This document shows, piece after piece, positions 1 through 64,000 of a stretch of DNA of 64,000 nucleotides. A program made the position numbers and the translations under genes. Every line of letters starts with the position of its first letter. The stretch's first letter is position 1. Origin of the DNA: Bradyrhizobium sp. ISRA430 (lineage in GTDB: Bacteria; Pseudomonadota; Alphaproteobacteria; Rhizobiales; Xanthobacteraceae); the NCBI RefSeq assembly GCF_029909975.1, contig NZ_CP094516.1, positions 5,704,001-5,768,000 on the forward strand. The letters run 5' to 3'. The notes under the pieces are model-generated. The model saw only the letters and a list, made by a program, of their open reading frames with translations. It had not been told where the DNA came from and made no database searches.

Positions 1-354
1 GGTCTGCCCATCGTCATCACGGCGGTCTCCATCTCGGCAGCGTTCGCGCCATTCGTGTTTCTGGGGGGCTTTTACCTGGTGCTGTTCGGCATGCTGCTCT
101 GGGGCATCGGCTACGCCACCCAGGATACCCTGCTCAAGGCGATCGTCGCCGAAGTTCTCCCGGAGGGGAAACGCAATTTCGCATTCGGGCTTTATTACGC
201 CGGCTACGGCGTCGGCTGGCTCGTCGGCAGCGCTGCAACGGGAGTCCTCTACGAGCGCTACCGCATCACGATGATCGTGTTCTCGATCGCTGCCCAGCTC
301 GCCTCCGTGCCGATATTCGTTTGGGCGAGGCGTCGGCAGGAAATTTCGCGGTAA
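1..354 (+). CDS. MFS transporter, C-terminal part (5' end outside window)
   Basis: The frame is open from base 1 (G-L-P-I-V...), so this is the 3' end of a longer gene. About 117 residues remain. They form hydrophobic helices separated by a basic loop: a helix pair around FYLVLFGMLLWGIGYA, an amphipathic stretch with LPEGKRNFAFGLYYAGYG, then two more helices and a basic tail. Glycine-rich helices followed by a short basic cytoplasmic C terminus fit the last membrane segments of a major facilitator. The substrate cannot be told from this part. An internal GTG at 55 is not the natural start. Confidence 0.7.
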   Translation, partial: GLPIVITAVSISAAFAPFVFLGGFYLVLFGMLLWGIGYATQDTLLKAIVAEVLPEGKRNFAFGLYYAGYGVGWLVGSAATGVLYERYRITMIVFSIAAQLASVPIFVWARRRQEISR

Positions 355-456
355 GGATTGCGCGGGCCAATCCGAAAAGACAGCGGCGCGCCCGGAGGAA
401 CGGCGCATCGACCTGCTGGTTGGGTTCGCAAGAGTAAAGAATCCAAGGAGGTCATC

Positions 457-903
457 ATGGGTTCCTCCGCCGTCCCCGCATTCGAAAGCACGTTTCAGAC
501 CACCCATGTCTGGTTGAAGGAAATCGAGCAAGATGCCGGTTTCGATGCCCAACTTTCATGGCATGTGCTTGGAGTGATCCTGCGGGCCATCCGCGATCGC
601 CTGCCGCTCGGCCTTGCCGCGCACTTGGGGTCCCAATTGCCGCTCCTCGTTCGCGGCATCTACTATGACCAGTTTCGCCCATCGGAACTGCCAGGGCATG
701 CCCGCACACTCGATGAGTTCCTGAAGACGATGGAGCCCGAAATGCGGTTCACCAAGACAGTCGACTCGAAGGACGCGCTGCGCGCCGTCTTTCACGTTCT
801 GTCGCGGCATCTGACTTCTGGCCAGGCGGCCAACGTGAGAGAAGCGCTGCCTGAAGAGGTGCGTGCGCTTTGGGATGATCCGGCGCCCGCCGGACGTGCC
901 TAG
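457..903 (+). CDS. DUF2267 domain protein
   Basis: 148 residues. The start at 457 is chosen because AAGGAG lies at 445-450, six bases before the ATG; the frame is open further upstream but without a ribosome site. The protein has the DUF2267 pattern: an N-terminal tryptophan region (VWLKEIEQDAG), alternating helices, a central LPLLVRGIYYDQFRPSE segment, and a second half ending in a HVLSRHLTSGQAANVREALP motif with conserved leucines. Family function is unknown; members are small soluble helical proteins often found near stress genes. It lies downstream of the MFS gene and upstream of a small membrane protein, with no clear operon. Confidence 0.75.
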   Translation: MGSSAVPAFESTFQTTHVWLKEIEQDAGFDAQLSWHVLGVILRAIRDRLPLGLAAHLGSQLPLLVRGIYYDQFRPSELPGHARTLDEFLKTMEPEMRFTKTVDSKDALRAVFHVLSRHLTSGQAANVREALPEEVRALWDDPAPAGRA

Positions 904-1002
904 TCGTCGTCGACAACGCCGCCTCGTCCGTCTCCCAGTCGGGACGAGACAGGTTCCTCCGATTGGCCGGGGCCGGATCAGGAGCAATCGTGTGTAGCGG
1001 GC

Positions 1003-1218
1003 ATGCCGAAGAGGAACGAAGTCCGGCTCGCGCGTTGTTACGATATGGTTCGTGAAGGCCCAGCAGAGCCGCCTCCTCCGCCCAAAGAGCCCTATCCGGC
1101 GGAAAAGGCGCGAGGCGGAGAGATCATTCTTCGCACGCCAGCGAGACGCGCAATCTTCTTGGCCGGGTTGATTGGCGCCCTTGTGCTCGGGGTATTGATC
1201 CTCATTCTGGCGCGTTAG
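1003..1218 (+). CDS. Small single-pass membrane protein, unknown function
   Basis: 71 residues with a basic, proline-rich N-terminal half (PPPPPKEPYP) and one C-terminal hydrophobic helix (AIFLAGLIGALVLGVLILIL) ending in Ala-Arg. It looks like a tail-anchored inner-membrane protein. The ATG at 1003 lacks a strong ribosome site, and a second in-frame ATG lies at 1045. I do not recognise a family. The helix followed directly by the stop argues for a real gene, but length and weak start signal keep confidence moderate. Confidence 0.5.
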   Translation: MPKRNEVRLARCYDMVREGPAEPPPPPKEPYPAEKARGGEIILRTPARRAIFLAGLIGALVLGVLILILAR

Positions 1219-1405
1219 GTGCATCGCGGGTACCGGCGAAGGGGCGTCCCGCATAGATCTCTTGCGAATTATACATCCCCTTACATAGGTTAGTGTTGCT
1301 GTCGGAAATCCAGAAAATCGTCGCGCCAACCCGAGAAAAATAGCAACCGCGGTCGGTGATGTTGGTTGGGCCGCAAACAGGCCTCGAACCGATTTATGGG
1401 CCCCG

Positions 1406-1912
1406 ATGATGGATGCGACCACGACATCGTGGAACGACGTGAACGAGAATCTCGGTGACCGCGGCTACTTTGTCGCGCCACTCGATGACCTCGTCACATG
1501 GGCTCGATCCGGGTCGCTGATGTGGATGACGTTCGGGCTGGCCTGTTGTGCCATCGAGCAGATGCAGGTTTCCATGCCTCGCTACGACGTCGAGCGCTTT
1601 GGATGCGCCCCTCGCGCGTCGCCAAGGCAGTCGGACTGCATGATCGTCTCGGGAACGCTCTGCAACAAGATGGCGCCTGCGCTTCGCAAGGTTTACGACC
1701 AAATGCCGGAGCCGCGATACGTCATTTCAATGGGCTCCTGCGCCAATGGCGGCGGCTACTACCACTATTCGTACTCTGTCGTGCGCGGATGCGACCGCAT
1801 CGTTCCCGTCGACGTGTACGTGCCCGGCTGCCCTCCGACCGCAGAAGCTCTGCTTTACGGGATCATGCTGCTTCAGAAGAAGATCAGACGAACGGGCACG
1901 ATAGTGCGATAG
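1406..1912 (+). CDS. nuoB: NADH-quinone oxidoreductase subunit B (NuoB), orphan copy
   Basis: 168 residues, full family length. The four ligands of the N2 [4Fe-4S] cluster are visible: the CC pair at 47-48, Cys112 in [12 protein letters not shown] and Cys142 in [10 protein letters not shown]. The hallmark segments [20 protein letters not shown] and [17 protein letters not shown] are intact. In complex I, NuoB carries electrons to quinone in the peripheral arm. Here no other nuo gene is nearby, so this is a stand-alone paralogue. Cysteines at 67 and 78 replace residues I would expect to be hydrophobic in typical alphaproteobacterial NuoB. Two ATGs (1406, 1409) are possible starts. Whether it enters complex I or another Ni-Fe-hydrogenase-like complex cannot be told. 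Confidence 0.9.
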
Positions 1913-1997
1913 ACCCCGCGGCCGTGTTGCGTGGCTCCAAATTTGGAGATCGTTTGCGCAGAGCCAGACGAGCCGTGGCTTTGATGGAGAGAGCCGA

Positions 1998-2231
1998 ATG
2001 CCAAGATGTGAAACCTGCGGCAATGACTACGACAAAGCCTTTCAAGTCGTCATGAAGGGCGACAGCCACGTCTACGACAGCTTTGAATGCGCGATCCAGG
2101 CGCTGGCACCCCGATGCAAGACGTGTGGAACGCGTGTGCTTGGTCACGGGCTTGAGGCCGGCGGCAACATCTACTGCTGCAATCACTGCGCCGGCAGAGA
2201 TGGTGTCACCGGGCTCACCGATCGCTCGTAG
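1998..2231 (+). CDS. Small cysteine-rich zinc-ribbon / metallothionein-like protein
   Basis: 77 residues. The start has GGAG about eight bases upstream. Cysteines come as CETCG (4 and 7), C31 in SFECAIQAL, CKTCG (40 and 43), and CCNHC near residues 59-63, with histidines between them. This spacing suggests one or two treble-clef or zinc-ribbon sites. Short proteins of this pattern are sometimes annotated as prokaryotic metallothioneins. Metal-binding is an inference from the ligand pattern; function is unknown. It follows nuoB by 85 bases on the same strand and may be cotranscribed with it. Confidence 0.65.
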   Translation: MPRCETCGNDYDKAFQVVMKGDSHVYDSFECAIQALAPRCKTCGTRVLGHGLEAGGNIYCCNHCAGRDGVTGLTDRS

Positions 2232-2283
2232 ACCTTGGCCCGAGACCTTGGCCTAAGAACTTGGCCAGACCCCGGCCCAAGGC

Positions 2284-3717
2284 CTAACGCGCCTCGCGTT
2301 GCCGGGAGGTCGTCTTCAACGCCCGTCGCATCACATCCCACATCCGCGGGTCGTTCGATTGCGCCACGTTGAACCGCAGGAAGCTCGCTGCCGTCTGCGA
2401 CACGCTGAAGACATTGCCCGGCGCAAGCACGACATCCTCCTGCAGCGCCGCGCGGGCAATTTGCGTCGCGTCCTGGCCGTCGGCGAGGCGGCACCAGAGG
2501 AAGAAGCCGCCGCGCGGTGTCAGCCAGGGCTCGATGCCCAAGGCCTGAAGTTTTCGCGCCACGTCACGCCTTGCACGTGCGAGCTTCTGCCTGAGCTCGT
2601 CCATGTGCTTGCGGTAGCCGCCGCCGGCCAAGACTCTTGCGATGATTTCGGTTGCGACCGGACTGGGGCCGCCGAAGCTGGTCGCGACCTGGAGGTCGAC
2701 GAGATGCTCGATCCAGTCGGCGCGCGCGGCGATGTAGCCGCACCGCACCGAGGCGGAGAGCGTCTTGGAGAAACTGCCGATGCGGATCACGCGGCTGAGC
2801 CCGTCGAGCGCAGCGAGGCGCGGCGATCGCTCCGGCTCGAAATCGCCAAAAATGTCGTCCTCGATGATGGTCAGGTCGTGCGCTGCGGCTGCGGTCAGCA
2901 GCCGGTGCGCGGTCGGAAGCGAGAGCGTCGCGCCGGTTGGGTTGTGCAGCGCTGAATTGGTGATGTAGAGGCGCGGCCGCTCGGCGGCGAGGATGTCCTC
3001 GAAGCGCGCGACGTCCGGGCCCGACGGCGTGTAGGGCACGCCGACGATCTTGACCTGGTGCGCCCTGAGCAGCGCGCGAAAATTGAAGTAGCAGGGATCG
3101 TCGACCAGCACAGTGTCACCGGGCCGCAACAGGATGCGGCAGACGAGATCGGTTGCTTGCGTGCCCGAGCCCGTGAGCATGAGCTGGTCGACCGATGCCG
3201 CGATCGCGTCGTCGGCAAGGCGCGTGATCAGGAGCCGGCGCAGCGCCAGCGCGCCGTGCGTGCTGCCGTAATCGGTCAACAAGCCATCATCGGCGCGCGC
3301 GAGCGCGCGGACGGCGCGGCGCAAGGCGGTTTCCGGCATCCAGTCCGGCGGCAGCCAGCCGCAGCCCGGCTTCAGCGCGGCGGCATCGGCATCGAGCGAT
3401 TGCCGCGAGACCCAGAACGGATCGACGGCCCGGTCGCGGCGCGGCTCGACCTCGCTCAGCGCCAGCGGCGGCATGACGGTCGGCGATACATAGAAGCCCG
3501 AACCGCGGCGGGCGCGGATCTGGCCCTCGGCCGCGAGGCGCTCATAGGCTTCGACCACGGTGGAGGGCGAGACGCGCATGCTCGCAGCAAGACTGCGGAT
3601 CGAGGGCAGGCGGTCCCCGGCGGCAAGGGCGCGGCCTGCGATCTTGGCGCGGATCGCGTCCATCACCTCGGCGGTGCGCGTTCCGCGCCGGCCGCTCTTT
3701 CGCGTCGCGGCATCCAA
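2284..3717 (-). CDS. MocR-type GntR regulator with aminotransferase domain
   Basis: An N-terminal GntR winged helix (RLPSIRSLAASMRVSPSTVV then AYERLAAEGQIRARRGSGFY) is fused to a class I PLP aminotransferase domain. The latter shows the NPTGATLSLP loop, an IIEDDIFGDFEP aspartate region and the PLP lysine in SFSKTLSASVRCG. This is the MocR/PdxR architecture: a PLP-sensing transcription factor that usually controls a divergent neighbour, here the EamA transporter. The start is placed at TTG 3717 because GGAAGG lies nine bases upstream. An upstream in-frame ATG at 3783 would leave almost no intergenic space and put 22 extra residues into the promoter region. Confidence 0.88.
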   Translation of the reverse strand: MDAATRKSGRRGTRTAEVMDAIRAKIAGRALAAGDRLPSIRSLAASMRVSPSTVVEAYERLAAEGQIRARRGSGFYVSPTVMPPLALSEVEPRRDRAVDPFWVSRQSLDADAAALKPGCGWLPPDWMPETALRRAVRALARADDGLLTDYGSTHGALALRRLLITRLADDAIAASVDQLMLTGSGTQATDLVCRILLRPGDTVLVDDPCYFNFRALLRAHQVKIVGVPYTPSGPDVARFEDILAAERPRLYITNSALHNPTGATLSLPTAHRLLTAAAAHDLTIIEDDIFGDFEPERSPRLAALDGLSRVIRIGSFSKTLSASVRCGYIAARADWIEHLVDLQVATSFGGPSPVATEIIARVLAGGGYRKHMDELRQKLARARRDVARKLQALGIEPWLTPRGGFFLWCRLADGQDATQIARAALQEDVVLAPGNVFSVSQTAASFLRFNVAQSNDPRMWDVMRRALKTTSRQREAR

Positions 3718-3812
3718 AGTGTATGACCTTCCATATCGATACAGTTTTGCGGGATTGTACTGGATTGTCGCTGGCCTCGCCACCGGGGGCCGCCGAGAAT
3801 GGCCTCCAGGAA
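3718..3812. promoter_or_regulatory. Divergent promoter region, MocR regulator / EamA transporter
   Basis: These 95 bases separate the two preferred starts. They are more A/T-rich than their surroundings and contain ATACAG (3740-3745) and GTACTGGATTG (3757-3767). ACTGGA resembles half-sites seen upstream of genes controlled by MocR-type regulators. That link is inference from family knowledge. No perfect palindrome is present. Confidence 0.35.
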
Positions 3813-4688
3813 ATGCGAGGCGACATGCAATCTGCGGGCGGCGGCGGCTGGGGCAACGGACTTTTGGGCGTCATCATCTTCAGCGGTTCGCTGCCGGCGA
3901 CGCGCGTCGCGGTCGGCGGCTTCTCCGCGCTGTTCCTGACCTCGGCGCGCGCGGTCATCGCCGCGCTGTTGGGTGCGGCTCTGCTAGGCCTGCTCAATCA
4001 GGCTCGGCCGCAGCGCAAGGATCTCGCCTCGCTTGTGGTCGTTTCGATCGGGGTTGTGGTCGGCTTCCCGCTGCTGACGGCGCTCGCGCTCCAGCACATC
4101 ACCTCGGCGCATTCGATCGTGTTCATCGGCCTGTTGCCGCTGTCGACCGCAATCTTCGGCGTGCTGCGCGGCGGCGAGCGGCCGCAACCGCTGTTCTGGC
4201 TGTTCGCGATTCTCGGCAGCGTCACGGTCGCGGGCTTTGCCTTGTCGAATGACGGCTCGGCGTCGCTCAGCGGCGATCTTCTGATGGTGGCCGCGATCGT
4301 GCTGTGCGGGCTCGGCTATGCTGAAGGCGCCGCGCTGTCGCGCCGGCTTGGCGGCTGGCAGGTGATCTCCTGGGCGTTGCTGCTGGCGCTGCCGCTGATG
4401 GTGCCGGTCGCGATTCTGACCTGGCCGTCGACATGGACGGGCATCGGCGCGCCCGCCTGGATCGGGCTCACTTACGTCTCCGTCTTCAGCATGTTCGTCG
4501 GCTTCGTGTTCTGGTATCGCGGGCTCGCGATCGGCGGCATCGCGCGTATCGGTCAGCTTCAGCAGGTTCAGCCGTTCCTCGGCCTCGTGCTCGCCGGCGT
4601 GCTCCTGAACGAGCCCATCGCATGGAGCATGATCGCCGCGACCGCGCTCGTGGTCGTCTGCGTGGCCTGCGCGCGGCGATATGCGTGA
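3813..4688 (+). CDS. EamA/DMT-family transporter
   Basis: About 291 residues with ten predicted membrane helices in two similar halves, the drug/metabolite transporter (EamA) layout. Early helix GVIIFSGSLPATRVAV, mid-protein VFIGLLPLSTAIFGVL and late IARIGQLQQVQPFLGLVLAG match conserved positions of the family. Such proteins export amino acids or other metabolites. ATG 3813 and ATG 3825 are the plausible starts; a longer frame from 3723 would overlap the divergent regulator. The divergent MocR gene is the likely controller. Substrate unknown. Confidence 0.88.
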   Translation: MRGDMQSAGGGGWGNGLLGVIIFSGSLPATRVAVGGFSALFLTSARAVIAALLGAALLGLLNQARPQRKDLASLVVVSIGVVVGFPLLTALALQHITSAHSIVFIGLLPLSTAIFGVLRGGERPQPLFWLFAILGSVTVAGFALSNDGSASLSGDLLMVAAIVLCGLGYAEGAALSRRLGGWQVISWALLLALPLMVPVAILTWPSTWTGIGAPAWIGLTYVSVFSMFVGFVFWYRGLAIGGIARIGQLQQVQPFLGLVLAGVLLNEPIAWSMIAATALVVVCVACARRYA

Positions 4689-4729
4689 GGCAGGCGCCTC
4701 TGTCTCTCCCCATCACTGAGGCAGGCGCC

Positions 4730-5944
4730 TCAGTCTCTCCCCATCACCACACGCGTCAGCGCGCTCCTTGCGAACTTCTTCAGGGGCATCGGCTTGCCGA
4801 ACAGAAAGCCCTGCACCAGGTCGAAGCCGAGCTCGTTGGCGGCCATGAGGTCGGCACGGCTCTCGATCCCCTCGGCCACGGTGCGAGCGCCGTAACCCTT
4901 GGCGAGTTCGACGATGTCACGGCACACCGTCCGCTTCAGGCGGTCATTGCCGCAGCCGGTGACGAACTGCCGGTCGGCCTTCAGCTTGACGAAGGGGATC
5001 CTGTCCAGGCCCATCAGCGCCGGCCAATTGGCGCCGAGGTTGTCGATCGACAGGCCGATGTTGTGAAGACCGACCTCGCGCGCGACCTCGACCAGGACAT
5101 CGAGATCGCGGATAGCCTCGTCGCTGTCGATCTCGACGGTCAGCCCGCCGAAGGCGGGATGGTTCGGCACGCGGCGGCAGAGATCGCGTACGGCTTGCGG
5201 CTCGGTCAGATACGAGGCGGGCAGGTTGATCGACAGATCGACCGTGCTCTGCTGCTCCATGAGATAGTACCAGTCCTGCATGGCGCGCTCGATCACGAAC
5301 TCCGAGAGCTCGCGGAAATGCGGATCGTGTGGTTCGGGGATGAAATAGGCCGGCGGCACCACGCCCCAGGTCGGATGCCGCATCCGTACCAGCGCCTCGG
5401 CGCCGCAGCGGACCAGCGATCGCGCCTCGATCCTGGGCTGGTACCAGAGCTCGAGCCAGCCCGCATGCAGTGCTTCGCCGACATACACGGCCGGGCTCGG
5501 CGCCGGTTCCTCCGGCAGCAGCATCGCGATGCGTTCGCGCAGCGTTTCGGCGCCGAAGGGCGTCGTCAGCGACGGCAGCATCGCAAGGCCATATTCCTCG
5601 CCGACCTGCTGCACCGCCTTCAGGATGATCGACTCGCGAGCGCCGACGGCCAGCACCTTGCCGCCAAATGCCTCGCGCACCAGCGTCTCCAGAAACTTGC
5701 CCGGCTCGATGCCGTCGGCGGCAACGCCGAACAGGATCAGGTCCGGCAATTCGTTTGCGAGCACGACTTGCAGCTCGTCCGCGCTGGCGCATTCGCTGGT
5801 GATAAAGCCGAGGTCCTCGAGCACCTCGCTCAGGAAGGCGCGCAGATGGCGCTTGCCATCGGCCACGCAAGCCCGCGGCGTCACTTTCCGTCGTCCGAAG
5901 GTTACAGGCCTTCGCCCGGCGACTTCAACAAGCCCGTCGTCCAT
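4730..5944 (-). CDS. Receiver-like plus degenerate EAL domain protein
   Basis: 404 residues. Residues about 20-145 look like a CheY-fold receiver without a clear phosphoacceptor (PDLILFGVAADG replaces the usual D-x-x-MP). Residues about 165-400 are an EAL phosphodiesterase fold. Several catalytic positions are altered: the loop normally DDFGTG reads SIDNLGANW, and the usual E-x-TE segment reads VEIDSDEAIRD. AEALVRMRHP, VKLKADRQFV and TVAEGIES are kept. Because metal-binding acidic residues are missing, c-di-GMP hydrolysis is unlikely; a binding or protein-interaction role is the better guess. ATG 5944 has GGGAG upstream. Confidence 0.85.
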   Translation of the reverse strand: MDDGLVEVAGRRPVTFGRRKVTPRACVADGKRHLRAFLSEVLEDLGFITSECASADELQVVLANELPDLILFGVAADGIEPGKFLETLVREAFGGKVLAVGARESIILKAVQQVGEEYGLAMLPSLTTPFGAETLRERIAMLLPEEPAPSPAVYVGEALHAGWLELWYQPRIEARSLVRCGAEALVRMRHPTWGVVPPAYFIPEPHDPHFRELSEFVIERAMQDWYYLMEQQSTVDLSINLPASYLTEPQAVRDLCRRVPNHPAFGGLTVEIDSDEAIRDLDVLVEVAREVGLHNIGLSIDNLGANWPALMGLDRIPFVKLKADRQFVTGCGNDRLKRTVCRDIVELAKGYGARTVAEGIESRADLMAANELGFDLVQGFLFGKPMPLKKFARSALTRVVMGRD

Positions 5945-6230
5945 CTCACACCACTCCCGTTCCGTGACACTGTGTTAACGGCGCGGGCGGTTTCAAATAT
6001 GGAGAGCTTCAGCATGATCACTGAATTATCCGGGTAACGTTAAAGCCGCCATCATGTGTAAAATTGTACGCATTTTCGCGGAGAAGATTTTACGATTGGA
6101 GGCGCGCTGAGCCGAACGGTGCGACAATTCAACGACAATTTTGTCGACCTGTCGCGCGCGCACGGAAGCACCCGGTGTCCTGCAATCGGACGCCGTCGAC
6201 TGCGGCTCGCCCAAATCAATAACGGCGGTA
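5945..6230. other. Intergenic region, no gene seen
   Basis: This 286-base stretch separates the EAL gene start from the stop of the next minus-strand gene. It is locally A/T-rich around 5990-6080 and probably holds the EAL gene promoter. Short open frames on both strands lack ribosome sites and recognisable content. Confidence 0.4.
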
Positions 6231-6656
6231 TCAGTTGCCGGTGGCTTTCTCGTGCTGAGCCATGCCGACCGCCTTGTAGTCATATGTCGGATAGAACTCG
6301 GTGCGATAAGGCCCCCATGCGCTGTCCTCGATGATGCGATTGACCTCGCGCAGCCTCGATGCCGGCAAACGTAGCGTGATCACCTGGCCGATGCCCATCA
6401 TCACGTACCAGCTCACGACCTCCACGCCCGCCGGCGGGAAGGATTTGTAGTAGCCTTGCTTCTCGAGCTGCGCGTTCAGCTCGTTCAGCGGGCGCGACTG
6501 GTCGTGTTTGAAGAAGACGGTGAGCAGGACGGCGTTGTCGGCCGTCGGCGCCACGTTGCCTTGCGGCGGCGTCGTCTGCGCGATGGTCGTTGAATTCAGC
6601 GTCAGCGCGCCGGCCAGCAATGCGGCCGCCGTCAAGAGTCGTCTGCTCAGTCCCAT
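6231..6656 (-). CDS. Secreted hypothetical protein
   Basis: 141 residues. ATG 6656 follows AAGGAG at a good distance and begins a signal peptide (LSRRLLTAAALLAGALTL, cleavage likely after TTIAQ). The mature part has VLLTVFFKHDQSRPLNELNA, GVEVVSWYVMMGIGQVITLRL and a tail with YPTYDYKAVGMAQHE. It is probably periplasmic. I do not recognise a named family. Codon bias matches neighbours. Confidence 0.7.
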   Translation of the reverse strand: MGLSRRLLTAAALLAGALTLNSTTIAQTTPPQGNVAPTADNAVLLTVFFKHDQSRPLNELNAQLEKQGYYKSFPPAGVEVVSWYVMMGIGQVITLRLPASRLREVNRIIEDSAWGPYRTEFYPTYDYKAVGMAQHEKATGN

Positions 6657-6746
6657 CTGAGAACTCCTTCGTTTAAGTGATCCGTCACCCCCGCGCATTG
6701 GCGAAGCCAATGTCGCTGGAGGTACGAGCCGCGGTGCGCACCGCGA

Positions 6747-6807
6747 AGCGAGCCTCGAAGGGCGACGGCCCGGCTGCCGCAGGGCCGTTCATCCGTCGAG
6801 GCTCGCT
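6747..6807. repeat. Inverted repeat downstream of MHS transporter gene
   Basis: Two perfect 12-base arms (AGCGAGCCTCGA at 6747-6758 and its complement at 6796-6807) enclose a GC-rich centre with a nested GGCC-type pairing. It lies just past the 3' end of the MFS gene on the minus strand and could act as a terminator or REP-like element. Confidence 0.55.
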
Positions 6808-6868
6808 ATGCCCGCACCTCAGGATTGACGTGGCTGATGTCGTGCTTGTTCACATCCTCGCCGCAGCG

Positions 6869-8200
6869 TCAGCCTGTTCTGTATTCGCCCGAAATGTTCT
6901 TGCCGGTGTAGTCTGTCATCGCGGCCGTCGCGATCACGGAGATCACTGCGCAGAGCGCGATGTAGACCGCGATCGCTGTTGCCGACTGGAAGGCGCCGAA
7001 CAACCATGCGGCGATCAGGGGCGCCGGGCCGCCGGCGATCACGGAAGCGAGCTGGTAGCCGAGCGAGGCGCCGCTGTAGCGCAGCCGTCCGGTGAAGCTT
7101 TCCGCGATCAGGGCGGCTTGCGGGCCATACATCATGTCATGCGGGATCAGCGACAGGAAGATGGCGAAGAAGATCACCGGATGCGAACCGGTATCGAGCA
7201 TGCGGAAGTAGATGAAGCCGAACACGCCGGTCACGACCGCGCCGATGAGGTACATGTTCTTGCGTCCGATCCGGTCGGACAGGTGGCCGAACACGGGGAT
7301 CGAGACGAAGGACAGCACGGAGGCCGCGAGCACTGCGGTGAGCAGGAAATCGCGCGAGACGTGCAGTGTGCCGATGCCGTAGGAGAAGACGAACGCGGTG
7401 AAGATGTAGAACGGCGCCTGCTCGGCCATGCGGGCAAAGGCAGAGAGCAGAATCTCCTTCGGATGCTCCTTGATCACCTGGAGCATCGGCGTGCGCTCGA
7501 CTCTTTGCTCGGCGACCAGCCTCGAGAACACCGGTGTTTCGAAGATGCCGAGCCGGATGTAGAGGCCGACGCCCACGAGAATGAGGCTCAGCGCAAACGG
7601 GATACGCCAGCCCCAGGACAGGAACTGCTCGCCGGACATCTGGCTGAAGGCGAGCACGGCGAGATTTGCCAGGAACAGCCCGCAGGGCACGCCGAATTGC
7701 GGCCATGAGGCGATCAGTCCGCGCGAATGATCGTTGCGGGCCCATTCCATCGACATCAGCACCGAGCCGCCCCATTCGCCGCCGACGCCGACACCTTGAA
7801 TGAAGCGCAGTATGGTCAGGATCACGGCGCCCCAGATCCCGATGCTCTCATAGGTCGGGACCAGCGCCACCGCGAAGGTCGCGATGCCCATCAGGAGCAG
7901 GGTGGCGATCAGCGTCGATTTGCGGCCGATGCGGTCGCCATAGTGACCGAAGATCGCAGCGCCCACGGGGCGCGCGACAAAGCCGACGGCATAGATCGCA
8001 AAGGCCTCAAGCGTTCCAACCCACGGATCGGAATGCGGAAAGAACAGTTTTGCGAAGACGAGCCCGGTGACGGTCGAATAGAGGAAGAAGTCGTACCATT
8101 CGATGGCCGTGCCGATGGTGGAGGCGATCACGGCGCGGCGCAATTGAATTTGGTGCTCGCTGTCTGACAGTGAGACCGGGTCGACATGGGACAGGGACAT
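6869..8200 (-). CDS. MFS transporter, metabolite:H+ symporter (MHS) type
   Basis: 443 residues with twelve predicted helices. Both loop motifs are visible: GHYGDRIGRKSTL between helices 2 and 3, and GHLSDRIGRKNMY between helices 8 and 9. The N terminus (TIGTAIEWYDFFLYSTVTGL) is typical of the ProP/ShiA/KgtP metabolite:proton symporters. Substrate is likely a small carboxylate, betaine or shikimate-like compound, but this cannot be narrowed. ATG 8200 follows GGAAAGG; the frame is open further upstream without a good start. Confidence 0.88.
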   Translation of the reverse strand: MSLSHVDPVSLSDSEHQIQLRRAVIASTIGTAIEWYDFFLYSTVTGLVFAKLFFPHSDPWVGTLEAFAIYAVGFVARPVGAAIFGHYGDRIGRKSTLIATLLLMGIATFAVALVPTYESIGIWGAVILTILRFIQGVGVGGEWGGSVLMSMEWARNDHSRGLIASWPQFGVPCGLFLANLAVLAFSQMSGEQFLSWGWRIPFALSLILVGVGLYIRLGIFETPVFSRLVAEQRVERTPMLQVIKEHPKEILLSAFARMAEQAPFYIFTAFVFSYGIGTLHVSRDFLLTAVLAASVLSFVSIPVFGHLSDRIGRKNMYLIGAVVTGVFGFIYFRMLDTGSHPVIFFAIFLSLIPHDMMYGPQAALIAESFTGRLRYSGASLGYQLASVIAGGPAPLIAAWLFGAFQSATAIAVYIALCAVISVIATAAMTDYTGKNISGEYRTG

Positions 8201-8229
8201 GGCGGGAGCCTTTCCTGGAGCGGCGCCCC

Positions 8230-8251
8230 CTACTGTGCATGGGGTTGTTTT
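8230..8251 (+). repeat. 22-base dispersed repeat, copy 1
   Basis: A 22-base word containing GCATGGGGTTGTTTT recurs at 54931-54952 with one mismatch and in the same orientation. Here it lies just upstream of the MHS transporter start. Exact recurrence over this length in a 64-kb window is unlikely by chance. Its role is unknown. Confidence 0.6.
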
Positions 8252-8413
8252 GATGAAAAAACTTCCGACCCGGCACGACGGTTCCATGACGGTTGCCCCC
8301 ACCTGCCTTAGGCACGGCCGGTCGCGGCAAATGTGAAGCACCTCACACGCGCATTGCTGCACCTGCGCTATAGATTTCGGTAGCCGGTGGTGGGCTGTCG
8401 AAGGATCGCAGCA

Positions 8414-8509
8414 ATGACGACGCGGCGAATGATTGCGTGGTGGTTCTGGTTCGTGCTGTCAGGGCGATTTACCGATCGCTTCCTCAGTCTGCCGCGCGCC
8501 CCGCAGTAG
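8414..8509 (+). CDS. Possible 31-residue peptide
   Basis: ATG 8414 is preceded by AAGGA (8401-8405) at about eight bases and opens a 31-codon frame with several tryptophans and phenylalanines (IAWWFWFVLSGRF) and a basic end. It could be a small membrane peptide. Nothing else supports it, so it may be chance. Confidence 0.25.
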   Translation: MTTRRMIAWWFWFVLSGRFTDRFLSLPRAPQ

Positions 8510-8521
8510 CGCGTTGAACCG

Positions 8522-9682
8522 TCAGGTCTGACCGATCAATTTGCGGAAAGCCGCCGCACCGTCTTGCACCACGTCACGTCCCTTCCAGGCCAGATAGGTC
8601 AGCTTGCCGCTGAGCGAATCGTGGCTGCGCAGGCGGCGCGAACCGAGGATGTGGCCGACATTGGCGGGGAAGCGGCTCACCTCGGCGGACACCAGCGTCG
8701 CGATCGCATCCATCAACTGCTGCAGGCGGATACCCCACTCCGACGGCTCGATCCCGTCGATGCGGACCTTGAGCGCGTATTCGAGATCGTAGATCTGCGC
8801 GAGCAGGTCGCGGGCGACCAGCACGCGATTGTGCCTGAGTGCGATCCGCAGCGCGAGGCGCTTGTCGTCGAGCCGGTCGAGCACCATGGGAACCACGCAG
8901 GCATAGGGCGTGGCGGCGACATCGGTGACGCTCTTGCTCGCGGCGGCCTTGGTGGCGAGGCGTACCAGCTCCCATGACGTCTTCAGGCGCCGGGCCACCA
9001 GCGCCAGTGCAAAGGGCAGCGCTTCGGTGTGCGATTTCCCGAAGGCGTCGAGCTGCGCGGTGATCCTGGCGACCTGGCCATCGTCGAATTTCGAGATAGT
9101 TTGGGGCAGCTTCTCGTTGAATTTCGGCAGCGCGGCGCCGGCGCGCAGCACTTGCAGCATCTTTCTCACGTCGTCGAAGGCGGTGCGCGAGGCCGTGTAT
9201 TGTGCGAGCTTGCTCCGTGCGAGTTCGGTGCCCTCCGCGGAGGCGAGGGTGTTCTCGAGGACCTTGACGACCTTGGTCTGGAAGGTGGCCGCGATCTTCA
9301 GCACCTCCTTCGGATTGTTGGCAGCAACCTGGTCGTTGATCGCCTTGGTATAATCGCGTGCCATGGTCGGCAGCAGGTCGCGGCAGATCCACTCCCAGAT
9401 CGGGGTCAGCGTGTTGCGCGAGATTCGTCCCGCATTGGTGTGCTCGGGCGCGCCGTCCATGAGGAACAGTTCGAGCGGCGCGAAGAAATAGCGCGAGGGA
9501 TTGGTGGCGCGTGCCTGGTTCGATCCCTTGCGGAACTCGGCGCGTAGCCGGGCCTGGATGTCGGCCGAGCCCGGCATGTCGATGCCGCACAGCTCCAACC
9601 GCTCAAGCTCGCTGAGCAGACACTCCCGCGACAGCGGCGTCAGCCTCTGCAAGAACTCCCACAGCCGATTAATCTCGTTCAT
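8522..9682 (-). CDS. Conserved-looking hypothetical protein, 386 residues
   Basis: A soluble, largely helical protein with an N-terminal LWEFLQRLTPLSRECLLSEL segment and a C-terminal SGKLTYLAWKGRDVVQDGAA tail. There is no signal peptide or membrane helix. ATG 9682 has GGAAG about ten bases upstream; a TTG nine bases earlier is also in frame. Coding bias is strong and the frame runs the full length, so it is a real gene. I do not recognise a domain. It stands alone between the MHS transporter and the LuxR-type regulator. Confidence 0.75.
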   Translation of the reverse strand: MNEINRLWEFLQRLTPLSRECLLSELERLELCGIDMPGSADIQARLRAEFRKGSNQARATNPSRYFFAPLELFLMDGAPEHTNAGRISRNTLTPIWEWICRDLLPTMARDYTKAINDQVAANNPKEVLKIAATFQTKVVKVLENTLASAEGTELARSKLAQYTASRTAFDDVRKMLQVLRAGAALPKFNEKLPQTISKFDDGQVARITAQLDAFGKSHTEALPFALALVARRLKTSWELVRLATKAAASKSVTDVAATPYACVVPMVLDRLDDKRLALRIALRHNRVLVARDLLAQIYDLEYALKVRIDGIEPSEWGIRLQQLMDAIATLVSAEVSRFPANVGHILGSRRLRSHDSLSGKLTYLAWKGRDVVQDGAAAFRKLIGQT

Positions 9683-10021
9683 GGCACGCAATCTTCCGCA
9701 GCGTTTCCTGCAGGCCGTGTGGCCCCCATGCGTGGAGGCATTCGCGCGCTCTCAACCGTGGCTAAGAGAAGCAAGTTGCCGTTAATTAATCCGTAAAGTC
9801 CGGGGTTGAGCGTGGGCCCGGCTGGATCGGCCGTTAAGGATACCCGCCCGATTGCCTAGCAATTGGGCAAATCCATCAACCATTGCATAGCCGGGGTCGG
9901 CGTCTCGCAAGCACAAATTGTGCCCGCGCCGGTGTTTCAGCACAAAGCTGCCAAAATTACCGTAGTCTTACGGAGCAAAAAGTTAACCACAGACCGCCCC
10001 CGGTTCCGCTAAACGATTCGT
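9683..10021. other. Intergenic region with divergent promoters likely
   Basis: 339 bases separate two divergent genes. The stretch is A/T-rich for this genome, with TTAATTAAT near 9783 and TTACCGTAGTCTTACGG near 9957. A small perfect palindrome, CACAAATTGTG, sits at 9912-9922 and could bind a regulator. No gene is seen. Confidence 0.4.
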
Positions 10022-10648
10022 ATGGGGCACGAGGATGATACGGCTGCCGATTCGCGGCCGTCGGGATGGTACGAAAGCGGCGCTTCTCCGCATGAAGAGC
10101 TCGATCTCGTCCGGCTGAACGCCGCCCGCGCCAAGGCCGCCGACGAGATGGCTGCCGCGATCGCCCGCGAACTCAACGGTCCCCTGACCGCACTCCTGCT
10201 CTACATGGGCGAGATCAAGCATCACAGCGATCAGCTCTCGCCGGCCTCCGGCGACCGTGCGTATTTGCAGCGGGTGGTGGAGAATGCGCTGACGCAGACC
10301 GAGCGCGTTTGCAGCCTGGTCAAGCAGCTAGCCGGTCCACTGAAGAATGCACTGCCCGTGCCGGCTGCGCCCGAGGATGTCGAGTCGAAGGCGAGCCGGT
10401 CGTCGCAGGCGTCCCGCAGCATTGCTGGACCCGCGTTCTCCGGCGTGTCGGGCCAGAAGCGTCTGACCAAGCGCGAGCGCGAGGTGCTGCGGCTGATCAG
10501 CGAAGGCTATTCGAACAAGCAGGGTGCGTTGCGGATGCAGATCAGCCCGCGCACGTTCGAGAGCCATCGGGCCGAGGCCATGCGCAAGCTCGGCGCGCGC
10601 AACACGGCGGATCTCGTCCGCGCCGCGCTGCTGCATTCGATCGATTGA
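10022..10648 (+). CDS. LuxR-type regulator fused to degenerate HisKA domain
   Basis: 208 residues. Residues about 33-110 resemble a histidine-kinase dimerisation helix pair, including AIARELNGPLTALLLYMGEI. In a kinase the H-box would read H-E-L-N-x-P-L; here Arg49 replaces the phosphorylated histidine. There is no ATPase domain. Residues about 143-205 are a LuxR helix-turn-helix (LTKREREVLRLISEGYSN, then ISPRTFESHRAEAMRKLGAR). The protein therefore looks like a dimerising DNA-binding factor built from a dead kinase half. No strong ribosome site precedes ATG 10022. Confidence 0.8.
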   Translation: MGHEDDTAADSRPSGWYESGASPHEELDLVRLNAARAKAADEMAAAIARELNGPLTALLLYMGEIKHHSDQLSPASGDRAYLQRVVENALTQTERVCSLVKQLAGPLKNALPVPAAPEDVESKASRSSQASRSIAGPAFSGVSGQKRLTKREREVLRLISEGYSNKQGALRMQISPRTFESHRAEAMRKLGARNTADLVRAALLHSID

Positions 10649-10700
10649 GGCGGTTGTCTGCGCCGCCGGGCGCCGCGGCGGAAGGTCAGCCCGATGGCGC

Positions 10701-10949
10701 TCAGAAATAATCTTCGGCGAAAGGGCGCCCGCGCAGGCTGGGCCGCTGCGGCTTGGCCTCTTCCTTCGGCGCACTCGGGATGATGGTGATGATCCACCGC
10801 GGGGGCACGCTGGACTCCTGCTCCAGCACCGAACGCACGAAACCGGTCACCGTCGACCCGCCCGTTTTCACGGTCGCCGTCCGGCCGTTGAACTGCGCGA
10901 TGCGGAAGCGACGGACCTCCTTCTGGTCCGCAGTCTCGTAGGTGAACAT
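10701..10949 (-). CDS. Small hypothetical protein, 82 residues
   Basis: ATG 10949 is preceded by AGGAGG, a near-perfect ribosome site, so the upstream in-frame start at 10982 is rejected. The protein is mostly beta-strand in character (FRIAQFNGRTATVKTGG, RWIITIIPSAP) with a charged tail ending RGRPFAEDYF. Function is unknown. Its 3' end faces the LuxR-type gene with a 52-base gap. Confidence 0.65.
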   Translation of the reverse strand: MFTYETADQKEVRRFRIAQFNGRTATVKTGGSTVTGFVRSVLEQESSVPPRWIITIIPSAPKEEAKPQRPSLRGRPFAEDYF

Positions 10950-11046
10950 GGAAACCCTCCTGGTTTCCGCGACTATCGCCATCTATGATTAGCCAGGTAT
11001 GAAAATCCCAAACCGTAGAAGTACGGCGGGTTTGCACGCTGGGTGG

Positions 11047-11523
11047 CTAGCCAGGCTGCTCCTGCGCCAGCGCGGCGGCGTAGGCTAGATCCATTTGCGC
11101 GATGAGATCGCCGAACCCATCGTCGCTGAGCGCCGCCGCGCTACGCTCCAGCGCCAGTGCCAGCGCCGCGAGGCGGAGATAGCCGAATGACCTCGCCGTG
11201 CTCTTCAGCGAATGCGCTTCGCGCTCGATCCTGGCACGGTGCGCAGCGGGCGCGAGCGTGCGGAACAGTTTTAGCCGCGCGGAAGTATCGCTCCAGAACA
11301 CGGCGCGCACTTCGCGGGCGCCGTCCTCGCCGATCTCGCGCACGAGCGCATCGAACGCGGTCGGCTCGCGCAGAGGCTCGGTGTCGAGGTCGTGCGACGT
11401 GGTCGCGAATGTGGCTTCAAGCACGGTTTTGTCTGTTCCGGTCGCGGTTGGATGCGCGGCCCACAACGGGCGCGGCGCTTCCTGCTGTCTACGACACGGG
11501 AATTTCAGTTCCGGTAGCAACAC
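11047..11523 (-). CDS. Hpt-domain phosphotransfer protein
   Basis: The C-terminal about 110 residues form an Hpt helical bundle with the motif EAHSLKSTARSFGYLRLA, whose His is the expected phosphoacceptor. Stand-alone Hpt proteins relay phosphoryl groups between receivers and hybrid kinases; the window holds several receivers and a hybrid kinase that could be partners (inference). The start is uncertain: GTG 11523 gives 158 residues, and GTG 11424 would give a shorter protein that still contains the full Hpt domain. The N-terminal 33 residues look non-conserved. Confidence 0.7.
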   Translation of the reverse strand: MLLPELKFPCRRQQEAPRPLWAAHPTATGTDKTVLEATFATTSHDLDTEPLREPTAFDALVREIGEDGAREVRAVFWSDTSARLKLFRTLAPAAHRARIEREAHSLKSTARSFGYLRLAALALALERSAAALSDDGFGDLIAQMDLAYAAALAQEQPG

Positions 11524-11580
11524 AGTTGGTGTTTGCAGGCCATTGTTAGCCGCCAGTTTACCAAAGGCCGCTGGTGCCGA

Positions 11581-12285
11581 TCATCTGCCCAGCAGTCTGT
11601 CGTACTGAGCCTTCACCGTGCCGTAGCACTCGCACGCCGTCTGGCGTAGCCCCTCCAGATTGAGGATCTGGATGTGTCCGCGGCTGTATTGGATGAAATT
11701 TGCGTGCTGCAAGCTGTTGGCGACAAGCGATACACTGTTGCGCCGCGCACCGATCATCTGCGCCAGCGCCTCCTGCGTCAGCAGCAGCCGGTGGTCTCCC
11801 GACAGATCGTGGGTGTGTAGCAGGCATCGCGACAGCCGCGCTTCGACGGGGTGAGCGGCGTTGCAGCCCGCGGTCTGCTGCACCTGGGCATAGACCGCCA
11901 GTCCATGGCGGGTCAGCAGCGACCGCAGGGTGCTGCTCTGGTCGGCCGCGGCGCGCAACCTGTCGAGATCCATCGTGGATGCGACGCCAGGCAGCAGGAC
12001 TATCGCGGTGTTCAGCGCGTATGGCTCACCCATCGTCGACAGCGTTCCGAGCAGGCTGTCGCGCCCGATCATGGCGACCTGGACATGCTCTCCCTTGGCG
12101 AGCTTCACGACCAGCGAAATGACGCCGCGGTGAGGAAAGTAGGCGCGCCTGAGGACTTCGCCGGTCTCGACCAGAACGGCGTCGTGCGGCAGATCGACCG
12201 TGCGCAGGTGGGCACGGATCAATTCATAGTCGTCTGCCGACAGCGCGGAAAGGAAACCGTTGGATGGGCGCCCCATCGTTTCCAA
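11581..12285 (-). CDS. Crp/Fnr-family transcriptional regulator
   Basis: An N-terminal cyclic-nucleotide-binding-like beta roll (residues about 10-140, FPHRGVISLVVKLAKGEHVQ) is followed by a C-terminal Crp-type winged helix (TQEALAQMIGARRNSVSLVANSL). The phosphate-binding R/S loop of true cAMP receptors is not evident and there is no N-terminal Fe-S cysteine set, so the ligand is unknown. The tail has LRQTACECYGTV. TTG 12285 has GGAGG six to seven bases upstream; ATG 12276 is 16 bases from it, so TTG is preferred. Confidence 0.82.
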   Translation of the reverse strand: METMGRPSNGFLSALSADDYELIRAHLRTVDLPHDAVLVETGEVLRRAYFPHRGVISLVVKLAKGEHVQVAMIGRDSLLGTLSTMGEPYALNTAIVLLPGVASTMDLDRLRAAADQSSTLRSLLTRHGLAVYAQVQQTAGCNAAHPVEARLSRCLLHTHDLSGDHRLLLTQEALAQMIGARRNSVSLVANSLQHANFIQYSRGHIQILNLEGLRQTACECYGTVKAQYDRLLGR

Positions 12286-13511
12286 AAGCTGCCTCCGTTT
12301 CTTCCGCCGAAGAATCCGTGACGCGAAGTCCCCGCCTTATTCCGCTGCACGTGCAAGTTCCACCATGGTCCGGCCGGGATATATTGGCAATTGGTACAAA
12401 GTGTCCGTGTATGCACAGGCTGTCGATTGATACGGCGTCGTTGCGCGTCCGCATGAGACCGGATGGTGTGTCATGCTCTTCGCTGCCCTGGTCCGTGATG
12501 CTCCCTTGGCCACGAAATGGCAATCGCAGGGTGTCATGTCCAGCGAGAGGTGGATATGCCGCAACGCAAAGCCAGCCTCATCTAGGACAGTTTCTCTCAC
12601 CATTCGAATCCCTGACAAAACAGCCCACCGGCGGGGCAATCGGGTGCCGCAAGCCATTCGTCATATGGTTGCATGAATTAATAGATAACAACAAGGGTTG
12701 TGTACCTCATATGCCCGCTAAACGGCAGACAGCTTGTCGCATGTTCGGCGGGAAAAGCGTGGCGCCCCAATTGGCTTTCGCGCGTCGCTAGTTCCTGTGC
12801 GCATGCGCAGGAAAAAGCTGCAATGGCGCTTCATGCCAGCGAAACACAGCAAGCTCGCTACTCCGTGTGATGTCAGTCTTTGAACGATGCTCGAGATCCG
12901 CGCCGCCCGTTGCTTGCGCAAGCTCTTCGCGCCGGAAGCGTTGCTCACTGTCATCAACGAGTGCCTGATGCAATGTGACATCGGGGGCTCCATTGCGAGC
13001 ACGCCTGCGTTAATGCGTCATTGCCGGTCGTGCGCTCGCGGTAAGCATTGGTTTACTGCCCCGGGCAGATAGCGCGGCGCCTCTTCGCCTGGAGCGTCTC
13101 TCGAATGCAACGCCGATTGCGCGCGATTTGAGTCAACTCGTGCGAGCAGCGCACATCGTCATTCACGACCGCTGCTTTCGCGCGCGCAGCATACAGTTGT
13201 TAGCGGCGCCTTTACCGAACCCGTCACCTCCGCAAAAGTCTGCCGCTGGCGGCTCGACAACGTCGCGCCGCGCAGGGGAAGGCAGGACTTGTATTCAATA
13301 TCCGTATTAGCACGGAGGATGAAATTAACGGGACCGTGAAATGGGATGTCTAACGATCCAGGAGAGGGCTTCCGCCGATCCTTAAGCGCGGCTCGAGCAT
13401 CGTCAGCGATACCCTCCGCTTGGAAGGTGCCGGTCTCGAAACGCCTAGCGGCGGACGGGATCAAGGGCCGACAAGCCGGCCACGAAAGTCCAGGTTAGTA
13501 AGGCGTACCTC
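12286..13511. other. 1.2-kb region without a supported gene
   Basis: No open frame here has both a credible ribosome site and recognisable protein character. GC at third positions is low in all candidate frames. 12650-12720 is notably A/T-rich (GAATTAATAGATAAC) and could hold a promoter or decayed sequence. A 50-codon frame at 13346-13498 lies just before cheA. The length is unusual for this otherwise compact region; it may be a decayed insertion or a long cheA leader. Confidence 0.5.
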
Positions 13512-16316
13512 ATGGATGATCTGTTGCGGGAGTTTTTGACGGAGACCAGCGAGAGCCTGGACACCGTCGACAATCAATTGGTGAAGTTCGAGCAGGAGCC
13601 GAACAACGCCAAGATCCTGGATAACATCTTCCGCCTGGTCCACACCATCAAGGGGACGTGCGGATTTTTGGGACTGCCGCGGCTGGAAGCGCTGGCGCAT
13701 GCCGGCGAGACCCTGATGGGCAAGTTCCGCGACGGCATGCCGGTGACGGGCCAAGCGGTGACGGTGATCCTGTCCTCGATCGACCGCATCAAGGAGATTT
13801 TGGCCGGGCTCGAGGCCACCGAGGCCGAGCCCGAGGGCAATGACCGCGACCTGATCGAGAAGCTGGAGGCGATGGTCGCGCAGGGCATGGCGGCGATGGC
13901 GGCGGGGAGTGCGCCCGTCACTGAGGCGCCGCCGCTGGCGCCGGACGCCCCGGCCGCCGCCGCGCCGGCGATGACCACCGGCGCGCTGGTCGCGCAGACG
14001 CTGGAGCGTCCGCTGCGCCCGGGCGAGGTGTCGCTGGACGAGCTCGAGCGCGCCTTCCGCGAGACCGCGATCGAAGTGCCGATGCCGGTCGCCAAGGCCG
14101 ACGTCAAGGCCGACGTCAAGGCCGACGTTAAGGCCGACGTTAAGGCCGAGCCGGCGCCGGCCAACGCGACCGCCAAGGAGGTTGCCAAACCCGCCGCCAA
14201 GGCCGCGCCCAAGAGGTCGATGGCCGACGAGACCGCCGCCGAGGGCGACCGCGTCGCCAACCAGTCGATCCGCGTCAACGTGGACACGCTGGAGCATTTG
14301 ATGACCATGGTCTCCGAGCTGGTGCTGACCCGCAACCAGCTCCTGGAGATCTCCCGCCGCAACGAGGACACCGAGTTCAAGGTGCCGTTGCAGCGGCTGT
14401 CCAACGTCACCGCCGAGCTGCAGGAGGGCGTCATGAAGACGCGGATGCAGCCGATCGGCAATGCCTGGCAGAAGCTGCCGCGCATCGTGCGCGATCTGTC
14501 GAGCGAGCTCGGCAAGCAGATCGAGCTCGAGATGCACGGCGCCGACACCGAGCTCGACCGCCAGGTGCTCGACCTGATCAAGGATCCGCTCACCCACATG
14601 GTGCGCAACTCCGCCGATCATGGCCTGGAGACCCCGGCCGAGCGCCTCGCGGCCGGCAAGGGCGAGCAGGGCACCATCCGCCTGTCGGCCTATCACGAGG
14701 GCGGCCACATCATCATCTGCATCGCCGACAACGGCAGAGGCCTCAACACCGAGAAGATCAAGGCCAAGGCGCTCGCTAGCGGTCTCGTCACCGAGGCCGA
14801 GCTCGAGAAGATGAGCGAAGCCCAGATCCACAAGTTCATCTTCGCGCCGGGCTTCTCCACCGCGGCCGCCATCACCTCGGTGTCGGGGCGCGGCGTCGGC
14901 ATGGACGTGGTGCGCACCAATATCGACCAGATCGGCGGCACCATCGACATCAAGTCGGTCGCCGGCGAGGGCTCCTCGGTCACCATCAAGATCCCGCTGA
15001 CCCTGGCGATCGTCTCGGCGCTGATCGTCGAGGCCGCCGGCGACCGCTTCGCCATCCCGCAACTGTCCGTGGTCGAGCTGGTGCGGGCCCGCGCCAACTC
15101 CGAGCACCGCATCGAGCGCATCAAGGACACCGCGGTCTTGCGCCTGCGCAACAAGCTGCTGCCGCTGATCCACCTCAAGAAGCTCCTGAAGATCGACGAC
15201 GGCGCCGCTAGCGATCCCGAGAACGGCTTCATCGTGGTGACCCAGGTCGGCAGCCAGACCTTCGGCATCGTCGTCGACGGCGTGTTCCACACCGAGGAGA
15301 TCGTGGTCAAGCCGATGTCGACCAAGCTGCGCCACATCGACATGTTCTCCGGCAACACCATTCTGGGCGATGGCGCCGTCATCATGATCATCGACCCCAA
15401 CGGCATCGCCAAGGCGCTCGGCGCCGCCGGCGCCTCGGCCCACGACATGGCCGATGACGCCGCCGCCCATCACATCGGCACTGGCGAGCAGACCACCTCG
15501 CTGCTGGTGTTCCGCGCCGGCACCAGCCAGCCCAAGGCGGTGCCGCTCGGCCTCGTCACCCGCCTCGAGGAGCTGCCCGCCGACAAGATCGAGTTCAGTA
15601 ACGGCCGCTACATGGTGCAGTACCGCGAGCAGCTCATGCCGCTGGTCGCGATGGAGGGCGTCAGCATCGCTTCGCAGGGCGCGCAGCCGATCCTGGTGTT
15701 CGCCGACGACGGCCGCTCGATGGGCCTCGTCGTCGACGAGATCATCGACATCGTCGAGGAACGGCTCAACATCGAGGTCGGCGGCACCGGCAGCGGCATT
15801 TTGGGCTCGGCCGTGATCAAGGGCCAGGCCACCGAGGTGATCGATGTCGGCCACTTCCTGCCGATGGCGTTCGCCGACTGGTTCACCCGCAAGGAGATGA
15901 AGCCGTCGATGGCCTCGCAGTCGGTGCTCTTGGTCGACGACTCAGCGTTCTTCCGCAACATGCTGGCCCCGGTGCTGAAAGCCGCCGGCTACCGGGTCCG
16001 CACCGCGGCCGGCGCGCAGGAGGCCCTCGCGACGCTGCGCGCGGGCCAGAGCTTCGACGTGGTGCTGACCGACATCGAGATGCCCGACATGAACGGGTTC
16101 GAGTTCGCCGAGGCGCTGCGCACCGACCACAATCTCGCCGCGATGCCGATCATCGGCCTGTCGGCGCTGGTCTCGCCGGCGGCGATCGAGCGCGGCCGCC
16201 AGGCCGGCTTCCACGACTATGTCGCCAAGTTCGACCGCCCCGGCCTGATCGCGGCGCTGAAGGAACAGACCGCCACCGCCGCCGGCGCCGCCGAGCTGAG
16301 CCGGGCGGCGGCGTAA
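13512..16316 (+). CDS. cheA: Hybrid chemotaxis kinase CheA with C-terminal receiver
   Basis: 934 residues. Domains in order: Hpt (about 1-105, His44 in LVHTIKGTCGFL); a linker rich in Ala, Lys and Asp with four KADV repeats (about 195-211); dimerisation domain (about 250-320); ATPase (about 360-500, with NSADHGLETP, IADNGRGLN and GRGVGMDVV); a CheW-like domain (about 505-640); a second CheW-like segment (about 655-795); and a receiver (about 800-925, Asp854 in VVLTDIEMPDMNG). It autophosphorylates on Hpt and passes phosphate to CheY or to its own receiver. The C-terminal receiver is typical of non-flagellar or alternative-function systems. It begins a tight cheA-W-Y-R cluster. Confidence 0.95.
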   Translation: MDDLLREFLTETSESLDTVDNQLVKFEQEPNNAKILDNIFRLVHTIKGTCGFLGLPRLEALAHAGETLMGKFRDGMPVTGQAVTVILSSIDRIKEILAGLEATEAEPEGNDRDLIEKLEAMVAQGMAAMAAGSAPVTEAPPLAPDAPAAAAPAMTTGALVAQTLERPLRPGEVSLDELERAFRETAIEVPMPVAKADVKADVKADVKADVKAEPAPANATAKEVAKPAAKAAPKRSMADETAAEGDRVANQSIRVNVDTLEHLMTMVSELVLTRNQLLEISRRNEDTEFKVPLQRLSNVTAELQEGVMKTRMQPIGNAWQKLPRIVRDLSSELGKQIELEMHGADTELDRQVLDLIKDPLTHMVRNSADHGLETPAERLAAGKGEQGTIRLSAYHEGGHIIICIADNGRGLNTEKIKAKALASGLVTEAELEKMSEAQIHKFIFAPGFSTAAAITSVSGRGVGMDVVRTNIDQIGGTIDIKSVAGEGSSVTIKIPLTLAIVSALIVEAAGDRFAIPQLSVVELVRARANSEHRIERIKDTAVLRLRNKLLPLIHLKKLLKIDDGAASDPENGFIVVTQVGSQTFGIVVDGVFHTEEIVVKPMSTKLRHIDMFSGNTILGDGAVIMIIDPNGIAKALGAAGASAHDMADDAAAHHIGTGEQTTSLLVFRAGTSQPKAVPLGLVTRLEELPADKIEFSNGRYMVQYREQLMPLVAMEGVSIASQGAQPILVFADDGRSMGLVVDEIIDIVEERLNIEVGGTGSGILGSAVIKGQATEVIDVGHFLPMAFADWFTRKEMKPSMASQSVLLVDDSAFFRNMLAPVLKAAGYRVRTAAGAQEALATLRAGQSFDVVLTDIEMPDMNGFEFAEALRTDHNLAAMPIIGLSALVSPAAIERGRQAGFHDYVAKFDRPGLIAALKEQTATAAGAAELSRAAA
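14094..14141 (+). repeat. Four tandem 12-base repeats inside cheA
   Basis: The unit AAGGCCGACGT(C/T) occurs four times head to tail, each encoding KADV, in the linker between Hpt and dimerisation domains. The first two units end in C, the last two in T. Copy number could vary by slippage and change linker length without a frameshift. Confidence 0.85.
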
Positions 16317-16337
16317 AGCGGCAAGGAGATAGGCAAG

Positions 16338-16811
16338 ATGAGCAGCAAGACCCAGTCCAGCGAAGGCGCCATGGTCGAGTACGTCACCGCGATGATCGGC
16401 GGCCAGCTCTTCGGCCTGCCGATCTCCCGCGTCCAGGACGTGTTCATGCCCGAACGCGTCACCCGCGTGCCGCTGGCCTCGCGCGAGATCGCCGGCGTGC
16501 TCAATCTGCGCGGCCGCATCGTCACCGTGATCGACATGCGCGCCCGGCTCGGGCTGCCCAAGGCCGACGACGGCAAGGTGCCGATGGCGGTCGGCGTCGA
16601 CCTGCGCGGCGAATCCTATGGCCTCCTGATCGACCAGATCGGCGAGGTGCTGCGCCTGCTCGAGGACAGCAAAGAGGACAACCCCGTCAACCTCGACCCC
16701 CGCATGGCCAAGCTCGCCGGCGGCGTCCATCGCCTCGACGGACAGCTCATGGTCGTCCTCGACGTCGATCGCGTCCTCGAACTCGAAACCAAAGTGCAGA
16801 TGGCTGCGTGA
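16338..16811 (+). CDS. cheW: Chemotaxis coupling protein CheW
   Basis: 157 residues, a single CheW domain of normal length. Conserved features include GQLFGLPISRVQDVF, GVLNLRGRIVTVIDMRARLG and YGLLIDQIGEVL. It couples CheA to receptors at the inner membrane. The gene starts 21 bases after the cheA stop with an AAGGAG-type site upstream and sits directly ahead of cheY, so it is surely cotranscribed with them. Confidence 0.94.
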   Translation: MSSKTQSSEGAMVEYVTAMIGGQLFGLPISRVQDVFMPERVTRVPLASREIAGVLNLRGRIVTVIDMRARLGLPKADDGKVPMAVGVDLRGESYGLLIDQIGEVLRLLEDSKEDNPVNLDPRMAKLAGGVHRLDGQLMVVLDVDRVLELETKVQMAA

Positions 16812-16844
16812 ACCCCCAACACACATCGAAGCCGGAGAACCAAA

Positions 16845-17231
16845 ATGAAGACATGTTTGGTCGTCGATGATTCCAGCGTCGTGCGCAAGATCGCGCGCCG
16901 GATCCTGGAAGGTCTGCAATTCGAAGTCACCGAGGCCGAGGACGGCGCGAAGGCGCTCGAGATCTGCAAGCAGAAGCTGCCCGATGCGGTGCTGCTCGAC
17001 TGGAACATGCCGGTGATGGATGGCTTCGAGTTCATGGGCCACATGCGCCGCCTGCCCGGCGGCGACCAGCCCAAGGTGGTGTTCTGCACCACCGAGAACA
17101 ACGTGGCCCACATCGCCCAGGCGCTCAGCGGCGGCGCCAATGAGTACATCATGAAGCCGTTCGACAAAGACATCATCGCCGACAAGTTCGCCGAAGTCGG
17201 CTTGATCCCGGTCGGACAAGCCTTTGCCTGA
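16845..17231 (+). CDS. cheY: Chemotaxis response regulator CheY
   Basis: 128 residues, one receiver domain. The acidic pair is in VVDDSS, the phosphoacceptor is Asp52 (LLDWNMPVMDG), the Ser/Thr switch is in FCTTEN, and the conserved lysine is in IMKPF. No output domain, so it acts by protein contact, at the flagellar switch or another target. It sits 33 bases after cheW and before cheR. Confidence 0.92.
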   Translation: MKTCLVVDDSSVVRKIARRILEGLQFEVTEAEDGAKALEICKQKLPDAVLLDWNMPVMDGFEFMGHMRRLPGGDQPKVVFCTTENNVAHIAQALSGGANEYIMKPFDKDIIADKFAEVGLIPVGQAFA

Positions 17232-17278
17232 ATATCTCCGGACCGAGTGTTCCCAGTAAAGCTTGCGAGAGGCTATCC

Positions 17279-18160
17279 GTGACCCCGACCGAGTATGAGT
17301 ATCTGCGTAAGTTCCTGAGGGATCATTCCGGTCTCGACCTGTCCGCAGACAAGCAATATCTGATCGAAAGCCGCCTGCTGCCGCTCGCCCGCAAGGCCGG
17401 GCTCTCGGGCATCACCGAGCTCGTGCAGAAGCTGCAGGGCCTGGGATCGAGTGCGCTCGCGACCAGCGTGGTCGAAGCCATGACCACCAACGAGACCTTC
17501 TTCTTCCGCGACAAGGTGCCGTTCGACCATTTCCGCGACACCATCATGCCGGAAGTCCTCAAGGCGCGCGCCGGCCGCCGCAGCCTGCGCATCTGGTGCG
17601 CCGCCGGCTCGACCGGGCAGGAGCCCTATTCGCTGGCAATGTGCCTGAAGGAGATGGGCGCCGTGCTCACCGGCTGGCGCGTCGAGATCATTGCGACCGA
17701 CCTGTCGCAGGAGGTGCTGGAGAAGGCCAAGGCCGGCATCTACAGCCAGTTCGAAGTGCAGCGCGGCCTGCCGATCCAGATGCTGGTCAAACATTTCAAG
17801 CAGATCGGCGAGACCTGGCAGATCAATCCCGAGCTGCGTGCGATGATCCAGCACCGGCAGCTCAACCTGCTGCACGATTTCGCGCAGCTCGGCACGTTCG
17901 ACGTCATCTTCTGCCGCAACGTGCTGATCTATTTCGATCAGGACACCAAGATCAACATCTTCAACCGCCTCGCCCGCCAGATCGAAGCCGACGGCTTCCT
18001 GGTGCTGGGGGCCGCGGAAACCGTGGTCGGACTGACCGATGCCTTCAGGCCCATTGCGGAGCGCCGCGGTCTCTACAAGCCCAATGACGGCCGTGTGGCG
18101 GCCGGCAGGCCGGCGCTCGCCGGCGCAGCACCGCGCATGGCGGCGATAGCAGGATTGTAA
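17279..18160 (+). CDS. cheR: Chemotaxis protein methyltransferase CheR
   Basis: 293 residues. The N-terminal helical CheR domain carries AMTTNETFFFRD; the SAM-binding domain shows RIWCAAGSTGQEPYSLAM, IIATDLS and FDVIFCRNVLIYFD. It methylates receptor glutamates. GTG 17279 is supported by GAGAGG seven bases upstream. No cheB methylesterase gene follows or precedes it in this window, although cheB usually accompanies cheR. Confidence 0.93.
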   Translation: MTPTEYEYLRKFLRDHSGLDLSADKQYLIESRLLPLARKAGLSGITELVQKLQGLGSSALATSVVEAMTTNETFFFRDKVPFDHFRDTIMPEVLKARAGRRSLRIWCAAGSTGQEPYSLAMCLKEMGAVLTGWRVEIIATDLSQEVLEKAKAGIYSQFEVQRGLPIQMLVKHFKQIGETWQINPELRAMIQHRQLNLLHDFAQLGTFDVIFCRNVLIYFDQDTKINIFNRLARQIEADGFLVLGAAETVVGLTDAFRPIAERRGLYKPNDGRVAAGRPALAGAAPRMAAIAGL

Positions 18161-18162
18161 GC

Positions 18163-18480
18163 ATGGCCGAGGATGGAAAAGGTGCGGAGCGCGTCACGTT
18201 CAGTCGCGGCTATGATGTCTGCATCATGGCCATCGACGGCACTTGGCGCCGCGACTGCAAGCTCAACGCGATTTCCGACACCGACGCCATCCTCACGGTG
18301 GAAGGCTCGATCCAGGGGTTGAACCTGAAGGAGTTCTTCCTGCTGCTGTCGTCCACGGGGCTCGCCTATCGTCGCTGCGAGCTGGTGCGTGTTAACGGCG
18401 CCGAAATGGACATCCAGTTCCTGCGCGGCAAGAACAGGAAGAAGCGCGGCGCGGGCGGCGGCCACGATGCCGCGGCTTGA
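18163..18480 (+). CDS. PilZ-like domain protein
   Basis: 105 residues starting two bases after the cheR stop, so translation is probably coupled. A motif like the PilZ RxxxR box is present but altered (GTWRRDCKLNAISDTDAIL), followed by a beta-barrel-like pattern, ending in a basic and glycine-rich tail (KNRKKRGAGGGHD). PilZ domains bind c-di-GMP. Whether this one does is uncertain because the second arginine and the D/N-x-S-x-x-G element are not canonical. Position in the che operon suggests it tunes chemotaxis output. Confidence 0.65.
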   Translation: MAEDGKGAERVTFSRGYDVCIMAIDGTWRRDCKLNAISDTDAILTVEGSIQGLNLKEFFLLLSSTGLAYRRCELVRVNGAEMDIQFLRGKNRKKRGAGGGHDAAA

Positions 18481-18620
18481 TCCCGCGCGCGTCTCGTGTC
18501 TCCTTCCGGATCGTTGCTTCACATTTGCTAAAACATCCGAGTGAATTCTCTGCAGCGGCTTTACGCGGCCTAAGCGCGAGCCGTGTATCAGTTGCCGGTC
18601 TCAAATCGCAGGGTACGGAA

Positions 18621-19124
18621 ATGCCAAGAAGCTCTCTCTCCCCCATCCCGTCGAATCTGCCCGATGTCGCCGAGCGGCGCGCGCTTCAGCTCCTGGTCGT
18701 CGACGACGATGCCACGCAGCGCAGCCTGATCACGGTCGCCGCTAAGCAGGCCGGCCATGAGGTCACGGTGGCGCCGTCGGTCGCGGAAGCGATCCAGAAA
18801 CTCCGGTCCGCGCGCTTCGACTGCGTGACGCTCGATCTCGTGCTGGAGGATGGCGACGGCATCGATGTGCTGCGCGAGATGGCGGAGGCGAAGTTCTCAG
18901 GCTCGGTGATCGTCGTCAGCGGAATGGACGGCAAGCGTCGCAGCGCCGCCCGCAGCTTTGCCCGCTCCGTCGGAATCGAGCTGCAGAGCCTGCCGAAGCC
19001 GCTGGATCTGGCCGCGCTGCGCATCAGCCTCGCCAATCTCGGCAAGACCGCGATGGGGCTGCCGGCGATCCACACCTGGGGCGGCGTGGCCACTGACGCG
19101 ATCGTGTCGCGCCACCGCGCCTGA
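18621..19124 (+). CDS. Stand-alone receiver-domain response regulator
   Basis: 167 residues. A receiver domain spans about 20-140: acidic pair in LLVVDDDATQRS, phosphoacceptor in CVTLDLVLEDGDG, switch serine in VIVVSGMDG, lysine in LPKPLDL. The short C-terminal extension (GLPAIHTWGGVATDAI) has no recognised output domain. ATG 18621 has a GGTACGGAA site. Likely a phosphorelay intermediate acting with the neighbouring chemotaxis or hybrid kinase genes. Confidence 0.8.
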   Translation: MPRSSLSPIPSNLPDVAERRALQLLVVDDDATQRSLITVAAKQAGHEVTVAPSVAEAIQKLRSARFDCVTLDLVLEDGDGIDVLREMAEAKFSGSVIVVSGMDGKRRSAARSFARSVGIELQSLPKPLDLAALRISLANLGKTAMGLPAIHTWGGVATDAIVSRHRA

Positions 19125-19134
19125 TACGCGGAAC

Positions 19135-19467
19135 TTACTCTGCGGTCAGATGCGGCAGGTCCGTCGCGCTGACCGCGATCTCCGCCGGGCCGCCGGATTC
19201 CGACAGGCATTGCAGCGCTTCGCTGAGCTCCGCCCGGCAAGCATTGAGGGCCGCGCTCGCCGTGGCATAGCGCGGAGTGATGTCGTCCAGCACGAAAACG
19301 TCAGTGGAACCCGCCGCGTCGCGATTGTCGTCGTGAGACATCGCTGCGTCGATCAGGCGCATGCTGATCTCGATCCGCGCGATCAGAGAGCGAAGGTCCG
19401 CAGCGATCAACTGATAGCTGTCGGATGCGAGCATCGTGACGAGAGGCGTGCTAGCAGAATTTAGCAT
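19135..19467 (-). CDS. Hypothetical protein, 110 residues
   Basis: ATG 19467 is preceded by GGAG at about eight bases. The protein is helical and acidic (SYQLIAADLRSLIARIEISM, then ALNACRAELSEALQCLSESGG), with no signal peptide or helix in the membrane. It may be a small helical-bundle partner of the surrounding response regulators, but that rests only on position. It is convergent with the stand-alone receiver gene, with a 10-base gap. Confidence 0.5.
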   Translation of the reverse strand: MLNSASTPLVTMLASDSYQLIAADLRSLIARIEISMRLIDAAMSHDDNRDAAGSTDVFVLDDITPRYATASAALNACRAELSEALQCLSESGGPAEIAVSATDLPHLTAE

Positions 19468-19620
19468 GGATATTCTCCATCCTCTGCAAATAGGCCCCTT
19501 GCCGCTACTTGTGCGTTAAGTCCATGTCCCGTACAAATACGGGTGAGCGGCGAATCCGCGCCGGACGCCATAAAACGGTGGCGCGGACGCGAGTCCTTTA
19601 ATGCCAAATGGACGTGGCAC

Positions 19621-20256
19621 ATGGCCGAACAAACCTCTCGTGGCGAGATCTTCGTGGTCGACGACGACCCTGCCGTTCGCGACACCCTTTCGATGGTGCT
19701 GAAGGCGGCGGGCTATGAGGTGATCTGTTTTGCAGATGGCGCAGCATTGCTTTCCGTCGCGCGAAGCCGAACACCGGCTGCGATCCTGCTCGACGTGCAC
19801 ATTCCCGGAAAGTCCGGCCTCGATATCCTCAGGGAGCTGCATGGCGAGGATTATCCGGCGCCGATCTTCATGATCTCCGGTCAGGGCGACATCGCGATGG
19901 CCGTGAGCGCGATCAAGAACGGCGCGCTCGATTTCATCGAGAAGCCGTTTCGCGGCAGCGAGATCGTGAGCCGGCTGGAAGAGGCGATCGGCGCCTATGC
20001 ACGGCGGCAGGCGCAGAACGCGTCGCCGAAATTCGGCTCGTTGCATTTCCCCGGACGCGAGCCGCTGACCCGCCGTGAACGCGAAGTGCTCGAGCAATTC
20101 GCCTCCGGTGCCTCCAACAAGGAAGCGGGCCGTACGCTCGGGATCAGCCCGCGGACCATCGAGGACCACCGCGCCAACATCATGAAGAAGCTCGGTGCCC
20201 GCAATGCCGCCGATCTGATCCGTATCGTGATGACCGCGGCCCAGCGCGCATCGTAG
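19621..20256 (+). CDS. FixJ/NarL-type response regulator
   Basis: 211 residues. A receiver (about 10-125) has FVVDDDPAVRD, phosphoacceptor in ILLDVHIPGKSG, FMISGQGD and FIEKPF. The C-terminal LuxR helix-turn-helix has LTRREREVLEQFASGASN and ISPRTIEDHRANIMKKLGAR. It activates or represses transcription when phosphorylated. ATG 19621 is chosen because the receiver starts soon after; the upstream in-frame ATG 19543 would add 26 poorly conserved residues. The HTH closely resembles that of the LuxR-type protein at 10022. The adjacent hybrid kinase is a plausible partner. Confidence 0.88.
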   Translation: MAEQTSRGEIFVVDDDPAVRDTLSMVLKAAGYEVICFADGAALLSVARSRTPAAILLDVHIPGKSGLDILRELHGEDYPAPIFMISGQGDIAMAVSAIKNGALDFIEKPFRGSEIVSRLEEAIGAYARRQAQNASPKFGSLHFPGREPLTRREREVLEQFASGASNKEAGRTLGISPRTIEDHRANIMKKLGARNAADLIRIVMTAAQRAS

Positions 20257-20289
20257 GTTCAATCGACGTCACCGCAGTATCCATGTTCG

Positions 20290-20400
20290 TCATTCCGGGG
20301 CGCGACGAAGTCGCGAACCCGGAATCCATTCATCCACGTACTCTGCGGCCGATGGATTCCGCGCTTCCTCGCTCCGCTCGGACCCCGAATGACGCATTGG
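20290..20400. repeat. REP-like palindromic element
   Basis: A hairpin (20292-20325) pairs ATTCCGGG with CCCGGAAT around a CGCGA/TCGCG inner stem, followed by a second partly palindromic part ending ACCCCGAATGACG. It lies between convergent genes (FixJ-like regulator and hybrid kinase). Related hairpins occur at 29533 and 31608. Confidence 0.65.
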
Positions 20401-20423
20401 ACTGTCGGAGGCACAAATTAGAA

Positions 20424-23400
20424 TTATCCCTCCAGCGCCTTGCGCAGGATTCGTGCGAGATCCGATTTGCGATAGGGCTTTGCCAGCAGCAGCACGCCTG
20501 AATCCAGCCGCCCGTGATGGATGATCGCGTTCTCGGTATAGCCCGACGTGTAGACCACCTTGAGGCCGGGCCGCGTCTTCTGCAATTCGTCGGCGAGCTG
20601 CCGCCCGTTCATCCTGCCCGGCATGATCACGTCGGTGAAGAGCAGGTCGAACGGCTTGCCGGCCGCGACGATCGCGAGCGCCTCCGCAGCGTTGGCCGCC
20701 TGCAGGGTGACGTAGCCGAGCGAATGGAGCTGCGTCAGCACGTAGTCGCGCACCAGCCGGTCGTCCTCGACCACGAGGATGGTCTCGCGCCCGCCCTCGA
20801 TGGTCGCCGGCGTCACACCTTCGCCGACCGCCGTGGCGGTCTTGCCGGGCGGCAAGTACATCTTGATCGTGGTGCCGTGGCCCTCCTCGCTGTAAATCTT
20901 GATGTGGCCCGCGGACTGCTTGACGAAGCCGTAGACCATGGAGAGCCCGAGGCCGGTGCCCTTGCCGAGTCCCTTCGAGGTGAAGAAGGGATCGAAGACC
21001 CTCGCCAGCATGTTGGCGGGGATGCCGGTGCCGGTATCGCTGACCGCTATCAGCACGTAGTGGCCGGGCCGGACGTCGTTGACGCTGGCATAGACCTCAT
21101 CGAGATAGGCGCCGCCCGTCTCGAGGATCAGCTTGCCGCCGCTTGGCATGGCGTCGCGGGCGTTGAGCGCGAGGTTGAGCAGCGCGGTGGTGAGCTGGTT
21201 GGGATCGACGATGGCCACGCAGCTCTCGTCCTCGAACACGGACTCGATCTGGATCTGCTCGCCCAGCGTCGGCCGCAACAGCTTCGCGGTGTCGATGACC
21301 AGCGCATTGACGTCGATCTCGCGCGGCTGCAACGGTTGTTTGCGCGCGAAGGCGAGCAGATGCTGGGTCAGCTCGGCGCCGCGGGCGGCGGCCTCGTCGA
21401 TCATCCTGGTGATGGCCGCGAGCTGCGGCTCCTTCTCCACCGCCCCCGCCAGGATCTCGATCGTTCCGGTGATGACGGTGAGGATGTTGTTGAAGTCGTG
21501 CGCCACGCCGCCGGTGAGCTGGCCGACCGCCTCCATCTTCTCCGCATGGCGGATGCGCTCCTCGGCCGCGATCTTGTCGGTGAGGTCGCGGTAGAAGATG
21601 TTAAAGAGCAGACCCTCGCGGCGCTTCAGCGCCGTGACGCTCAGCTCGGCCTTGAACTCCCTGCCGTCGCGGCGCCGGCACACGAGCTCCCGGCGGCGGT
21701 TGAGCGTCTTGCCGTCGCCGGATTCCAGGAAGCGCTTCAGCCCGGCCCGGATCCTGTCGCGATCGCCCTCGGCGACGATCAGGTCGATCGTGCTCTTGCC
21801 GATCACCTCGTCGCGGCGCCAGCCGAAGAGCTGCTCGGCCTGCGAGTTCCAGTTCAGGATGTTGCTGGCCTCGTCGGTCTGGACGAAGGCGTCGAGCGCG
21901 GTCTCGACGATGTTGCGGGCGAGGCGTTCACTTTCGCGCAGGGATTCCTGCGCGAGCCGCGCCTCGGTCATGTCGCGCCCGACGAAGAAGAAGCGCCTCG
22001 CCTGTTCGGACCAGTTGCCGAGCCACGATAGCCAGACCTCGTGCCCGTCCTTGTGGAGGCAGCGGGTGTCGCCGAGTCTGGGGTGTTCGCCGCGCCGGAG
22101 TGCGCGCATCTCCTCGCGGGCTTGCTCCAGATGGTCGGGATGAATGAAGTCGACGCCGGTGCGACCGATCATCTCCTCGGGCCGATAGCCAAGGATGGCC
22201 TCGCTGCTCGGGCTGATCTGCGCCACCTCACCTTGCGAATTCATGATCATGATCAGGTCCTGCGAGGCATCGAAGATCTGCCGCCGTTCCTCGAGCTGCT
22301 GCTGGAGCGCCCGCTCGGTCCGCCGTGCCTCGGTGAGGCTGCGCGCGGAGCCGGAGGCTCCGATGATCTCGCCATCGGGCCCCCTGATCGGCGAAAGGCC
22401 GAGCGAGATCTCGACCGGCGTGCCGTCCTTGCGCAGGCGCACCGTCTCGAAGCGTTCGATCGGCTCGCCTCGCGCGATCCGCCGTAAAATGTCCTTGCCC
22501 TGCTCGCGGCGCTCGGGCGGCACGATGATCGAGGTGGATTTGCCGATCGCCTCGTCCGCCGAGTAGCCATAGAGGTGCTCGGCGGCAGGATTCCAGCCGG
22601 TGATGATGGCATCAAGCGATTGCATCACGATCGCATCGTCGGATGATTCGACAGCGGCGCTGAACAAGCGCTCGCGCGCTGCATGATGGCTCCGCGCGGC
22701 CTCGGTGCGGCGATGCTCTTGAACCTCGCGTTCGAGAGCGGCTGTTTTCGCCCGCGTCTCTTCCACCATCTGGGCAAAGGCCCGTGCCAGCACGCCCGTC
22801 TCGCCGCTGGCGTCGACGGGAATGTCCGCCGGCCGTCCGCTGCCGATCGCCTCCACCGCCGCGGTCAGGCGCCCGATCGGGCGAGTCAATGAACGCGCCA
22901 GGAACACGGCGAGCAAGGCCGCGGCGAGGACGGCAAGCACGCCGACCAGTGAGGACGTTTTTTGAATGGCCGCCGGCACGCGATCGAACACGGACGGAGG
23001 AACTGTCTGGATGATTGCGATCCATTCCTTGCCCGCAAGCAGCGTCGGCGCGATCGCGGCGCCGCTCGGCCGGCCTGACCCGTCGGTCATGAGCTGGGTG
23101 GATCCTTCCAGCGTGCCGGCCAGGGTTGCAAAATATGGAAAGTCATTGCGCCAGTCGGTGGGGTGGCCGCGCAATGAGCCGAATTCTCGTGCGCGATCGG
23201 GATGGACGAGATAGTCGCCGCGCAGATTCACGACGTAAATCTCTTCCCCCGAGCCCGCAGTCGCGCGGACTCGGTCGAGTGCCGGACGCATGTCGATATT
23301 GGCGATGATGATACCGAACGGCTTGCCGTCCGCCGTGAATAATGGCGTCGCGACCCGCAGATTCGGAATGTGAGAGGTCGTGGTGCCCCCCTGGCGGGTG

Positions 23401-24020
23401 GCGAGATCGATCGGCGAAACATAGATTTCGCCCGGCGCCAGTCGAATCGTTTCCTGAAAGTAGGTTCGCTCGCTCTTGCGCTGCAGTTCGTTGCTGGGGA
23501 CGATTCGTGCCGCCCCGTTCGGGCCGGAGTGATCGACGCGGACCAGCTCGCGCTGATCGTCGTCGAGACCGATGATTCGAAACTGCCCATAGCTGGGTTT
23601 GGCCTCGATCTCGGCCGCGAGCCGCGCCGCGATGCGCTCGCGCCAGGTTTGCTCCGAAACGCCGTCAAGCGGGTCAATGCCTCCGCCGATGTGAGCGCGG
23701 ATCAGGCCGTTGATGGCTGCGGCGGAGCGATAGCCGAGGAGATCGCCGCGAGCTCCCGCAACGTAGGATTCAAGATTGGTCGCCAACAGGCGCGACTGGA
23801 CCTCGACGCGCTCCAGAACCCGTGGAATGACGGCTTGCGTAAGGTTGTGATAGCCGAGCCAGCCGACTGCGGCCACGGTCACTGCCACCAGCAGGATCAT
23901 CGCGATGGCGAGCCGCGTTGCGAGCGTCATGGGGTCATTCGCACCGCTTGCCGAATGGCCGCGCCCGTTCTGACCTGGAACAGAACGAAGATCTTTGTCA
24001 TCGGCAGCCGGTGCTGACAT
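20424..24020 (-). CDS. Membrane hybrid histidine kinase (Cache-HAMP-PAS3-HK-REC)
   Basis: 1198 residues. Helix 1 (about 33-57), a periplasmic Cache-type sensor (about 65-330), helix 2 (about 341-365), HAMP, three PAS segments (about 445-565, 575-690, 695-815), a HisKA domain with His in GGVAHDFNNILTV, an ATPase with NLALNARDAMP, DTGTGIP and GTGLGLSMVYGF, and a C-terminal receiver (FDLLFTDVIMPGRMNG). It senses a small periplasmic ligand and probably phosphorylates its own receiver. ATG 24020 overlaps a truncated receiver frame; ATG 23930 just before helix 1 is an alternative start. Confidence 0.92.
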   Translation of the reverse strand: MSAPAADDKDLRSVPGQNGRGHSASGANDPMTLATRLAIAMILLVAVTVAAVGWLGYHNLTQAVIPRVLERVEVQSRLLATNLESYVAGARGDLLGYRSAAAINGLIRAHIGGGIDPLDGVSEQTWRERIAARLAAEIEAKPSYGQFRIIGLDDDQRELVRVDHSGPNGAARIVPSNELQRKSERTYFQETIRLAPGEIYVSPIDLATRQGGTTTSHIPNLRVATPLFTADGKPFGIIIANIDMRPALDRVRATAGSGEEIYVVNLRGDYLVHPDRAREFGSLRGHPTDWRNDFPYFATLAGTLEGSTQLMTDGSGRPSGAAIAPTLLAGKEWIAIIQTVPPSVFDRVPAAIQKTSSLVGVLAVLAAALLAVFLARSLTRPIGRLTAAVEAIGSGRPADIPVDASGETGVLARAFAQMVEETRAKTAALEREVQEHRRTEAARSHHAARERLFSAAVESSDDAIVMQSLDAIITGWNPAAEHLYGYSADEAIGKSTSIIVPPERREQGKDILRRIARGEPIERFETVRLRKDGTPVEISLGLSPIRGPDGEIIGASGSARSLTEARRTERALQQQLEERRQIFDASQDLIMIMNSQGEVAQISPSSEAILGYRPEEMIGRTGVDFIHPDHLEQAREEMRALRRGEHPRLGDTRCLHKDGHEVWLSWLGNWSEQARRFFFVGRDMTEARLAQESLRESERLARNIVETALDAFVQTDEASNILNWNSQAEQLFGWRRDEVIGKSTIDLIVAEGDRDRIRAGLKRFLESGDGKTLNRRRELVCRRRDGREFKAELSVTALKRREGLLFNIFYRDLTDKIAAEERIRHAEKMEAVGQLTGGVAHDFNNILTVITGTIEILAGAVEKEPQLAAITRMIDEAAARGAELTQHLLAFARKQPLQPREIDVNALVIDTAKLLRPTLGEQIQIESVFEDESCVAIVDPNQLTTALLNLALNARDAMPSGGKLILETGGAYLDEVYASVNDVRPGHYVLIAVSDTGTGIPANMLARVFDPFFTSKGLGKGTGLGLSMVYGFVKQSAGHIKIYSEEGHGTTIKMYLPPGKTATAVGEGVTPATIEGGRETILVVEDDRLVRDYVLTQLHSLGYVTLQAANAAEALAIVAAGKPFDLLFTDVIMPGRMNGRQLADELQKTRPGLKVVYTSGYTENAIIHHGRLDSGVLLLAKPYRKSDLARILRKALEG

Positions 24021-24222
24021 CGGAAGCCTCCAGCCGGACCGCCGTCAGGCAGCCTGTCCTTTCCAAGATGAGCCGGGTCGCGATCTGCACGGCCGGATCG
24101 TCATCCACGATCAGGAGGTTGGCCAAATTCCAGTCCTCCGAGCCCGATAGGAGGTCCAACTCGATGGTTGGAGTCGACGCATCAAGTGCGAAATTGTTGC
24201 GCGGATTCTGCCCGGCCCGCAA
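23998..24222 (-). pseudogene. Truncated receiver-domain remnant
   Basis: A 74-codon frame whose middle reads LANLLIVDDDPAVQIATRLI, the beta1-alpha1 start of a response-regulator receiver, then loses similarity (CLTAVRLEASDVSTGC) and stops. The phosphoacceptor half is missing. It overlaps the start of the hybrid kinase by 23 bases in another frame. It could be a decayed regulator or a leader that couples translation to the kinase. Confidence 0.5.
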
Positions 24223-24323
24223 GCGCTTCGGCGGCCTTCCGCCCCGCGCGGCCCGATATTGCGTCGCAGCCTTGGTGTATACCTGCCTGCGTGCATACGG
24301 GCAGCCCGCTGCCGGCCGGCGCC

Positions 24324-25040
24324 CTAATCGCTGAGATATTCGGGATGGCGGGCGCGGATCTTGTCCAACTCGCTCAGCGTTCCCGACAGATGGGTGCGCA
24401 GATGCTGCTGTGCGGCGTCTGCATCGCCGGCCTCGATGGCCCGTGTGATCAGCTTGTGATGGCGCAGGATGTTCTGGGCCTTGCCGGGCGAGGGCAGATG
24501 CAGCCGACGCAGCCGATCGATATGTCCGCTGCGGCTGCGCACCAGGGTCCAGAGCTCCTGCTTGCCGGCGGCGGCATAGAGCTGGGCGTGGAAATCGTTG
24601 TCGGCGGCCATGAAGCTTTCGAAGTCGCCAGCCTTGGCGAATTGCTGCTGGAGCGCGATCGCGTGATCGAGGCGGATGATGAGGGATGAGTCGCGACTTG
24701 CCGCGAGCAGCCGCACGATCTCGAGCTCGAGGGCCTGACGCAGGAAATGTGCCTGCTGGGCGCGGCCGACATCGACGCGGCTGACGACGGTCGCGTGTTG
24801 CGGGAACACGTCGACCAGCCCTTCCTCCTCGAGGCGCATCAAGGCATCGCGAACCGGCGTCGAGCTGACGCCGAACTGTGCGGCCAGCTCAGCACGCGAG
24901 AGGGGTGAGCCCGGCGGCAGCTCAAGGGCGAGGATCGCATTGCGCAGCCGCTCGAACACCTGCGGCGCGGCCTGGCGGGCGCGGTCGAGCCGGGGACCGG
25001 GGCGGGAAGCCGCGCGGGGCGCGGTAGGGGACACTTCCAT
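24324..25040 (-). CDS. GntR-family regulator, FadR/FCD subfamily
   Basis: 238 residues. The N-terminal winged helix (SRAELAAQFGVSSTPVRDALMRLEEEGLV) is typical GntR; the C-terminal FCD helical domain shows ADNDFHAQLYAAAG and HHKLITRAIEAGD, with Asp and His residues that bind a metal and a carboxylate ligand in the family. It is divergent from the ABC transporter/catabolic operon and is likely its repressor, relieved by a sugar acid or other carboxylate. A palindromic operator lies in the gap. Confidence 0.9.
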   Translation of the reverse strand: MEVSPTAPRAASRPGPRLDRARQAAPQVFERLRNAILALELPPGSPLSRAELAAQFGVSSTPVRDALMRLEEEGLVDVFPQHATVVSRVDVGRAQQAHFLRQALELEIVRLLAASRDSSLIIRLDHAIALQQQFAKAGDFESFMAADNDFHAQLYAAAGKQELWTLVRSRSGHIDRLRRLHLPSPGKAQNILRHHKLITRAIEAGDADAAQQHLRTHLSGTLSELDKIRARHPEYLSD

Positions 25041-25067
25041 GACTGCTGTTCCGGCGCGCTTGCCTTT

Positions 25068-25085
25068 GCACTAATACATTAGTGC
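25068..25085. promoter_or_regulatory. Palindromic operator for the GntR regulator
   Basis: GCACTAAT-AC-ATTAGTGC is a perfect 8-base inverted repeat with a two-base centre. It lies 27 bases upstream of the GntR start and about 50 bases upstream of the substrate-binding protein start. FCD-type GntR proteins commonly bind short A/T-containing palindromes of this size, so it is a strong candidate operator controlling both directions. Confidence 0.7.
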
Positions 25086-25134
25086 ATCAGCGGGGTCAAC
25101 GTACCTCACCGCTCTCCGGAGGAAACGATCAACA

Positions 25135-26154
25135 ATGATGACGCAATTGAAGTCCGGCCTTGCCGCCGTCGCCCTGATCGCCGCGACTGTACTGTCGGCG
25201 ACCACGGCAGAGGCGCAGCAGAAATCCGAGATCTCGCTGTCGCGACAGCCCGGCATCTTCTACATGCCGAGCCACATCATGGAGAAGCAGAAGCTCATCG
25301 AGGAGCACGCAGCCAGCCTCGGTGTGCCCGGTGTCACCACCAAATGGGTCACCTTCTCTGGCGGCGGCGCCCAGACCGATGCGCTGCTCGCGGGCGGCGT
25401 CGACATCCTCAACACCGGCACCGGCAATCTGCTCTTGCTGTGGGATCGCACGCGCGGCGGCGTCAAGGGTATCGTCGCGACCTCGGCGCAGCCGATGACA
25501 CTGATCAGCCGCGATCCCAATATCAAGTCGATCAAGGATTTTGGCCCCGCTGACAAGATCGCGGTGCCGACCGTCAAGGTCTCCACGCAGGCCATCGTGC
25601 TGCAGATCGCCGCCGCAGAAATGTTCGGCGCCGACCAGTGGTCGAAGCTCGATGCCAACACCGTGCAGCTCGGTCATCCCGATGCCTATGCGGCGCTGTC
25701 CAATCCCAAGCACGAGGTGCGCAACCACTTCTCGATTCCGCCGTTCACCTTCCTCGAGCTGAAGAATGTGCCGGGAGCGCATGTCGTGCTGAACTCGCCG
25801 GACGTGATGGGCGGCCCGCTCAGCCAGGCGCAGTTTTTCACCTCGACGAAATTCGCCGACGCCAATCCCAAGATCATCCAGGCGGTGCGTGATGCGACCA
25901 AGGAAGCGCAGGACCTGATCCGCAGCGACACGAAGCAGGCCGTCGAGATCTACAAGGAGATCACCGGCGACAAGACCTCGGTCGAGGAGCTGCTCGACCT
26001 CCTGAAGCAGCCCGGCATGATGGAGTGGAACCTCGAGCCGCAGGGCACGATGAAGTTCGCCGCGCATTTGTATCGGACCGGCACGCTGAAGACGCAGCCC
26101 AAGGCATGGACGGACTACTACCTCCCCGTCGCGCACGACCTGAAGGGCAACTGA
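25135..26154 (+). CDS. ABC transporter substrate-binding protein (NitT/TauT type)
   Basis: 339 residues with a signal peptide ([20 protein letters not shown]). The mature protein follows the NMT1/SsuA-like fold: [39 protein letters not shown], then [18 protein letters not shown]. It captures the substrate in the periplasm for the ATPase and permease downstream. GGAGGAAA lies upstream of ATG 25135. Its stop overlaps the ATG of the ATPase gene. The ligand is unknown; context suggests a sugar acid or aromatic carboxylate. Confidence 0.88.
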
Positions 26155-26914
26155 TGGCGTTGCTCGATGTCAGCGGGGTGACGCTGCGCTACAAGACCGC
26201 GAGCGCTGTCGTCACCGCCACCGAAAAGGTCTCCTTCACCGTCGACAAGTCCGACCGCTTCGTGCTGCTCGGGCCCTCCGGTTGCGGCAAGTCGACGCTG
26301 CTGAAGGCGGCCGGCGCTATATGGTGCCGAGTGAAGGCCGGATGACGATCAACGATCGGCAGATCCACGGTCCCGGCGCCGACCGCATGATGATCTTCCA
26401 GGAATTCGACCAGCTCCTGCCCTGGAAGACCGTGCTCGCCAACGTGATGTTTCCCCTGCTCACCGCGCGGCGGCTGTCGCGCAAGGAGGCCGAGCAGCGA
26501 GCGCGGGCCTATATCGAGAAGGTCGGCCTCACCCGCGTGGTCGATGCCTATCCGCACACGCTCTCCGGCGGCATGAAGCAGCGCGTCGCGATCGCGCGCG
26601 GCATGGCGATGGAGCCCGACATTCTCCTGATGGACGAGCCGTTCGCGGCGCTCGACGCGCTGACGCGCCGCACCTGCCAGGACGAGCTGCTCCAGCTCTG
26701 GGGCGAGACCAAATTCACCGTGCTGTTCGTCACCCATTCGATCGCGGAGGCGATTCGGATCGGCAACCGTATTCTCTTGCTGTCGCCGCATCCGGGCCGC
26801 GTCAAGGCCGAGGTGGTCGATGTCGACCGGGTCTCGAATGACGATGGCGGCGCCGGACGGCTGGAGAAGGAGATTCATGATCTCCTGTTCTCGTCCGACG
26901 CGACGGCGCATTGA
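26154..26914 (+). pseudogene. ABC transporter ATP-binding protein, single-base frameshift
   Basis: The first frame (from ATG 26154) encodes [17 protein letters not shown], the Walker A region, then stops at 26345. The protein continues in another frame from about 26316: [19 protein letters not shown]-loop [10 protein letters not shown], signature [14 protein letters not shown], Walker [14 protein letters not shown] and H-loop FVTHSI, to 26914. The expected Gly-Gly-Tyr junction suggests one missing G within 26308-26316. Apart from this, every catalytic motif is intact, so it is either a recent mutation or a sequencing error. The transporter would not be powered by a broken ATPase. Confidence 0.85.
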
Positions 26915-26925
26915 GGGAGCCTGTC

Positions 26926-27785
26926 ATGGGCGAAGCGAGAATTTTGTTGCGAGCCGCGCCGACGGCTGCTGTCGCCAGCGCGGGCGAAGTCGAGCGCAAG
27001 TTGAGCGTCGTTGAGTTGTTGTGGAACGACGGTTTCGTCCGCAAGACCGTCATCATCCTGTTCCTGGCGGCGGCCTGGGAAGCTTATGGCGTCTATCTCG
27101 ACAATCCGCTGCTGTTCCCGACGCTGCATGAGACGTTTGTCACCTTGTTCGAGCGCGTCAAGGACGGCACCATTCCCCTGCGCGCCTGGACCTCGCTGAA
27201 GGTGCTGTTCATGGGCTATTCCGCGGGCATCGCGCTTGCGGCGATCTTCACCGTGCTCGCGATCTCCACCCGTATCGGGACCGATTTCCTCGAAACCATC
27301 ACGGCGATGTTCAACCCGCTGCCCGCGATCGCGCTATTGCCGTTGGCCCTGATCTGGTTCGGGCTCGGCAATGCCAGCCTTGTCTTCGTTCTGATCCATT
27401 CGGTGCTGTGGCCGGTCGCGCTCAATACCCACTCCGGCTTCAAGAGCGTGTCCAACACGCTGCGCATGGTCGGACGCAATTACGGTCTCCGCGGCCTGCC
27501 CTATGTCGCCAAGATCCTGATCCCGGCCGCCTTCGGCTCGATCCTCACCGGCCTGAAGATCGGCTGGGCGTTCGCCTGGCGCACCCTGATCGCGGCCGAG
27601 CTGGTGTTCGGCGTCTCGTCAGGGCAGGGCGGGCTCGGCTGGTTCATCTTCGAAAACCGCAACCTGCTCGACATACCTGCGGTCTTCGCAGGACTGTTGA
27701 CCGTGATTATCATCGGGCTCTTTGTCGAGAACCTGATCTTCCGCGCGATCGAGCGGAATACCGTGCAGAAATGGGGCACCCAATC

Positions 27786-27789
<4 letters not shown>
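26926..27789 (+). CDS. ABC transporter permease (NitT/TauT type)
   Basis: 287 residues, about six membrane helices. The EAA loop that docks the ATPase is visible as TLIAAELVFGVSSGQGGLGW. GGGAG precedes ATG 26926. It pairs with the substrate-binding protein and the frameshifted ATPase. Its stop overlaps the ATG of the dehydratase gene, indicating translational coupling and tying transport to catabolism. Confidence 0.9.
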
Positions 27790-29522
<1,733 letters not shown>

Positions 29523-29529
29523 ACACTCT

Positions 29530-29653
29530 GTCATTCCGGGGCGCCGCGAAAGCGGCGAGCCCGGAATCCATAACCACGATCGTGAGTATGGATTCTCAGG
29601 TGCGCAATTTCGCACCATAGCTCGCGCCAAGTGGAGCGCCCCGGAACGACGAA
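29530..29653. repeat. REP-like palindromic element
   Basis: A hairpin with ATTCCGGG/CCCGGAAT outer arms (29533-29567) and a GCCGC/GCGGC inner stem is followed by a second hairpin (GGTGCG...CGCACC) and a closing GCCCCGGAACGAC. It sits between the dehydratase and aldolase genes and may process or stabilise the operon mRNA. Confidence 0.6.
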
Positions 29654-29669
29654 GAAGAGAGAGTACACT

Positions 29670-30389
29670 ATGACAAAACTCAGCGACGCCACCCGCGACA
29701 AGCTCAAGACCGTCTCGACCGCCACCGTCGCCACCGCGCTGTTCAAGCGCGGCCTGCGCATCCAGATGATCCAGGATGTGCACCCCTTGAGTCCGGACCA
29801 GCCGACCATGGTCGGCGAAGCCTTCACGCTGCGCTACATGCCGGCGCGCGAGGACCTCAACACCATCGACGTGTTCCGCGACCGATCCCATCCGCAGCGC
29901 AAGGCGGTCGAGGATTGCCCGCCCGGCGCGGTGCTGGTGATGGACAGCCGCAAGGACGCGCGCGCGGCCTCCGCCGGCGCAATCCTGGTGACGCGGTTGA
30001 TGAAGCGCGGCGTCGCTGGCGTCGTCACCGATGGCGGTTTTCGCGATTCCGCCGAGATTGCAAAGCTCGGTTTCCCCGCCTTCCATCACCGCCCCTCAGC
30101 GCCGACCAATCTGACGCTGCACCAGGCGATCGAGATCAACGTCCCGATCGGCTGCGGCGATGCCCCGGTGTTTCCCGGCGACGTCATTCTCGGCGATGCC
30201 GACGGCGTCATCGTCATCCCCGCCCATCTCGCCGACGAGATCGCCAACGAGACGTTTGAGATGACCGCGTTCGAGGATTTCGTCGCCGAGGAAGTCGGCA
30301 ATGGCCGCGGTATCTTCGGCCTCTATCCGGCCACCGACCCGCAGACGATGACTGATTTCGCGGCGTGGCGGAAGAAGAACGGCCGCTAG
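29670..30389 (+). CDS. RraA-family aldolase/decarboxylase
   Basis: 239 residues. The RraA fold with the class II pyruvate aldolase signature is visible in RLMKRGVAGVVTDGGFRDS, where Arg and Asp serve substrate and metal binding, and in GDVILGDADGVIVIP. Members either cleave 4-hydroxy-4-methyl-2-oxoglutarate and related keto acids or act as RNase E inhibitors. In this locus an aldolase or decarboxylase for a keto-deoxy acid made by the dehydratase is the better reading. ATG 29670 is preferred to an in-frame ATG 39 bases earlier. Confidence 0.85.
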   Translation: MTKLSDATRDKLKTVSTATVATALFKRGLRIQMIQDVHPLSPDQPTMVGEAFTLRYMPAREDLNTIDVFRDRSHPQRKAVEDCPPGAVLVMDSRKDARAASAGAILVTRLMKRGVAGVVTDGGFRDSAEIAKLGFPAFHHRPSAPTNLTLHQAIEINVPIGCGDAPVFPGDVILGDADGVIVIPAHLADEIANETFEMTAFEDFVAEEVGNGRGIFGLYPATDPQTMTDFAAWRKKNGR

Positions 30390-30473
30390 GGTTGTCCGCG
30401 CCGGCATCATTCCGCATCGACAAGCGGGCCGGCCAGCCAAGTGCCGGTCCAAGCCAACCAGGGAGGAACTCAA

Positions 30474-31565
30474 ATGAATCTAACACGACGCGATCTCTTG
30501 GCCGGTGCTGGGGCGGCAGCGGCTTCCACACTGCTTGCCCGCGCCGCCGGCGCGCAGTCTTTCCCGTTCACGCCGAACCAGCGCTATCCGGATCCCGCCG
30601 TCCAGATCCTCGATCCAAGCTTCGCAAAATATCGGCTGTATTCGAGCACGCTGGAGCAGGTCGCGACCGGCATGCGCTGGGCCGAAGGGCCGGCCTATTT
30701 CCCGGAGGGCGGCTATCTCCTGTTCTCCGACATCCCCAACAACCGGATCATGAAGTTCGACGAGAAGACCGGACAGACCAGCGTGTTCCGCAGCAACGCC
30801 AACTACGCCAATGGCAATGCGCGTGACCGCCAGGGGCGTCTCGTCACCTGCGAGCACTCCGTCACCCGCCGCATCACCCGCACCGAGAAGGACGGCAAGA
30901 TCACGGTGCTGGCCGACAAGTTCGAGGGCAAGCGACTGAATGCGCCGAACGATATCGTTGTGAAGTCCGACGACAGCATCTGGTTCACCGATCCCACCTT
31001 CGGCATCAATGGCGAGTGGGAAGGCAAGAAGGAAAAGCCGGAGCAGGCCACCACCAACGTCTACCGCATCGCCAAGGACGGCAAGCTCAGCGCGGTGCTC
31101 ACCGATCTCGTCAATCCGAACGGTCTCGCCTTCTCGCCGGACGAGAAGAAGCTCTATATCGTCGAATGGAAGGGTACGCCCAACCGCAGCATCTGGAGCT
31201 ACAGCGTCGGCGACGATGGTAGCCTCAGCGGCAAGACCAAGCTGATCGACGCCGCCGACCAGGGCTCGCTCGACGGCTTCCGTGTCGATCGCGACGGCAA
31301 TCTGTGGTGCGGCTGGGGCTCGAACGGCGCGCTGCAAGCCGAACCGAGCGATGTCGGCGGTCGCAGGGTGTTTCAGCTCAAGGGCAAGCCCGAAGATCTC
31401 GACGGCGTGATGGTGTTCAACCCCGAAGGCAAGCCGCTCGCCTTCATCAAGCTGCCCGAGCGTTGCGCCAACCTCTGCTTCGGCGGTCCGAAGAACAACC
31501 GCCTCTATATGGCAAGCTGCCATTCCGTCTATGCGCTCTATGTGGAAGCGCATGGGGCGGTGTGA
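30474..31565 (+). CDS. SMP-30/gluconolactonase family protein, Tat-exported
   Basis: 363 residues. The N terminus begins NLTRRDLLAGAGAAAASTLL, a twin-arginine signal, so the enzyme folds before export to the periplasm. The body is an SMP-30 beta-propeller with WAEGPAYF, RLNAPNDIVVKSDDSIWFTDP, NPNGLAFSPDEKKLY and GSLDGFRVDRDGNLW, which supply the metal-binding Glu, Asn and Asp. It would open a sugar lactone to the aldonate before uptake. GGGAGG precedes ATG 30474. Confidence 0.9.
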   Translation: MNLTRRDLLAGAGAAAASTLLARAAGAQSFPFTPNQRYPDPAVQILDPSFAKYRLYSSTLEQVATGMRWAEGPAYFPEGGYLLFSDIPNNRIMKFDEKTGQTSVFRSNANYANGNARDRQGRLVTCEHSVTRRITRTEKDGKITVLADKFEGKRLNAPNDIVVKSDDSIWFTDPTFGINGEWEGKKEKPEQATTNVYRIAKDGKLSAVLTDLVNPNGLAFSPDEKKLYIVEWKGTPNRSIWSYSVGDDGSLSGKTKLIDAADQGSLDGFRVDRDGNLWCGWGSNGALQAEPSDVGGRRVFQLKGKPEDLDGVMVFNPEGKPLAFIKLPERCANLCFGGPKNNRLYMASCHSVYALYVEAHGAV

Positions 31566-31603
31566 GCTTTGCTATTGCGCGGTAGCTGGCGCCTCAATCA
31601 CGA

Positions 31604-31738
31604 TGTCGTCCCGGGGCGCGCAAAGCGCGAGCCCGGGACCCACGACCACAGGATTGGGTTGGCGAAGACTGGAGTTAGCAGCTCGCGCCGCAACCACTCC
31701 CTGGGGCTATGGGTCCCCGCCTTCGCGGGGACGACGAG
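31604..31738 (+). repeat. Dispersed repeat, copy A (flanks the S9 peptidase gene)
   Basis: Starts with a GTCCCGGGG...CCCGGGAC hairpin and ends with a GTCCCCGC...GCGGGGAC hairpin. The middle (TTGGCGAAGACTGGAGTTAG then CAACCACTCCCTGGGG) matches the element at 33972-34122 with few differences and in the same orientation. Confidence 0.75.
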
Positions 31739-31763
31739 ATGAGTGCGTGGGAACGTCGGAGCC

Positions 31764-33887
31764 TCACATCACCGCCTCATCCGCCATCCCCGCCGCCCAC
31801 AGCGCAAACGCATAGACGATCGCGACTTCGTCGAGGCGATCGAAACGGCCGGAGGCGCCGCCGTGGCCGGCGCCCATGTTGGTGCGCAGCAGGACCGGGC
31901 CGCCGCCGCTCATGGTGGCGCGCAGCCGGGCGATCCATTTGGCGGGCTCCCAGTAGGTGACGCGCGGATCCGTCAGCCCACCCATCGCCAGGATTGCCGG
32001 ATAGTCTTTGGCCGAGACGTTGTCGTAAGGCGAGTAGGACAGGATGGTGCGAAAATCCTTTTCGCTCTCGATCGGGTTGCCCCATTCCGGCCATTCCGGC
32101 GGCGTCAGCGGAAGTGAGTCGTCGAGCATGGTGTTGAGCACGTCGACGAACGGTACTTCCGCGACGATACCGGCGAACAGCTCGCCGGCGCGGTTGGCGA
32201 CCGCGCCCATCAGCATGCCGCCGGCCGAGCCGCCGTGGCCGACGATGCGCTTGGCGCTGGTGTATTTCGCATCGATCAGCGCGCGTGCGCTCGCAGCGAA
32301 ATCGTCGAACGAGTTGGTCTTCTTTCCGCGCTTGCCGTCGAGATACCAGCCCCAGCCCTTGTCTGCGCCGCCGCGGATGTGAGCGATGGCGTAAACGAAG
32401 CCGCGATCGACAAGCGACAGGCGGTTGGCGCTGAAGGAGGCCGGCATCGCCATGCCGTAGGAGCCGTAGCCATAGAGCAAGAGCGGCGCCGCACCGTCGA
32501 GCTTCAGTCCGCGCCGATGCAGGATCGAGACTGGCACCTCGGCGCCGTCATGTGCCTTCGCCATGATGCGGGTGGTGACGTAGTCGGCGGCGTTGTGGCC
32601 GGACGGGATTTCCTGACGCTTGCGCAAGACGCGCGTGCGCTTGGCCATGTCGTAGTCATACACCTCCGACGGCGTCGTCATCGACGAATAGGAGAAACGC
32701 AAATTCGTCGTCTCGAATTCGTAGGAGCCCGTCGTGTCGAGCGAATACGCCGCCTCGTCGAAGGCGATCGCGTGCTCTTCGCTTGTCGCGAGGTCGCGGA
32801 TGATGATCGCCGGCAGCGCGTTGGCGCGCTCCAGGCGCACCAGATGACCGGCATAGAGATCGATGTCGATGATGTAGATGCCGGGACGATAGGGAATCAA
32901 ATCGCGCCAGTTCGCCCGCTCGGGCGAGGCCAGCGGCGCGGTGACGATCTTGAAGTCGATGGCATCATCCGCGTTGGTAAGGATGAAGAGCTCTTCGCCG
33001 CGGTCGGCGAGCGAATATTGCACCCCTTCTTGGCGCGCCGCGACCAGGCGTGGCGGCGCCTCGGGATTTGCGAGATCGATCAGCCGCTGCTCCGAGGTCT
33101 CGTGATCGCCGCCGGCAATCACACAGAAGCGGCCGCTGGTGCTCTCATGCAGATGGGTGAACCAGCCGGAATCCTGTTCCTCATAGACGAGGGTGTCGTC
33201 GGCCTGCTTGGTGCCGAGTCGGTGCCGCCACACCTGCATCGGGCGGTGATTGTCGTCGAGCTTCACATAGAAGAAGCTGTTGGCATCCTTGCTCCAGACG
33301 ATGCCGCCGTCGGTCTCTTCGACAACGTCGTCAAAATCTCTACCTGTCGCCCAGTCGCGCACGCGGATCGAAAAATATTCGGAGCCCTTGGTATCGGCGC
33401 TCCAGGCCTGCAGCTTGTGATCCGGCGAATGCCGGCTGCCGCCGAACTTGAAGTATTTGTGGTCCTTGGCGAGGGCGTCACCGTCGAGCACGATATGGCT
33501 GTCGCCGCCGTCGCGCGGCATGCGGCCGAACAATTCATGCTGCCCGCCCTCGCGGAATTTGCGGAAATAGGCGAAGGAGCCGTCCGGCGAGGGGACGCTG
33601 GAATCGTCCTCTTTGATCCGGGAGCGCATCTCGCGCACCAGTGTCTTCTGCAGCGGTGCGGTGTGGCCGAGCAGGCTCTCGGTATAGCCGTTCTCATCAA
33701 CGAGATATTTGCGGATGTCGCCATCCAGCACCGCAGGGTCGCGCAGCACCTCCTGCCAGTTCGCGTCCTTCAGCCAGGCGTAGTCGTCGGCGACGGTAAT
33801 GCCATGCCGGGTGAAGGAGTGCGGTCGGCGCGGGGCTGTGGGTGCGGTCTGGGGCTTACTGGCGGTTCTGCTGGTGGTCTTGGGCAA
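31764..33887 (-). CDS. S9-family prolyl oligopeptidase (oligopeptidase B-like)
   Basis: 707 residues, full family length. An N-terminal seven-bladed propeller is followed by an alpha/beta-hydrolase domain with the nucleophile Ser554 in GHGGSAGGML, the acid in MGGLTDPRVTYWEP, and His in MGAGHGGASGRFD. It cleaves short peptides after basic or proline residues. No signal peptide, so cytoplasmic. TTG 33887 is the start, with GAGGA about seven bases upstream. The gene is bounded on both sides by copies of the same dispersed repeat. Confidence 0.92.
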   Translation of the reverse strand: MPKTTSRTASKPQTAPTAPRRPHSFTRHGITVADDYAWLKDANWQEVLRDPAVLDGDIRKYLVDENGYTESLLGHTAPLQKTLVREMRSRIKEDDSSVPSPDGSFAYFRKFREGGQHELFGRMPRDGGDSHIVLDGDALAKDHKYFKFGGSRHSPDHKLQAWSADTKGSEYFSIRVRDWATGRDFDDVVEETDGGIVWSKDANSFFYVKLDDNHRPMQVWRHRLGTKQADDTLVYEEQDSGWFTHLHESTSGRFCVIAGGDHETSEQRLIDLANPEAPPRLVAARQEGVQYSLADRGEELFILTNADDAIDFKIVTAPLASPERANWRDLIPYRPGIYIIDIDLYAGHLVRLERANALPAIIIRDLATSEEHAIAFDEAAYSLDTTGSYEFETTNLRFSYSSMTTPSEVYDYDMAKRTRVLRKRQEIPSGHNAADYVTTRIMAKAHDGAEVPVSILHRRGLKLDGAAPLLLYGYGSYGMAMPASFSANRLSLVDRGFVYAIAHIRGGADKGWGWYLDGKRGKKTNSFDDFAASARALIDAKYTSAKRIVGHGGSAGGMLMGAVANRAGELFAGIVAEVPFVDVLNTMLDDSLPLTPPEWPEWGNPIESEKDFRTILSYSPYDNVSAKDYPAILAMGGLTDPRVTYWEPAKWIARLRATMSGGGPVLLRTNMGAGHGGASGRFDRLDEVAIVYAFALWAAGMADEAVM

Positions 33888-33971
33888 ATCGATCCTCGTT
33901 GCGAGTCCTTGGCGGATCTCGCACCTATATCAGATCGGAGAAGGGGGATTTAAAGAACCCAGCACTCCAAT

Positions 33972-34122
33972 GTCGTCCCGGACAGCGCGTAGCGCTGTCC
34001 GGTAGCGGAGCGTAGATCCGGGACCCATAACCACAGGGCATAGTTTGGCGAAGACTCGGGGTTACCAGTTCGCGCCACAACCACTCCCTGTGGTTATGGG
34101 TCCCGGCCTTCGCCGGGACGAC
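33972..34122 (+). repeat. Dispersed repeat, copy B, with 17-base inverted repeat
   Basis: Contains a perfect 17-base inverted repeat (34022-34038 and 34086-34102) plus GTCCCGGA...TCCGGGAC at its left side and TCCCGGC...GCCGGGA at its right side. It shares its central sequence and orientation with copy A at 31604-31738. It lies between the start of the S9 peptidase gene and the end of the aminotransferase gene. Confidence 0.8.
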
Positions 34123-34160
34123 GGCGGAGTTTGTGGTTGCGCTTGCGCCTCCGTCTCCTC

Positions 34161-35348
34161 TTACGCCTCCACCTGCGCGCCGAGATACGCGACCGCCGCT
34201 TCGAGCCCGCCCCTGCCGTGCGGGATCTTCAGCGCGTTGAGGGCGATCTCGATCACGCCGAGCGTGCCGAGCAGCATCGGGGCATTGACATGGCCCATAT
34301 GGGCGATGCGGAAGGCCTGGCCGGAGAGGTCGCCGATGCCGGTGCCGAGCACCACGCCGCATTTGTCCTTGCAATAGCGCTGCAGCAGCACCGGATCATG
34401 GCCGCCACCCATGGTCACCGTGGTCACGGTGTTGGACCGCTCGCTGGCTTCGGTGACGTTGAAGCCGAGCACCTGGCCTTCCGACCATGAGGCGACCGCA
34501 CGGCGCGCGGCTTCGCCGAGCAGGCTGTGCCTGCGGAAGGCGTGCTCGAGCCCTTCCTCGTGGAGCAGGTCGATCGCCTGGCGCAGCGCGAACAACAGAT
34601 GCACCGGCGCGGTGCCGGCATATTTGCGGTAGTGCTCGGTGCCCTCGCGCTCGCTCCAGCTCCAATAGGGCGTGCTCATATTGGCCTTCTTGTGCGCCTC
34701 CAGCGCGCGGTCGTTGGCGGCGACGAAGCCGAGGCCGGGCGGCGTCATCAAGCCCTTCTGCGAGCCGGACATCGCGACGTCGATGCCCCATTTGTCCATC
34801 TCGAACGGCATGCAGCCGAGCGAGGCGACGGTGTCGACCATGTACAGCGCCGGGTGACCGCTCGCCTTGATTGCCTTGCCGATCGCCTCGATGTCGTTTT
34901 GCACGCCGGAAGCCGTATCGACCTGGACGACGACGACCGCCTTGATCGTGTGCTCCTTGTCGCGCCGCAGGCGCTCCTCGACCTCGTGCGGTCGGACCGC
35001 GCGGCGCCAATCGCCCTTGAGCACCTCGACCTCGGCGCCCATCAGCGCAGCGGCATTGCCCCAGCCGACCGCGAAGCGGCCGCTTTCCAGCACCAGCACC
35101 TTGTCGCCGCGCGACAGCACGTTGCTGAGCGCCGCTTCCCAGGCGCCATGGCCGTTGGAGATGTAGATGTAGGACTTGCCCTTGGTTGCAAACAGCTTCG
35201 AGATGTCGCTGATCAGGCTCTCGGTCAGGTCCGTCATCTGCTTGGAGTAGATGTCGATCGCCGGACGGTGCATCGCCCGCAGCACCTCGTCGGGCATGGA
35301 AGTGGGCCCGGGGATGGCCAGAAATTCCCGGCCCGCGCGAACGGTCAT
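34161..35348 (-). CDS. Class V aminotransferase (serine/alanine-glyoxylate type)
   Basis: 395 residues, one complete PLP fold type I domain. The N-terminal IPGPTSMPDEVLRAM matches the serine-glyoxylate or alanine-glyoxylate aminotransferase branch. The PLP-binding lysine is Lys198 in AMSGSQKGLMTPP, with the pyridine-nitrogen aspartate in ALYMVDTVASLG. It transfers amino groups to glyoxylate in glycine/serine metabolism; a role in purine or C2 metabolism is possible. ATG 35348 is the start. It stands alone. Confidence 0.88.
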   Translation of the reverse strand: MTVRAGREFLAIPGPTSMPDEVLRAMHRPAIDIYSKQMTDLTESLISDISKLFATKGKSYIYISNGHGAWEAALSNVLSRGDKVLVLESGRFAVGWGNAAALMGAEVEVLKGDWRRAVRPHEVEERLRRDKEHTIKAVVVVQVDTASGVQNDIEAIGKAIKASGHPALYMVDTVASLGCMPFEMDKWGIDVAMSGSQKGLMTPPGLGFVAANDRALEAHKKANMSTPYWSWSEREGTEHYRKYAGTAPVHLLFALRQAIDLLHEEGLEHAFRRHSLLGEAARRAVASWSEGQVLGFNVTEASERSNTVTTVTMGGGHDPVLLQRYCKDKCGVVLGTGIGDLSGQAFRIAHMGHVNAPMLLGTLGVIEIALNALKIPHGRGGLEAAVAYLGAQVEA

Positions 35349-35455
35349 TGTCGTTTGTCCTTGTTGCTTGAGAACAGGCTGATGGGTTGCTTACCCACGC
35401 TTTTACGCGCCGAAGGGAGTGAGGAAAAGCACGTAAAACGCAGGTCTGAAGTGGG

Positions 35456-36181
35456 TTATCTCCGCGTCTCGCGGCAGCCGGCGGCTTCCGCCTCCTCGAC
35501 CGAGCAGAACCAGCGGGTGCCCTTGCTGATCTTCATCTTGATCTGCGTGTACCAGCGGCTGGTCGGGGTATGATAGATGCATTCGCCGGCGGTGTTGACG
35601 TTGCCCTTGATGGTGCAGTCGGGCGAGGGGGCCACGGGGCCGGATGCCGAGGCGAGCAGGATCGCGTGCGCGCCCTCGGGCGGCTTGGTGGCGCCCAAGA
35701 TGGTGGTCTTCTTGTTGCGCACGCGCCAGTCCCAGGGCGCGATGAAGGCGCCCTGCCACATGCCGGCCTTGACCTCGCGCGCCGCCGCCTCGTCGGCATC
35801 ATAGTCATGGGACATGCGGGGGTAGGCCAGCGCCCAGCCGCCGCGCACCAGCCATTTCTGAATGTCCTCGCCGCCGACCTCGCAGCGTGCCACCGTGCGG
35901 CCGCGCCGGTCGATCGATCTGGCATGGCAGACCCAGCTCTTGCCGTCGGTGAATTTGGCGAGCTCGTCGCGCGCCGCGACCCCACAGGTCCAGCGTTCGC
36001 CCTTGGTGTTGAGGCAGAGCTGGTCGACCGAGGGCGCATCGATGCCGCCGAGCCGGATCCGCGTGTTTCCGATCACGACAAAATCGCCGGCGCGGACTTT
36101 TGCGGTTCCGGTGATGTCGGCGGCCTGCGCCAGCGACGGGATGACGATCAGGGACAACGCAACCAGGAATTTTCGCAACAT
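35456..36181 (-). CDS. Secreted staphylococcal-nuclease-like protein
   Basis: 241 residues with a signal peptide (MLRKFLVALSLIVIPSLAQA). The mature part has an SNase-like OB fold: VVIGNTRIRLGGIDAPS, then a GRTVARCEVGGEDIQKWLV segment and a DADEAAAREVKAGMW stretch. The C-terminal region (about 190-241) has paired cysteines in DCTIKGNV, GECIYHTP and TRWFCSVEEAEAAGC. It may cut nucleic acids in the periplasm, although some family members are inactive. ATG 36181 is chosen for the signal peptide; no clear ribosome site is seen. Confidence 0.8.
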   Translation of the reverse strand: MLRKFLVALSLIVIPSLAQAADITGTAKVRAGDFVVIGNTRIRLGGIDAPSVDQLCLNTKGERWTCGVAARDELAKFTDGKSWVCHARSIDRRGRTVARCEVGGEDIQKWLVRGGWALAYPRMSHDYDADEAAAREVKAGMWQGAFIAPWDWRVRNKKTTILGATKPPEGAHAILLASASGPVAPSPDCTIKGNVNTAGECIYHTPTSRWYTQIKMKISKGTRWFCSVEEAEAAGCRETRR

Positions 36182-36296
36182 GCCGGCCCGCAAATTAAGG
36201 AAAATCTCGATAAGCCGCGCGATTGTGATCGGCTTTTGACTGCCCGGCCAGCGCCTGCCTGACAGATAGGCTTTCAACTTCCTGTCATCCCGGGGG

Positions 36297-36366
36297 CGAA
36301 TAGCGAGTAGGGAATGGCGAATAGAGCATGGGCCGCCCCATTCGCTACTCGCCATTCACCATTCGC
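36297..36366. repeat. Inverted repeat that supplies the 3' end of the next gene
   Basis: Words GCGAATAG, GCGAGTAG and GAATGGCG on the left (36297-36324) reappear as their complements on the right (36338-36366). The right arm overlaps the last codons and stop (36345) of the minus-strand gene, giving its tail residues MVNGE. Confidence 0.55.
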
Positions 36367-38075
36367 CGCCGTGCCACCGCCAGCCCCATCAGTACGAACG
36401 CCGAGGTCACCTCGGGGCCGCCGACCAGAATCCGCGTCGGCGTCTTCATCTTGTTCCATTCATAGGCGCGGAATGGACCGCGGCGGCCGCCTTCACCGAT
36501 CTGGGCGATGATGACGTTCAGCGCCGGCGCAAAGGCGCGCGGGTCGGCGCCGAGATGGCCGAGCGCGATCAGCGCCAGCGCTGCGTCGAACACGTTCATC
36601 TCGGCAGCCATCAGCTCGCCCTGGACGTAGGAGAGCACGCGGGCGCGGATGAAATCGAAATCGCCGCCGGGATCGATCGCGGCCTGCGCCGCCAGCGGCA
36701 GCGACAGGAAGGCCGCATAGCAGCGGCCGAAATAGGCGCTGTAGAGCTCGGGCAGATAGTAAATGTGCGAGCGCGGATTGGCGAAGGCGCCGCTGGCAGC
36801 CAGCCGCTTCTGAAATCCGAGGATGCGATGCACGGTGGCAAGCCGCGCTGGTGTCTCCAGGATTTTCCAGCGCGCAAGGTTGCGAAAACTCACCTCGAGA
36901 ATATCGAGATTGAGCGTCGGATCGAGATCGTTGCCGTAGGGCCGCTCGCCCGCGAGATTGTCGATCCAGGTCGCGACGCCGCCCTCATAGTCGATATTGT
37001 CGTTGAGCGGGACAGTGACGCGCTGCTCGTTGACGCCCGCGCGCACCTGGTAGCCGGCATAGAAATCCAAAAGCGGCTGGTCGAGGATCGGATCCGAACA
37101 GCCCGCTTGCGTCGCCGCGGAGATCGAGCAGGCCGTGGTGTCGCAGTCCGGCACGTAGATGCCGAAGCCGAGATCCTGCTTGATTTGCGCGAAGAAGCGG
37201 GAAAAGCGCGGATGCGGCGCCGGCGCCAGCGCGGTGATGACGTCGAAGCGCGCGCCGTCGGTGCCGCGCACCTCCTCGCGGCTGATGTTGATGCAGAAAT
37301 CGACCATGTCGGCGATCGCGCGTTGCGCGCTCGCCTTGTCCTCCGGCGAGGCCAGGCCTGTCTCGACATAGCTCAGTAGCGCTTCGATGAAGAACGCGTC
37401 GTAATAGGCCGAGCGGTGGCGGATCTGCACCGGCTCCCACATCGGCTCGGCAATCCCGGTCCAGGGCGGATTGATGACCGCGCGCGCCTGCGAGCGCGCG
37501 ATGAAGACGCGGGCGAGATTGAACAGCAGCGACGAATTCTTGTAGCCGCGGGAATTCAGGCCGGTCACTGCCATGATCAGTTCGCGCCCGCGGAAGTCGG
37601 GATCGCCGATCAAGTTGAAGGCGGCATAGGTCGGCAGGAATCCGTTCTGGCGGAACGAGCGCAACAGATGCTGCGCGCAGTCGCGGATCGCGCCGTCGAT
37701 CTGTGATTGCTGTGGCATGGTGCCGGCGAACGGCACCGGCGGCGGCTTGGGGTGATCGAGCGCGATGCTGTCGAGGAGATCGGCGACGGGCTGGCCGACC
37801 GCCGCCCAATCGGGTTCGGCGTCGTCGCGGGCGCGGACCAGCGCTTCGCGGAGCCGGGTGAGGCGGGCCTGGTCGCATAGCTCGGGCAGCCCGGCACGGC
37901 GGAGCAGGATCCGCAGTGCGGGATTGCCGAGCGCGGTCTTGTAGAATTTTGCCAGATGCGGATCGCCGCTGGCCGGATCCGCCAGCACGGGATCGCAGAC
38001 GTCATAAAGCGAGGGGCCGTCCTTCGGCGCCGTCAGCGCCCGGCAGGCGGCGCCGGCGAAATAATGAAAGCTCAT
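36345..38075 (-). CDS. Large hypothetical protein, 576 residues
   Basis: ATG 38075 follows AGGA six bases upstream. The protein begins SFHYFAGAACRALTAPKDG and has no signal peptide or membrane helix. Notable segments: GFLPTYAAFNLIGDPDFRGR, a cysteine cluster VPDCDTTACSISAATQAGC around residues 320-340, DNIDYEGGVATWIDNLAGE, and a C-terminal helical part. Tryptophans and tyrosines near acidic residues might suggest a helical toroid enzyme fold (terpene-cyclase-like), but I cannot support that. Coding bias is strong. The extreme C terminus is encoded by an intergenic-type repeat. Confidence 0.75.
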   Translation of the reverse strand: MSFHYFAGAACRALTAPKDGPSLYDVCDPVLADPASGDPHLAKFYKTALGNPALRILLRRAGLPELCDQARLTRLREALVRARDDAEPDWAAVGQPVADLLDSIALDHPKPPPVPFAGTMPQQSQIDGAIRDCAQHLLRSFRQNGFLPTYAAFNLIGDPDFRGRELIMAVTGLNSRGYKNSSLLFNLARVFIARSQARAVINPPWTGIAEPMWEPVQIRHRSAYYDAFFIEALLSYVETGLASPEDKASAQRAIADMVDFCINISREEVRGTDGARFDVITALAPAPHPRFSRFFAQIKQDLGFGIYVPDCDTTACSISAATQAGCSDPILDQPLLDFYAGYQVRAGVNEQRVTVPLNDNIDYEGGVATWIDNLAGERPYGNDLDPTLNLDILEVSFRNLARWKILETPARLATVHRILGFQKRLAASGAFANPRSHIYYLPELYSAYFGRCYAAFLSLPLAAQAAIDPGGDFDFIRARVLSYVQGELMAAEMNVFDAALALIALGHLGADPRAFAPALNVIIAQIGEGGRRGPFRAYEWNKMKTPTRILVGGPEVTSAFVLMGLAVARRRMVNGE

Positions 38076-38502
38076 GAAATTCCTGGTCGCGGGGCCTTGC
38101 CGGGGCTTTCGGCGCGCACGGTCCCAGTCGCGCGCCACCCCCCTGCAAGTCTTTGAAAAAGCTACCCGGATTCGCGGGAAAAACAAATGTGACGGAGGTC
38201 ACGTAAAAACTTGGCAAGGCAATCGCATGACCGAGCCCCGGGAGGGGGCCGCAGGGTGAAAAAATCCGCCAAGCCGCCTTTGAGAATTAACTAATATCTT
38301 CAGTAGCTTAGATCAAATTTTGGGCAATCTATTGCCGGGGAGGCGATATCCGGTTAAGGGTTTGTTTGGTGCGGCGCCGCAAATTGCGCGCAATTCGGGG
38401 ACACATCCCCGGCCAATCCCTCAAACCTAAAGACGCCATCGCGCTACTCAACCAGTGTGCGCGCGCTTGGACGGTCTTTGGCACTGACAGGAATGAACCG
38501 AG
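38076..38502. other. 427-base divergent intergenic region
   Basis: Separates the 576-residue hypothetical from the caspase-like gene. 38287-38320 is A/T-rich (AATTAACTAATATCTTCAG) and a likely promoter for the caspase-like gene. No gene is seen. Confidence 0.45.
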
Positions 38503-39354
38503 ATGAATGTAAGGCAGCTCGACATTTCCCGACGGACGATTGCGGTTGTCGCGGCCCTCATCGGCACCGTGTCGCTCGCGATCGGCGCCCACGCTGCCCT
38601 CAACATGCGTTCCCTCGACGCCGCCAAGGCCGCAGTCTCGACCGAGCAGGTCACGGGCTCGCTCGGCCAGACCTCGCGCCTGGCCCTCATCATCGGCAAT
38701 GGTCACTATCCCGACGCCAATGCGCCGCTGACGCAGTCGATCAACGACGCGCGCGCGCTGTCGTCGGCGCTGCGCAAGAACGGCTTTGACGTCGACATGG
38801 TGGAGGACGCCAGCAAGGACGACATGGTCCGCGCGGTCAATCGCCTGAAATCCAGGATCACGCGCGACAGCGTCGTCATGCTGTTCTTCGGCGGCTATGG
38901 CGTGCAGGCCGGCCGCGAGAGCTACATGCTGCCGGTCGATGCCGTGATCTGGAAGGAGAGCGACGTTCGCCGCAATGGTGTCTCCATCGACGGCGTGCTC
39001 GAGATGATGAAGGAGCAGGGCGCCAAGGCCAAGCTCGTCGTCGTCGACGCCTCCCGCCGCAACCCCTATGAGCGCCGCTTCCGCTCCTACTCGCATGGTC
39101 TTGCGCCGATCAGCGCGCCCGACAATGCGCTGATCCTCTCCTCCGCCTCGCCCGGCAAGGTCGCCGACGACGGCAAGGGCGAGCACAGCGTGCTGGTCAG
39201 CGAGCTCCTCAACAATCTCAACACGAAGGCCGGCGCCGAAGCAGTCTTCAACAAGACCCGCGTCGCCATCTCCCGCGCGTCCGAAGGCGACCAGGTTCCG
39301 ACCGTCTCCTCCTCGCTGCTCGAAGATATCCAGCTCAACGAAGCAGGCGGCTAG
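38503..39354 (+). CDS. Caspase-fold (C14) protein lacking both catalytic residues
   Basis: 283 residues: one N-terminal membrane or signal helix (TIAVVAALIGTVSLAIGA), then a caspase p20-like domain starting RLALIIGNGHYPDANAPL. In active metacaspases the histidine sits in a G-H-G turn and the cysteine in D-A-C-R. Here they are Tyr132 (FFGGYGVQAG) and Ser184 (VVVDASRRNPYERRF). The fold markers are otherwise intact. It is therefore very probably a pseudoprotease, anchored in or secreted across the inner membrane, perhaps a scaffold or ligand-binding protein. Confidence 0.85.
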   Translation: MNVRQLDISRRTIAVVAALIGTVSLAIGAHAALNMRSLDAAKAAVSTEQVTGSLGQTSRLALIIGNGHYPDANAPLTQSINDARALSSALRKNGFDVDMVEDASKDDMVRAVNRLKSRITRDSVVMLFFGGYGVQAGRESYMLPVDAVIWKESDVRRNGVSIDGVLEMMKEQGAKAKLVVVDASRRNPYERRFRSYSHGLAPISAPDNALILSSASPGKVADDGKGEHSVLVSELLNNLNTKAGAEAVFNKTRVAISRASEGDQVPTVSSSLLEDIQLNEAGG

Positions 39355-39377
39355 TTTCTCTCTCAGCAGATTGCAGG

Positions 39378-39400
39378 GTGGGCAAAGGCGCCGTGCCCAC
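39378..39400. terminator. Hairpin downstream of the caspase-like gene
   Basis: GTGGGCA (39378-39384) pairs with TGCCCAC (39394-39400) around nine bases, 24 bases after the stop codon. There is no T-run, so it may be a REP-like element and not a classic terminator. Confidence 0.4.
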
Positions 39401-39420
39401 AATCGCTCCTGCATCTAGGC

Positions 39421-39450
39421 CGTCATTGCTTCGCTGCGCTCGCAATGACG
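39421..39450. repeat. Short palindromic repeat
   Basis: CGTCATTGC and GCAATGACG flank an 12-base centre (TTCGCTGCGCTC). The sequence matches the right arm of the larger palindrome at 42510-42570, so both belong to one dispersed family. Confidence 0.65.
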
Positions 39451-39478
39451 AATGTGGCCGCCTATTCCGTTTCTTTTC

Positions 39479-40369
39479 CTACTTCGCTGCTTCCGCGCTC
39501 GCCATCACGGGCCGCACGGGATCGCCTTCGCGCAAGAGCGCGCCGGCGCGGGCGACGACGATGTCGCCTTCGTTGAGGCCATCGCGGACCTCGATATTGC
39601 CGCCCGACATCAATCCGATCTCGACGCGCTTGGTCTCGACGCGGTTGCGCCGGATCACCTGCACCACGGTGCCGGCGGAGGAGTACTGCACGGCGGTCAG
39701 CGGCACCGCGATGTTGCAGCTCTGCCCGGTCTTGATCAGCGCCCGCCCGCTGGCGTTGAGCAGGAGCCGGCGCGGTGACGAGATCCCGATATACACCATG
39801 CCCTGCTGGATGTTCGGCTCGACGGTCGGCCCGATGCGGCGCACCTTGCCGTCGATATCGCCGGCGCCGGCGATGCGCACCGTGGCCGGCTGATTGACCG
39901 CGAGCTTCCTGACATCGCTGGTCGGCACCAGGGCGACGAGATCGTATTCGCTGCGCGCCACGATCGTGAACAGCGCCTCGCCTTTGGCCGAGGCGAGCGC
40001 GCCGATCTGCGCCGTCGATGTCGCGATCACCCCGGCGACCGGCGCGGTGACCTGAATCGTGCCGCCTTCAGGCGGCGCGAGACGCGCCATCACCTGGCCG
40101 GCCGTGATGGTGTCGCCGGCTTCCGCCAACACCTCCGTCACCTTCAACCCGGGACGTTCGGGCCGCACCGAGGTCTCCTCGCGCGCGACGATCGTGCCGG
40201 TGGCCTCGACGATGTCGGAGAAGCACGACTTGGCCACCTTCAGCACCGTGACGGCCGGCCCCTTGGGCGCATCGTCATCGGCGGCAGGCGCCGCCTGCGT
40301 GGACAGCGCCAACAGTCCGGCAAGGGCAACGAGTTGTCTGGAAAAGGAACGCGCAGGCAATGGACGCAT
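39479..40369 (-). CDS. RND/HlyD-type periplasmic adaptor protein
   Basis: 296 residues with a signal peptide (QLVALAGLLALSTQAAPA). The biotinyl-lipoyl-like halves appear as GTIVAREETSVRPERPGLKV and GGTIQVTAPVAGVIATST with only a very short hairpin between them, then a beta-barrel region and a membrane-proximal domain (RVEIGLMSGGNIEVRDGLNEGDIVV). It should link an inner-membrane pump to an outer-membrane channel, but no pump gene is adjacent here. The tiny alpha-hairpin is shorter than in classic AcrA-like adaptors. Confidence 0.82.
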   Translation of the reverse strand: MRPLPARSFSRQLVALAGLLALSTQAAPAADDDAPKGPAVTVLKVAKSCFSDIVEATGTIVAREETSVRPERPGLKVTEVLAEAGDTITAGQVMARLAPPEGGTIQVTAPVAGVIATSTAQIGALASAKGEALFTIVARSEYDLVALVPTSDVRKLAVNQPATVRIAGAGDIDGKVRRIGPTVEPNIQQGMVYIGISSPRRLLLNASGRALIKTGQSCNIAVPLTAVQYSSAGTVVQVIRRNRVETKRVEIGLMSGGNIEVRDGLNEGDIVVARAGALLREGDPVRPVMASAEAAK

Positions 40370-40521
40370 AGATCATTCCGGTTGGGCGTTTGAGGCCCCA
40401 TCGATAGCAGAAGCGCGCACGTCCGGCCATGGGCCGGCCCCCGACAATGCCGCGGCGACACAGGCAGCGCGGTGCCGCCCGTTGGATTAGTCGCCGGAAT
40501 GAAGACGAGGTTCGCTGCTTC

Positions 40522-40542
40522 TTACCCTCCCCTGGAGGGTAA
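40522..40542. terminator. Perfect hairpin after the lactonase gene
   Basis: TTACCCTCC (40522-40530) and GGAGGGTAA (40534-40542) form a 9-bp stem with a three-base loop, 11 bases past the stop of the minus-strand lactonase gene. There is no clear T-run, so termination efficiency is uncertain. Confidence 0.55.
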
Positions 40543-40552
40543 CACCCGTTCC

Positions 40553-41704
40553 TCACGGCAGGCTCAAAAACTCCACCCAGTTCGGCTTCTTGCCGGTGGG
40601 ATAGGACTTCAGCTTGCTCAGCGCGCCGCTGCTCTGGTCGATGGCATAGACCGTCATGCTGTCGGACAGTTCGCCGACGGCGGCGAGATAGTGGCCCGTG
40701 GGATCGATGTTGAAGCCCCGGGGCTGTTTCTCGGTCGGCACGCTGCCGATCGTGGTCAGCTTGCCGCTGGCCGGGTCGACCCTGTAGGCCGCGAGCGTAT
40801 TTGTGGTGCGCTCGGAGGCGTAGAGGAAGCGGCCGTCGGGAGTGATGTGGATGTCGGCGGCCCAAGGTTTTTTATCAGATGCTTTGCCGGTAAAACCTTC
40901 GGGCAGTGCGGTGGTGCGCTGGATCTCGGTCCATGCGCCGCTCTTCGTCTCGTAAGCGAACGCCGCGACGTCGCCGTTCAGCTCGTGGACGAGATAGACG
41001 AACTTGCCGCTCGGATGAAACACGAAGTGCCGCGGTCCCGATTTTTCCGGCACCTTGATCGCCGGCGGATCGCTCGGCGCGAGCACGCCGGTCGTGGCGT
41101 CGAACGCGAAGCTCAGCACCTGGTCGGATCCGAGATTGGTCGCGAACACGAACCGGTTGTCGGGCGAGGGCAGGAAAGCATGCGCGTTCGGCCCGGTCGG
41201 GATCACCTGCTTGGACTCGCCGGCGACGCCGTTCGCAAGCAGCGGATTCAGCGCGACCTTGTTGCCTCCATAGGAGGCGCTGAACAGGAACTTGCCGCTC
41301 CGGTCGATTGCGATGTTGGCCATGCTGTCGGCGAGCGGTCCGTTACCGATGTGGCTGAGTTGGCCGGTCTTCGGATCGATCGCGAAGCTCACCGCCTGGA
41401 AAGGCTGCGAGCGCACGCCGGCGATCAGCACGCGATGGTCGGGCGTGATCGCGAGCGGCGTCGAGGACCCGGGCTTTTCGACGCCTTTGAAGGCGGCCGT
41501 TTGCACCGGCGTCATCTCGCCATTCTCGGCCACTTTGAACACGCTGATGTCATTGCTGTCGGCGTTGCCGACATAGGCGAAGGTTTCTGCCATGCTGGCG
41601 CCGGCTCCGGAAACGAGGATGAGGAAAGCGACGAGGATCGCGATTGCAGCGCGTGGCGGTGCGGATGCGATGCGGCGGGCAGGTCTGAATGTCGGTCTGA
41701 ACAT
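40553..41704 (-). CDS. Secreted beta-propeller lactonase-like protein
   Basis: 383 residues. AGGAGG precedes ATG 41704. A long signal region (AAIAILVAFLILVSGAGASMA) directs export. The mature protein is a seven-bladed propeller of the 6-phosphogluconolactonase (YbhE/Pgl) family: TFAYVGNADSNDISVF, GPNAHAFLPSPDNRFVF, GPRHFVFHPSGKFVYLV, AADIHITPDGRFLYAS and QPRGFNIDPTGHYL. Cytoplasmic Pgl acts in the pentose phosphate pathway; an exported copy probably acts on other lactones or has a binding role. Confidence 0.85.
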   Translation of the reverse strand: MFRPTFRPARRIASAPPRAAIAILVAFLILVSGAGASMAETFAYVGNADSNDISVFKVAENGEMTPVQTAAFKGVEKPGSSTPLAITPDHRVLIAGVRSQPFQAVSFAIDPKTGQLSHIGNGPLADSMANIAIDRSGKFLFSASYGGNKVALNPLLANGVAGESKQVIPTGPNAHAFLPSPDNRFVFATNLGSDQVLSFAFDATTGVLAPSDPPAIKVPEKSGPRHFVFHPSGKFVYLVHELNGDVAAFAYETKSGAWTEIQRTTALPEGFTGKASDKKPWAADIHITPDGRFLYASERTTNTLAAYRVDPASGKLTTIGSVPTEKQPRGFNIDPTGHYLAAVGELSDSMTVYAIDQSSGALSKLKSYPTGKKPNWVEFLSLP

Positions 41705-41853
41705 GGGCTCCTCCTGATCGAGCGTGCCGGATGCGGCGCTATCGTTTTGCGGCGAGGATAGCGGGCGCGACGCGGCCGCACCAAATTCCAATTGGAATTG
41801 ATCGATGCTGAAATCGTATCGGTTGCAGTCGCAGACCGGTGGGCGCGTGATCG

Positions 41854-41991
41854 CTACCGCACCGCCGCTGCAAGACTATGCGAGGGCAAATGCGGGCCTG
41901 CGGTATGTTCGGGGGGCCCGAGCACGGCCCACACGGCGACCGCGACCAGCACCGAGGTCAGGATGGTCCAGGTGACGAGTTGCTTGCGCAT
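41854..41991 (-). CDS. Possible 45-residue membrane protein
   Basis: Starts MRKQLVTWTILTSVLVAVAV, a basic N terminus followed by one hydrophobic helix, then a short polar tail. The ribosome site is weak (GGACGGA about 11 bases upstream). The shape suits a small membrane protein, but support is limited. Confidence 0.35.
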   Translation of the reverse strand: MRKQLVTWTILTSVLVAVAVWAVLGPPEHTAGPHLPSHSLAAAVR

Positions 41992-42307
41992 CAGGTCAAA
42001 ATCCGTCCGCCGAAGATGTGATGTGCGACAGGCGCGCGAACGATCGTGCACTGCAAACGGCGACGCTCCTATGAAATCGTTCACAAACCAAGGTGCCCAG
42101 GCAAATTGCGTACCAATGCCGCGCGACGAGGGTGTCGTGGCAAAGCGCCACAGCGGTCAAACCGGTCGCGCTGCGCCGCCGACCAACGAAAAGTAGCGCC
42201 GCGCTGCGCCTGCACGTCGTCGTGCCGAGCGTCGCGCGGGGAACGGCGGCAGCGCTCTGCCGTTACCCGATCCTGCGGGCCGAGGACATCGAAACGGAGG
42301 CTGGGAG
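41992..42307. other. Intergenic region, no strong gene
   Basis: A 41-codon frame at 42071-42196 (plus strand) lacks a ribosome site and is not called. The stretch otherwise shows no repeat or recognisable element. It probably contains the promoter of the small gene at 42308. Confidence 0.35.
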
Positions 42308-42430
42308 ATGTTTTGGATCTATTGGGACACCGCCTGGTCGCTGATCATCAGCGGCATCATGTTCGCCACCATCGTCAGCCATCCCGACGCCGAATTCGCC
42401 GAAGTGCGTGCGGCGAGACGGCAGATGTGA
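42308..42430 (+). CDS. Small 40-residue membrane protein
   Basis: ATG 42308 is preceded by CGGAGG and GGGAG, a strong ribosome site. The peptide starts FWIYWDTAWSLIISGIMFAT, a single hydrophobic helix, and ends in an acidic then basic tail (HPDAEFAEVRAARRQM). Such one-helix proteins often sit in the inner membrane as regulators or complex accessories. Function is unknown. Confidence 0.55.
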   Translation: MFWIYWDTAWSLIISGIMFATIVSHPDAEFAEVRAARRQM

Positions 42431-42509
42431 ACACCGTGTGCCGAGGCTCAAGAAATTTGGCAGGTATTTCAAGCCTGCGTTGAAAGATCTGCGTCGCCGC
42501 CCAAACTCC

Positions 42510-42570
42510 GTCATTGCGAGCGCAGCGAAGCACTCCACCTCCTGGATTGCTTCGCTGCGCTCGCAATGAC
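42510..42570. repeat. Large palindromic repeat (23-base arms)
   Basis: Arms at 42510-42532 and 42548-42570 are perfect complements (starting GTCATTGCGAGCGCAGCGA) around a 15-base loop. It lies 13 bases beyond the stop of the minus-strand gene and may end its transcript. A half-size relative lies at 39421-39450. Confidence 0.8.
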
Positions 42571-42582
42571 GACGCGGGCGAT

Positions 42583-42942
42583 CTACGTCATGCTGCCCGG
42601 CATGAAGCAGCGGATCAGCGCGCGGCCGTTCACGTAGTAGGGCCAGACGATGGTTCGGCCGACACGGTTCGGCTCGGTGATCACGGTGTCGTCGGGCACC
42701 TGGATCCACTCACCTTGCAGCCGGACCCGGTAATGTCCGTCTTGCGTGTCCCAGTCGACGTCGTCGAGCGCGGTCCCGTCAGCGTCGGCGCAGCACGGGC
42801 CGCCGCCTTTGCTGTGCAGGCTCTCGAACCAGCCCTTGAGGGGAGAATTCGCGTAACGGCCGTCGTCGCGGGCCTCCGCGGTCGCGCCGATCAAGGCTGC
42901 AACCGCAATGAGAGGGATCATCCGAAAGGTCGTGATCGCCAT
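42583..42942 (-). CDS. Secreted hypothetical protein, 119 residues
   Basis: ATG 42942 is preceded by GAGGTG and opens a signal peptide (FRMIPLIAVAALIGATAEA). The mature part has GPCCADADGT, DWDTQDGHYRVRLQGEWIQV, VGRTIVWPYYVNGRALIRC and three cysteines. It looks like a small periplasmic beta-protein of unknown function. It is the last gene before the proposed island edge. Confidence 0.7.
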   Translation of the reverse strand: MAITTFRMIPLIAVAALIGATAEARDDGRYANSPLKGWFESLHSKGGGPCCADADGTALDDVDWDTQDGHYRVRLQGEWIQVPDDTVITEPNRVGRTIVWPYYVNGRALIRCFMPGSMT

Positions 42943-43142
42943 GTCACCTCGCTCGCTATGCGCACACGCACAACTCCGCAGACGAAAGCCGTCTGCGATG
43001 CGCGTGATGCGCTCTGGCTGACGCCCGCCGGCCGATGTTCCGGCCGTCTCAGCGGAGCGATAACCGCAAGGCCCGGCGTTTGATCCTATTTTCGCAAAGC
43101 GATAAGCGGAGCACCGCCCTGACTGCGGCGGAGGAACCGGTC

Positions 43143-43217
43143 TCAGGCAGCCGCCGCCTGCTCCGAAAGCAATTGCTTCAGCTTTGAGGCCGGCACTGCC
43201 GGGCTGAACAGCCAGCA
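43143..43217 (-). pseudogene. Displaced 3' end of a GGDEF-EAL gene (island edge)
   Basis: Read on the minus strand this encodes CWLFSPAVPASKLKQLLS then EQAAAA and a stop. The intact gene ending at 52103 finishes GWLFSPAVPAAKLKQLLS then AQAAAA and a stop, so 21 of 24 residues agree while many codon third positions differ. 43198-43216 is identical to 52158-52176 (19 bases). Similarity ends abruptly at 43217. It is either the displaced end left by site-specific integration or a fossil of another EAL paralogue. Confidence 0.8.
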
Positions 43218-43345
43218 CCGTCGCTCGCGCAATGTTGGCAAATGACTCCGTTGCGGACTTCGAGCCGAAGTACCACGTGCCCCGCCTGGCGTGGGGATCG
43301 CTGGCATGCCAATGTAGTGTCGTGCCGAACCTGCAGGAGTTCAAC

Positions 43346-44140
43346 ATGCGAACGAATATAGTGGGAGCACTTTGCGCCGTCGCGGTAATCGCGAGCGCAA
43401 ACGCTGCTGTAAAGGAACAGCCGGTCACGTATACGGACGGCGAGACCACGATGAAAGGCTTCGTCGTCTACGATGACGCGATCCAAGCGAAACGGCCTGG
43501 GATCGTGATGGTGCATGAATGGTGGGGCATCACCGATCACATTCATAACGAGGCGCGAAAATTCGCGCAGCAGGGTTACGCTGCATTCATTGCGGATATG
43601 TACGGCGACGGCAAGACCGCCGACAACCCAAAGGACGCCGGCGCGCTCTCGGGATCAGTGACGAAGAACCCGAAGGTGATGGAGCAGCGCTTCAACGCCG
43701 CGTGGCAGCAACTCGCCAAGCAGCCCTCAGTCAATCCCCAACGGATCGGCGCCGTTGGTTACTGCTTCGGCGGCGCGGTGGTGCTGAACATGGCGCGCGC
43801 CGGCGCTGATCTCGCCGCCATCGCGGGCTTTCACGCATCACTTGGTCTCAACACCCCCGCACCGGCGCCGGGAGCCGTCAAAGCGAAAATCCTTATTCTG
43901 AACGGCGCGGACGATCCGTTCGCGAAGCGTGAGCAGTATGATGCGCTCAAGAAAGATTTCGACGCAGCGAAGGCCGATTATCGGATCATCGAGTATCCCG
44001 GTGCTGTGCACGCGTTCACGAACCCCGAAGCCACCGAACTCGGCAAGAAGTTCAACTTGCCGCTCAGATACGACGCCAAAGCTGATCAGGAAGCGAAGGC
44101 CGAAGCAGCCAAGTTCTTTGCCGCAAGCCTTCAAAAATAA
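43346..44140 (+). CDS. Dienelactone hydrolase family protein, secreted
   Basis: 264 residues with a short signal peptide (NIVGALCAVAVIASANA). The alpha/beta-hydrolase triad of dienelactone hydrolases is visible: Cys140 in VGYCFGGAVVLN, Asp190 in NGADDPFAK and His222 in GAVHAFTNP. GIVMVHEWWGITDHIHNEA is the oxyanion region. It hydrolyses lactones or esters, probably in the periplasm. CAGGAG lies seven bases before ATG 43346. It is the first gene inside the proposed island. Confidence 0.9.
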   Translation: MRTNIVGALCAVAVIASANAAVKEQPVTYTDGETTMKGFVVYDDAIQAKRPGIVMVHEWWGITDHIHNEARKFAQQGYAAFIADMYGDGKTADNPKDAGALSGSVTKNPKVMEQRFNAAWQQLAKQPSVNPQRIGAVGYCFGGAVVLNMARAGADLAAIAGFHASLGLNTPAPAPGAVKAKILILNGADDPFAKREQYDALKKDFDAAKADYRIIEYPGAVHAFTNPEATELGKKFNLPLRYDAKADQEAKAEAAKFFAASLQK

Positions 44141-44418
44141 GCAAGAAAGGTCCCACATCGTGACTCTTTCTCTCTGTGGCTGGTTTAGCCGCGGGATAAA
44201 CAGGGCTGCAATGTCGCGCTAGCACTTTGTGGCGGACGAGATGGCGGAACGTGAGTCCGCTCTTGACCCAAAAGCTGACCCTGCATTGAGGTCGAGCCAA
44301 TGTCGGCTTGTGACCCCAACTGAGACATTGCTGCTGATCGCGGCCGTCGCCACTCGGTCCTGGCTCTGAGTTGTCAAATATGGTTTGGTAGCCAACCGCA
44401 CATTGCATGGAGCTGGCT

Positions 44419-45099
44419 ATGACAGTTCATCGTGCTTTGTTGATGCTCTTCATCGCAGTTGCGTGTTGGTTCTTGGTGGCGATGCTTGGGGGACAGCTCG
44501 CCGCTCAGCACAGTCCGGAGGGCGTCCGCTGCAAACCTATTGCCGAGCGTACGGGCGAGCTTGGCTGCTGGATCATCATAGACAAACCGCTCGGACAGCT
44601 GGGAAAGTCCGAGATGTTTTGGCACCTCTATTCTTATCCGACGCGTTCAGACGCAGAACGCGCGAAAGGAGCAGGTGGAGAAGTGATCGAGTCCTTCGGC
44701 AAAGTCTGGTTGCTCAGCATCGAAGAAAAGGGCTGGCGAGCTGCCGGCGGTGATCGCATTGCCGAAATCGGCCCACTTCCGATAAATGCGAGGGAGGCGT
44801 ACTCGGCGCAGTACATGGAGGCTATCTTTACGCCCGGTATGACCGCTCCTGCCCATATCCATTCGGGACCGGAGGCCTGGTACACGTTGAGCGGCGAAAC
44901 GTGTTTGGAGACTCCGCTTGGGAAGCAGATCGGGCGCGCAGGGGGCGACTATGTGATCGTACCAGGCGGACCGCCAATGCACCTTACCGCGACGGGCACC
45001 GAGACGCGTCGCGCATTGGTATTGATTCTCCATCAAACGTCCATGCCGCCCACCACCCTTGTGCACGATTGGACGCCGACGGGACTTTGCAAGCAGTAA
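44419..45099 (+). CDS. Cupin-domain protein, membrane-anchored or secreted
   Basis: 226 residues. An N-terminal hydrophobic helix (ALLMLFIAVACWFLVAMLGG) is followed by a soluble part whose C-terminal half is a cupin: APAHIHSGPEAWYTLSGETCLETP supplies His and Glu metal ligands and GPPMHLTATG a later His. It may bind a metal and a small ligand. GGAG six bases before ATG 44419 supports this start over ATG 44407. Confidence 0.72.
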   Translation: MTVHRALLMLFIAVACWFLVAMLGGQLAAQHSPEGVRCKPIAERTGELGCWIIIDKPLGQLGKSEMFWHLYSYPTRSDAERAKGAGGEVIESFGKVWLLSIEEKGWRAAGGDRIAEIGPLPINAREAYSAQYMEAIFTPGMTAPAHIHSGPEAWYTLSGETCLETPLGKQIGRAGGDYVIVPGGPPMHLTATGTETRRALVLILHQTSMPPTTLVHDWTPTGLCKQ

Positions 45100-45437
45100 A
45101 GCCCTTTCGGAGTGTCCTGCGTGCGTGCAAGAGGGCTTATCAGTTGCGGTGATCGTCATTCGCGAAGAAAAGTGACTTCCGGTGTTGGCGGCCCTTAGCC
45201 GAACTGGGGCTGAGGCATCTGCAAAGTCGGCTATGAGAGGCAGAGCGGACGTGGGGCCGGAGACGCTTCGACGGCCGCTGACCCGGAGCAGGCCTTTTCA
45301 CGCAGCCCGCCGACCGCCGGCTTTTGACCCCAGCCGGCCTTAGACTATTTTTTCGGAGTCGCGAACCGTTTCTCATTTTCCAAGCCTCTAAGTCTCTAGG
45401 GTCGTCAGAAACGACGCTACAAAGGCGCGAGGTTGCT
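45100..45437. other. Intergenic region in the island
   Basis: 338 bases with no supported gene. It presumably holds the promoter for the DUF2892/sigma operon. Confidence 0.35.
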
Positions 45438-45647
45438 ATGCTGTACAAGAAGAACGTGGCTGGATGGGAAAGTTGGGTCCGGCTCTTGGCTGGGGCAATT
45501 ATGATTGCTTGTGGGCTACTAGGTCTTAAAGGTATGCCCGTTGGATACCTGATCGCCGGTGTCGGGGTCCTGACCGCGCTTACAGGCGTTTTCGGATACT
45601 GCCCGGCGTGCGCAGTAGCAGGTCGAAAGCTGCGCGCCGAACCATGA
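45438..45647 (+). CDS. DUF2892 (YgaP-like) membrane protein with CPAC motif
   Basis: 69 residues. Pattern of the DUF2892/YgaP membrane domain: GWESWVRLLAGAIMIACGLL, a second helix (YLIAGVGVLTALTGVFGY), then CPAC and a basic tail. The CPxC pair lies at the membrane edge and could be redox active (inference). GAGG precedes ATG 45438. The stop overlaps the ATG of the sigma factor gene (ATGA), so the two are translationally coupled. Confidence 0.8.
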   Translation: MLYKKNVAGWESWVRLLAGAIMIACGLLGLKGMPVGYLIAGVGVLTALTGVFGYCPACAVAGRKLRAEP

Positions 45648-46168
45648 GCACACCTTTTTCATCGCCGAGCATGATGGAAGCGGCAATAGGCGGGGACGCT
45701 GACGCCATCCTGACGCTGCTCAAAATGTCGCAGCCCGACATACGCCGGTACGCGCGAAGAACCTGCCGCACGACAAGCGATGTGGAAGACGCGGTTCAGG
45801 AAACGTTATGGATCGTGTACAGTCGCATTGGTCGTCTCCAACGTGCCGGAGCCTTTTCCCTCTGGCTCTTTCGGATAGTTCATCGAACCTGCTTAAGATT
45901 GGCAAAGCAGCATTTAGGCCTTCCTGATGACGTCTCTTCCTTGGAAAATGACCTGCAGCTTTCGAAGAGGCCAGAATCAGAACTTCGCATCGATATAGCT
46001 GCCGCGATCCAGTCGCTGCCGAGCCACTACCGGCAGGTGCTCATTTTTCGGGATGTGGACGAAATGACGATTAGCGAAATAGCGCAATCGCTGGAGCTAA
46101 CCCGAGAAACTGTGAAGGCTCGACTGCATCGCGGTCGAGCGCTCGTGCGTGAATATATGATGCGCTGA
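45644..46168 (+). CDS. ECF RNA polymerase sigma factor
   Basis: 174 residues. Region 2 (DIRRYARRTCRTTSDVEDAVQETLWIVYSRI, residues about 30-75) binds core polymerase and the -10 element. Region 4 (LPSHYRQVLIFRDVDEMTISEIAQSLELTRETVKARLHRGR) has the helix-turn-helix for the -35 element. No conventional anti-sigma gene is adjacent; instead DUF2892 membrane proteins lie on both sides, ATGA-coupled upstream and nine bases downstream. They may take the place of an anti-sigma factor. Confidence 0.9.
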   Translation: MSTPFSSPSMMEAAIGGDADAILTLLKMSQPDIRRYARRTCRTTSDVEDAVQETLWIVYSRIGRLQRAGAFSLWLFRIVHRTCLRLAKQHLGLPDDVSSLENDLQLSKRPESELRIDIAAAIQSLPSHYRQVLIFRDVDEMTISEIAQSLELTRETVKARLHRGRALVREYMMR

Positions 46169-46177
46169 GGAGTAAGA

Positions 46178-46396
46178 ATGTTCGCCAGCAGTTCACTCAC
46201 CGAGCACCTTATCCGAGGTCTTGTTGGTATTGGAGCTCTCTCGACGGCAGTGTGGGTCGGGACAGACGCAGGTTGGCCTGCAGTACTAGGTTCCGTCACT
46301 CTGGGGCTAGTATCATTGATATCTTTTCGAGGATGCCCGGTCTGCTGGTCTATAGGCTTGTTTTCGATGGCACGCCGGTCGTTGACCTCGCTGTAA
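46178..46396 (+). CDS. DUF2892-like membrane protein with CPVC motif
   Basis: 72 residues, starting nine bases after the sigma factor stop with a GGAG site. Two helices (LIRGLVGIGALSTAVWVG and VLGSVTLGLVSLISF) are followed by GCPVCWSIGLFSMARR. Layout matches the first DUF2892 protein, including a CPxC pair at the end of helix 2. Together with it and the sigma factor it makes a three-gene unit. Confidence 0.72.
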   Translation: MFASSSLTEHLIRGLVGIGALSTAVWVGTDAGWPAVLGSVTLGLVSLISFRGCPVCWSIGLFSMARRSLTSL

Positions 46397-46780
46397 TCGG
46401 GTTCACTTCTGCTTTTGGCCCGACGCGGCTGTTCAGCACTGCAAGGACTAACGTCCGCTGTCCGGGGGCACAGCGGACCTATCGCGGACGGTGCCCCACT
46501 GCTGGGTGTGACCCAGAGGAGACATTTGCGGTCCGAGTGCCAGCTCTGCGTGCGGGCCCTTGCGACTCACCCGCTGGCCGTCGCCATGTTCCACTAGGCC
46601 TGCATCGGGCCTTGATCCGGCGCATTTTGCTGCGTCGTGGCGCGAATGCTGTTCGGCGGTGCCCACCAGGGCCACTGGGTGATGTCCGGCCTCCGCAACG
46701 GTCTGCCCTGCTTCAAGACCCGCCGCTAGCGCCCGCTACCCTAGGCGCCTAAACTGTCCTCTATCCATCCGGAGCTAAGC
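46397..46780. other. Intergenic region in the island
   Basis: 384 bases between the sigma operon and the first adenylate cyclase gene. It holds the hairpin at 46453-46478; otherwise frames are short and without ribosome sites. Confidence 0.35.
46453..46478. terminator. Hairpin downstream of the DUF2892/sigma operon
   Basis: GTCCGCTGT (46453-46461) and ACAGCGGAC (46470-46478) are perfect complements around an eight-base loop, 57 bases past the operon's last stop. No T-run follows, so the terminator role is a candidate only. Confidence 0.45.
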
Positions 46781-48562
46781 ATGGCCACGGAGCGCCTAGA
46801 GCGACGGCTCACAGCCATCCTCGCCGCCGATGTCGCGGGCTACTCCAGGCTGACCAGCATGGACGAGGAGGGCACGCACCTTCAGCTGAAGGAACATCTG
46901 CGTGTCCTCGTCGATCCCAAGATCAGCGAATACCGTGGACACGTTGTCAAGAACACCGGCGACGGAATGTTGGCTGAGTTCAGCAGCGTCGTCGACGCCG
47001 TCCGTTGCGCCATCGACGTTCAGCGCGGCATGGCGCAACGCAATGCCAGCCTACCTCAGGAAAGGAGAATCGAGTTCCGCATTGGTATCAATGTTGGGGA
47101 TGTCATCATCGATGGCGGTGACATTTTCGGTGATGGAGTGAACGTAGCGGTCCGTCTGGAAGGGATAGCGGAGCCGGGCGGCATCTGCGTTTCGGCCCGT
47201 GTTCAGGAGTACGTGCGGGGCCAATTCGAGATTCCCTTCGAGGACGTAGGCGAGCAGCGGCTCAAGAACATTGCTAGGCCAGTGCGTGCGTATGCGGTCA
47301 GGATTGGTACGCGGGCGTCGCTTGCCCCAAAGAGCGGCATGCCCGCCGTACCGAGCGCGCCACGTCTTTCTATGGTCGTATTGCCGTTTGCCAATCTCAG
47401 CAGCGATCCAGGGCAAGATTATTTCGTAGATGGCATCACCGAGGACCTTACCACAGAGCTATCGCGGCTAGCCGGCTCCTTCGTGATCGCACACAGCACC
47501 GCCTTTGCCTTCAAGGGCAAGTCGGTGGACGTAAAGCGCGTCGCGCGCGAACTCGGTGTTCGCTACGTGGTTGAAGGCAACGTCCGAAGGGCGGGTCAGC
47601 GCGTACGGGTTGGTATCCAGCTGATCAACGCCGAAACCGGTGCTCATCTGTGGGCTGATCGGTTCGATCGGGAAATCTCGGAGCTGTTCGAGCTACAGGA
47701 TGCAATCACCATCGAGCTCGCGCACGCGCTCGACGTGCAGCTTATCGAAGCCGAGAGCCGTCGCAGCGAGCGTTCGACAGACCCAGATGCAGGCGACCTG
47801 GTAATGCGCGCTCGCGCGCGCCTCTACCATGGCGTGTCTCGCGCGAGCCTTGTCGCGGCTATTCAGTATTACAGAGAGGCGTTGCAACTTGCCCCCGACG
47901 ACGTTTCGGCTTTGGCAGAGTTGGCGGATGTTCTCGCAAGCAACATCGCGAGCTTGTGGAGTGAAGCGCCCCACGAAGAGTTTCGTGAGGCTAAGGCCTT
48001 AGCTGTGCGGGCTCTGGAACTTGATCCGTCTGACGCGTACTGCCACCATGTCGTGGGCGTCGTGCTTTCTCTAAGTGGGCGTTTCCAGGAAGCCATAGAC
48101 GAATTCGAAGCAGCGATCCGGCTCAATCCGAATTTGCACTTTGCGCACTCTGGCCTTGGTTTTGCGAAGACTCTCTCGGGTCTCGGTGAGGAGGCGCTGC
48201 AGCATTTCGCTCACTTCATCCGTCTCAGTCCGCGCGACCCGTTTTTGTTCAGAGGATACTACGGCATTGGCTTGGTTCAGTTTCTACTCGGTGACGATGT
48301 CCGAGCGATTGAAATGCTGCACAAGGCAACTGGCTTGAGCCCTCACTACTCGCTGGCTCACCTCTGTCTCGCGGCCGCTCACGGCATCCAGGGGCGCGTC
48401 GATGAGGCGAGCGCCGCACTTGCCAACTATCTGCGGACCAGCCCGTCCGCCAGGACGATCTCCGCAATACAATTGCTTCGACCATCGAAGAATCCGTCTT
48501 ACCTTGCCCAGTGCGAAAGACTGTACGAAGGGCTGCGTAAGGCGGGGATGCCGGAGAGGTGA
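46781..48562 (+). CDS. Class III adenylate cyclase with TolB-like and TPR domains (copy 1)
   Basis: 593 residues. The catalytic domain (about 8-175) has both metal aspartates (AILAADVAGYSRL and KNTGDGMLAEF) and the GDGVNVAVRLEGIA turn. Residues about 200-320 are a TolB-like N-terminal fold (VVLPFANLSSDPGQDYFVDG). The rest holds TPR-type repeats (ALELDPSDAYCHHVVGVVLS, AIRLNPNLHFAHSGLGF). It should make cAMP in the cytoplasm under control of its protein-binding repeats. ATG 46781 is a good start. A related gene lies at 50087-51844 on the other strand. Confidence 0.9.
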   Translation: MATERLERRLTAILAADVAGYSRLTSMDEEGTHLQLKEHLRVLVDPKISEYRGHVVKNTGDGMLAEFSSVVDAVRCAIDVQRGMAQRNASLPQERRIEFRIGINVGDVIIDGGDIFGDGVNVAVRLEGIAEPGGICVSARVQEYVRGQFEIPFEDVGEQRLKNIARPVRAYAVRIGTRASLAPKSGMPAVPSAPRLSMVVLPFANLSSDPGQDYFVDGITEDLTTELSRLAGSFVIAHSTAFAFKGKSVDVKRVARELGVRYVVEGNVRRAGQRVRVGIQLINAETGAHLWADRFDREISELFELQDAITIELAHALDVQLIEAESRRSERSTDPDAGDLVMRARARLYHGVSRASLVAAIQYYREALQLAPDDVSALAELADVLASNIASLWSEAPHEEFREAKALAVRALELDPSDAYCHHVVGVVLSLSGRFQEAIDEFEAAIRLNPNLHFAHSGLGFAKTLSGLGEEALQHFAHFIRLSPRDPFLFRGYYGIGLVQFLLGDDVRAIEMLHKATGLSPHYSLAHLCLAAAHGIQGRVDEASAALANYLRTSPSARTISAIQLLRPSKNPSYLAQCERLYEGLRKAGMPER

Positions 48563-48710
48563 GCGCGTCCCTTGGGGAACAGCTGTTGAATCGTGCGGAA
48601 GCGTGCAAAATAATCACACAGGGTTTGCACGACGCAGGAGACGCCCGCTTATGGCCCGAAGCGGCCGGTGGGAGAGGGGCAGAGCATGTCCGCTCTGCCC
48701 GCCTAGTTCG

Positions 48711-48959
48711 GACGTCGACTTGCTCTGCTATTGCAAGCGCGTCGTCCACTTCAATGCCGAGGTAGCGCACGGTGCTCTCGATCTTGGTGTGCCCCAACAG
48801 AAGCTGAACGGCCCGCAGGTTGCCGGTACGGCGGTAGATCAAAGTAGCCTTGGTTCGTCGCAGCGAGTGCGTACCGAACATATGCGGGTCTAGTCCTATT
48901 CCCGCGAGCCAACCAGATAGTAGCCGGGCGTATTGCCGCGTGGTCAGCCCTCGATCCAG
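48711..48959 (-). pseudogene. Tyrosine recombinase (integrase) C-terminal remnant
   Basis: On the minus strand the frame reads LTTRQYARLLSGWLAGIGLD, FGTHSLRRTKATLIYRRTGN and VQLLLGHTKIESTVRYLGIE. The HxxR, GH and Tyr residues of the catalytic core are present, but the N-terminal two thirds, with the first catalytic Arg, are absent. Frame similarity ends near 48959; the downstream methyltransferase stop at 49017 is in the same frame. It is a truncated phage/island integrase. Confidence 0.8.
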
Positions 48960-49016
48960 GTCCCCGGACTCCGCGGCGGCGGAAATGACCCATTGCCGAC
49001 TTGGCTTGTGCGCCCA

Positions 49017-49865
49017 TCAAGCCGGTCGCTGGCCCGAGCCAATTTTGAATGCGATAGGTAGGTTCAGCCCGTCGGCTGATCTGTAGACGCTGGCGCAACG
49101 TTCGAACGCGGTTCGGATCAGGTCTTGAGTCGCCTGATCTTGCTGCCTAATGACAGCGCCGGTCAGAACGAGACTGCCTAACCCGCCTCGCCAAAGGGTC
49201 TCCGTATCGGGAACGAAGTAGGTTGCAGTGTGTTCTGTGACCTTCACCTCCGTGAGGCCAGCTCCGTTTAGCAACCGGAGGAATTCGCCCGAGTTGGAAT
49301 AGCGAAACACATCGTGGCCCTGTGGCACGTCCAGTGGGGCCGATACGCCAATCTCGGCAATGGCGTCACGGAAGATGCCTTGAATACGTTGGCGCGATGG
49401 TTCATCCCACCACGAAAATGCAATACGTCCGCCGGGCGATAAAGTTCGAACGCACTCTGCGACAGCAAGTTCTGGCCGGGGAAAATGTCCAAGACCGAAA
49501 GCGCAGACGACTGCGTCGAACGTATGATCAGGAAATGGGAGATGTTCTACGTCAGCCTCACGATATTCGATCGTGGGGTACAGCCGCTGCGCCAGTTCTA
49601 TCATGCGCGGCGACAAATCAACGCCGACCGAGCGCGCGCCGCGATTTGCGGCTTCGGCTGTAAGGACACCCGGCCCGCTCGCGACATCCAGCAGACGCAT
49701 GCCGGAGTGCAACCGCACGTCGTCGAAAAGAGGGGCGGTAGCTAGAGCGGTCACCGCCGCAAAAAATTCGTGATAGCTCTTTGCCAAAGCATCATGACCT
49801 TGGCGTTCGAAGGCCCGCAGTCGTTCCGCCTCGCTGCTCGACAGTTCTGCTGGAGACACAATCAT
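49017..49865 (-). CDS. Class I SAM-dependent methyltransferase
   Basis: 282 residues. Motif I is LLDVASGPGVLTAEAA; motif II has VGVDLSPRMIELA; then EADVEHLPFPDHTFDAVVCA. This is the UbiE/MenG-like Methyltransf_11 class of small-molecule methyltransferases. The C-terminal half is poorly conserved, so the substrate cannot be inferred. ATG 49865 follows a GGGGGGA site. The gene directly abuts the integrase remnant on the same strand. Confidence 0.85.
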   Translation of the reverse strand: MIVSPAELSSSEAERLRAFERQGHDALAKSYHEFFAAVTALATAPLFDDVRLHSGMRLLDVASGPGVLTAEAANRGARSVGVDLSPRMIELAQRLYPTIEYREADVEHLPFPDHTFDAVVCAFGLGHFPRPELAVAECVRTLSPGGRIAFSWWDEPSRQRIQGIFRDAIAEIGVSAPLDVPQGHDVFRYSNSGEFLRLLNGAGLTEVKVTEHTATYFVPDTETLWRGGLGSLVLTGAVIRQQDQATQDLIRTAFERCASVYRSADGLNLPIAFKIGSGQRPA

Positions 49866-50086
49866 TCCCCCCTAGACGCAAGACCGCTCAACAATAACAG
49901 CTCTCGGGGAACGGCAACATCCTAGATGTCCGGATGTGGCCCTTCTCCGAAGCATCGGCTCGCCCCGTCAAGGTCCAGATACTGGAGTACAGCGGACTCG
50001 ATTTGCTCACGTTGAGTTCTTCGCATTCTGACCCATTTCGGACCTTGGCTGCTTTCGGGCTGCGACTCACGCGTCAGCTCGGGAGA

Positions 50087-51844
50087 TCATTCTTCCGGCA
50101 GTCCTACCGGTCGGAGAATGTCGCAATAACGCGTTCGGTCGGCCGCGTAAATTAATGGGGACGCTCGCTCCACCCATGCTACTGAGTATTCGGGCTGGAG
50201 GTCCCGCGCCTTCGCCACGGCTTCTCGCGCCTCCTCCAGATGCCCCAGCATCGCGGCCGAGAGCGCCAGCCCGCGCCAAGAGCCCGTGACTTCGGGGTTC
50301 TGGCGCACCGCGCGGCGTCCCCAATCGAGGCCTGCCGCGTAGTCCCCGGCCATGAAGTGTGCGAAAGCTCGGATGCTGGCGAAGGCCGCAAAGTTCGGAT
50401 CGTGTGGGCTGAGGCGCATCGCCCTTTCAAGGGAGCCGACAGCCTCAGCTCCCTTTGCACCGTAAGCCAGCACCAGCCCAAGAAAGGCGTGGCCCAACGC
50501 GAAGTTCGGATTCAAGTCGAGTGCCGCGCGCAGCTCCTCGACGGCTTCCTCGTGCTCGCGCCGGAGCATATGAGAGAACCCAAATGCGAGGCGTGCCCAA
50601 GGGTCGTTGCGGTCGATCGCCACTGCAGCGCGGGCCCGCTCAGTAGCCGGTGCCAGTACAGCAGCGAGCCCGCCCCCAAAAGCCTGCGCGTTCCAGAGGC
50701 TGAGCCATGCGTGAAGACCAAGCGCGCGTGCATAGGATGGGTCGAGCCGCAGCGCCGCCGATAAAAAATCGAGCGCCGTTTCATTGTCGCTCCGAGTCCA
50801 TCGCCACATGAACGGCAGCGCGCGAATGACGCAGTCCCAAGCATCGAAGTGGCTTGGCGGCGTCTGTTGTAGGCGCGCGCTCTCGGCAGCGTAGAGCTGC
50901 GGCTCAACCGCAGTGACGATGCTTGCGGTGACCTCGTCCTGGAGAGCAAAGAGGTCTGGCAGTGCTCGTTCGTAGCGCTCTACCCAAATTTCGCGTCCGG
51001 TCCCCGCGTCGGCGAGCTGGACCCCGATCCGCACGCGTTCGCCGGCCCTTCGGACGCTGCCCTCAAGGACGTAGCGCACGCCAAGCTCGCGACCAATCTG
51101 CGTCACGCCGACTGTCCTGCCCTTGTAGGTGAACGCCGAACCCCGAGCAATGACGAAGAAGCCGCGCAGCCGCGCCAGTGCGGTTGTGATCTCCTCGGCA
51201 ATTCCATCTGCAAAATACTCTTGGCTCGGATCCCCGCTCAGGTTTTGGAATGGCAGAACAGCAATTGATGGCTTGTCGGGGAGCGCCAGCGTAGGCAGTG
51301 GCTTGGCTTCCACGCCTTCCAACCGAACGCGGTACACACGCACCGGCCAAGCGATATTCTTTAGTCGATGCTCGCCTGTATCCTCGAATGCAAGGTCCAA
51401 TTTGCTCCGCGCATCCTCCTGCACTCGAGCCGACACACAGATGCCGCCCGGGAGCGCGAGCGTCTCCAGCCGTGCGGCGATGTTCACGCCATCGCCATAG
51501 ATGTCATTTTCTTCAATAATAACGTCGCCCACGTTGATGCCGACGCGAAACTCAATCCGCTTATCTTGAGGCACTTCGGAATTGCGCGCGGCCATACCGC
51601 GCTGAACTTCGACAGCACAACGCAACGCATCCACGACACTGCTGAACTGCGCCAGCATGCCATCGCCGGTGTTTTTAACAACCCGTCCGCGGTGTTCGAC
51701 GATTTTGGGCTCGACGAGCGTGCGAAGATGGTCCTTCAACTGGACGTGTGTGGCCTCCTCGTCGACGCCCATGAGCCGGCTGTAGCCGGCGACATCAGCT
51801 GCGAGAATGGCGGAGAGCCGTCGCTCCAAGCGCTCGCCAGCCAA
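50087..51844 (-). CDS. Class III adenylate cyclase with TolB-like and TPR domains (copy 2)
   Basis: 585 residues with the same architecture as the gene at 46781: catalytic aspartates in ILAADVAGYSRLMG and KNTGDGMLAQF, GDGVNIAARLETLA, TolB-like SIAVLPFQNLSGDPSQEYF, then TPR repeats (LDLNPNFALGHAFLGLVL, AMRLSPHDPNFAAFASIRA). Start is TTG 51844, with GGAGG six bases upstream; no ATG is better placed. The two genes are on opposite strands. They are paralogues from separate lineages or an old duplication. Confidence 0.9.
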   Translation of the reverse strand: MAGERLERRLSAILAADVAGYSRLMGVDEEATHVQLKDHLRTLVEPKIVEHRGRVVKNTGDGMLAQFSSVVDALRCAVEVQRGMAARNSEVPQDKRIEFRVGINVGDVIIEENDIYGDGVNIAARLETLALPGGICVSARVQEDARSKLDLAFEDTGEHRLKNIAWPVRVYRVRLEGVEAKPLPTLALPDKPSIAVLPFQNLSGDPSQEYFADGIAEEITTALARLRGFFVIARGSAFTYKGRTVGVTQIGRELGVRYVLEGSVRRAGERVRIGVQLADAGTGREIWVERYERALPDLFALQDEVTASIVTAVEPQLYAAESARLQQTPPSHFDAWDCVIRALPFMWRWTRSDNETALDFLSAALRLDPSYARALGLHAWLSLWNAQAFGGGLAAVLAPATERARAAVAIDRNDPWARLAFGFSHMLRREHEEAVEELRAALDLNPNFALGHAFLGLVLAYGAKGAEAVGSLERAMRLSPHDPNFAAFASIRAFAHFMAGDYAAGLDWGRRAVRQNPEVTGSWRGLALSAAMLGHLEEAREAVAKARDLQPEYSVAWVERASPLIYAADRTRYCDILRPVGLPEE

Positions 51845-52102
51845 AGCACACCTCCGGGTACGCGTAGGCAGTTTACTCCTCCGGTTGCGGTCGCCAAGGG
51901 GGACTGACGGATTTGGACGCCCGCCGCATGCCGGTACCGCGAGGGCGGCCCTTTCCGCGACGGATTAATGACCATCCGCGGCAGCACCGCTATATGTCCG
52001 CTTCTGGGCCCAGACCAGACGAGCTGAAGGGACAGGCCGAAGTCTGCTTCCTAACACAGGATGCGGACACAGCTTATCGAGGCTTCGGGACGAGTACGCG
52101 CG

Positions 52103-54766
52103 CTAAGCCGCCGCAGCCTGCGCCGACAGTAACTGCTTCAATTTCGCTGCAGGCACCGCCGGGCTGAACAGCCAGCCCTGCATCTGGCTGCACCCGAGCT
52201 GTCGCAGCACTTCGCGCTGCGCCTCGGTCTCGACGCCTTCGGCCGTCGTCGCCATGTGCCGGGCCGCGGCCATGTGCACCACCGCCTGGACGATCGGGGA
52301 GGAATCCTCAGGCTCGCCGATGTCGCTGATGAAGCTGCGGTCGATCTTGATCTTGTCGAAGGGGAAGCGGTGCAGGTAGCTCAGTGACGAATAGCCGGTG
52401 CCGAAATCGTCGAGGGCAATGCGCACGCCGAGCTCGCGGAGCTGCTGCAGGATCGTCAGCGCCTCCTCGTCGTCGCGGATGAGAACGGTTTCGGTGATCT
52501 CGAGCTCGAGCCGTCCCGGCGCGAGGCCCGACTCCCCGATCGCGGCTGCGACCTTCAGTGCGAGCGTCTTGGATCGGAACTGCACCGGCGAGACGTTGAC
52601 CGCGACGTGGATCTGGCCGGGCCAGGCGGCGGCTTCGGTGCAGGCCTGCTTCAGCACCCATTCGCCGATCTCGCCGATCAAGCCGGTGTCCTCGGCGACT
52701 GGAATGAACTCCGCCGGAGAGACCATGCCGCGCTCCGGATGGCGCCAGCGCAGCAGCGCTTCGCAGCCCGTCACCACATCGGCGGCGAGATCGACCAGCG
52801 GCTGGTAGTGCACCTCGAACTCGCCGCGCGCGAGCGCCTGCCTCAAGTCGAGCTCGAGCTGCCGCCGCTGCCTCGCCTTGGCATCGTATTCCGGCACGAA
52901 GAAGCGGAACGTGCGGCGGCCTTCGGTTTTCGCCGCATACATCGCGAGGTCGGCGCGCTTGAGCAGGTCGTCGAGATTGTCGCCGTGGTCGGGCGCGATC
53001 GCGATCCCGATGCTGGCGTCGGTCGGAATCTCCTGGCCTTTGCAGTCCACGGGCGTGCGCAGCGACTTCAGGATCTGCTCCGCCAGCGCGGTCAGCTCGG
53101 CCTGATCGTTGGTGCCGGCCTTGATAATGGCGAATTCGTCGCCCCCCAGCCGTGCGACGAGGTCGTTGCCGCTGACGCAGGCGCGCAGGCGGTTCGCGAC
53201 CTGACGCAACAGCTCGTCGCCGACCTCGTGGCCGAGCGAGTCGTTGACGCCCTTGAATTCGTCGACGTCGATGTAGAGGATCGCGAACGGCTTGCCCGCG
53301 GCAAGCTCCGCCACGCGGCGCTCCAGATGCCCGCGCATCAGCACGCGGTTCGGCAGGTCGGTCAGCGCGTCGTAATGCGCCATATGCGCGATGCGCTCGT
53401 CGGCGCGGATGCGCTCGGTGACGTCGTCATGGGTCGCGAGCCAGCCGCCGGCGGCGCCGGGCTGATTCTTGATCTCGATCAGGCGGCCGTCGGCGGTTTC
53501 CACGATGGCGCTCTGGGTGCGCTCGACGTGATTCAAAATGCCGTCGCAATAGGAATCGACGTCGCCGTGGAACGAGCCGGTGTCGTAGCGATGCTGGATC
53601 ACGTCGCGGAAATAAGCGCCCGGCTTCACGACGTCGGCCGACAGCCGGTACATCTCGATGTAACGCCGGTTGCAGACGATGAGCCGCTCGTCCTGATCGA
53701 ACATCAGCAGGCCCTGCGTCATGGTGTTCATCGCGGTATCGAGCCGCTGCTTCTCCACCGATAGCCTGTTCGTCATCTGGCGGAAGATCAGGTACAGCGT
53801 GAGCACGAGAAGCCCGACGGACAGCACCGCGACGGTGACGAAGAATTTGGTCTGCGTGCGCCAGGTGGCGAGCGTGGCGTCCAGCGACTTGGTCGCGACC
53901 ACGACCAGCGGCTCGCCGGTCAATAGACGCGAAGCGACGATGCGGTCCTTGCCGTCGATCGGGCTTGCGAGCTGCGTCGTGACGAAGGTGCGCTCGAATA
54001 CGGCCATCTGCTCGGGCGGACCCTTGCGGTAGTTCTGCCCGATCATTGCATCGACATGCGGAATGCGCGCGAAGAGCTGGCCGTTCTGGTGGTGCATCGC
54101 GATCGAGGATTCCTCGCCGAGCCCGGTCGACGCGAAGAACGATTCGAGCTGCTCCGGCGTGATCGCACGCGAGACCAGGCCGAGGAATTCGTCGTGCGGG
54201 CCGGACACGCGCCGCGCGAATACGATCGCCGGCCCGTTGCCGAACCGTCCCGGCACCACCTCGACCTCCTCCTGCGAAGCGGGGTCATTCTTGAGTCGAT
54301 TGAAATAGCCGCGATCGGCGATCGAGATCTCGGCGACCGGCCAGCGCTTCGACGAGTTGATCAGCACGCCGCTCGAATCGAACACGTTGGCGCCGGCGAC
54401 GTCGGTCCAGCCGCTGGCCTTGCTGCGCAGCACCTCGTGTACGGCGAGCGTGCCCATCTCGCTGCGGAACACGTCCGCGGAATCGATGCCATGGCTTTCG
54501 AGTTCGGCGATGATGCTCTTCTGGAGCACCGCGAAATCCTCGAACTCGCGGTCGAAATGCCGGGCGAGCAGCCGCACCGCACTCTCGAGGTTGTCGCGGC
54601 CGCTTTCGATCGCGTTCTGGCGGAAGCGGTCGACGGTGAGCGCGGTCCCGATCGCGGTCGCCGCCATCAGCACGAAGCCACCGACGATCAGCCATGTCAG
54701 CGGCGCCCCGCGCCAACGGCGGAACACCGCGCGCATGCGCGCGGTCCATCGGATTGATGTGCCCAT
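52103..54766 (-). CDS. Membrane GGDEF-EAL protein with Cache and PAS domains
   Basis: 887 residues. Helix 1 (about 23-45), a periplasmic Cache-type sensor (about 50-310), helix 2 (about 318-338), PAS (about 350-465), GGDEF (about 470-635, intact LGGDEFAII) and EAL (about 645-880, with CEALLRWRHP, NVSPVQF, ELEITETV, DDFGTGYSSLSYL, KIKIDRSF and EGVET). Both domains look catalytic, so it can make and break c-di-GMP. GGGGAGGG precedes ATG 54766. Its 3' end is the proposed integration site of the 43.2-52.2 kb island. Confidence 0.92.
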   Translation of the reverse strand: MGTSIRWTARMRAVFRRWRGAPLTWLIVGGFVLMAATAIGTALTVDRFRQNAIESGRDNLESAVRLLARHFDREFEDFAVLQKSIIAELESHGIDSADVFRSEMGTLAVHEVLRSKASGWTDVAGANVFDSSGVLINSSKRWPVAEISIADRGYFNRLKNDPASQEEVEVVPGRFGNGPAIVFARRVSGPHDEFLGLVSRAITPEQLESFFASTGLGEESSIAMHHQNGQLFARIPHVDAMIGQNYRKGPPEQMAVFERTFVTTQLASPIDGKDRIVASRLLTGEPLVVVATKSLDATLATWRTQTKFFVTVAVLSVGLLVLTLYLIFRQMTNRLSVEKQRLDTAMNTMTQGLLMFDQDERLIVCNRRYIEMYRLSADVVKPGAYFRDVIQHRYDTGSFHGDVDSYCDGILNHVERTQSAIVETADGRLIEIKNQPGAAGGWLATHDDVTERIRADERIAHMAHYDALTDLPNRVLMRGHLERRVAELAAGKPFAILYIDVDEFKGVNDSLGHEVGDELLRQVANRLRACVSGNDLVARLGGDEFAIIKAGTNDQAELTALAEQILKSLRTPVDCKGQEIPTDASIGIAIAPDHGDNLDDLLKRADLAMYAAKTEGRRTFRFFVPEYDAKARQRRQLELDLRQALARGEFEVHYQPLVDLAADVVTGCEALLRWRHPERGMVSPAEFIPVAEDTGLIGEIGEWVLKQACTEAAAWPGQIHVAVNVSPVQFRSKTLALKVAAAIGESGLAPGRLELEITETVLIRDDEEALTILQQLRELGVRIALDDFGTGYSSLSYLHRFPFDKIKIDRSFISDIGEPEDSSPIVQAVVHMAAARHMATTAEGVETEAQREVLRQLGCSQMQGWLFSPAVPAAKLKQLLSAQAAAA

Positions 54767-54930
54767 GCAGCCCTCCCCTGGGATGCAAGATGCAGCAAAA
54801 CCGACAAGACCCCGTTACCAGTGACGGTTAGGAAAATATGAATCGGAGCGGAATCAGAGGGTTGGTTTCGCTGTCCGGCGGAACGCCAGTCCGTAGAGTG
54901 GATTACGCTTCGCCACCCCACCCTCGCGTC

Positions 54931-54952
54931 CTACTTTGCATGGGGTTGTTTT
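54931..54952 (+). repeat. 22-base dispersed repeat, copy 2
   Basis: Matches 8230-8251 at 21 of 22 positions, same orientation, containing GCATGGGGTTGTTTT. Here it lies between the GGDEF-EAL gene and a small secreted-protein gene, in a region without coding content. Confidence 0.6.
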
Positions 54953-55053
54953 CGAGATTTTTTGGTGAGAGCGGGGTCGGCGCGGGGAGAGGCATTGCGA
55001 ATCGCTGCTGAAGCGGAAGCCGGCCGGATAGTCCTGCTCCGGCTTCAACTCCG

Positions 55054-55284
55054 TCATCTGCTCGCCGCCCAGACCTGCCACTTGATGTCGTCGTCCGGCG
55101 TCCCCTTCTTGTACTCCTCGAGCTTGGTCGCTCCGTCGGGCGAGGTGAAGGCGAGCTCGGCGTCGTCGGTGAGGGTAAAGCCCGGCGGCGGGCCGGACGC
55201 GGAGAGCGCCGGCGGAACGGTGAGGCTCACGGCAAAAGCAAAGGCGATCGCTCGTCGGCGCGCAGGATGGCAAAGTGCGTTCAC
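55054..55284 (-). CDS. Small secreted hypothetical protein
   Basis: 76 residues. The GTG start at 55284 has AGGAA about nine bases upstream. A basic N terminus and hydrophobic segment (AIAFAFAVSLTVPPALSA) form a signal peptide; the mature part is short (FTLTDDAELAFTSPDG, IKWQVWAASR). Unknown function. It is divergent from the LysM gene. Confidence 0.5.
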   Translation of the reverse strand: MNALCHPARRRAIAFAFAVSLTVPPALSASGPPPGFTLTDDAELAFTSPDGATKLEEYKKGTPDDDIKWQVWAASR

Positions 55285-55450
55285 GGAAAAAATTCCTCAA
55301 ATGAATGTGGCGGTGAGCTCGCTGGTTTCACATCGCCGGCACGCTCCCGGTTCACGCGCTACCCGGCGGTATCGAGGCGAAAAATCTTGCTGGCGCGCTC
55401 AAATCGGCGCAGGTTTATGCCTGTGGCTGATTTGCGACCAAGGCTGGGTT

Positions 55451-56467
55451 GTGTCGATGATAACGGCGTCAAAAGCGTTCATTGCGTTCTGCGTTCTGGC
55501 GGTGCTCGGAACCGCGCTCGTGATCGGTCCGGCCGAGCTGCGTCGCCTGTTGCCGGGCACCAGCGCCGCCAAGCCGGAAGCGAGGGCCGAGGTCGAGGTG
55601 GTCCTGCCCAAAGCCGAAGCGAAGCCGGAAACCAAGCCCGAGGCTAAACCCGAGCCGAAGCTTGCCGACGCCGCGCCATCCGCGCCCGCGCCCGCCGCGT
55701 CCAAGCCCCCCGGCGCCCTGGCTGAGACCCAGACCCAGGCAACGGCCGCGCTCACCGATCTCGCACCGGTCAAGGCACCGCCGGCCGCGGCCGAGGCCGG
55801 CCCTCGCTTCGACGTCGCGCGCATCGACGATCACGGCGAGGCGGCAGTGATCGCAGGCCAGGCCGCGCCGGGCGCAAAGGTCGAGCTGCTGCGCGATGGC
55901 CAGCCGCTCGACACCGTGGTTGCCGATGCTTCCGGCCAGTTCGTCATGACCCCGCCGCAGCTTCCCGCCGGTTCCTATGAGCTGACCCTGCGCGCCAAAG
56001 CGCCCGACGGCACCGTCACACAATCGGGCCGCAGCGTGCCGGTGACGATCGCCGAAGCCGCGCCGCCGCCGGCGCGCCTGGCATCCGCGCGTCCCGACGC
56101 AGCACCTGCCGGCAGGCCTGAGACCAAGCCGGATCAGAAGCAGGACATCGTTGCCGCCTTGCCCTCCGTCGCGCCGCGACTTGGCTCGACGCCGGATCGG
56201 CCGGTGGTCCACCAGAGAATGATGGGCGCGGTAAAGCCCAGGGTCATGGCCAGGGCCACGGCCGCGGACATCGTGGCCGGCGCGCCCTCGGAGCCCGGCA
56301 CAAGCCGGGTGATCTCCCGTGGCGACAGCCTGTGGGCCATCAGTCGACTCGCTTACGGCGACGGCTCCCGCTACGCGCTGATCTTCAACGCCAACCGCGC
56401 CAAGATCCACAACCCCAATTTGATCTATCCCGGCCAGACTTTTGTCTTGCCGCAAAAGATGAAGTGA
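55451..56467 (+). CDS. LysM-domain protein with N-terminal membrane anchor
   Basis: About 338 residues. GTG 55451 has CCAAGG seven bases upstream; ATG 55457 is the next choice. An N-terminal helix (AFIAFCVLAVLGTALVIG) is followed by a Pro/Ala/Lys-rich linker with KPE repeats (about 38-85), an Ig-like bacterial domain (VIAGQAAPGAKVELLRDGQP), another low-complexity linker, and a C-terminal LysM domain (RVISRGDSLWAISRLAYGDG, then NPNLIYPGQTFVLP). It probably spans the periplasm and binds peptidoglycan. Confidence 0.85.
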   Translation: MSMITASKAFIAFCVLAVLGTALVIGPAELRRLLPGTSAAKPEARAEVEVVLPKAEAKPETKPEAKPEPKLADAAPSAPAPAASKPPGALAETQTQATAALTDLAPVKAPPAAAEAGPRFDVARIDDHGEAAVIAGQAAPGAKVELLRDGQPLDTVVADASGQFVMTPPQLPAGSYELTLRAKAPDGTVTQSGRSVPVTIAEAAPPPARLASARPDAAPAGRPETKPDQKQDIVAALPSVAPRLGSTPDRPVVHQRMMGAVKPRVMARATAADIVAGAPSEPGTSRVISRGDSLWAISRLAYGDGSRYALIFNANRAKIHNPNLIYPGQTFVLPQKMK

Positions 56468-56689
56468 CGTCAGCGCGTCTTGCGGCCGCGTTCTGCCGCG
56501 GAGCTGCGACGCATCTCCTCTCCCTCGCGCGTGCCATGATGCCACCGCCTTGGTTTGACAAAGCGACCGGACGCTCAACGTGCGCGTTGCGACGCTTTGA
56601 CTCCCGCGCAGCCGGAACCTTTGGTTCCCCAGCGCGTCATTACGGGGCGATGCAGTGCGTGCTTGGCGCGGGAGGAGGGCCAAGTGGTC

Positions 56690-57946
56690 ATGTCGAGATC
56701 ACGCATGGGACTGGCGATGGCCGGCGCGACCCTGGTGATTCTGGCAGTGCTGCTGCCGAACACGGCGGAGGCACAGTTTGGTCTGCGCGGCGGACCGCTG
56801 GGCGTCGCTCGCTTCGCCGTCGGCCACGTGCTCGGCTTGTCGCGCCTGCGCCATGCCCGCATGGCGGTTCGGAGCGGCCGCGACCGTACCGCGGCGCTGA
56901 GGTCGCATGACCCGCGCGGCGCTGAGCCTGGCCAACCCGCCAACCCCTACGCCTTGCGGGCTGCGCTCACCGCGCAAGCGGCGCTGTCGGGCTGGCATGG
57001 CGGCCGCCGTCCGCAAGGCTGGTGGCGCCATCCCGACGGCAGCTACGGCTGGGCCGGCCCGGTGTTCTGGCCGTTCGCGCATGACGATATCACCACTGCG
57101 ATCATCTTCGGCGACCAGACCAGCCTCTCGCTTTATGGCTATGGCGACATCTACGCCGCGATCTTCGCGCCTTATGCATCGGCCGAGCTCGTCGCATACA
57201 CCGAGCCCCAGGGACGTCGTGCGCGCAAAGTCCCGACGGCGCAAAATATCTGCGATGCCAGCGACACCGGCGGTCTTCCGCTCGACCGCATCGTTGCCGC
57301 CGTGCAGCCGAACGAAGCGCAGCGCGCGGCGCTCGACGCGCTCGCGACCGCCTGGACCGCGGCGCGCGATACCATCCGCGCCGCCTGCCCGGTGCAGGCG
57401 CCCGCGAATGCGGCCGAGCGCCTCGGCCTGATGCAGACCCGCCTCGAGGCGATGATCAAGGCGACGGACGGCGCCGCGCCGGCGCTTGAAAAATTCTACG
57501 GTCTGCTCGGCGACGAGCAGAAGGCAAGGTTCAACGTGCTCGGCAAGGACAGCCGTGCTGCGGGCCGCGGCAAGGACATGCCGGCGGCTTGCCAGGCCGG
57601 CGCTGAGCCGCAATATGACGAGCAGGCGCAGCGCCAGTACGAGCAGCTCGTGAAGCAGCAATGGCCCGCGGAGGACATCGCCTCCACCTTGCGTCTCGAT
57701 GACAACGGTCGCGCCCGGCTCGACGTACTCCAGGACACCGCGCTGCGGACCATGCAGACGTTGAGCGCATGCCCGCCGCCGGCCGCGCTCACGCCTCAAG
57801 CCCGCCTTATGGCGGTGAAGGCGCGCCTCGAAGCTATGCTGCAGGCGGTCAAAGGCGTGAGCGACGCGCTCGACGATTTCGAGGCGGATCTCAGCGACGA
57901 GCAGAAGGCGCAGTTCGAGGCGATGGGGCCGAAGCGCGGGGCGTAA
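56690..57946 (+). CDS. Spy/CpxP-like (LTxxQ) periplasmic protein
   Basis: 418 residues. GGAGGAGG precedes ATG 56690, and MGLAMAGATLVILAVLLPNT gives a signal peptide. Four degenerate LTxxQ-type helical segments are visible: VAAVQPNEAQRAALDALATA, FYGLLGDEQKARFNVLG, TLRLDDNGRARLDVLQDT and FEADLSDEQKAQFEAMG. Family members are helical periplasmic chaperones or stress sensors. The N-terminal 150 residues (GGRRPQGWWRHPDGSYGWAG) are specific to this protein. Confidence 0.75.
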   Translation: MSRSRMGLAMAGATLVILAVLLPNTAEAQFGLRGGPLGVARFAVGHVLGLSRLRHARMAVRSGRDRTAALRSHDPRGAEPGQPANPYALRAALTAQAALSGWHGGRRPQGWWRHPDGSYGWAGPVFWPFAHDDITTAIIFGDQTSLSLYGYGDIYAAIFAPYASAELVAYTEPQGRRARKVPTAQNICDASDTGGLPLDRIVAAVQPNEAQRAALDALATAWTAARDTIRAACPVQAPANAAERLGLMQTRLEAMIKATDGAAPALEKFYGLLGDEQKARFNVLGKDSRAAGRGKDMPAACQAGAEPQYDEQAQRQYEQLVKQQWPAEDIASTLRLDDNGRARLDVLQDTALRTMQTLSACPPPAALTPQARLMAVKARLEAMLQAVKGVSDALDDFEADLSDEQKAQFEAMGPKRGA

Positions 57947-58185
57947 GCGTTTTCGCTGTGCCGACTCTCGCTGCCTCTTGCGCGCTCAACTGTCATCGCC
58001 CGCGACCCGGCTACGCCAAGGCTTCGCCGGGGCTGCGGTCCAGGGGCGCCGAAGCTTTAGCGTAGGCGTCAAGCGGGCGATCCAGTGTTCCAGAGGCAGT
58101 GGTTATTCATCGAGAGGCCGCGGCGTACTGGATGCCCCGGTCAAGCCGGGGCATGACAGCGGAGGTATCTGGCGCGCGCCTGTGA
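57947..58185. repeat. REP-like elements between convergent genes
   Basis: Two inverted repeats: 58011-58029 with 58047-58065 (16 of 19 pairs) and ATGCCCCGG/CCGGGGCAT at 58132-58140 with 58146-58154. They separate convergent genes and may end both transcripts. Confidence 0.6.
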
Positions 58186-60633
58186 TCACATCCTCCGCCG
58201 CGCCGCGGACGCGTCCACCACGTTCTTGACTTCCTCGCGCCAGGACAAAATCTCCATCGCGAGCACGGGGTGGTTAAAACCCTTGAGCTGGAGATCCTCG
58301 AGCGCGCGCGCTTCGACCCAAGGTTCGACCATGCCGTAGACGCGGCGGCTCACTACGATCTGGCCGGCCTTGGCTTCGTCGCAGAGGCGCGAGGCGAGGT
58401 TGGTGACGCTGCCGATCGCGGCGTATTCCAGGCGCTGCTCGAAGCCGATCTGGCCGAGCGTGGCGTAGCCCATCGCGATGCCCAGGCCGAAGCCGAGCGA
58501 GTGGCCGCGGTTCTTCCACTTCTCGGTCAGGGCGCCGATCGCATCGCGCATCTCGACGGCCATCTTCACTGCGCGCTTGGTGTGGTCGGCGAATTGAATC
58601 GGAGCGTTGAACAGGATCATCACGCCGTCACCGGCAAAGCGATCGAGGGTGCCCTCGTAACGGAAGATCAGCTCGCCGAGCGCGGCGTGATACTCGCGCA
58701 GCACGTTCATCGCTTCTTCCGGCTCGGTTGCCTCGGTGAAGGAGGTGAAGCCGCGCAGATCGCAGAACACCACGGTCACCTCGCGGCGATGGCTGTCGAG
58801 CAACGCGTCGTGACCGTCTGAGGAGGCGATGAGCTGGGCGACCTGCGGGGCGAGGAAGCGTTCGAGGCGCTTGATGCGGCCGATCTCGCCGAGCTGCTTC
58901 TCGACGCGTTCCTCGAGCGAGCGGTTCCAGTTGCGAAGCTGCTCGGTCTGCTCCTGAAGCTTCGCCGCCTGCTGCTGCACGGTTTCGTGCGCAGCCGCAA
59001 GCTCGCGGCCCTTGTGATCGACTTCGGTGAACAGGCGCGCATTGCGCATCGCCAGCACGGCCTGGTTGGCAAAGGTCCGCATCAGGCCGGTAAGGCTGCC
59101 GGCGAACTCGCCGCGCGCGCGGCGCAGCACCACCAGCGAGCCGAGGATGCCCTGCTGGTCGATCAGCGGCGCCACCAGCACGGAATGGAAGCCGGCATTG
59201 ATCGCGACGTCGCGCAGCGGCTGCTCGGCGGCGTGGTCGAGATCGGCCAGCGCGATCGGCTCGCCGCTTGCCGCGGCATCGCTCAGGATGTTCGCGCCTT
59301 CGTCGATGGTGACATGCGCGCCCTCGGCGGACTTGTCGATGCCGTCGGCCTCGATGAGGTCAAACTGCCGCTTGCTGGCATCATAGCCGTAGATCAGCAC
59401 CGCATCGGCATGGGTAATCTCGAGTGCGCGCGCTGCGATGGTCGGCAGCACGGCATTGAGATCGAGCGAAGAGGCGACCGCGCGGCCGACCTCTTCCAGC
59501 ACCTTAAGCTCGTTGATCGACCGCGCGAGGTCGCGCGTGCGCTCGTCGACCTTGGTCTCCAAGCCCGAATAGGTCTCCTGGAGCTGGCCGGCCATGCGGT
59601 TGAACTGGCCGGCAAGCTCCTCCAGCTCGTCGGAGGTGTGCACGTCGATGCGGTGGCTGAAATCGCCCTCGCCGAGCCGGTGCGCGCCGGCTCGCAGCGC
59701 GGCAATCGGGATGATCATGCGGCGCGCGAGCAGCGTGCCGGCGAGGATCGCGACCATCAGGCCCATGCCGATCAGGAGCGCGACGCGCACGAGCTGGTCG
59801 CGAATTGGCGTCAGCGCCTGCGCAGTCGGCTGCTCGAACAGCACGCTCCAGCCGAGCTTCGGTACGGCGCTTGCGGCGGTCAGCACGGCATGGCCGTTGA
59901 AGTCGGTGCCGGACGTATCGGGCTCGCGGCCGGGCGCGATCGCAGCCGCCACATGCGGCAGCTTCGACAGATCCTTGCCGACCTCGGGTCCCCTGGACGA
60001 CGTCGCCAGCACGCGGCCGCGCGGATCGACCACATAGGCAAAGGCGGCCTTGCCGACCTGCGCGTCGGTGACGAAATCGGAGAGGAAGCCGAGATCGATC
60101 TCGGCGACCGTGACGCCGGCGTTGAAACCGGAATGCGCCACAGAGATCGACATGAACGGTGTCCGGCCATCGAAATGGGCCGGTGAATAACTTACGCCAC
60201 GGGCAACCGTGTCGATGAAGCGCATGTCGCGTGAGAGATCGACATTGCCGCCGGTCGTGGTCGACTGGCGCGAGACGCGCAGCACCTCGCGGCCCTCGCC
60301 ATTGAGCTGGAAGAGCTGGCTGACGACCGAGACTTGGTGCAGGAGCTGGGCGTAGTCGGCTCTGCGCTTGTCGATGGTGTCCTGGCTCGCGCGGGTGACC
60401 CAGCTAATCTGGCGCTCGAGCTCGGAGATCGACTGTTCGATCCGCCGCGACGCCGCTTGCGCCTTGTCCTCCAGCCCGTCGGTCAGCGACGTCTTGGTGG
60501 CGCGGTAGGAGATCCAGGTCTCCATCGCGCCGTTGACGGCGAGCACGAACACGACGAGGCCGACGAGGGAGACGACGTATTTCGCGAACAGGCCCTCGCG
60601 GAGAAACCCGACCTTGTCTTTCGCCCCTGCCAT
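58186..60633 (-). CDS. Membrane adenylate cyclase with Cache, HAMP and GAF domains
   Basis: 815 residues. Helix 1 (about 18-38), a periplasmic Cache domain (about 45-285), helix 2 (about 292-314), HAMP, coiled coil, GAF (about 385-540), a second coiled coil, then a class III cyclase domain (about 605-790) with metal aspartates in VTVVFCDLRGFTSF and RFAGDGVMILFNAP and the AAIGSVTNLASRLC region. It should make cAMP when an external ligand is sensed. ATG 60633 follows GAGG. A Crp-family gene lies two genes away. Confidence 0.92.
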   Translation of the reverse strand: MAGAKDKVGFLREGLFAKYVVSLVGLVVFVLAVNGAMETWISYRATKTSLTDGLEDKAQAASRRIEQSISELERQISWVTRASQDTIDKRRADYAQLLHQVSVVSQLFQLNGEGREVLRVSRQSTTTGGNVDLSRDMRFIDTVARGVSYSPAHFDGRTPFMSISVAHSGFNAGVTVAEIDLGFLSDFVTDAQVGKAAFAYVVDPRGRVLATSSRGPEVGKDLSKLPHVAAAIAPGREPDTSGTDFNGHAVLTAASAVPKLGWSVLFEQPTAQALTPIRDQLVRVALLIGMGLMVAILAGTLLARRMIIPIAALRAGAHRLGEGDFSHRIDVHTSDELEELAGQFNRMAGQLQETYSGLETKVDERTRDLARSINELKVLEEVGRAVASSLDLNAVLPTIAARALEITHADAVLIYGYDASKRQFDLIEADGIDKSAEGAHVTIDEGANILSDAAASGEPIALADLDHAAEQPLRDVAINAGFHSVLVAPLIDQQGILGSLVVLRRARGEFAGSLTGLMRTFANQAVLAMRNARLFTEVDHKGRELAAAHETVQQQAAKLQEQTEQLRNWNRSLEERVEKQLGEIGRIKRLERFLAPQVAQLIASSDGHDALLDSHRREVTVVFCDLRGFTSFTEATEPEEAMNVLREYHAALGELIFRYEGTLDRFAGDGVMILFNAPIQFADHTKRAVKMAVEMRDAIGALTEKWKNRGHSLGFGLGIAMGYATLGQIGFEQRLEYAAIGSVTNLASRLCDEAKAGQIVVSRRVYGMVEPWVEARALEDLQLKGFNHPVLAMEILSWREEVKNVVDASAARRRM

Positions 60634-60873
60634 CCGGATCCTCACGCGCCGCGACCGACGCCGGCGCTATGGGCCGTAGAGGCCCTTTCGGCCTTCTACC
60701 ACAGTTTGGGCCATGGGGGCCGGTGAGCACGCGTCGTGGTTACCCGCGGTGGACACCATGATCGCCGTCAGGGCGGTGGATTGTTGCAGCAAGTGAGGCG
60801 CGCTCTCTCGGGGGAAGCCGCGGAAGGGGCAGCATTGAAGGATGGCTGAAGGTCTCCGCGCCGGCCCCGCCAG

Positions 60874-62910
60874 TCACCGATTAAAGAGTTGCCGCAGCAC
60901 GTCGTTCATTGGCTGACTGTCCTGCTGCGCGGCCGGCGGGTCCTCGTGGGCCGGCGGTGTGGGCGATGCCTGCGGCGCCGGCGTATTCGGGCTTGCCGGC
61001 AGGCCGCGGCTGGTCCGGCCGGTGCCGGTCCCGCTGGAGAGCCCCTGCTGGATCAGATTGCCGATCGCCTCGCCGAGCGGTCCTCCCAGCAGATTGTTCT
61101 GCCCCGGCTGTTGCGCCGGGGGATTGGGGTTGCCGGCCGAGTTGCCGCCGTTGGGCGCGGCGCCGCCGAGACCGAGGCTATCCAGGATGTTGCCGAGCCC
61201 GGCGCCGTCAGGGCCGAACAGGCCTTTGCCCATCTCACGCAGCTTAGCATAGGCGGCGTCGGGATTGTCGAGCACGCCGGCCATGTCCGGATAGATCCGC
61301 GGCTGCGACCACGAGCCCTGGATCATCACGGGGATGCCGAAGCCGACCGGCTCGGAGGTGCGGCCCTGGCCTTCGGTCGTCATCACCAGCTTCGGCTCGA
61401 CGCGAAAGCCCATCATCTTGGTGTCGAGTGCGATGGTGCCGGCGCCGGTCACGCGCACCAGCGGTCCGATCAGGTTGAGATCGGTCGTCACCGCCTGGCC
61501 CTTGTCGACGCGGAACGAGGCGGAGAGCTGCGACAGGTCCGTGCTCAATTCCTGGCTGTCCTGCCAGCCGGACAGCGTGCCCGTCGTCAGCGAGCGGATC
61601 ATCTGCGCGACGTTGATGCCGCGGATGGCGCCGTCCTGGAAGTTGGCGAACGCCGTGCCCTGCATGTTCGCCATCAGCGCGCGCTGGCTGGTGCCGGCGC
61701 TGCGCAGGGCGAGCTTGGCCTGCAGCTTGCCGTCGAGCCGATCGAAATCGGCAAGTCCCTTCAGCAGCGGCAGGGCGCGCACGCCGACGAGGTCGGAATG
61801 CATGGCAAAGCTCGGTGCGCCGCTGGTCGCATCCAGGATCACCTCACCCGAGATATGGCCGTCATAAGCGCCGAGATTGGCGGTGCCGGCTTTCAGCACG
61901 CCGCCCGCAAGCTTTGCGTCGAGCGCGAGCGGCGCGAGGCGCGCCTCGCCGATATTGGCCTCATTGGCCGAAATCCTGATCTGCGCATCGACATAGTTGA
62001 GCCCGGAGACGTCGATCGGCGCATCGCTCCAGGGCTGGCCGGCTGCGCCCTCGGGCGATTTCGACAGCGGTATGGAAAGCCGCTGGAAGTCGAGATCGAC
62101 CTTCACCAAAGGCTTGCTCGCAATGTCGACCGAGGCCCAGCCGTTGAAGGCGCCGTCCCCGAGCGCGCCGCTCAGCCCGTTGATCATCACGATCGGCCCA
62201 TTGAGCCGCATGTCGGCGTGGCCCTTCAGTTGCGAGGTCAGCACTTCGGGCATGTCGATGGCGAAATCCACCGGGATGGTCTGCCGCTCGATCGGCGCCG
62301 CCGGCGCGGTCGCCTTGATGTCGAACTTGATCGGGCGATTGCCGGCGCGCGCGGTGCCGGTGAAATCGACCTTGCGGTCGCGGCCGGCGATGGCATCGGC
62401 GTTGATGGCGCTGATGCGTCCCTCGACCCGGTCGCGGACACGCGAGAACGCAACTTCGCCATCGGTGATCTTGATGCGGTCGATGGCCGCGCCATCCATG
62501 TCCACCGCAACGGCGGCCGGCGTCGACGGCGGATTGGTATTCGGCAGGCGCTCGCGCAGCAGCGGCTGGTAGAGCACCGGATGGGTGATGATGAGCTCAC
62601 TGATCTTCGGCCGGCCCGACCACACGCTGGACAGCGTCATGTCGGCTTGCACGCTGTCGACCGTCAGGCGCGTGATGCCGCTGCGGTCCTTCGGATCCTG
62701 AAGCGTGAGGTCGTTCAGCGTCACGTTCAGCGTGGGCCACAGGCTGACCTTGGTCGTGCCGTCGATCGACAGGCGATAACCTGTCGCGCTCTCGACGCGC
62801 GATGCAATCGTCGATGTCAGGAAGCCCGGGGGGATCCCGACCACGAGGAGAAGCGCGATCACGATGATGACGGCGGCAACCGCCGCCCCGGCGAATTTCA
62901 CTGCTCTCAT
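60874..62910 (-). CDS. AsmA-family envelope protein
   Basis: 678 residues. One N-terminal membrane helix (GAAVAAVIIVIALLLVVGIP) then SATGYRLSIDG, typical of AsmA-like periplasmic bridge proteins linked to outer-membrane lipid traffic. The conserved C-terminal AsmA segment includes FQDGAIRGINVAQMIRSLTT, VTGAGTIALDTKMMGFRVEP and PVMIQGSWSQPRIYPDM. The last about 100 residues are Gly/Pro/Asn-rich and probably disordered. GGAAAG precedes ATG 62910; a GTG at 62940 is less likely. Confidence 0.88.
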   Translation of the reverse strand: MRAVKFAGAAVAAVIIVIALLLVVGIPPGFLTSTIASRVESATGYRLSIDGTTKVSLWPTLNVTLNDLTLQDPKDRSGITRLTVDSVQADMTLSSVWSGRPKISELIITHPVLYQPLLRERLPNTNPPSTPAAVAVDMDGAAIDRIKITDGEVAFSRVRDRVEGRISAINADAIAGRDRKVDFTGTARAGNRPIKFDIKATAPAAPIERQTIPVDFAIDMPEVLTSQLKGHADMRLNGPIVMINGLSGALGDGAFNGWASVDIASKPLVKVDLDFQRLSIPLSKSPEGAAGQPWSDAPIDVSGLNYVDAQIRISANEANIGEARLAPLALDAKLAGGVLKAGTANLGAYDGHISGEVILDATSGAPSFAMHSDLVGVRALPLLKGLADFDRLDGKLQAKLALRSAGTSQRALMANMQGTAFANFQDGAIRGINVAQMIRSLTTGTLSGWQDSQELSTDLSQLSASFRVDKGQAVTTDLNLIGPLVRVTGAGTIALDTKMMGFRVEPKLVMTTEGQGRTSEPVGFGIPVMIQGSWSQPRIYPDMAGVLDNPDAAYAKLREMGKGLFGPDGAGLGNILDSLGLGGAAPNGGNSAGNPNPPAQQPGQNNLLGGPLGEAIGNLIQQGLSSGTGTGRTSRGLPASPNTPAPQASPTPPAHEDPPAAQQDSQPMNDVLRQLFNR

Positions 62911-63035
62911 GTCGACTTTCCAACGATGGACAAGCGGCACCGAACCCGGTCGGTCGCCCGTCTGCGCGGGAGTTTATCCCGGGACGGGAAGCCGCTCCAA
63001 GCGGCCAAAAATAGTCAGGAGGTGCTGCAAAGTTA

Positions 63036-63051
63036 TGTGACTTATGACACA
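63036..63051. promoter_or_regulatory. CRP-like binding site
   Basis: TGTGA-CTTATG-ACACA differs from the CRP consensus TGTGA-N6-TCACA at one position. It lies in the divergent gap between the AsmA and Crp-family genes, about 105 bases before the Crp start, suggesting autoregulation or control of the AsmA gene. Confidence 0.5.
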
Positions 63052-63156
63052 CTTATCCGGTGCGGCTTTGACGCGATTCTGATGTTGATGGTTCCAAGGG
63101 GTTTGCCAACGGATTGCCAAAGGAATTGATAGGCGAATTGATAAGGGAATTTTGAG

Positions 63157-63831
63157 ATGAGCAAGCAGGCCGAATTTGCGGTCATTCTGAAGATGAACCC
63201 GATGTTCGCGGATCTCGGGGCCGACGAACTCCAGAGACTGTCCAACCTCTGCCACACTCAGCTCCTGGCGAACGGCGAGGTCCTGTTCCAGAAGGGCGAT
63301 CCTGGCGATGCGCTGTTCGGCGTGCGCCGCGGGCAGATCCGCATCGAGACCGGCGCCGCCGACGGCAGCCGGCTTACGCTGAATTTCATGGGCCCCGGCG
63401 ATCTGTTCGGCGAGGTCGCGGTGCTGGACGGCCAGAATCGCACGGCGGACGCGACGGCCGGCGAAGCCAGTGAGCTGTTCGTGCTGCGGCGCGAGGATTT
63501 TCTCGCCTTCCTCGAGCGCGAGCCGAAGGTCGCGATCAAGCTCATCGCGTTGCTCTGCCAGCGCATCCGCTGGCAGAGCGAGCGCATGGAGGAATCCATG
63601 CTGCAGCCGCTGCCGGTGCGGCTCGCGCGGCGGCTCTGCGCGCTCGCCGCCGATTTCGGCTCCGAGGTGCACATCTCGCAGGAGCAGCTCGGCATCTTCG
63701 TCGGCGCCGCACGCGAAAGCGTCAACCGCCAGCTTCAGGCCTGGCGCAAGGACGCGATCCTCGATCTCCAGCGTGGCCGCATTCTCCTGAAGAACATGAC
63801 GAGGCTGACGTCGATCGCGCGGAATGAGTAG
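63157..63831 (+). CDS. Crp/Fnr-family transcriptional regulator
   Basis: 224 residues. The cyclic-nucleotide roll (about 10-125) carries MGPGDLFGEVAVLDGQNRTADATAGE, which fits the phosphate-binding cassette with FGE and an Arg. A dimer helix (VAIKLIALLCQRIRWQSERM) and a Crp winged helix (SQEQLGIFVGAARESVNRQL) follow. No Fe-S cysteines, so cAMP is more likely than oxygen as signal. The adenylate cyclase at 58186 and the upstream CRP-like site fit this. ATG 63157 is the start. Confidence 0.88.
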   Translation: MSKQAEFAVILKMNPMFADLGADELQRLSNLCHTQLLANGEVLFQKGDPGDALFGVRRGQIRIETGAADGSRLTLNFMGPGDLFGEVAVLDGQNRTADATAGEASELFVLRREDFLAFLEREPKVAIKLIALLCQRIRWQSERMEESMLQPLPVRLARRLCALAADFGSEVHISQEQLGIFVGAARESVNRQLQAWRKDAILDLQRGRILLKNMTRLTSIARNE

Positions 63832-63854
63832 CCAGAGCGAGCCTGGTCCTCCAT

Positions 63855-64000
63855 CTACTCCGCCGGATGCGCGACCTTCTTCGACGCGTGCGCTGCTTCC
63901 GCCGGCGCGGCGCCGGGGGGCGAAGCCGCGTGTTGATCCGCGGTCTCGGCATCCTCGCTGTGCACGATCAGCCGCTTGCCGAAGCGCCAGAACAGGACGC
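63855..64000 (-). CDS. 3' end of an unidentified gene (continues past window)
   Basis: The last about 48 codons on the minus strand read VLFWRFGKRLIVHSEDAETA followed by an Ala/Pro-rich tail ending KKVAHPAE and a TAG stop. The hydrophobic-basic junction suits the cytoplasmic tail of a membrane protein. The family cannot be told from this piece. Confidence 0.5.
   Translation of the reverse strand, partial: VLFWRFGKRLIVHSEDAETADQHAASPPGAAPAEAAHASKKVAHPAE

Follow-up and report, generated by a model that had tools for sequence, protein, structure and literature searches.

The prophage e14 and the element SGI1 encode integrases. According to the sections of the respective reports consulted here, e14 in Escherichia coli icd leaves a displaced icd end of 163 bp (PMC6379469), and both e14 at icd and SGI1 at trmE are site-specific elements found at the 3' end of a protein gene, where the end is regenerated and the old end displaced (PMC6379469, PMC8409611); the tDNA islands of Islander have their endpoints marked in the same way, by a regenerated target and a displaced fragment (PMC4383910), while in the integrase-poor hotspots described in 2017 the flanking gene is constant, the content varies and integrases are scarce (PMC5635113). 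Behind a GGDEF-EAL gene of Bradyrhizobium sp. ISRA430 we describe an island with features of each. A regenerated gene end and a displaced fragment bracket the element, and across relatives the flanking gene is constant, with varying content and, in nearly all regions scanned, without an integrase. In contrast to e14 and SGI1, this island has no intact integrase, and its sole recombinase fragment cannot be connected with the site. It differs from the tDNA islands in having a protein gene as target and in that endpoints common to independent islands are only partly seen (compared with the sections consulted of PMC4383910), and from the hotspots in the duplication of the gene end at the far border, a feature that does not appear in the sections consulted of the hotspot description (PMC5635113).

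Duplicated gene end and empty site

In the analysed stretch of 64,000 nucleotides (the window), the GGDEF-EAL gene (52103..54766, minus strand) is intact and encodes an 887-aa protein of Cache/PAS/GGDEF/EAL architecture, with PAS_7, GGDEF and EAL domains identified by a Pfam scan. Protein length is kept in the window, and orthologues elsewhere in Bradyrhizobium are 87-96% identical. The 3' end of the gene (in-place copy, 52103..52177, minus strand, stop TAG) borders the island. A displaced copy of 75 nt with a TGA stop is located at 43143..43217 on the same strand and is probably what is left of a duplicate that was once longer. The preliminary description had reported two copies in the same orientation, with 21 of 24 residues identical and many silent changes, and alignment together with a codon count confirms this. 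The copies align over 70 nt without gaps at 81% identity (43147-43216 and 52107-52176, spacing 8960). In a shuffling test, 56 of 70 positions matched, compared with 33-35 at best for eight shuffled queries. Over the full 75 nt, 17 positions differ; 14 codons are changed, three of them non-synonymously.

It had also been predicted that strains free of the island would carry the EAL gene followed directly by a small secreted-protein gene (42583..42942, minus strand, 119 aa, no Pfam family), which in the window is the far neighbour. Of the 108 distinct EAL loci, 13 indeed have this arrangement, with at most 240 nt from the EAL stop to the secreted gene. Empty sites in relatives thus accompany the bracketing fragments, as expected for an island of the e14/icd type. 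The 108 loci represent the distinct EAL sequences among 122 oriented loci, from 130 examined; no EAL gene lay within range for the other eight (L002, L005, L017, L018, L022, L026, L028 and L029). The region between the displaced copy and the secreted gene (42943..43142, minus strand) is homologous to the 173-237 nt that follow EAL at the 13 empty sites and represents the ancestral intergenic region. When the displaced tail and the next 200 bp were compared with individual empty-site junctions, an end-to-end alignment of 280 nt at 80% identity was obtained for L001, and alignments of 277-281 nt at 75-77% for L004, L013, L025 and L030; the L006 junction aligns as two pieces. As the empty-site junction aligns with the displaced tail and its flank, the segment at 43218..52102 (GC 0.598), missing at empty sites, is an insertion that left a duplicated gene 3' end. 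Junction alignments and empty sites therefore support the earlier proposal of an insertion at the EAL 3' end with the displaced gene end as far border. Among the 95 non-empty loci, the secreted gene lies at 393-10355 nt in 28, a lactonase gene is reached without it in 61, and neither is in range in six. Some of the 61 may reflect deletion of the secreted gene as opposed to insertion.

Island content and turnover behind the EAL gene

The GC content of the island is lower than that of the remaining window sequence (0.649) and than the minimum of 0.628 among 75 segments of island length outside it. The weaker third-position GC bias ascribed to the island genes was borne out, with GC3 values of 0.58-0.71 for six of them and 0.82-0.89 for the EAL, secreted-protein, lactonase and efflux-type genes; the LysM neighbour gene, outside the island, has 0.72. 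Cargo genes assigned by Pfam encode a cupin-domain protein (44407..45099, plus strand), an ECF-type sigma factor (45608..46168, plus strand), an adenylate/guanylate cyclase with TPR (46781..48562, plus strand) and a SAM methyltransferase (49017..49865, minus strand), and a second adenylate/guanylate cyclase and TPR gene (50087..51844, minus strand) is inverted with respect to the first. Both island ends are common to the window and the genomes G027 and G132, but the interior is not. The end adjoining the displaced tail, containing a dienelactone-hydrolase gene (43218..44150, plus strand), is found in G132 (94.5%) and, from 43278 on, in G027 (92.6%), and the end adjoining the intact EAL gene (52004..52102) in G027 and, from 52008, in G132. 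The interior would thus have been replaced later while both ends persisted. The G027 island contains an IS110-type transposase.

An integrase near the attachment site, as e14 at icd would lead one to expect, was not found. The tyrosine-recombinase remnant noted earlier between the tail copies is real, but comprises only the C-terminal part of such an enzyme (48759..49013, minus strand, PF00589 with E 9.9e-7 and 9.5e-9 in two scans) and is located mid-island. A role for it in the integration event is not supported: in a profile scan of the 95 non-empty regions, the remaining 94 gave no tyrosine recombinase, nor did the islands of G027 and G132, and kin of the remnant at E<=1e-20, present in 97 of 265 genomes including its own, are dispersed. 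Among the places listed, with two candidates scored per genome, none besides that of the window was found near EAL by reading. The profile was trained on 11 recombinases of the window's genome, among them its two positive controls but not the window remnant. The count of integrase-poor regions refers to tyrosine recombinases.

Gene turnover behind EAL extends across the genus. For 64 of 81 nearest-neighbour pairs with 90-99% body identity, the first 150 nt past the EAL stop show little or no similarity (alignment score <50), and the region is a spot with frequent gene change within the genus. Seven of the 108 loci, the window included, carry pieces of the EAL 3' end downstream on the same strand (8 pieces, E<1e-5), next to differing cargo and all derived from the last 285 of ~2664 nt, with no opposite-strand pieces at the same threshold in the 108 loci. 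Further pieces were found at L014 (1.6e-5) and, farther out, in G027. As a point against the additive reading proposed below, no more than 7 to 9 of the 95 loci with a non-empty site retain a tail piece, and at two of them, L152 and L155, the fragment does not reach the stop. The downstream reach was ~13 kb for most loci and much shorter for L072, L092, L175 and L182-L190 (1.3-2 kb), and far displaced tails can therefore be missed, as that of G027 was. In four of five cases tested (the window, G164, G256 and G280), the flank behind the displaced tail corresponds to the flank directly after EAL elsewhere; that of G132 had no match to such flanks in other genomes.

Several candidates were set aside. 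L018 looks like a decayed EAL gene as opposed to a displaced tail. The tail copies of G016 and G134 lie on separate sequence pieces; that of G134, 2.1 Mb away and between runs of N, is most likely a scaffolding artefact and was rejected and not counted. The 1.4-kb G280 insert holds one 310-aa frame without a Pfam match, which was rejected as a transposase. Insert family E1 (L084, L007, L016, L144, L169 and L152), resembled a mobile element in that its ends recur in two lineages, but showed mainly small exported-protein frames, and no tyrosine recombinase was detected in it.

The origin of the displaced fragment can be read in other ways. It could be all that survives of a second, tandem EAL paralogue, separated from the first gene by later insertion of unrelated genes, and the genome does hold other GGDEF-EAL paralogues (17 matches in all). 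However, the identity of the paralogues listed is 49-62% where they match, compared with up to 89% (66/74 nt) between the fragment and orthologous tails, and at E<1e-5 the downstream regions of the 108 loci contained no EAL piece originating 5' of the last 285 nt, making this origin very improbable. That the displaced tail of the window is less similar to the in-place tail (57/70) than to those of other lineages would also suit an import of the secreted gene with a foreign EAL tail by homologous exchange, the fragment being the end of the import. However, the rows nearest to the window are L002, L014 and L006 in a tree computed from the secreted gene and 150 nt, which has no supported group, and L061, L014 and L006 in the EAL tree, and the in-place tail of G027 has the two residue changes of the displaced tail; we consider such an import improbable.

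Border positions and mode of exchange

The 8.9-kb segment is likely to be an accessory island that an additive event placed directly behind the GGDEF-EAL gene, at an integrase-poor hotspot. This is based on the intact gene, the displaced end with the ancestral junction behind it, the island-free relatives and the EAL tails found elsewhere with different cargo. An additive, single-crossover-like event would keep the gene intact while duplicating its 3' end, with the extra copy at the far border. In G132 (locus L086), whose island has both ends in common with the window, the displaced copy is ~150 nt long and reaches about -146. The duplicate may originally have had this length, later deletions having trimmed it in the window and G027, whose borders look, from their sequences, like deletion derivatives.

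This bears on the 19-base exact match (43198-43216 and 52158-52176) that the preliminary description took for the integration core. The match is present, but a core function is not supported by the longer G132 copy and the apparently shortened borders of the window and G027. When 0-2 mismatches are allowed, 127 of 265 Bradyrhizobium genomes contain a 23-mer that includes the match, and many of these places coincide by eye with those of a search for EAL tails that scored two candidates per genome; as the 23-mer is common at EAL tails of the genus, an exact match between two tails is not special. We therefore rejected it as an att core, it being a conserved coding stretch with longer displaced copies elsewhere. 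The idea of a conserved element terminus immediately behind the EAL stop was likewise rejected, the first 24 nt having only a weak consensus when the 95 non-empty loci are sorted by their stop codon.

As to a core common to independent insertions, which would be expected of islands of the e14/icd type, three left borders fall close together and three elsewhere. The displaced copies of G164, G280 and G132, which hold unrelated inserts, begin within ~5 nt of each other by eye, at about -142 to -146, and the others at -250 (G256), -285 (G103) and -62 (G110). The chance of three borders agreeing is roughly 0.006, estimated by hand after seeing the data and counting six borders. A common left border near -145 is more in keeping with a fixed site than with homology at random positions. 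A tyrosine-integrase island may have used such a site in the EAL 3' end, supplied a new end and displaced the old one, its integrase being lost later. This is a serious possibility, though we hold it with less than even confidence; the site could tentatively be placed at the conserved GGCTGGCTGTTCAGCCCGGC stretch or, better, near -145. The architecture is that of e14 at icd (PMC6379469, as far as consulted), and the window tails differ mainly silently (11/14 changed codons), as two functional alleles would. Against it, the other 94 regions have no tyrosine recombinase, the inserts of G164 (628 bp) and G280 are small, the window remnant is mid-island with none found in the G027 or G132 island, and the three remaining borders misfit unless reshaped later.

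The in-place sequences also argue against a newly supplied end. The G256 tail differs from three sisters without that insert at 1-2 of 54 nt and looks native, as does G280 at -141..-58 (1/84 differing from the nearest sister). The G280 tail differs from the nearest sister at 9/54 nt and from the second at 7/54 (P 0.065), although tails diverge faster anyway and the P values of such tail-versus-body tests thus overstate the difference. Exchange positions consequently appear, on these comparisons, to differ between cases. Our tentative first choice, at somewhat less than an even chance and only slightly ahead of a site-specific integrase since lost, is homologous recombination with its anchor in the EAL 3' end, which has been proposed for integrase-poor hotspots; it accords with the failure to detect a tyrosine recombinase in 94 of 95 regions and with the seemingly differing exchange positions. 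As a counterpoint, a double crossover at flanking genes makes no duplicate by itself. Pooled tail/body divergence was 1.84-fold for same-flank pairs (n=15) and 1.86-fold for different-flank pairs (n=66), and this equality suggests that joint replacement of tail and flank is not a general rule. Across the 106 loci used (L019 and L067 omitted), the ratio revealed no raised recombination in the flanking EAL gene, another difference from the hotspots, and single pairs stand out. L067, with an unreliable stop in the source table, did not enter the sister comparisons either.

Significance for Bradyrhizobium

We consider it unlikely that the EAL 3' end is a dedicated attachment site for integrase-less cassettes that carry its last ~145 nt as their attachment segment, rely on a recombinase in trans and have spread with changing cargo through Bradyrhizobium. 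No earlier report of such a site in a GGDEF-EAL gene was found in a partial literature search covering titles and the starts of abstracts. Should the border near -145 prove to be genuine, the use of GGDEF-EAL coding sequence as an attachment site by integrase-less cassettes would apparently be new. The locus documents genus-wide gene turnover beside a c-di-GMP signalling gene, and footprints of gene ends allow insertions to be oriented where integrases have gone.

A displaced gene end and its low-GC island

In the source genome (8.56 Mb, one contig), an intact GGDEF-EAL gene (EAL; 52103-54766, minus strand; Cache-like, PAS_7, GGDEF and EAL domains) has its final 75 nt duplicated at 43143-43217, in the same orientation and 8960 nt from the in-place copy. 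Identity between the copies is 58/75 at the nucleotide level and 21/24 at the residue level, and 11 of the 14 changed codons are silent. Shuffled queries (n = 8) gave 33-35 matches over 70 positions, compared with 56/70 for the real repeat, confirming the second gene end noted in the preliminary description. The GC and codon usage check proposed there was run on the intervening island (43218-52102): GC content is 0.598 between the two copies versus 0.649 outside, below all 75 equal-length windows tested outside the island, and GC3 is 0.58-0.71 in six island genes.

Two diverged cyclase-plus-TPR genes face each other within the island as the arms of a 503-nt inverted repeat (74%; 46790-47292 and 51333-51835). 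A 29-nt palindromic repeat, REP-like by appearance, occurs at 42509-42571, downstream of a small secreted-protein gene (42583-42942, minus strand). At 63862-63951, the tRNA-Gly(tcc) call spans 90 nt, somewhat more than is usual for this tRNA.

Empty sites and displaced tails in relatives

Island-free relatives, in which EAL is followed by the secreted gene, had been predicted and were found. The named relatives are Bradyrhizobium, bar one MAG. In six of 30 fetched loci carrying the secreted gene (L001, L004, L006, L013, L025 and L030), 193-234 nt separate the end of the EAL orthologue from that gene. Aligned to the L001 junction, the displaced tail of the window together with the following 200 nt matches at 80% over 280 nt, a stretch that contains the block ATAGGATCAAAC, located upstream of the secreted gene; the L004, L013, L025 and L030 junctions align over their length at 75-77%, and that of L006 in two pieces. 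EAL looks decayed in L018 (7700-7920); in L005, L017 and L022, the examined stretch upstream of the secreted gene contained no EAL.

Adding further genomes brought the loci that EAL could orient to 122, among which 108 have distinct EAL sequence. Thirteen of the 108 are empty, with a gap of 173-237 nt. The secreted gene lies 393-10355 nt away in 28 of the 95 non-empty loci, is absent before the lactonase gene in 61, and in six neither gene is in range. Some of the 61 may reflect loss of the secreted gene rather than gain of DNA.

Pieces of a locus's own EAL gene downstream of it (E < 1e-5) number eight, in seven of the 108 loci (the window, L083, L084, L085, L086, L152 and L155), all on the same strand and from the last 285 nt of the gene. 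L014 ranks next (E 1.6e-5); weaker matches (5.7e-5 to 7e-4) are scattered over both strands and the whole gene, as expected by chance. The displaced tail of genome G027 lies 19 kb away, beyond the stretch covered by this count. Sequence beyond the displaced tail has matches directly after EAL elsewhere, in 13 loci for the window, six for L083, three for L084 (L159 and L177 among them, at 97%) and four for L085; for L086, no genome's post-EAL sequence reaches the same score. In four of the five cases, an insert has therefore pushed an old gene-end junction away. The island reading is right in outline, and we consider additive integration behind EAL probable.

In genome G134, an EAL tail plus 1.37 kb (L088, 4457-5825) lies between N runs, 2.1 Mb away from EAL itself; the tail repeat probably misled the scaffolding there. 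An insert adjoining EAL in L084, L007, L016, L144, L169 and L152, with ends recurring in at least two lineages, carries frames for small exported proteins; the L084 version also has a transglutaminase-like gene.

Tail history in the nearest relatives

By EAL, the nearest relatives are G027 (96%), L014 (B. centrolobii) and G132 (locus L086). Both island ends are common to the window, G027 and G132, with differing interiors; the dienelactone-hydrolase end is 94.5% identical with G132 and 92.6% with G027, and the other comprises ~100 nt adjoining the intact EAL. Counting back from the EAL 3' end, the G132 displaced copy extends to about -146. The window has G132's border letters followed directly by the last 75 nt of the tail, and the G027 tail is shorter still; both would be deletion derivatives. 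The G132 displaced tail ends in TAG, as opposed to TGA in the window, and its lactonase gene is not preceded by a detected secreted gene; the three therefore cannot simply be copies of a single state.

Ancestral sequence follows the window's displaced tail. Two residue changes are common to the displaced tails of the window and L014 and the in-place tail of G027, while the window's in-place tail is closest to that of G132 (48/54 nt). The window and G027 differ at 15 of the last 54 nt versus 49/1058 in the body (P 7e-8 for this contrast, though tails generally diverge ~1.85x faster), an excess that probably reflects exchange or conversion of the tail in one of the two.

Integrase or homology

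Within the additive reading, homology-driven change at the EAL 3' end comes close to an even chance. Gene-end duplication requires a circle or an illegitimate step, which counts against homology, as does the pooled tail/body divergence ratio: this is alike for same-flank (1.84, 15 pairs) and different-flank pairs (1.86, 66 pairs), and hence does not point to gene ends being imported as a rule. On the other hand, in 64 of 81 nearest-neighbour pairs the first 150 nt past the EAL stop are barely or not at all similar, and Oliveira et al. report hotspots that lack integrases and whose flanking core genes recombine frequently (PMC5635113).

Insertion by a site-specific integrase, since lost, is a serious possibility, if somewhat short of even. 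The text on e14 in icd provides a precedent, with a 163-bp displaced gene end (PMC6379469), and left borders read by eye fall at approximately -142, -145 and -146 in G164, G280 and G132, despite differing cargo. However, borders lie at -250, -285 and -62 in three other cases. The proposed coding attachment site in EAL with a 19-base core and its own recombinase is not supported. As for the mid-island tyrosine-recombinase fragment, 97 of 265 genomes, the source genome among them, hold kin of it (E <= 1e-20); among the matches listed, those in G027 and G132 sit on other contigs or well away from EAL, and no tyrosine recombinase was detected in 94 of 95 non-empty regions or in G027's island. In-place tails also speak against an integrase in G256, where the tail looks native (1-2/54 differences from three sisters that lack the insert), and less so in G280 (9/54 and 7/54 to two sisters). 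Other routes are improbable.

Seven tyrosine-recombinase matches in the source genome (L094-L100) have equal scores and frames of equal length, and are probably a multi-copy element.

The system belongs to a kind already known, in which an island sits behind the 3' end of a protein-coding gene, here within a hotspot poor in integrases; the most interesting lead is the left border near -145 common to G164, G280 and G132.
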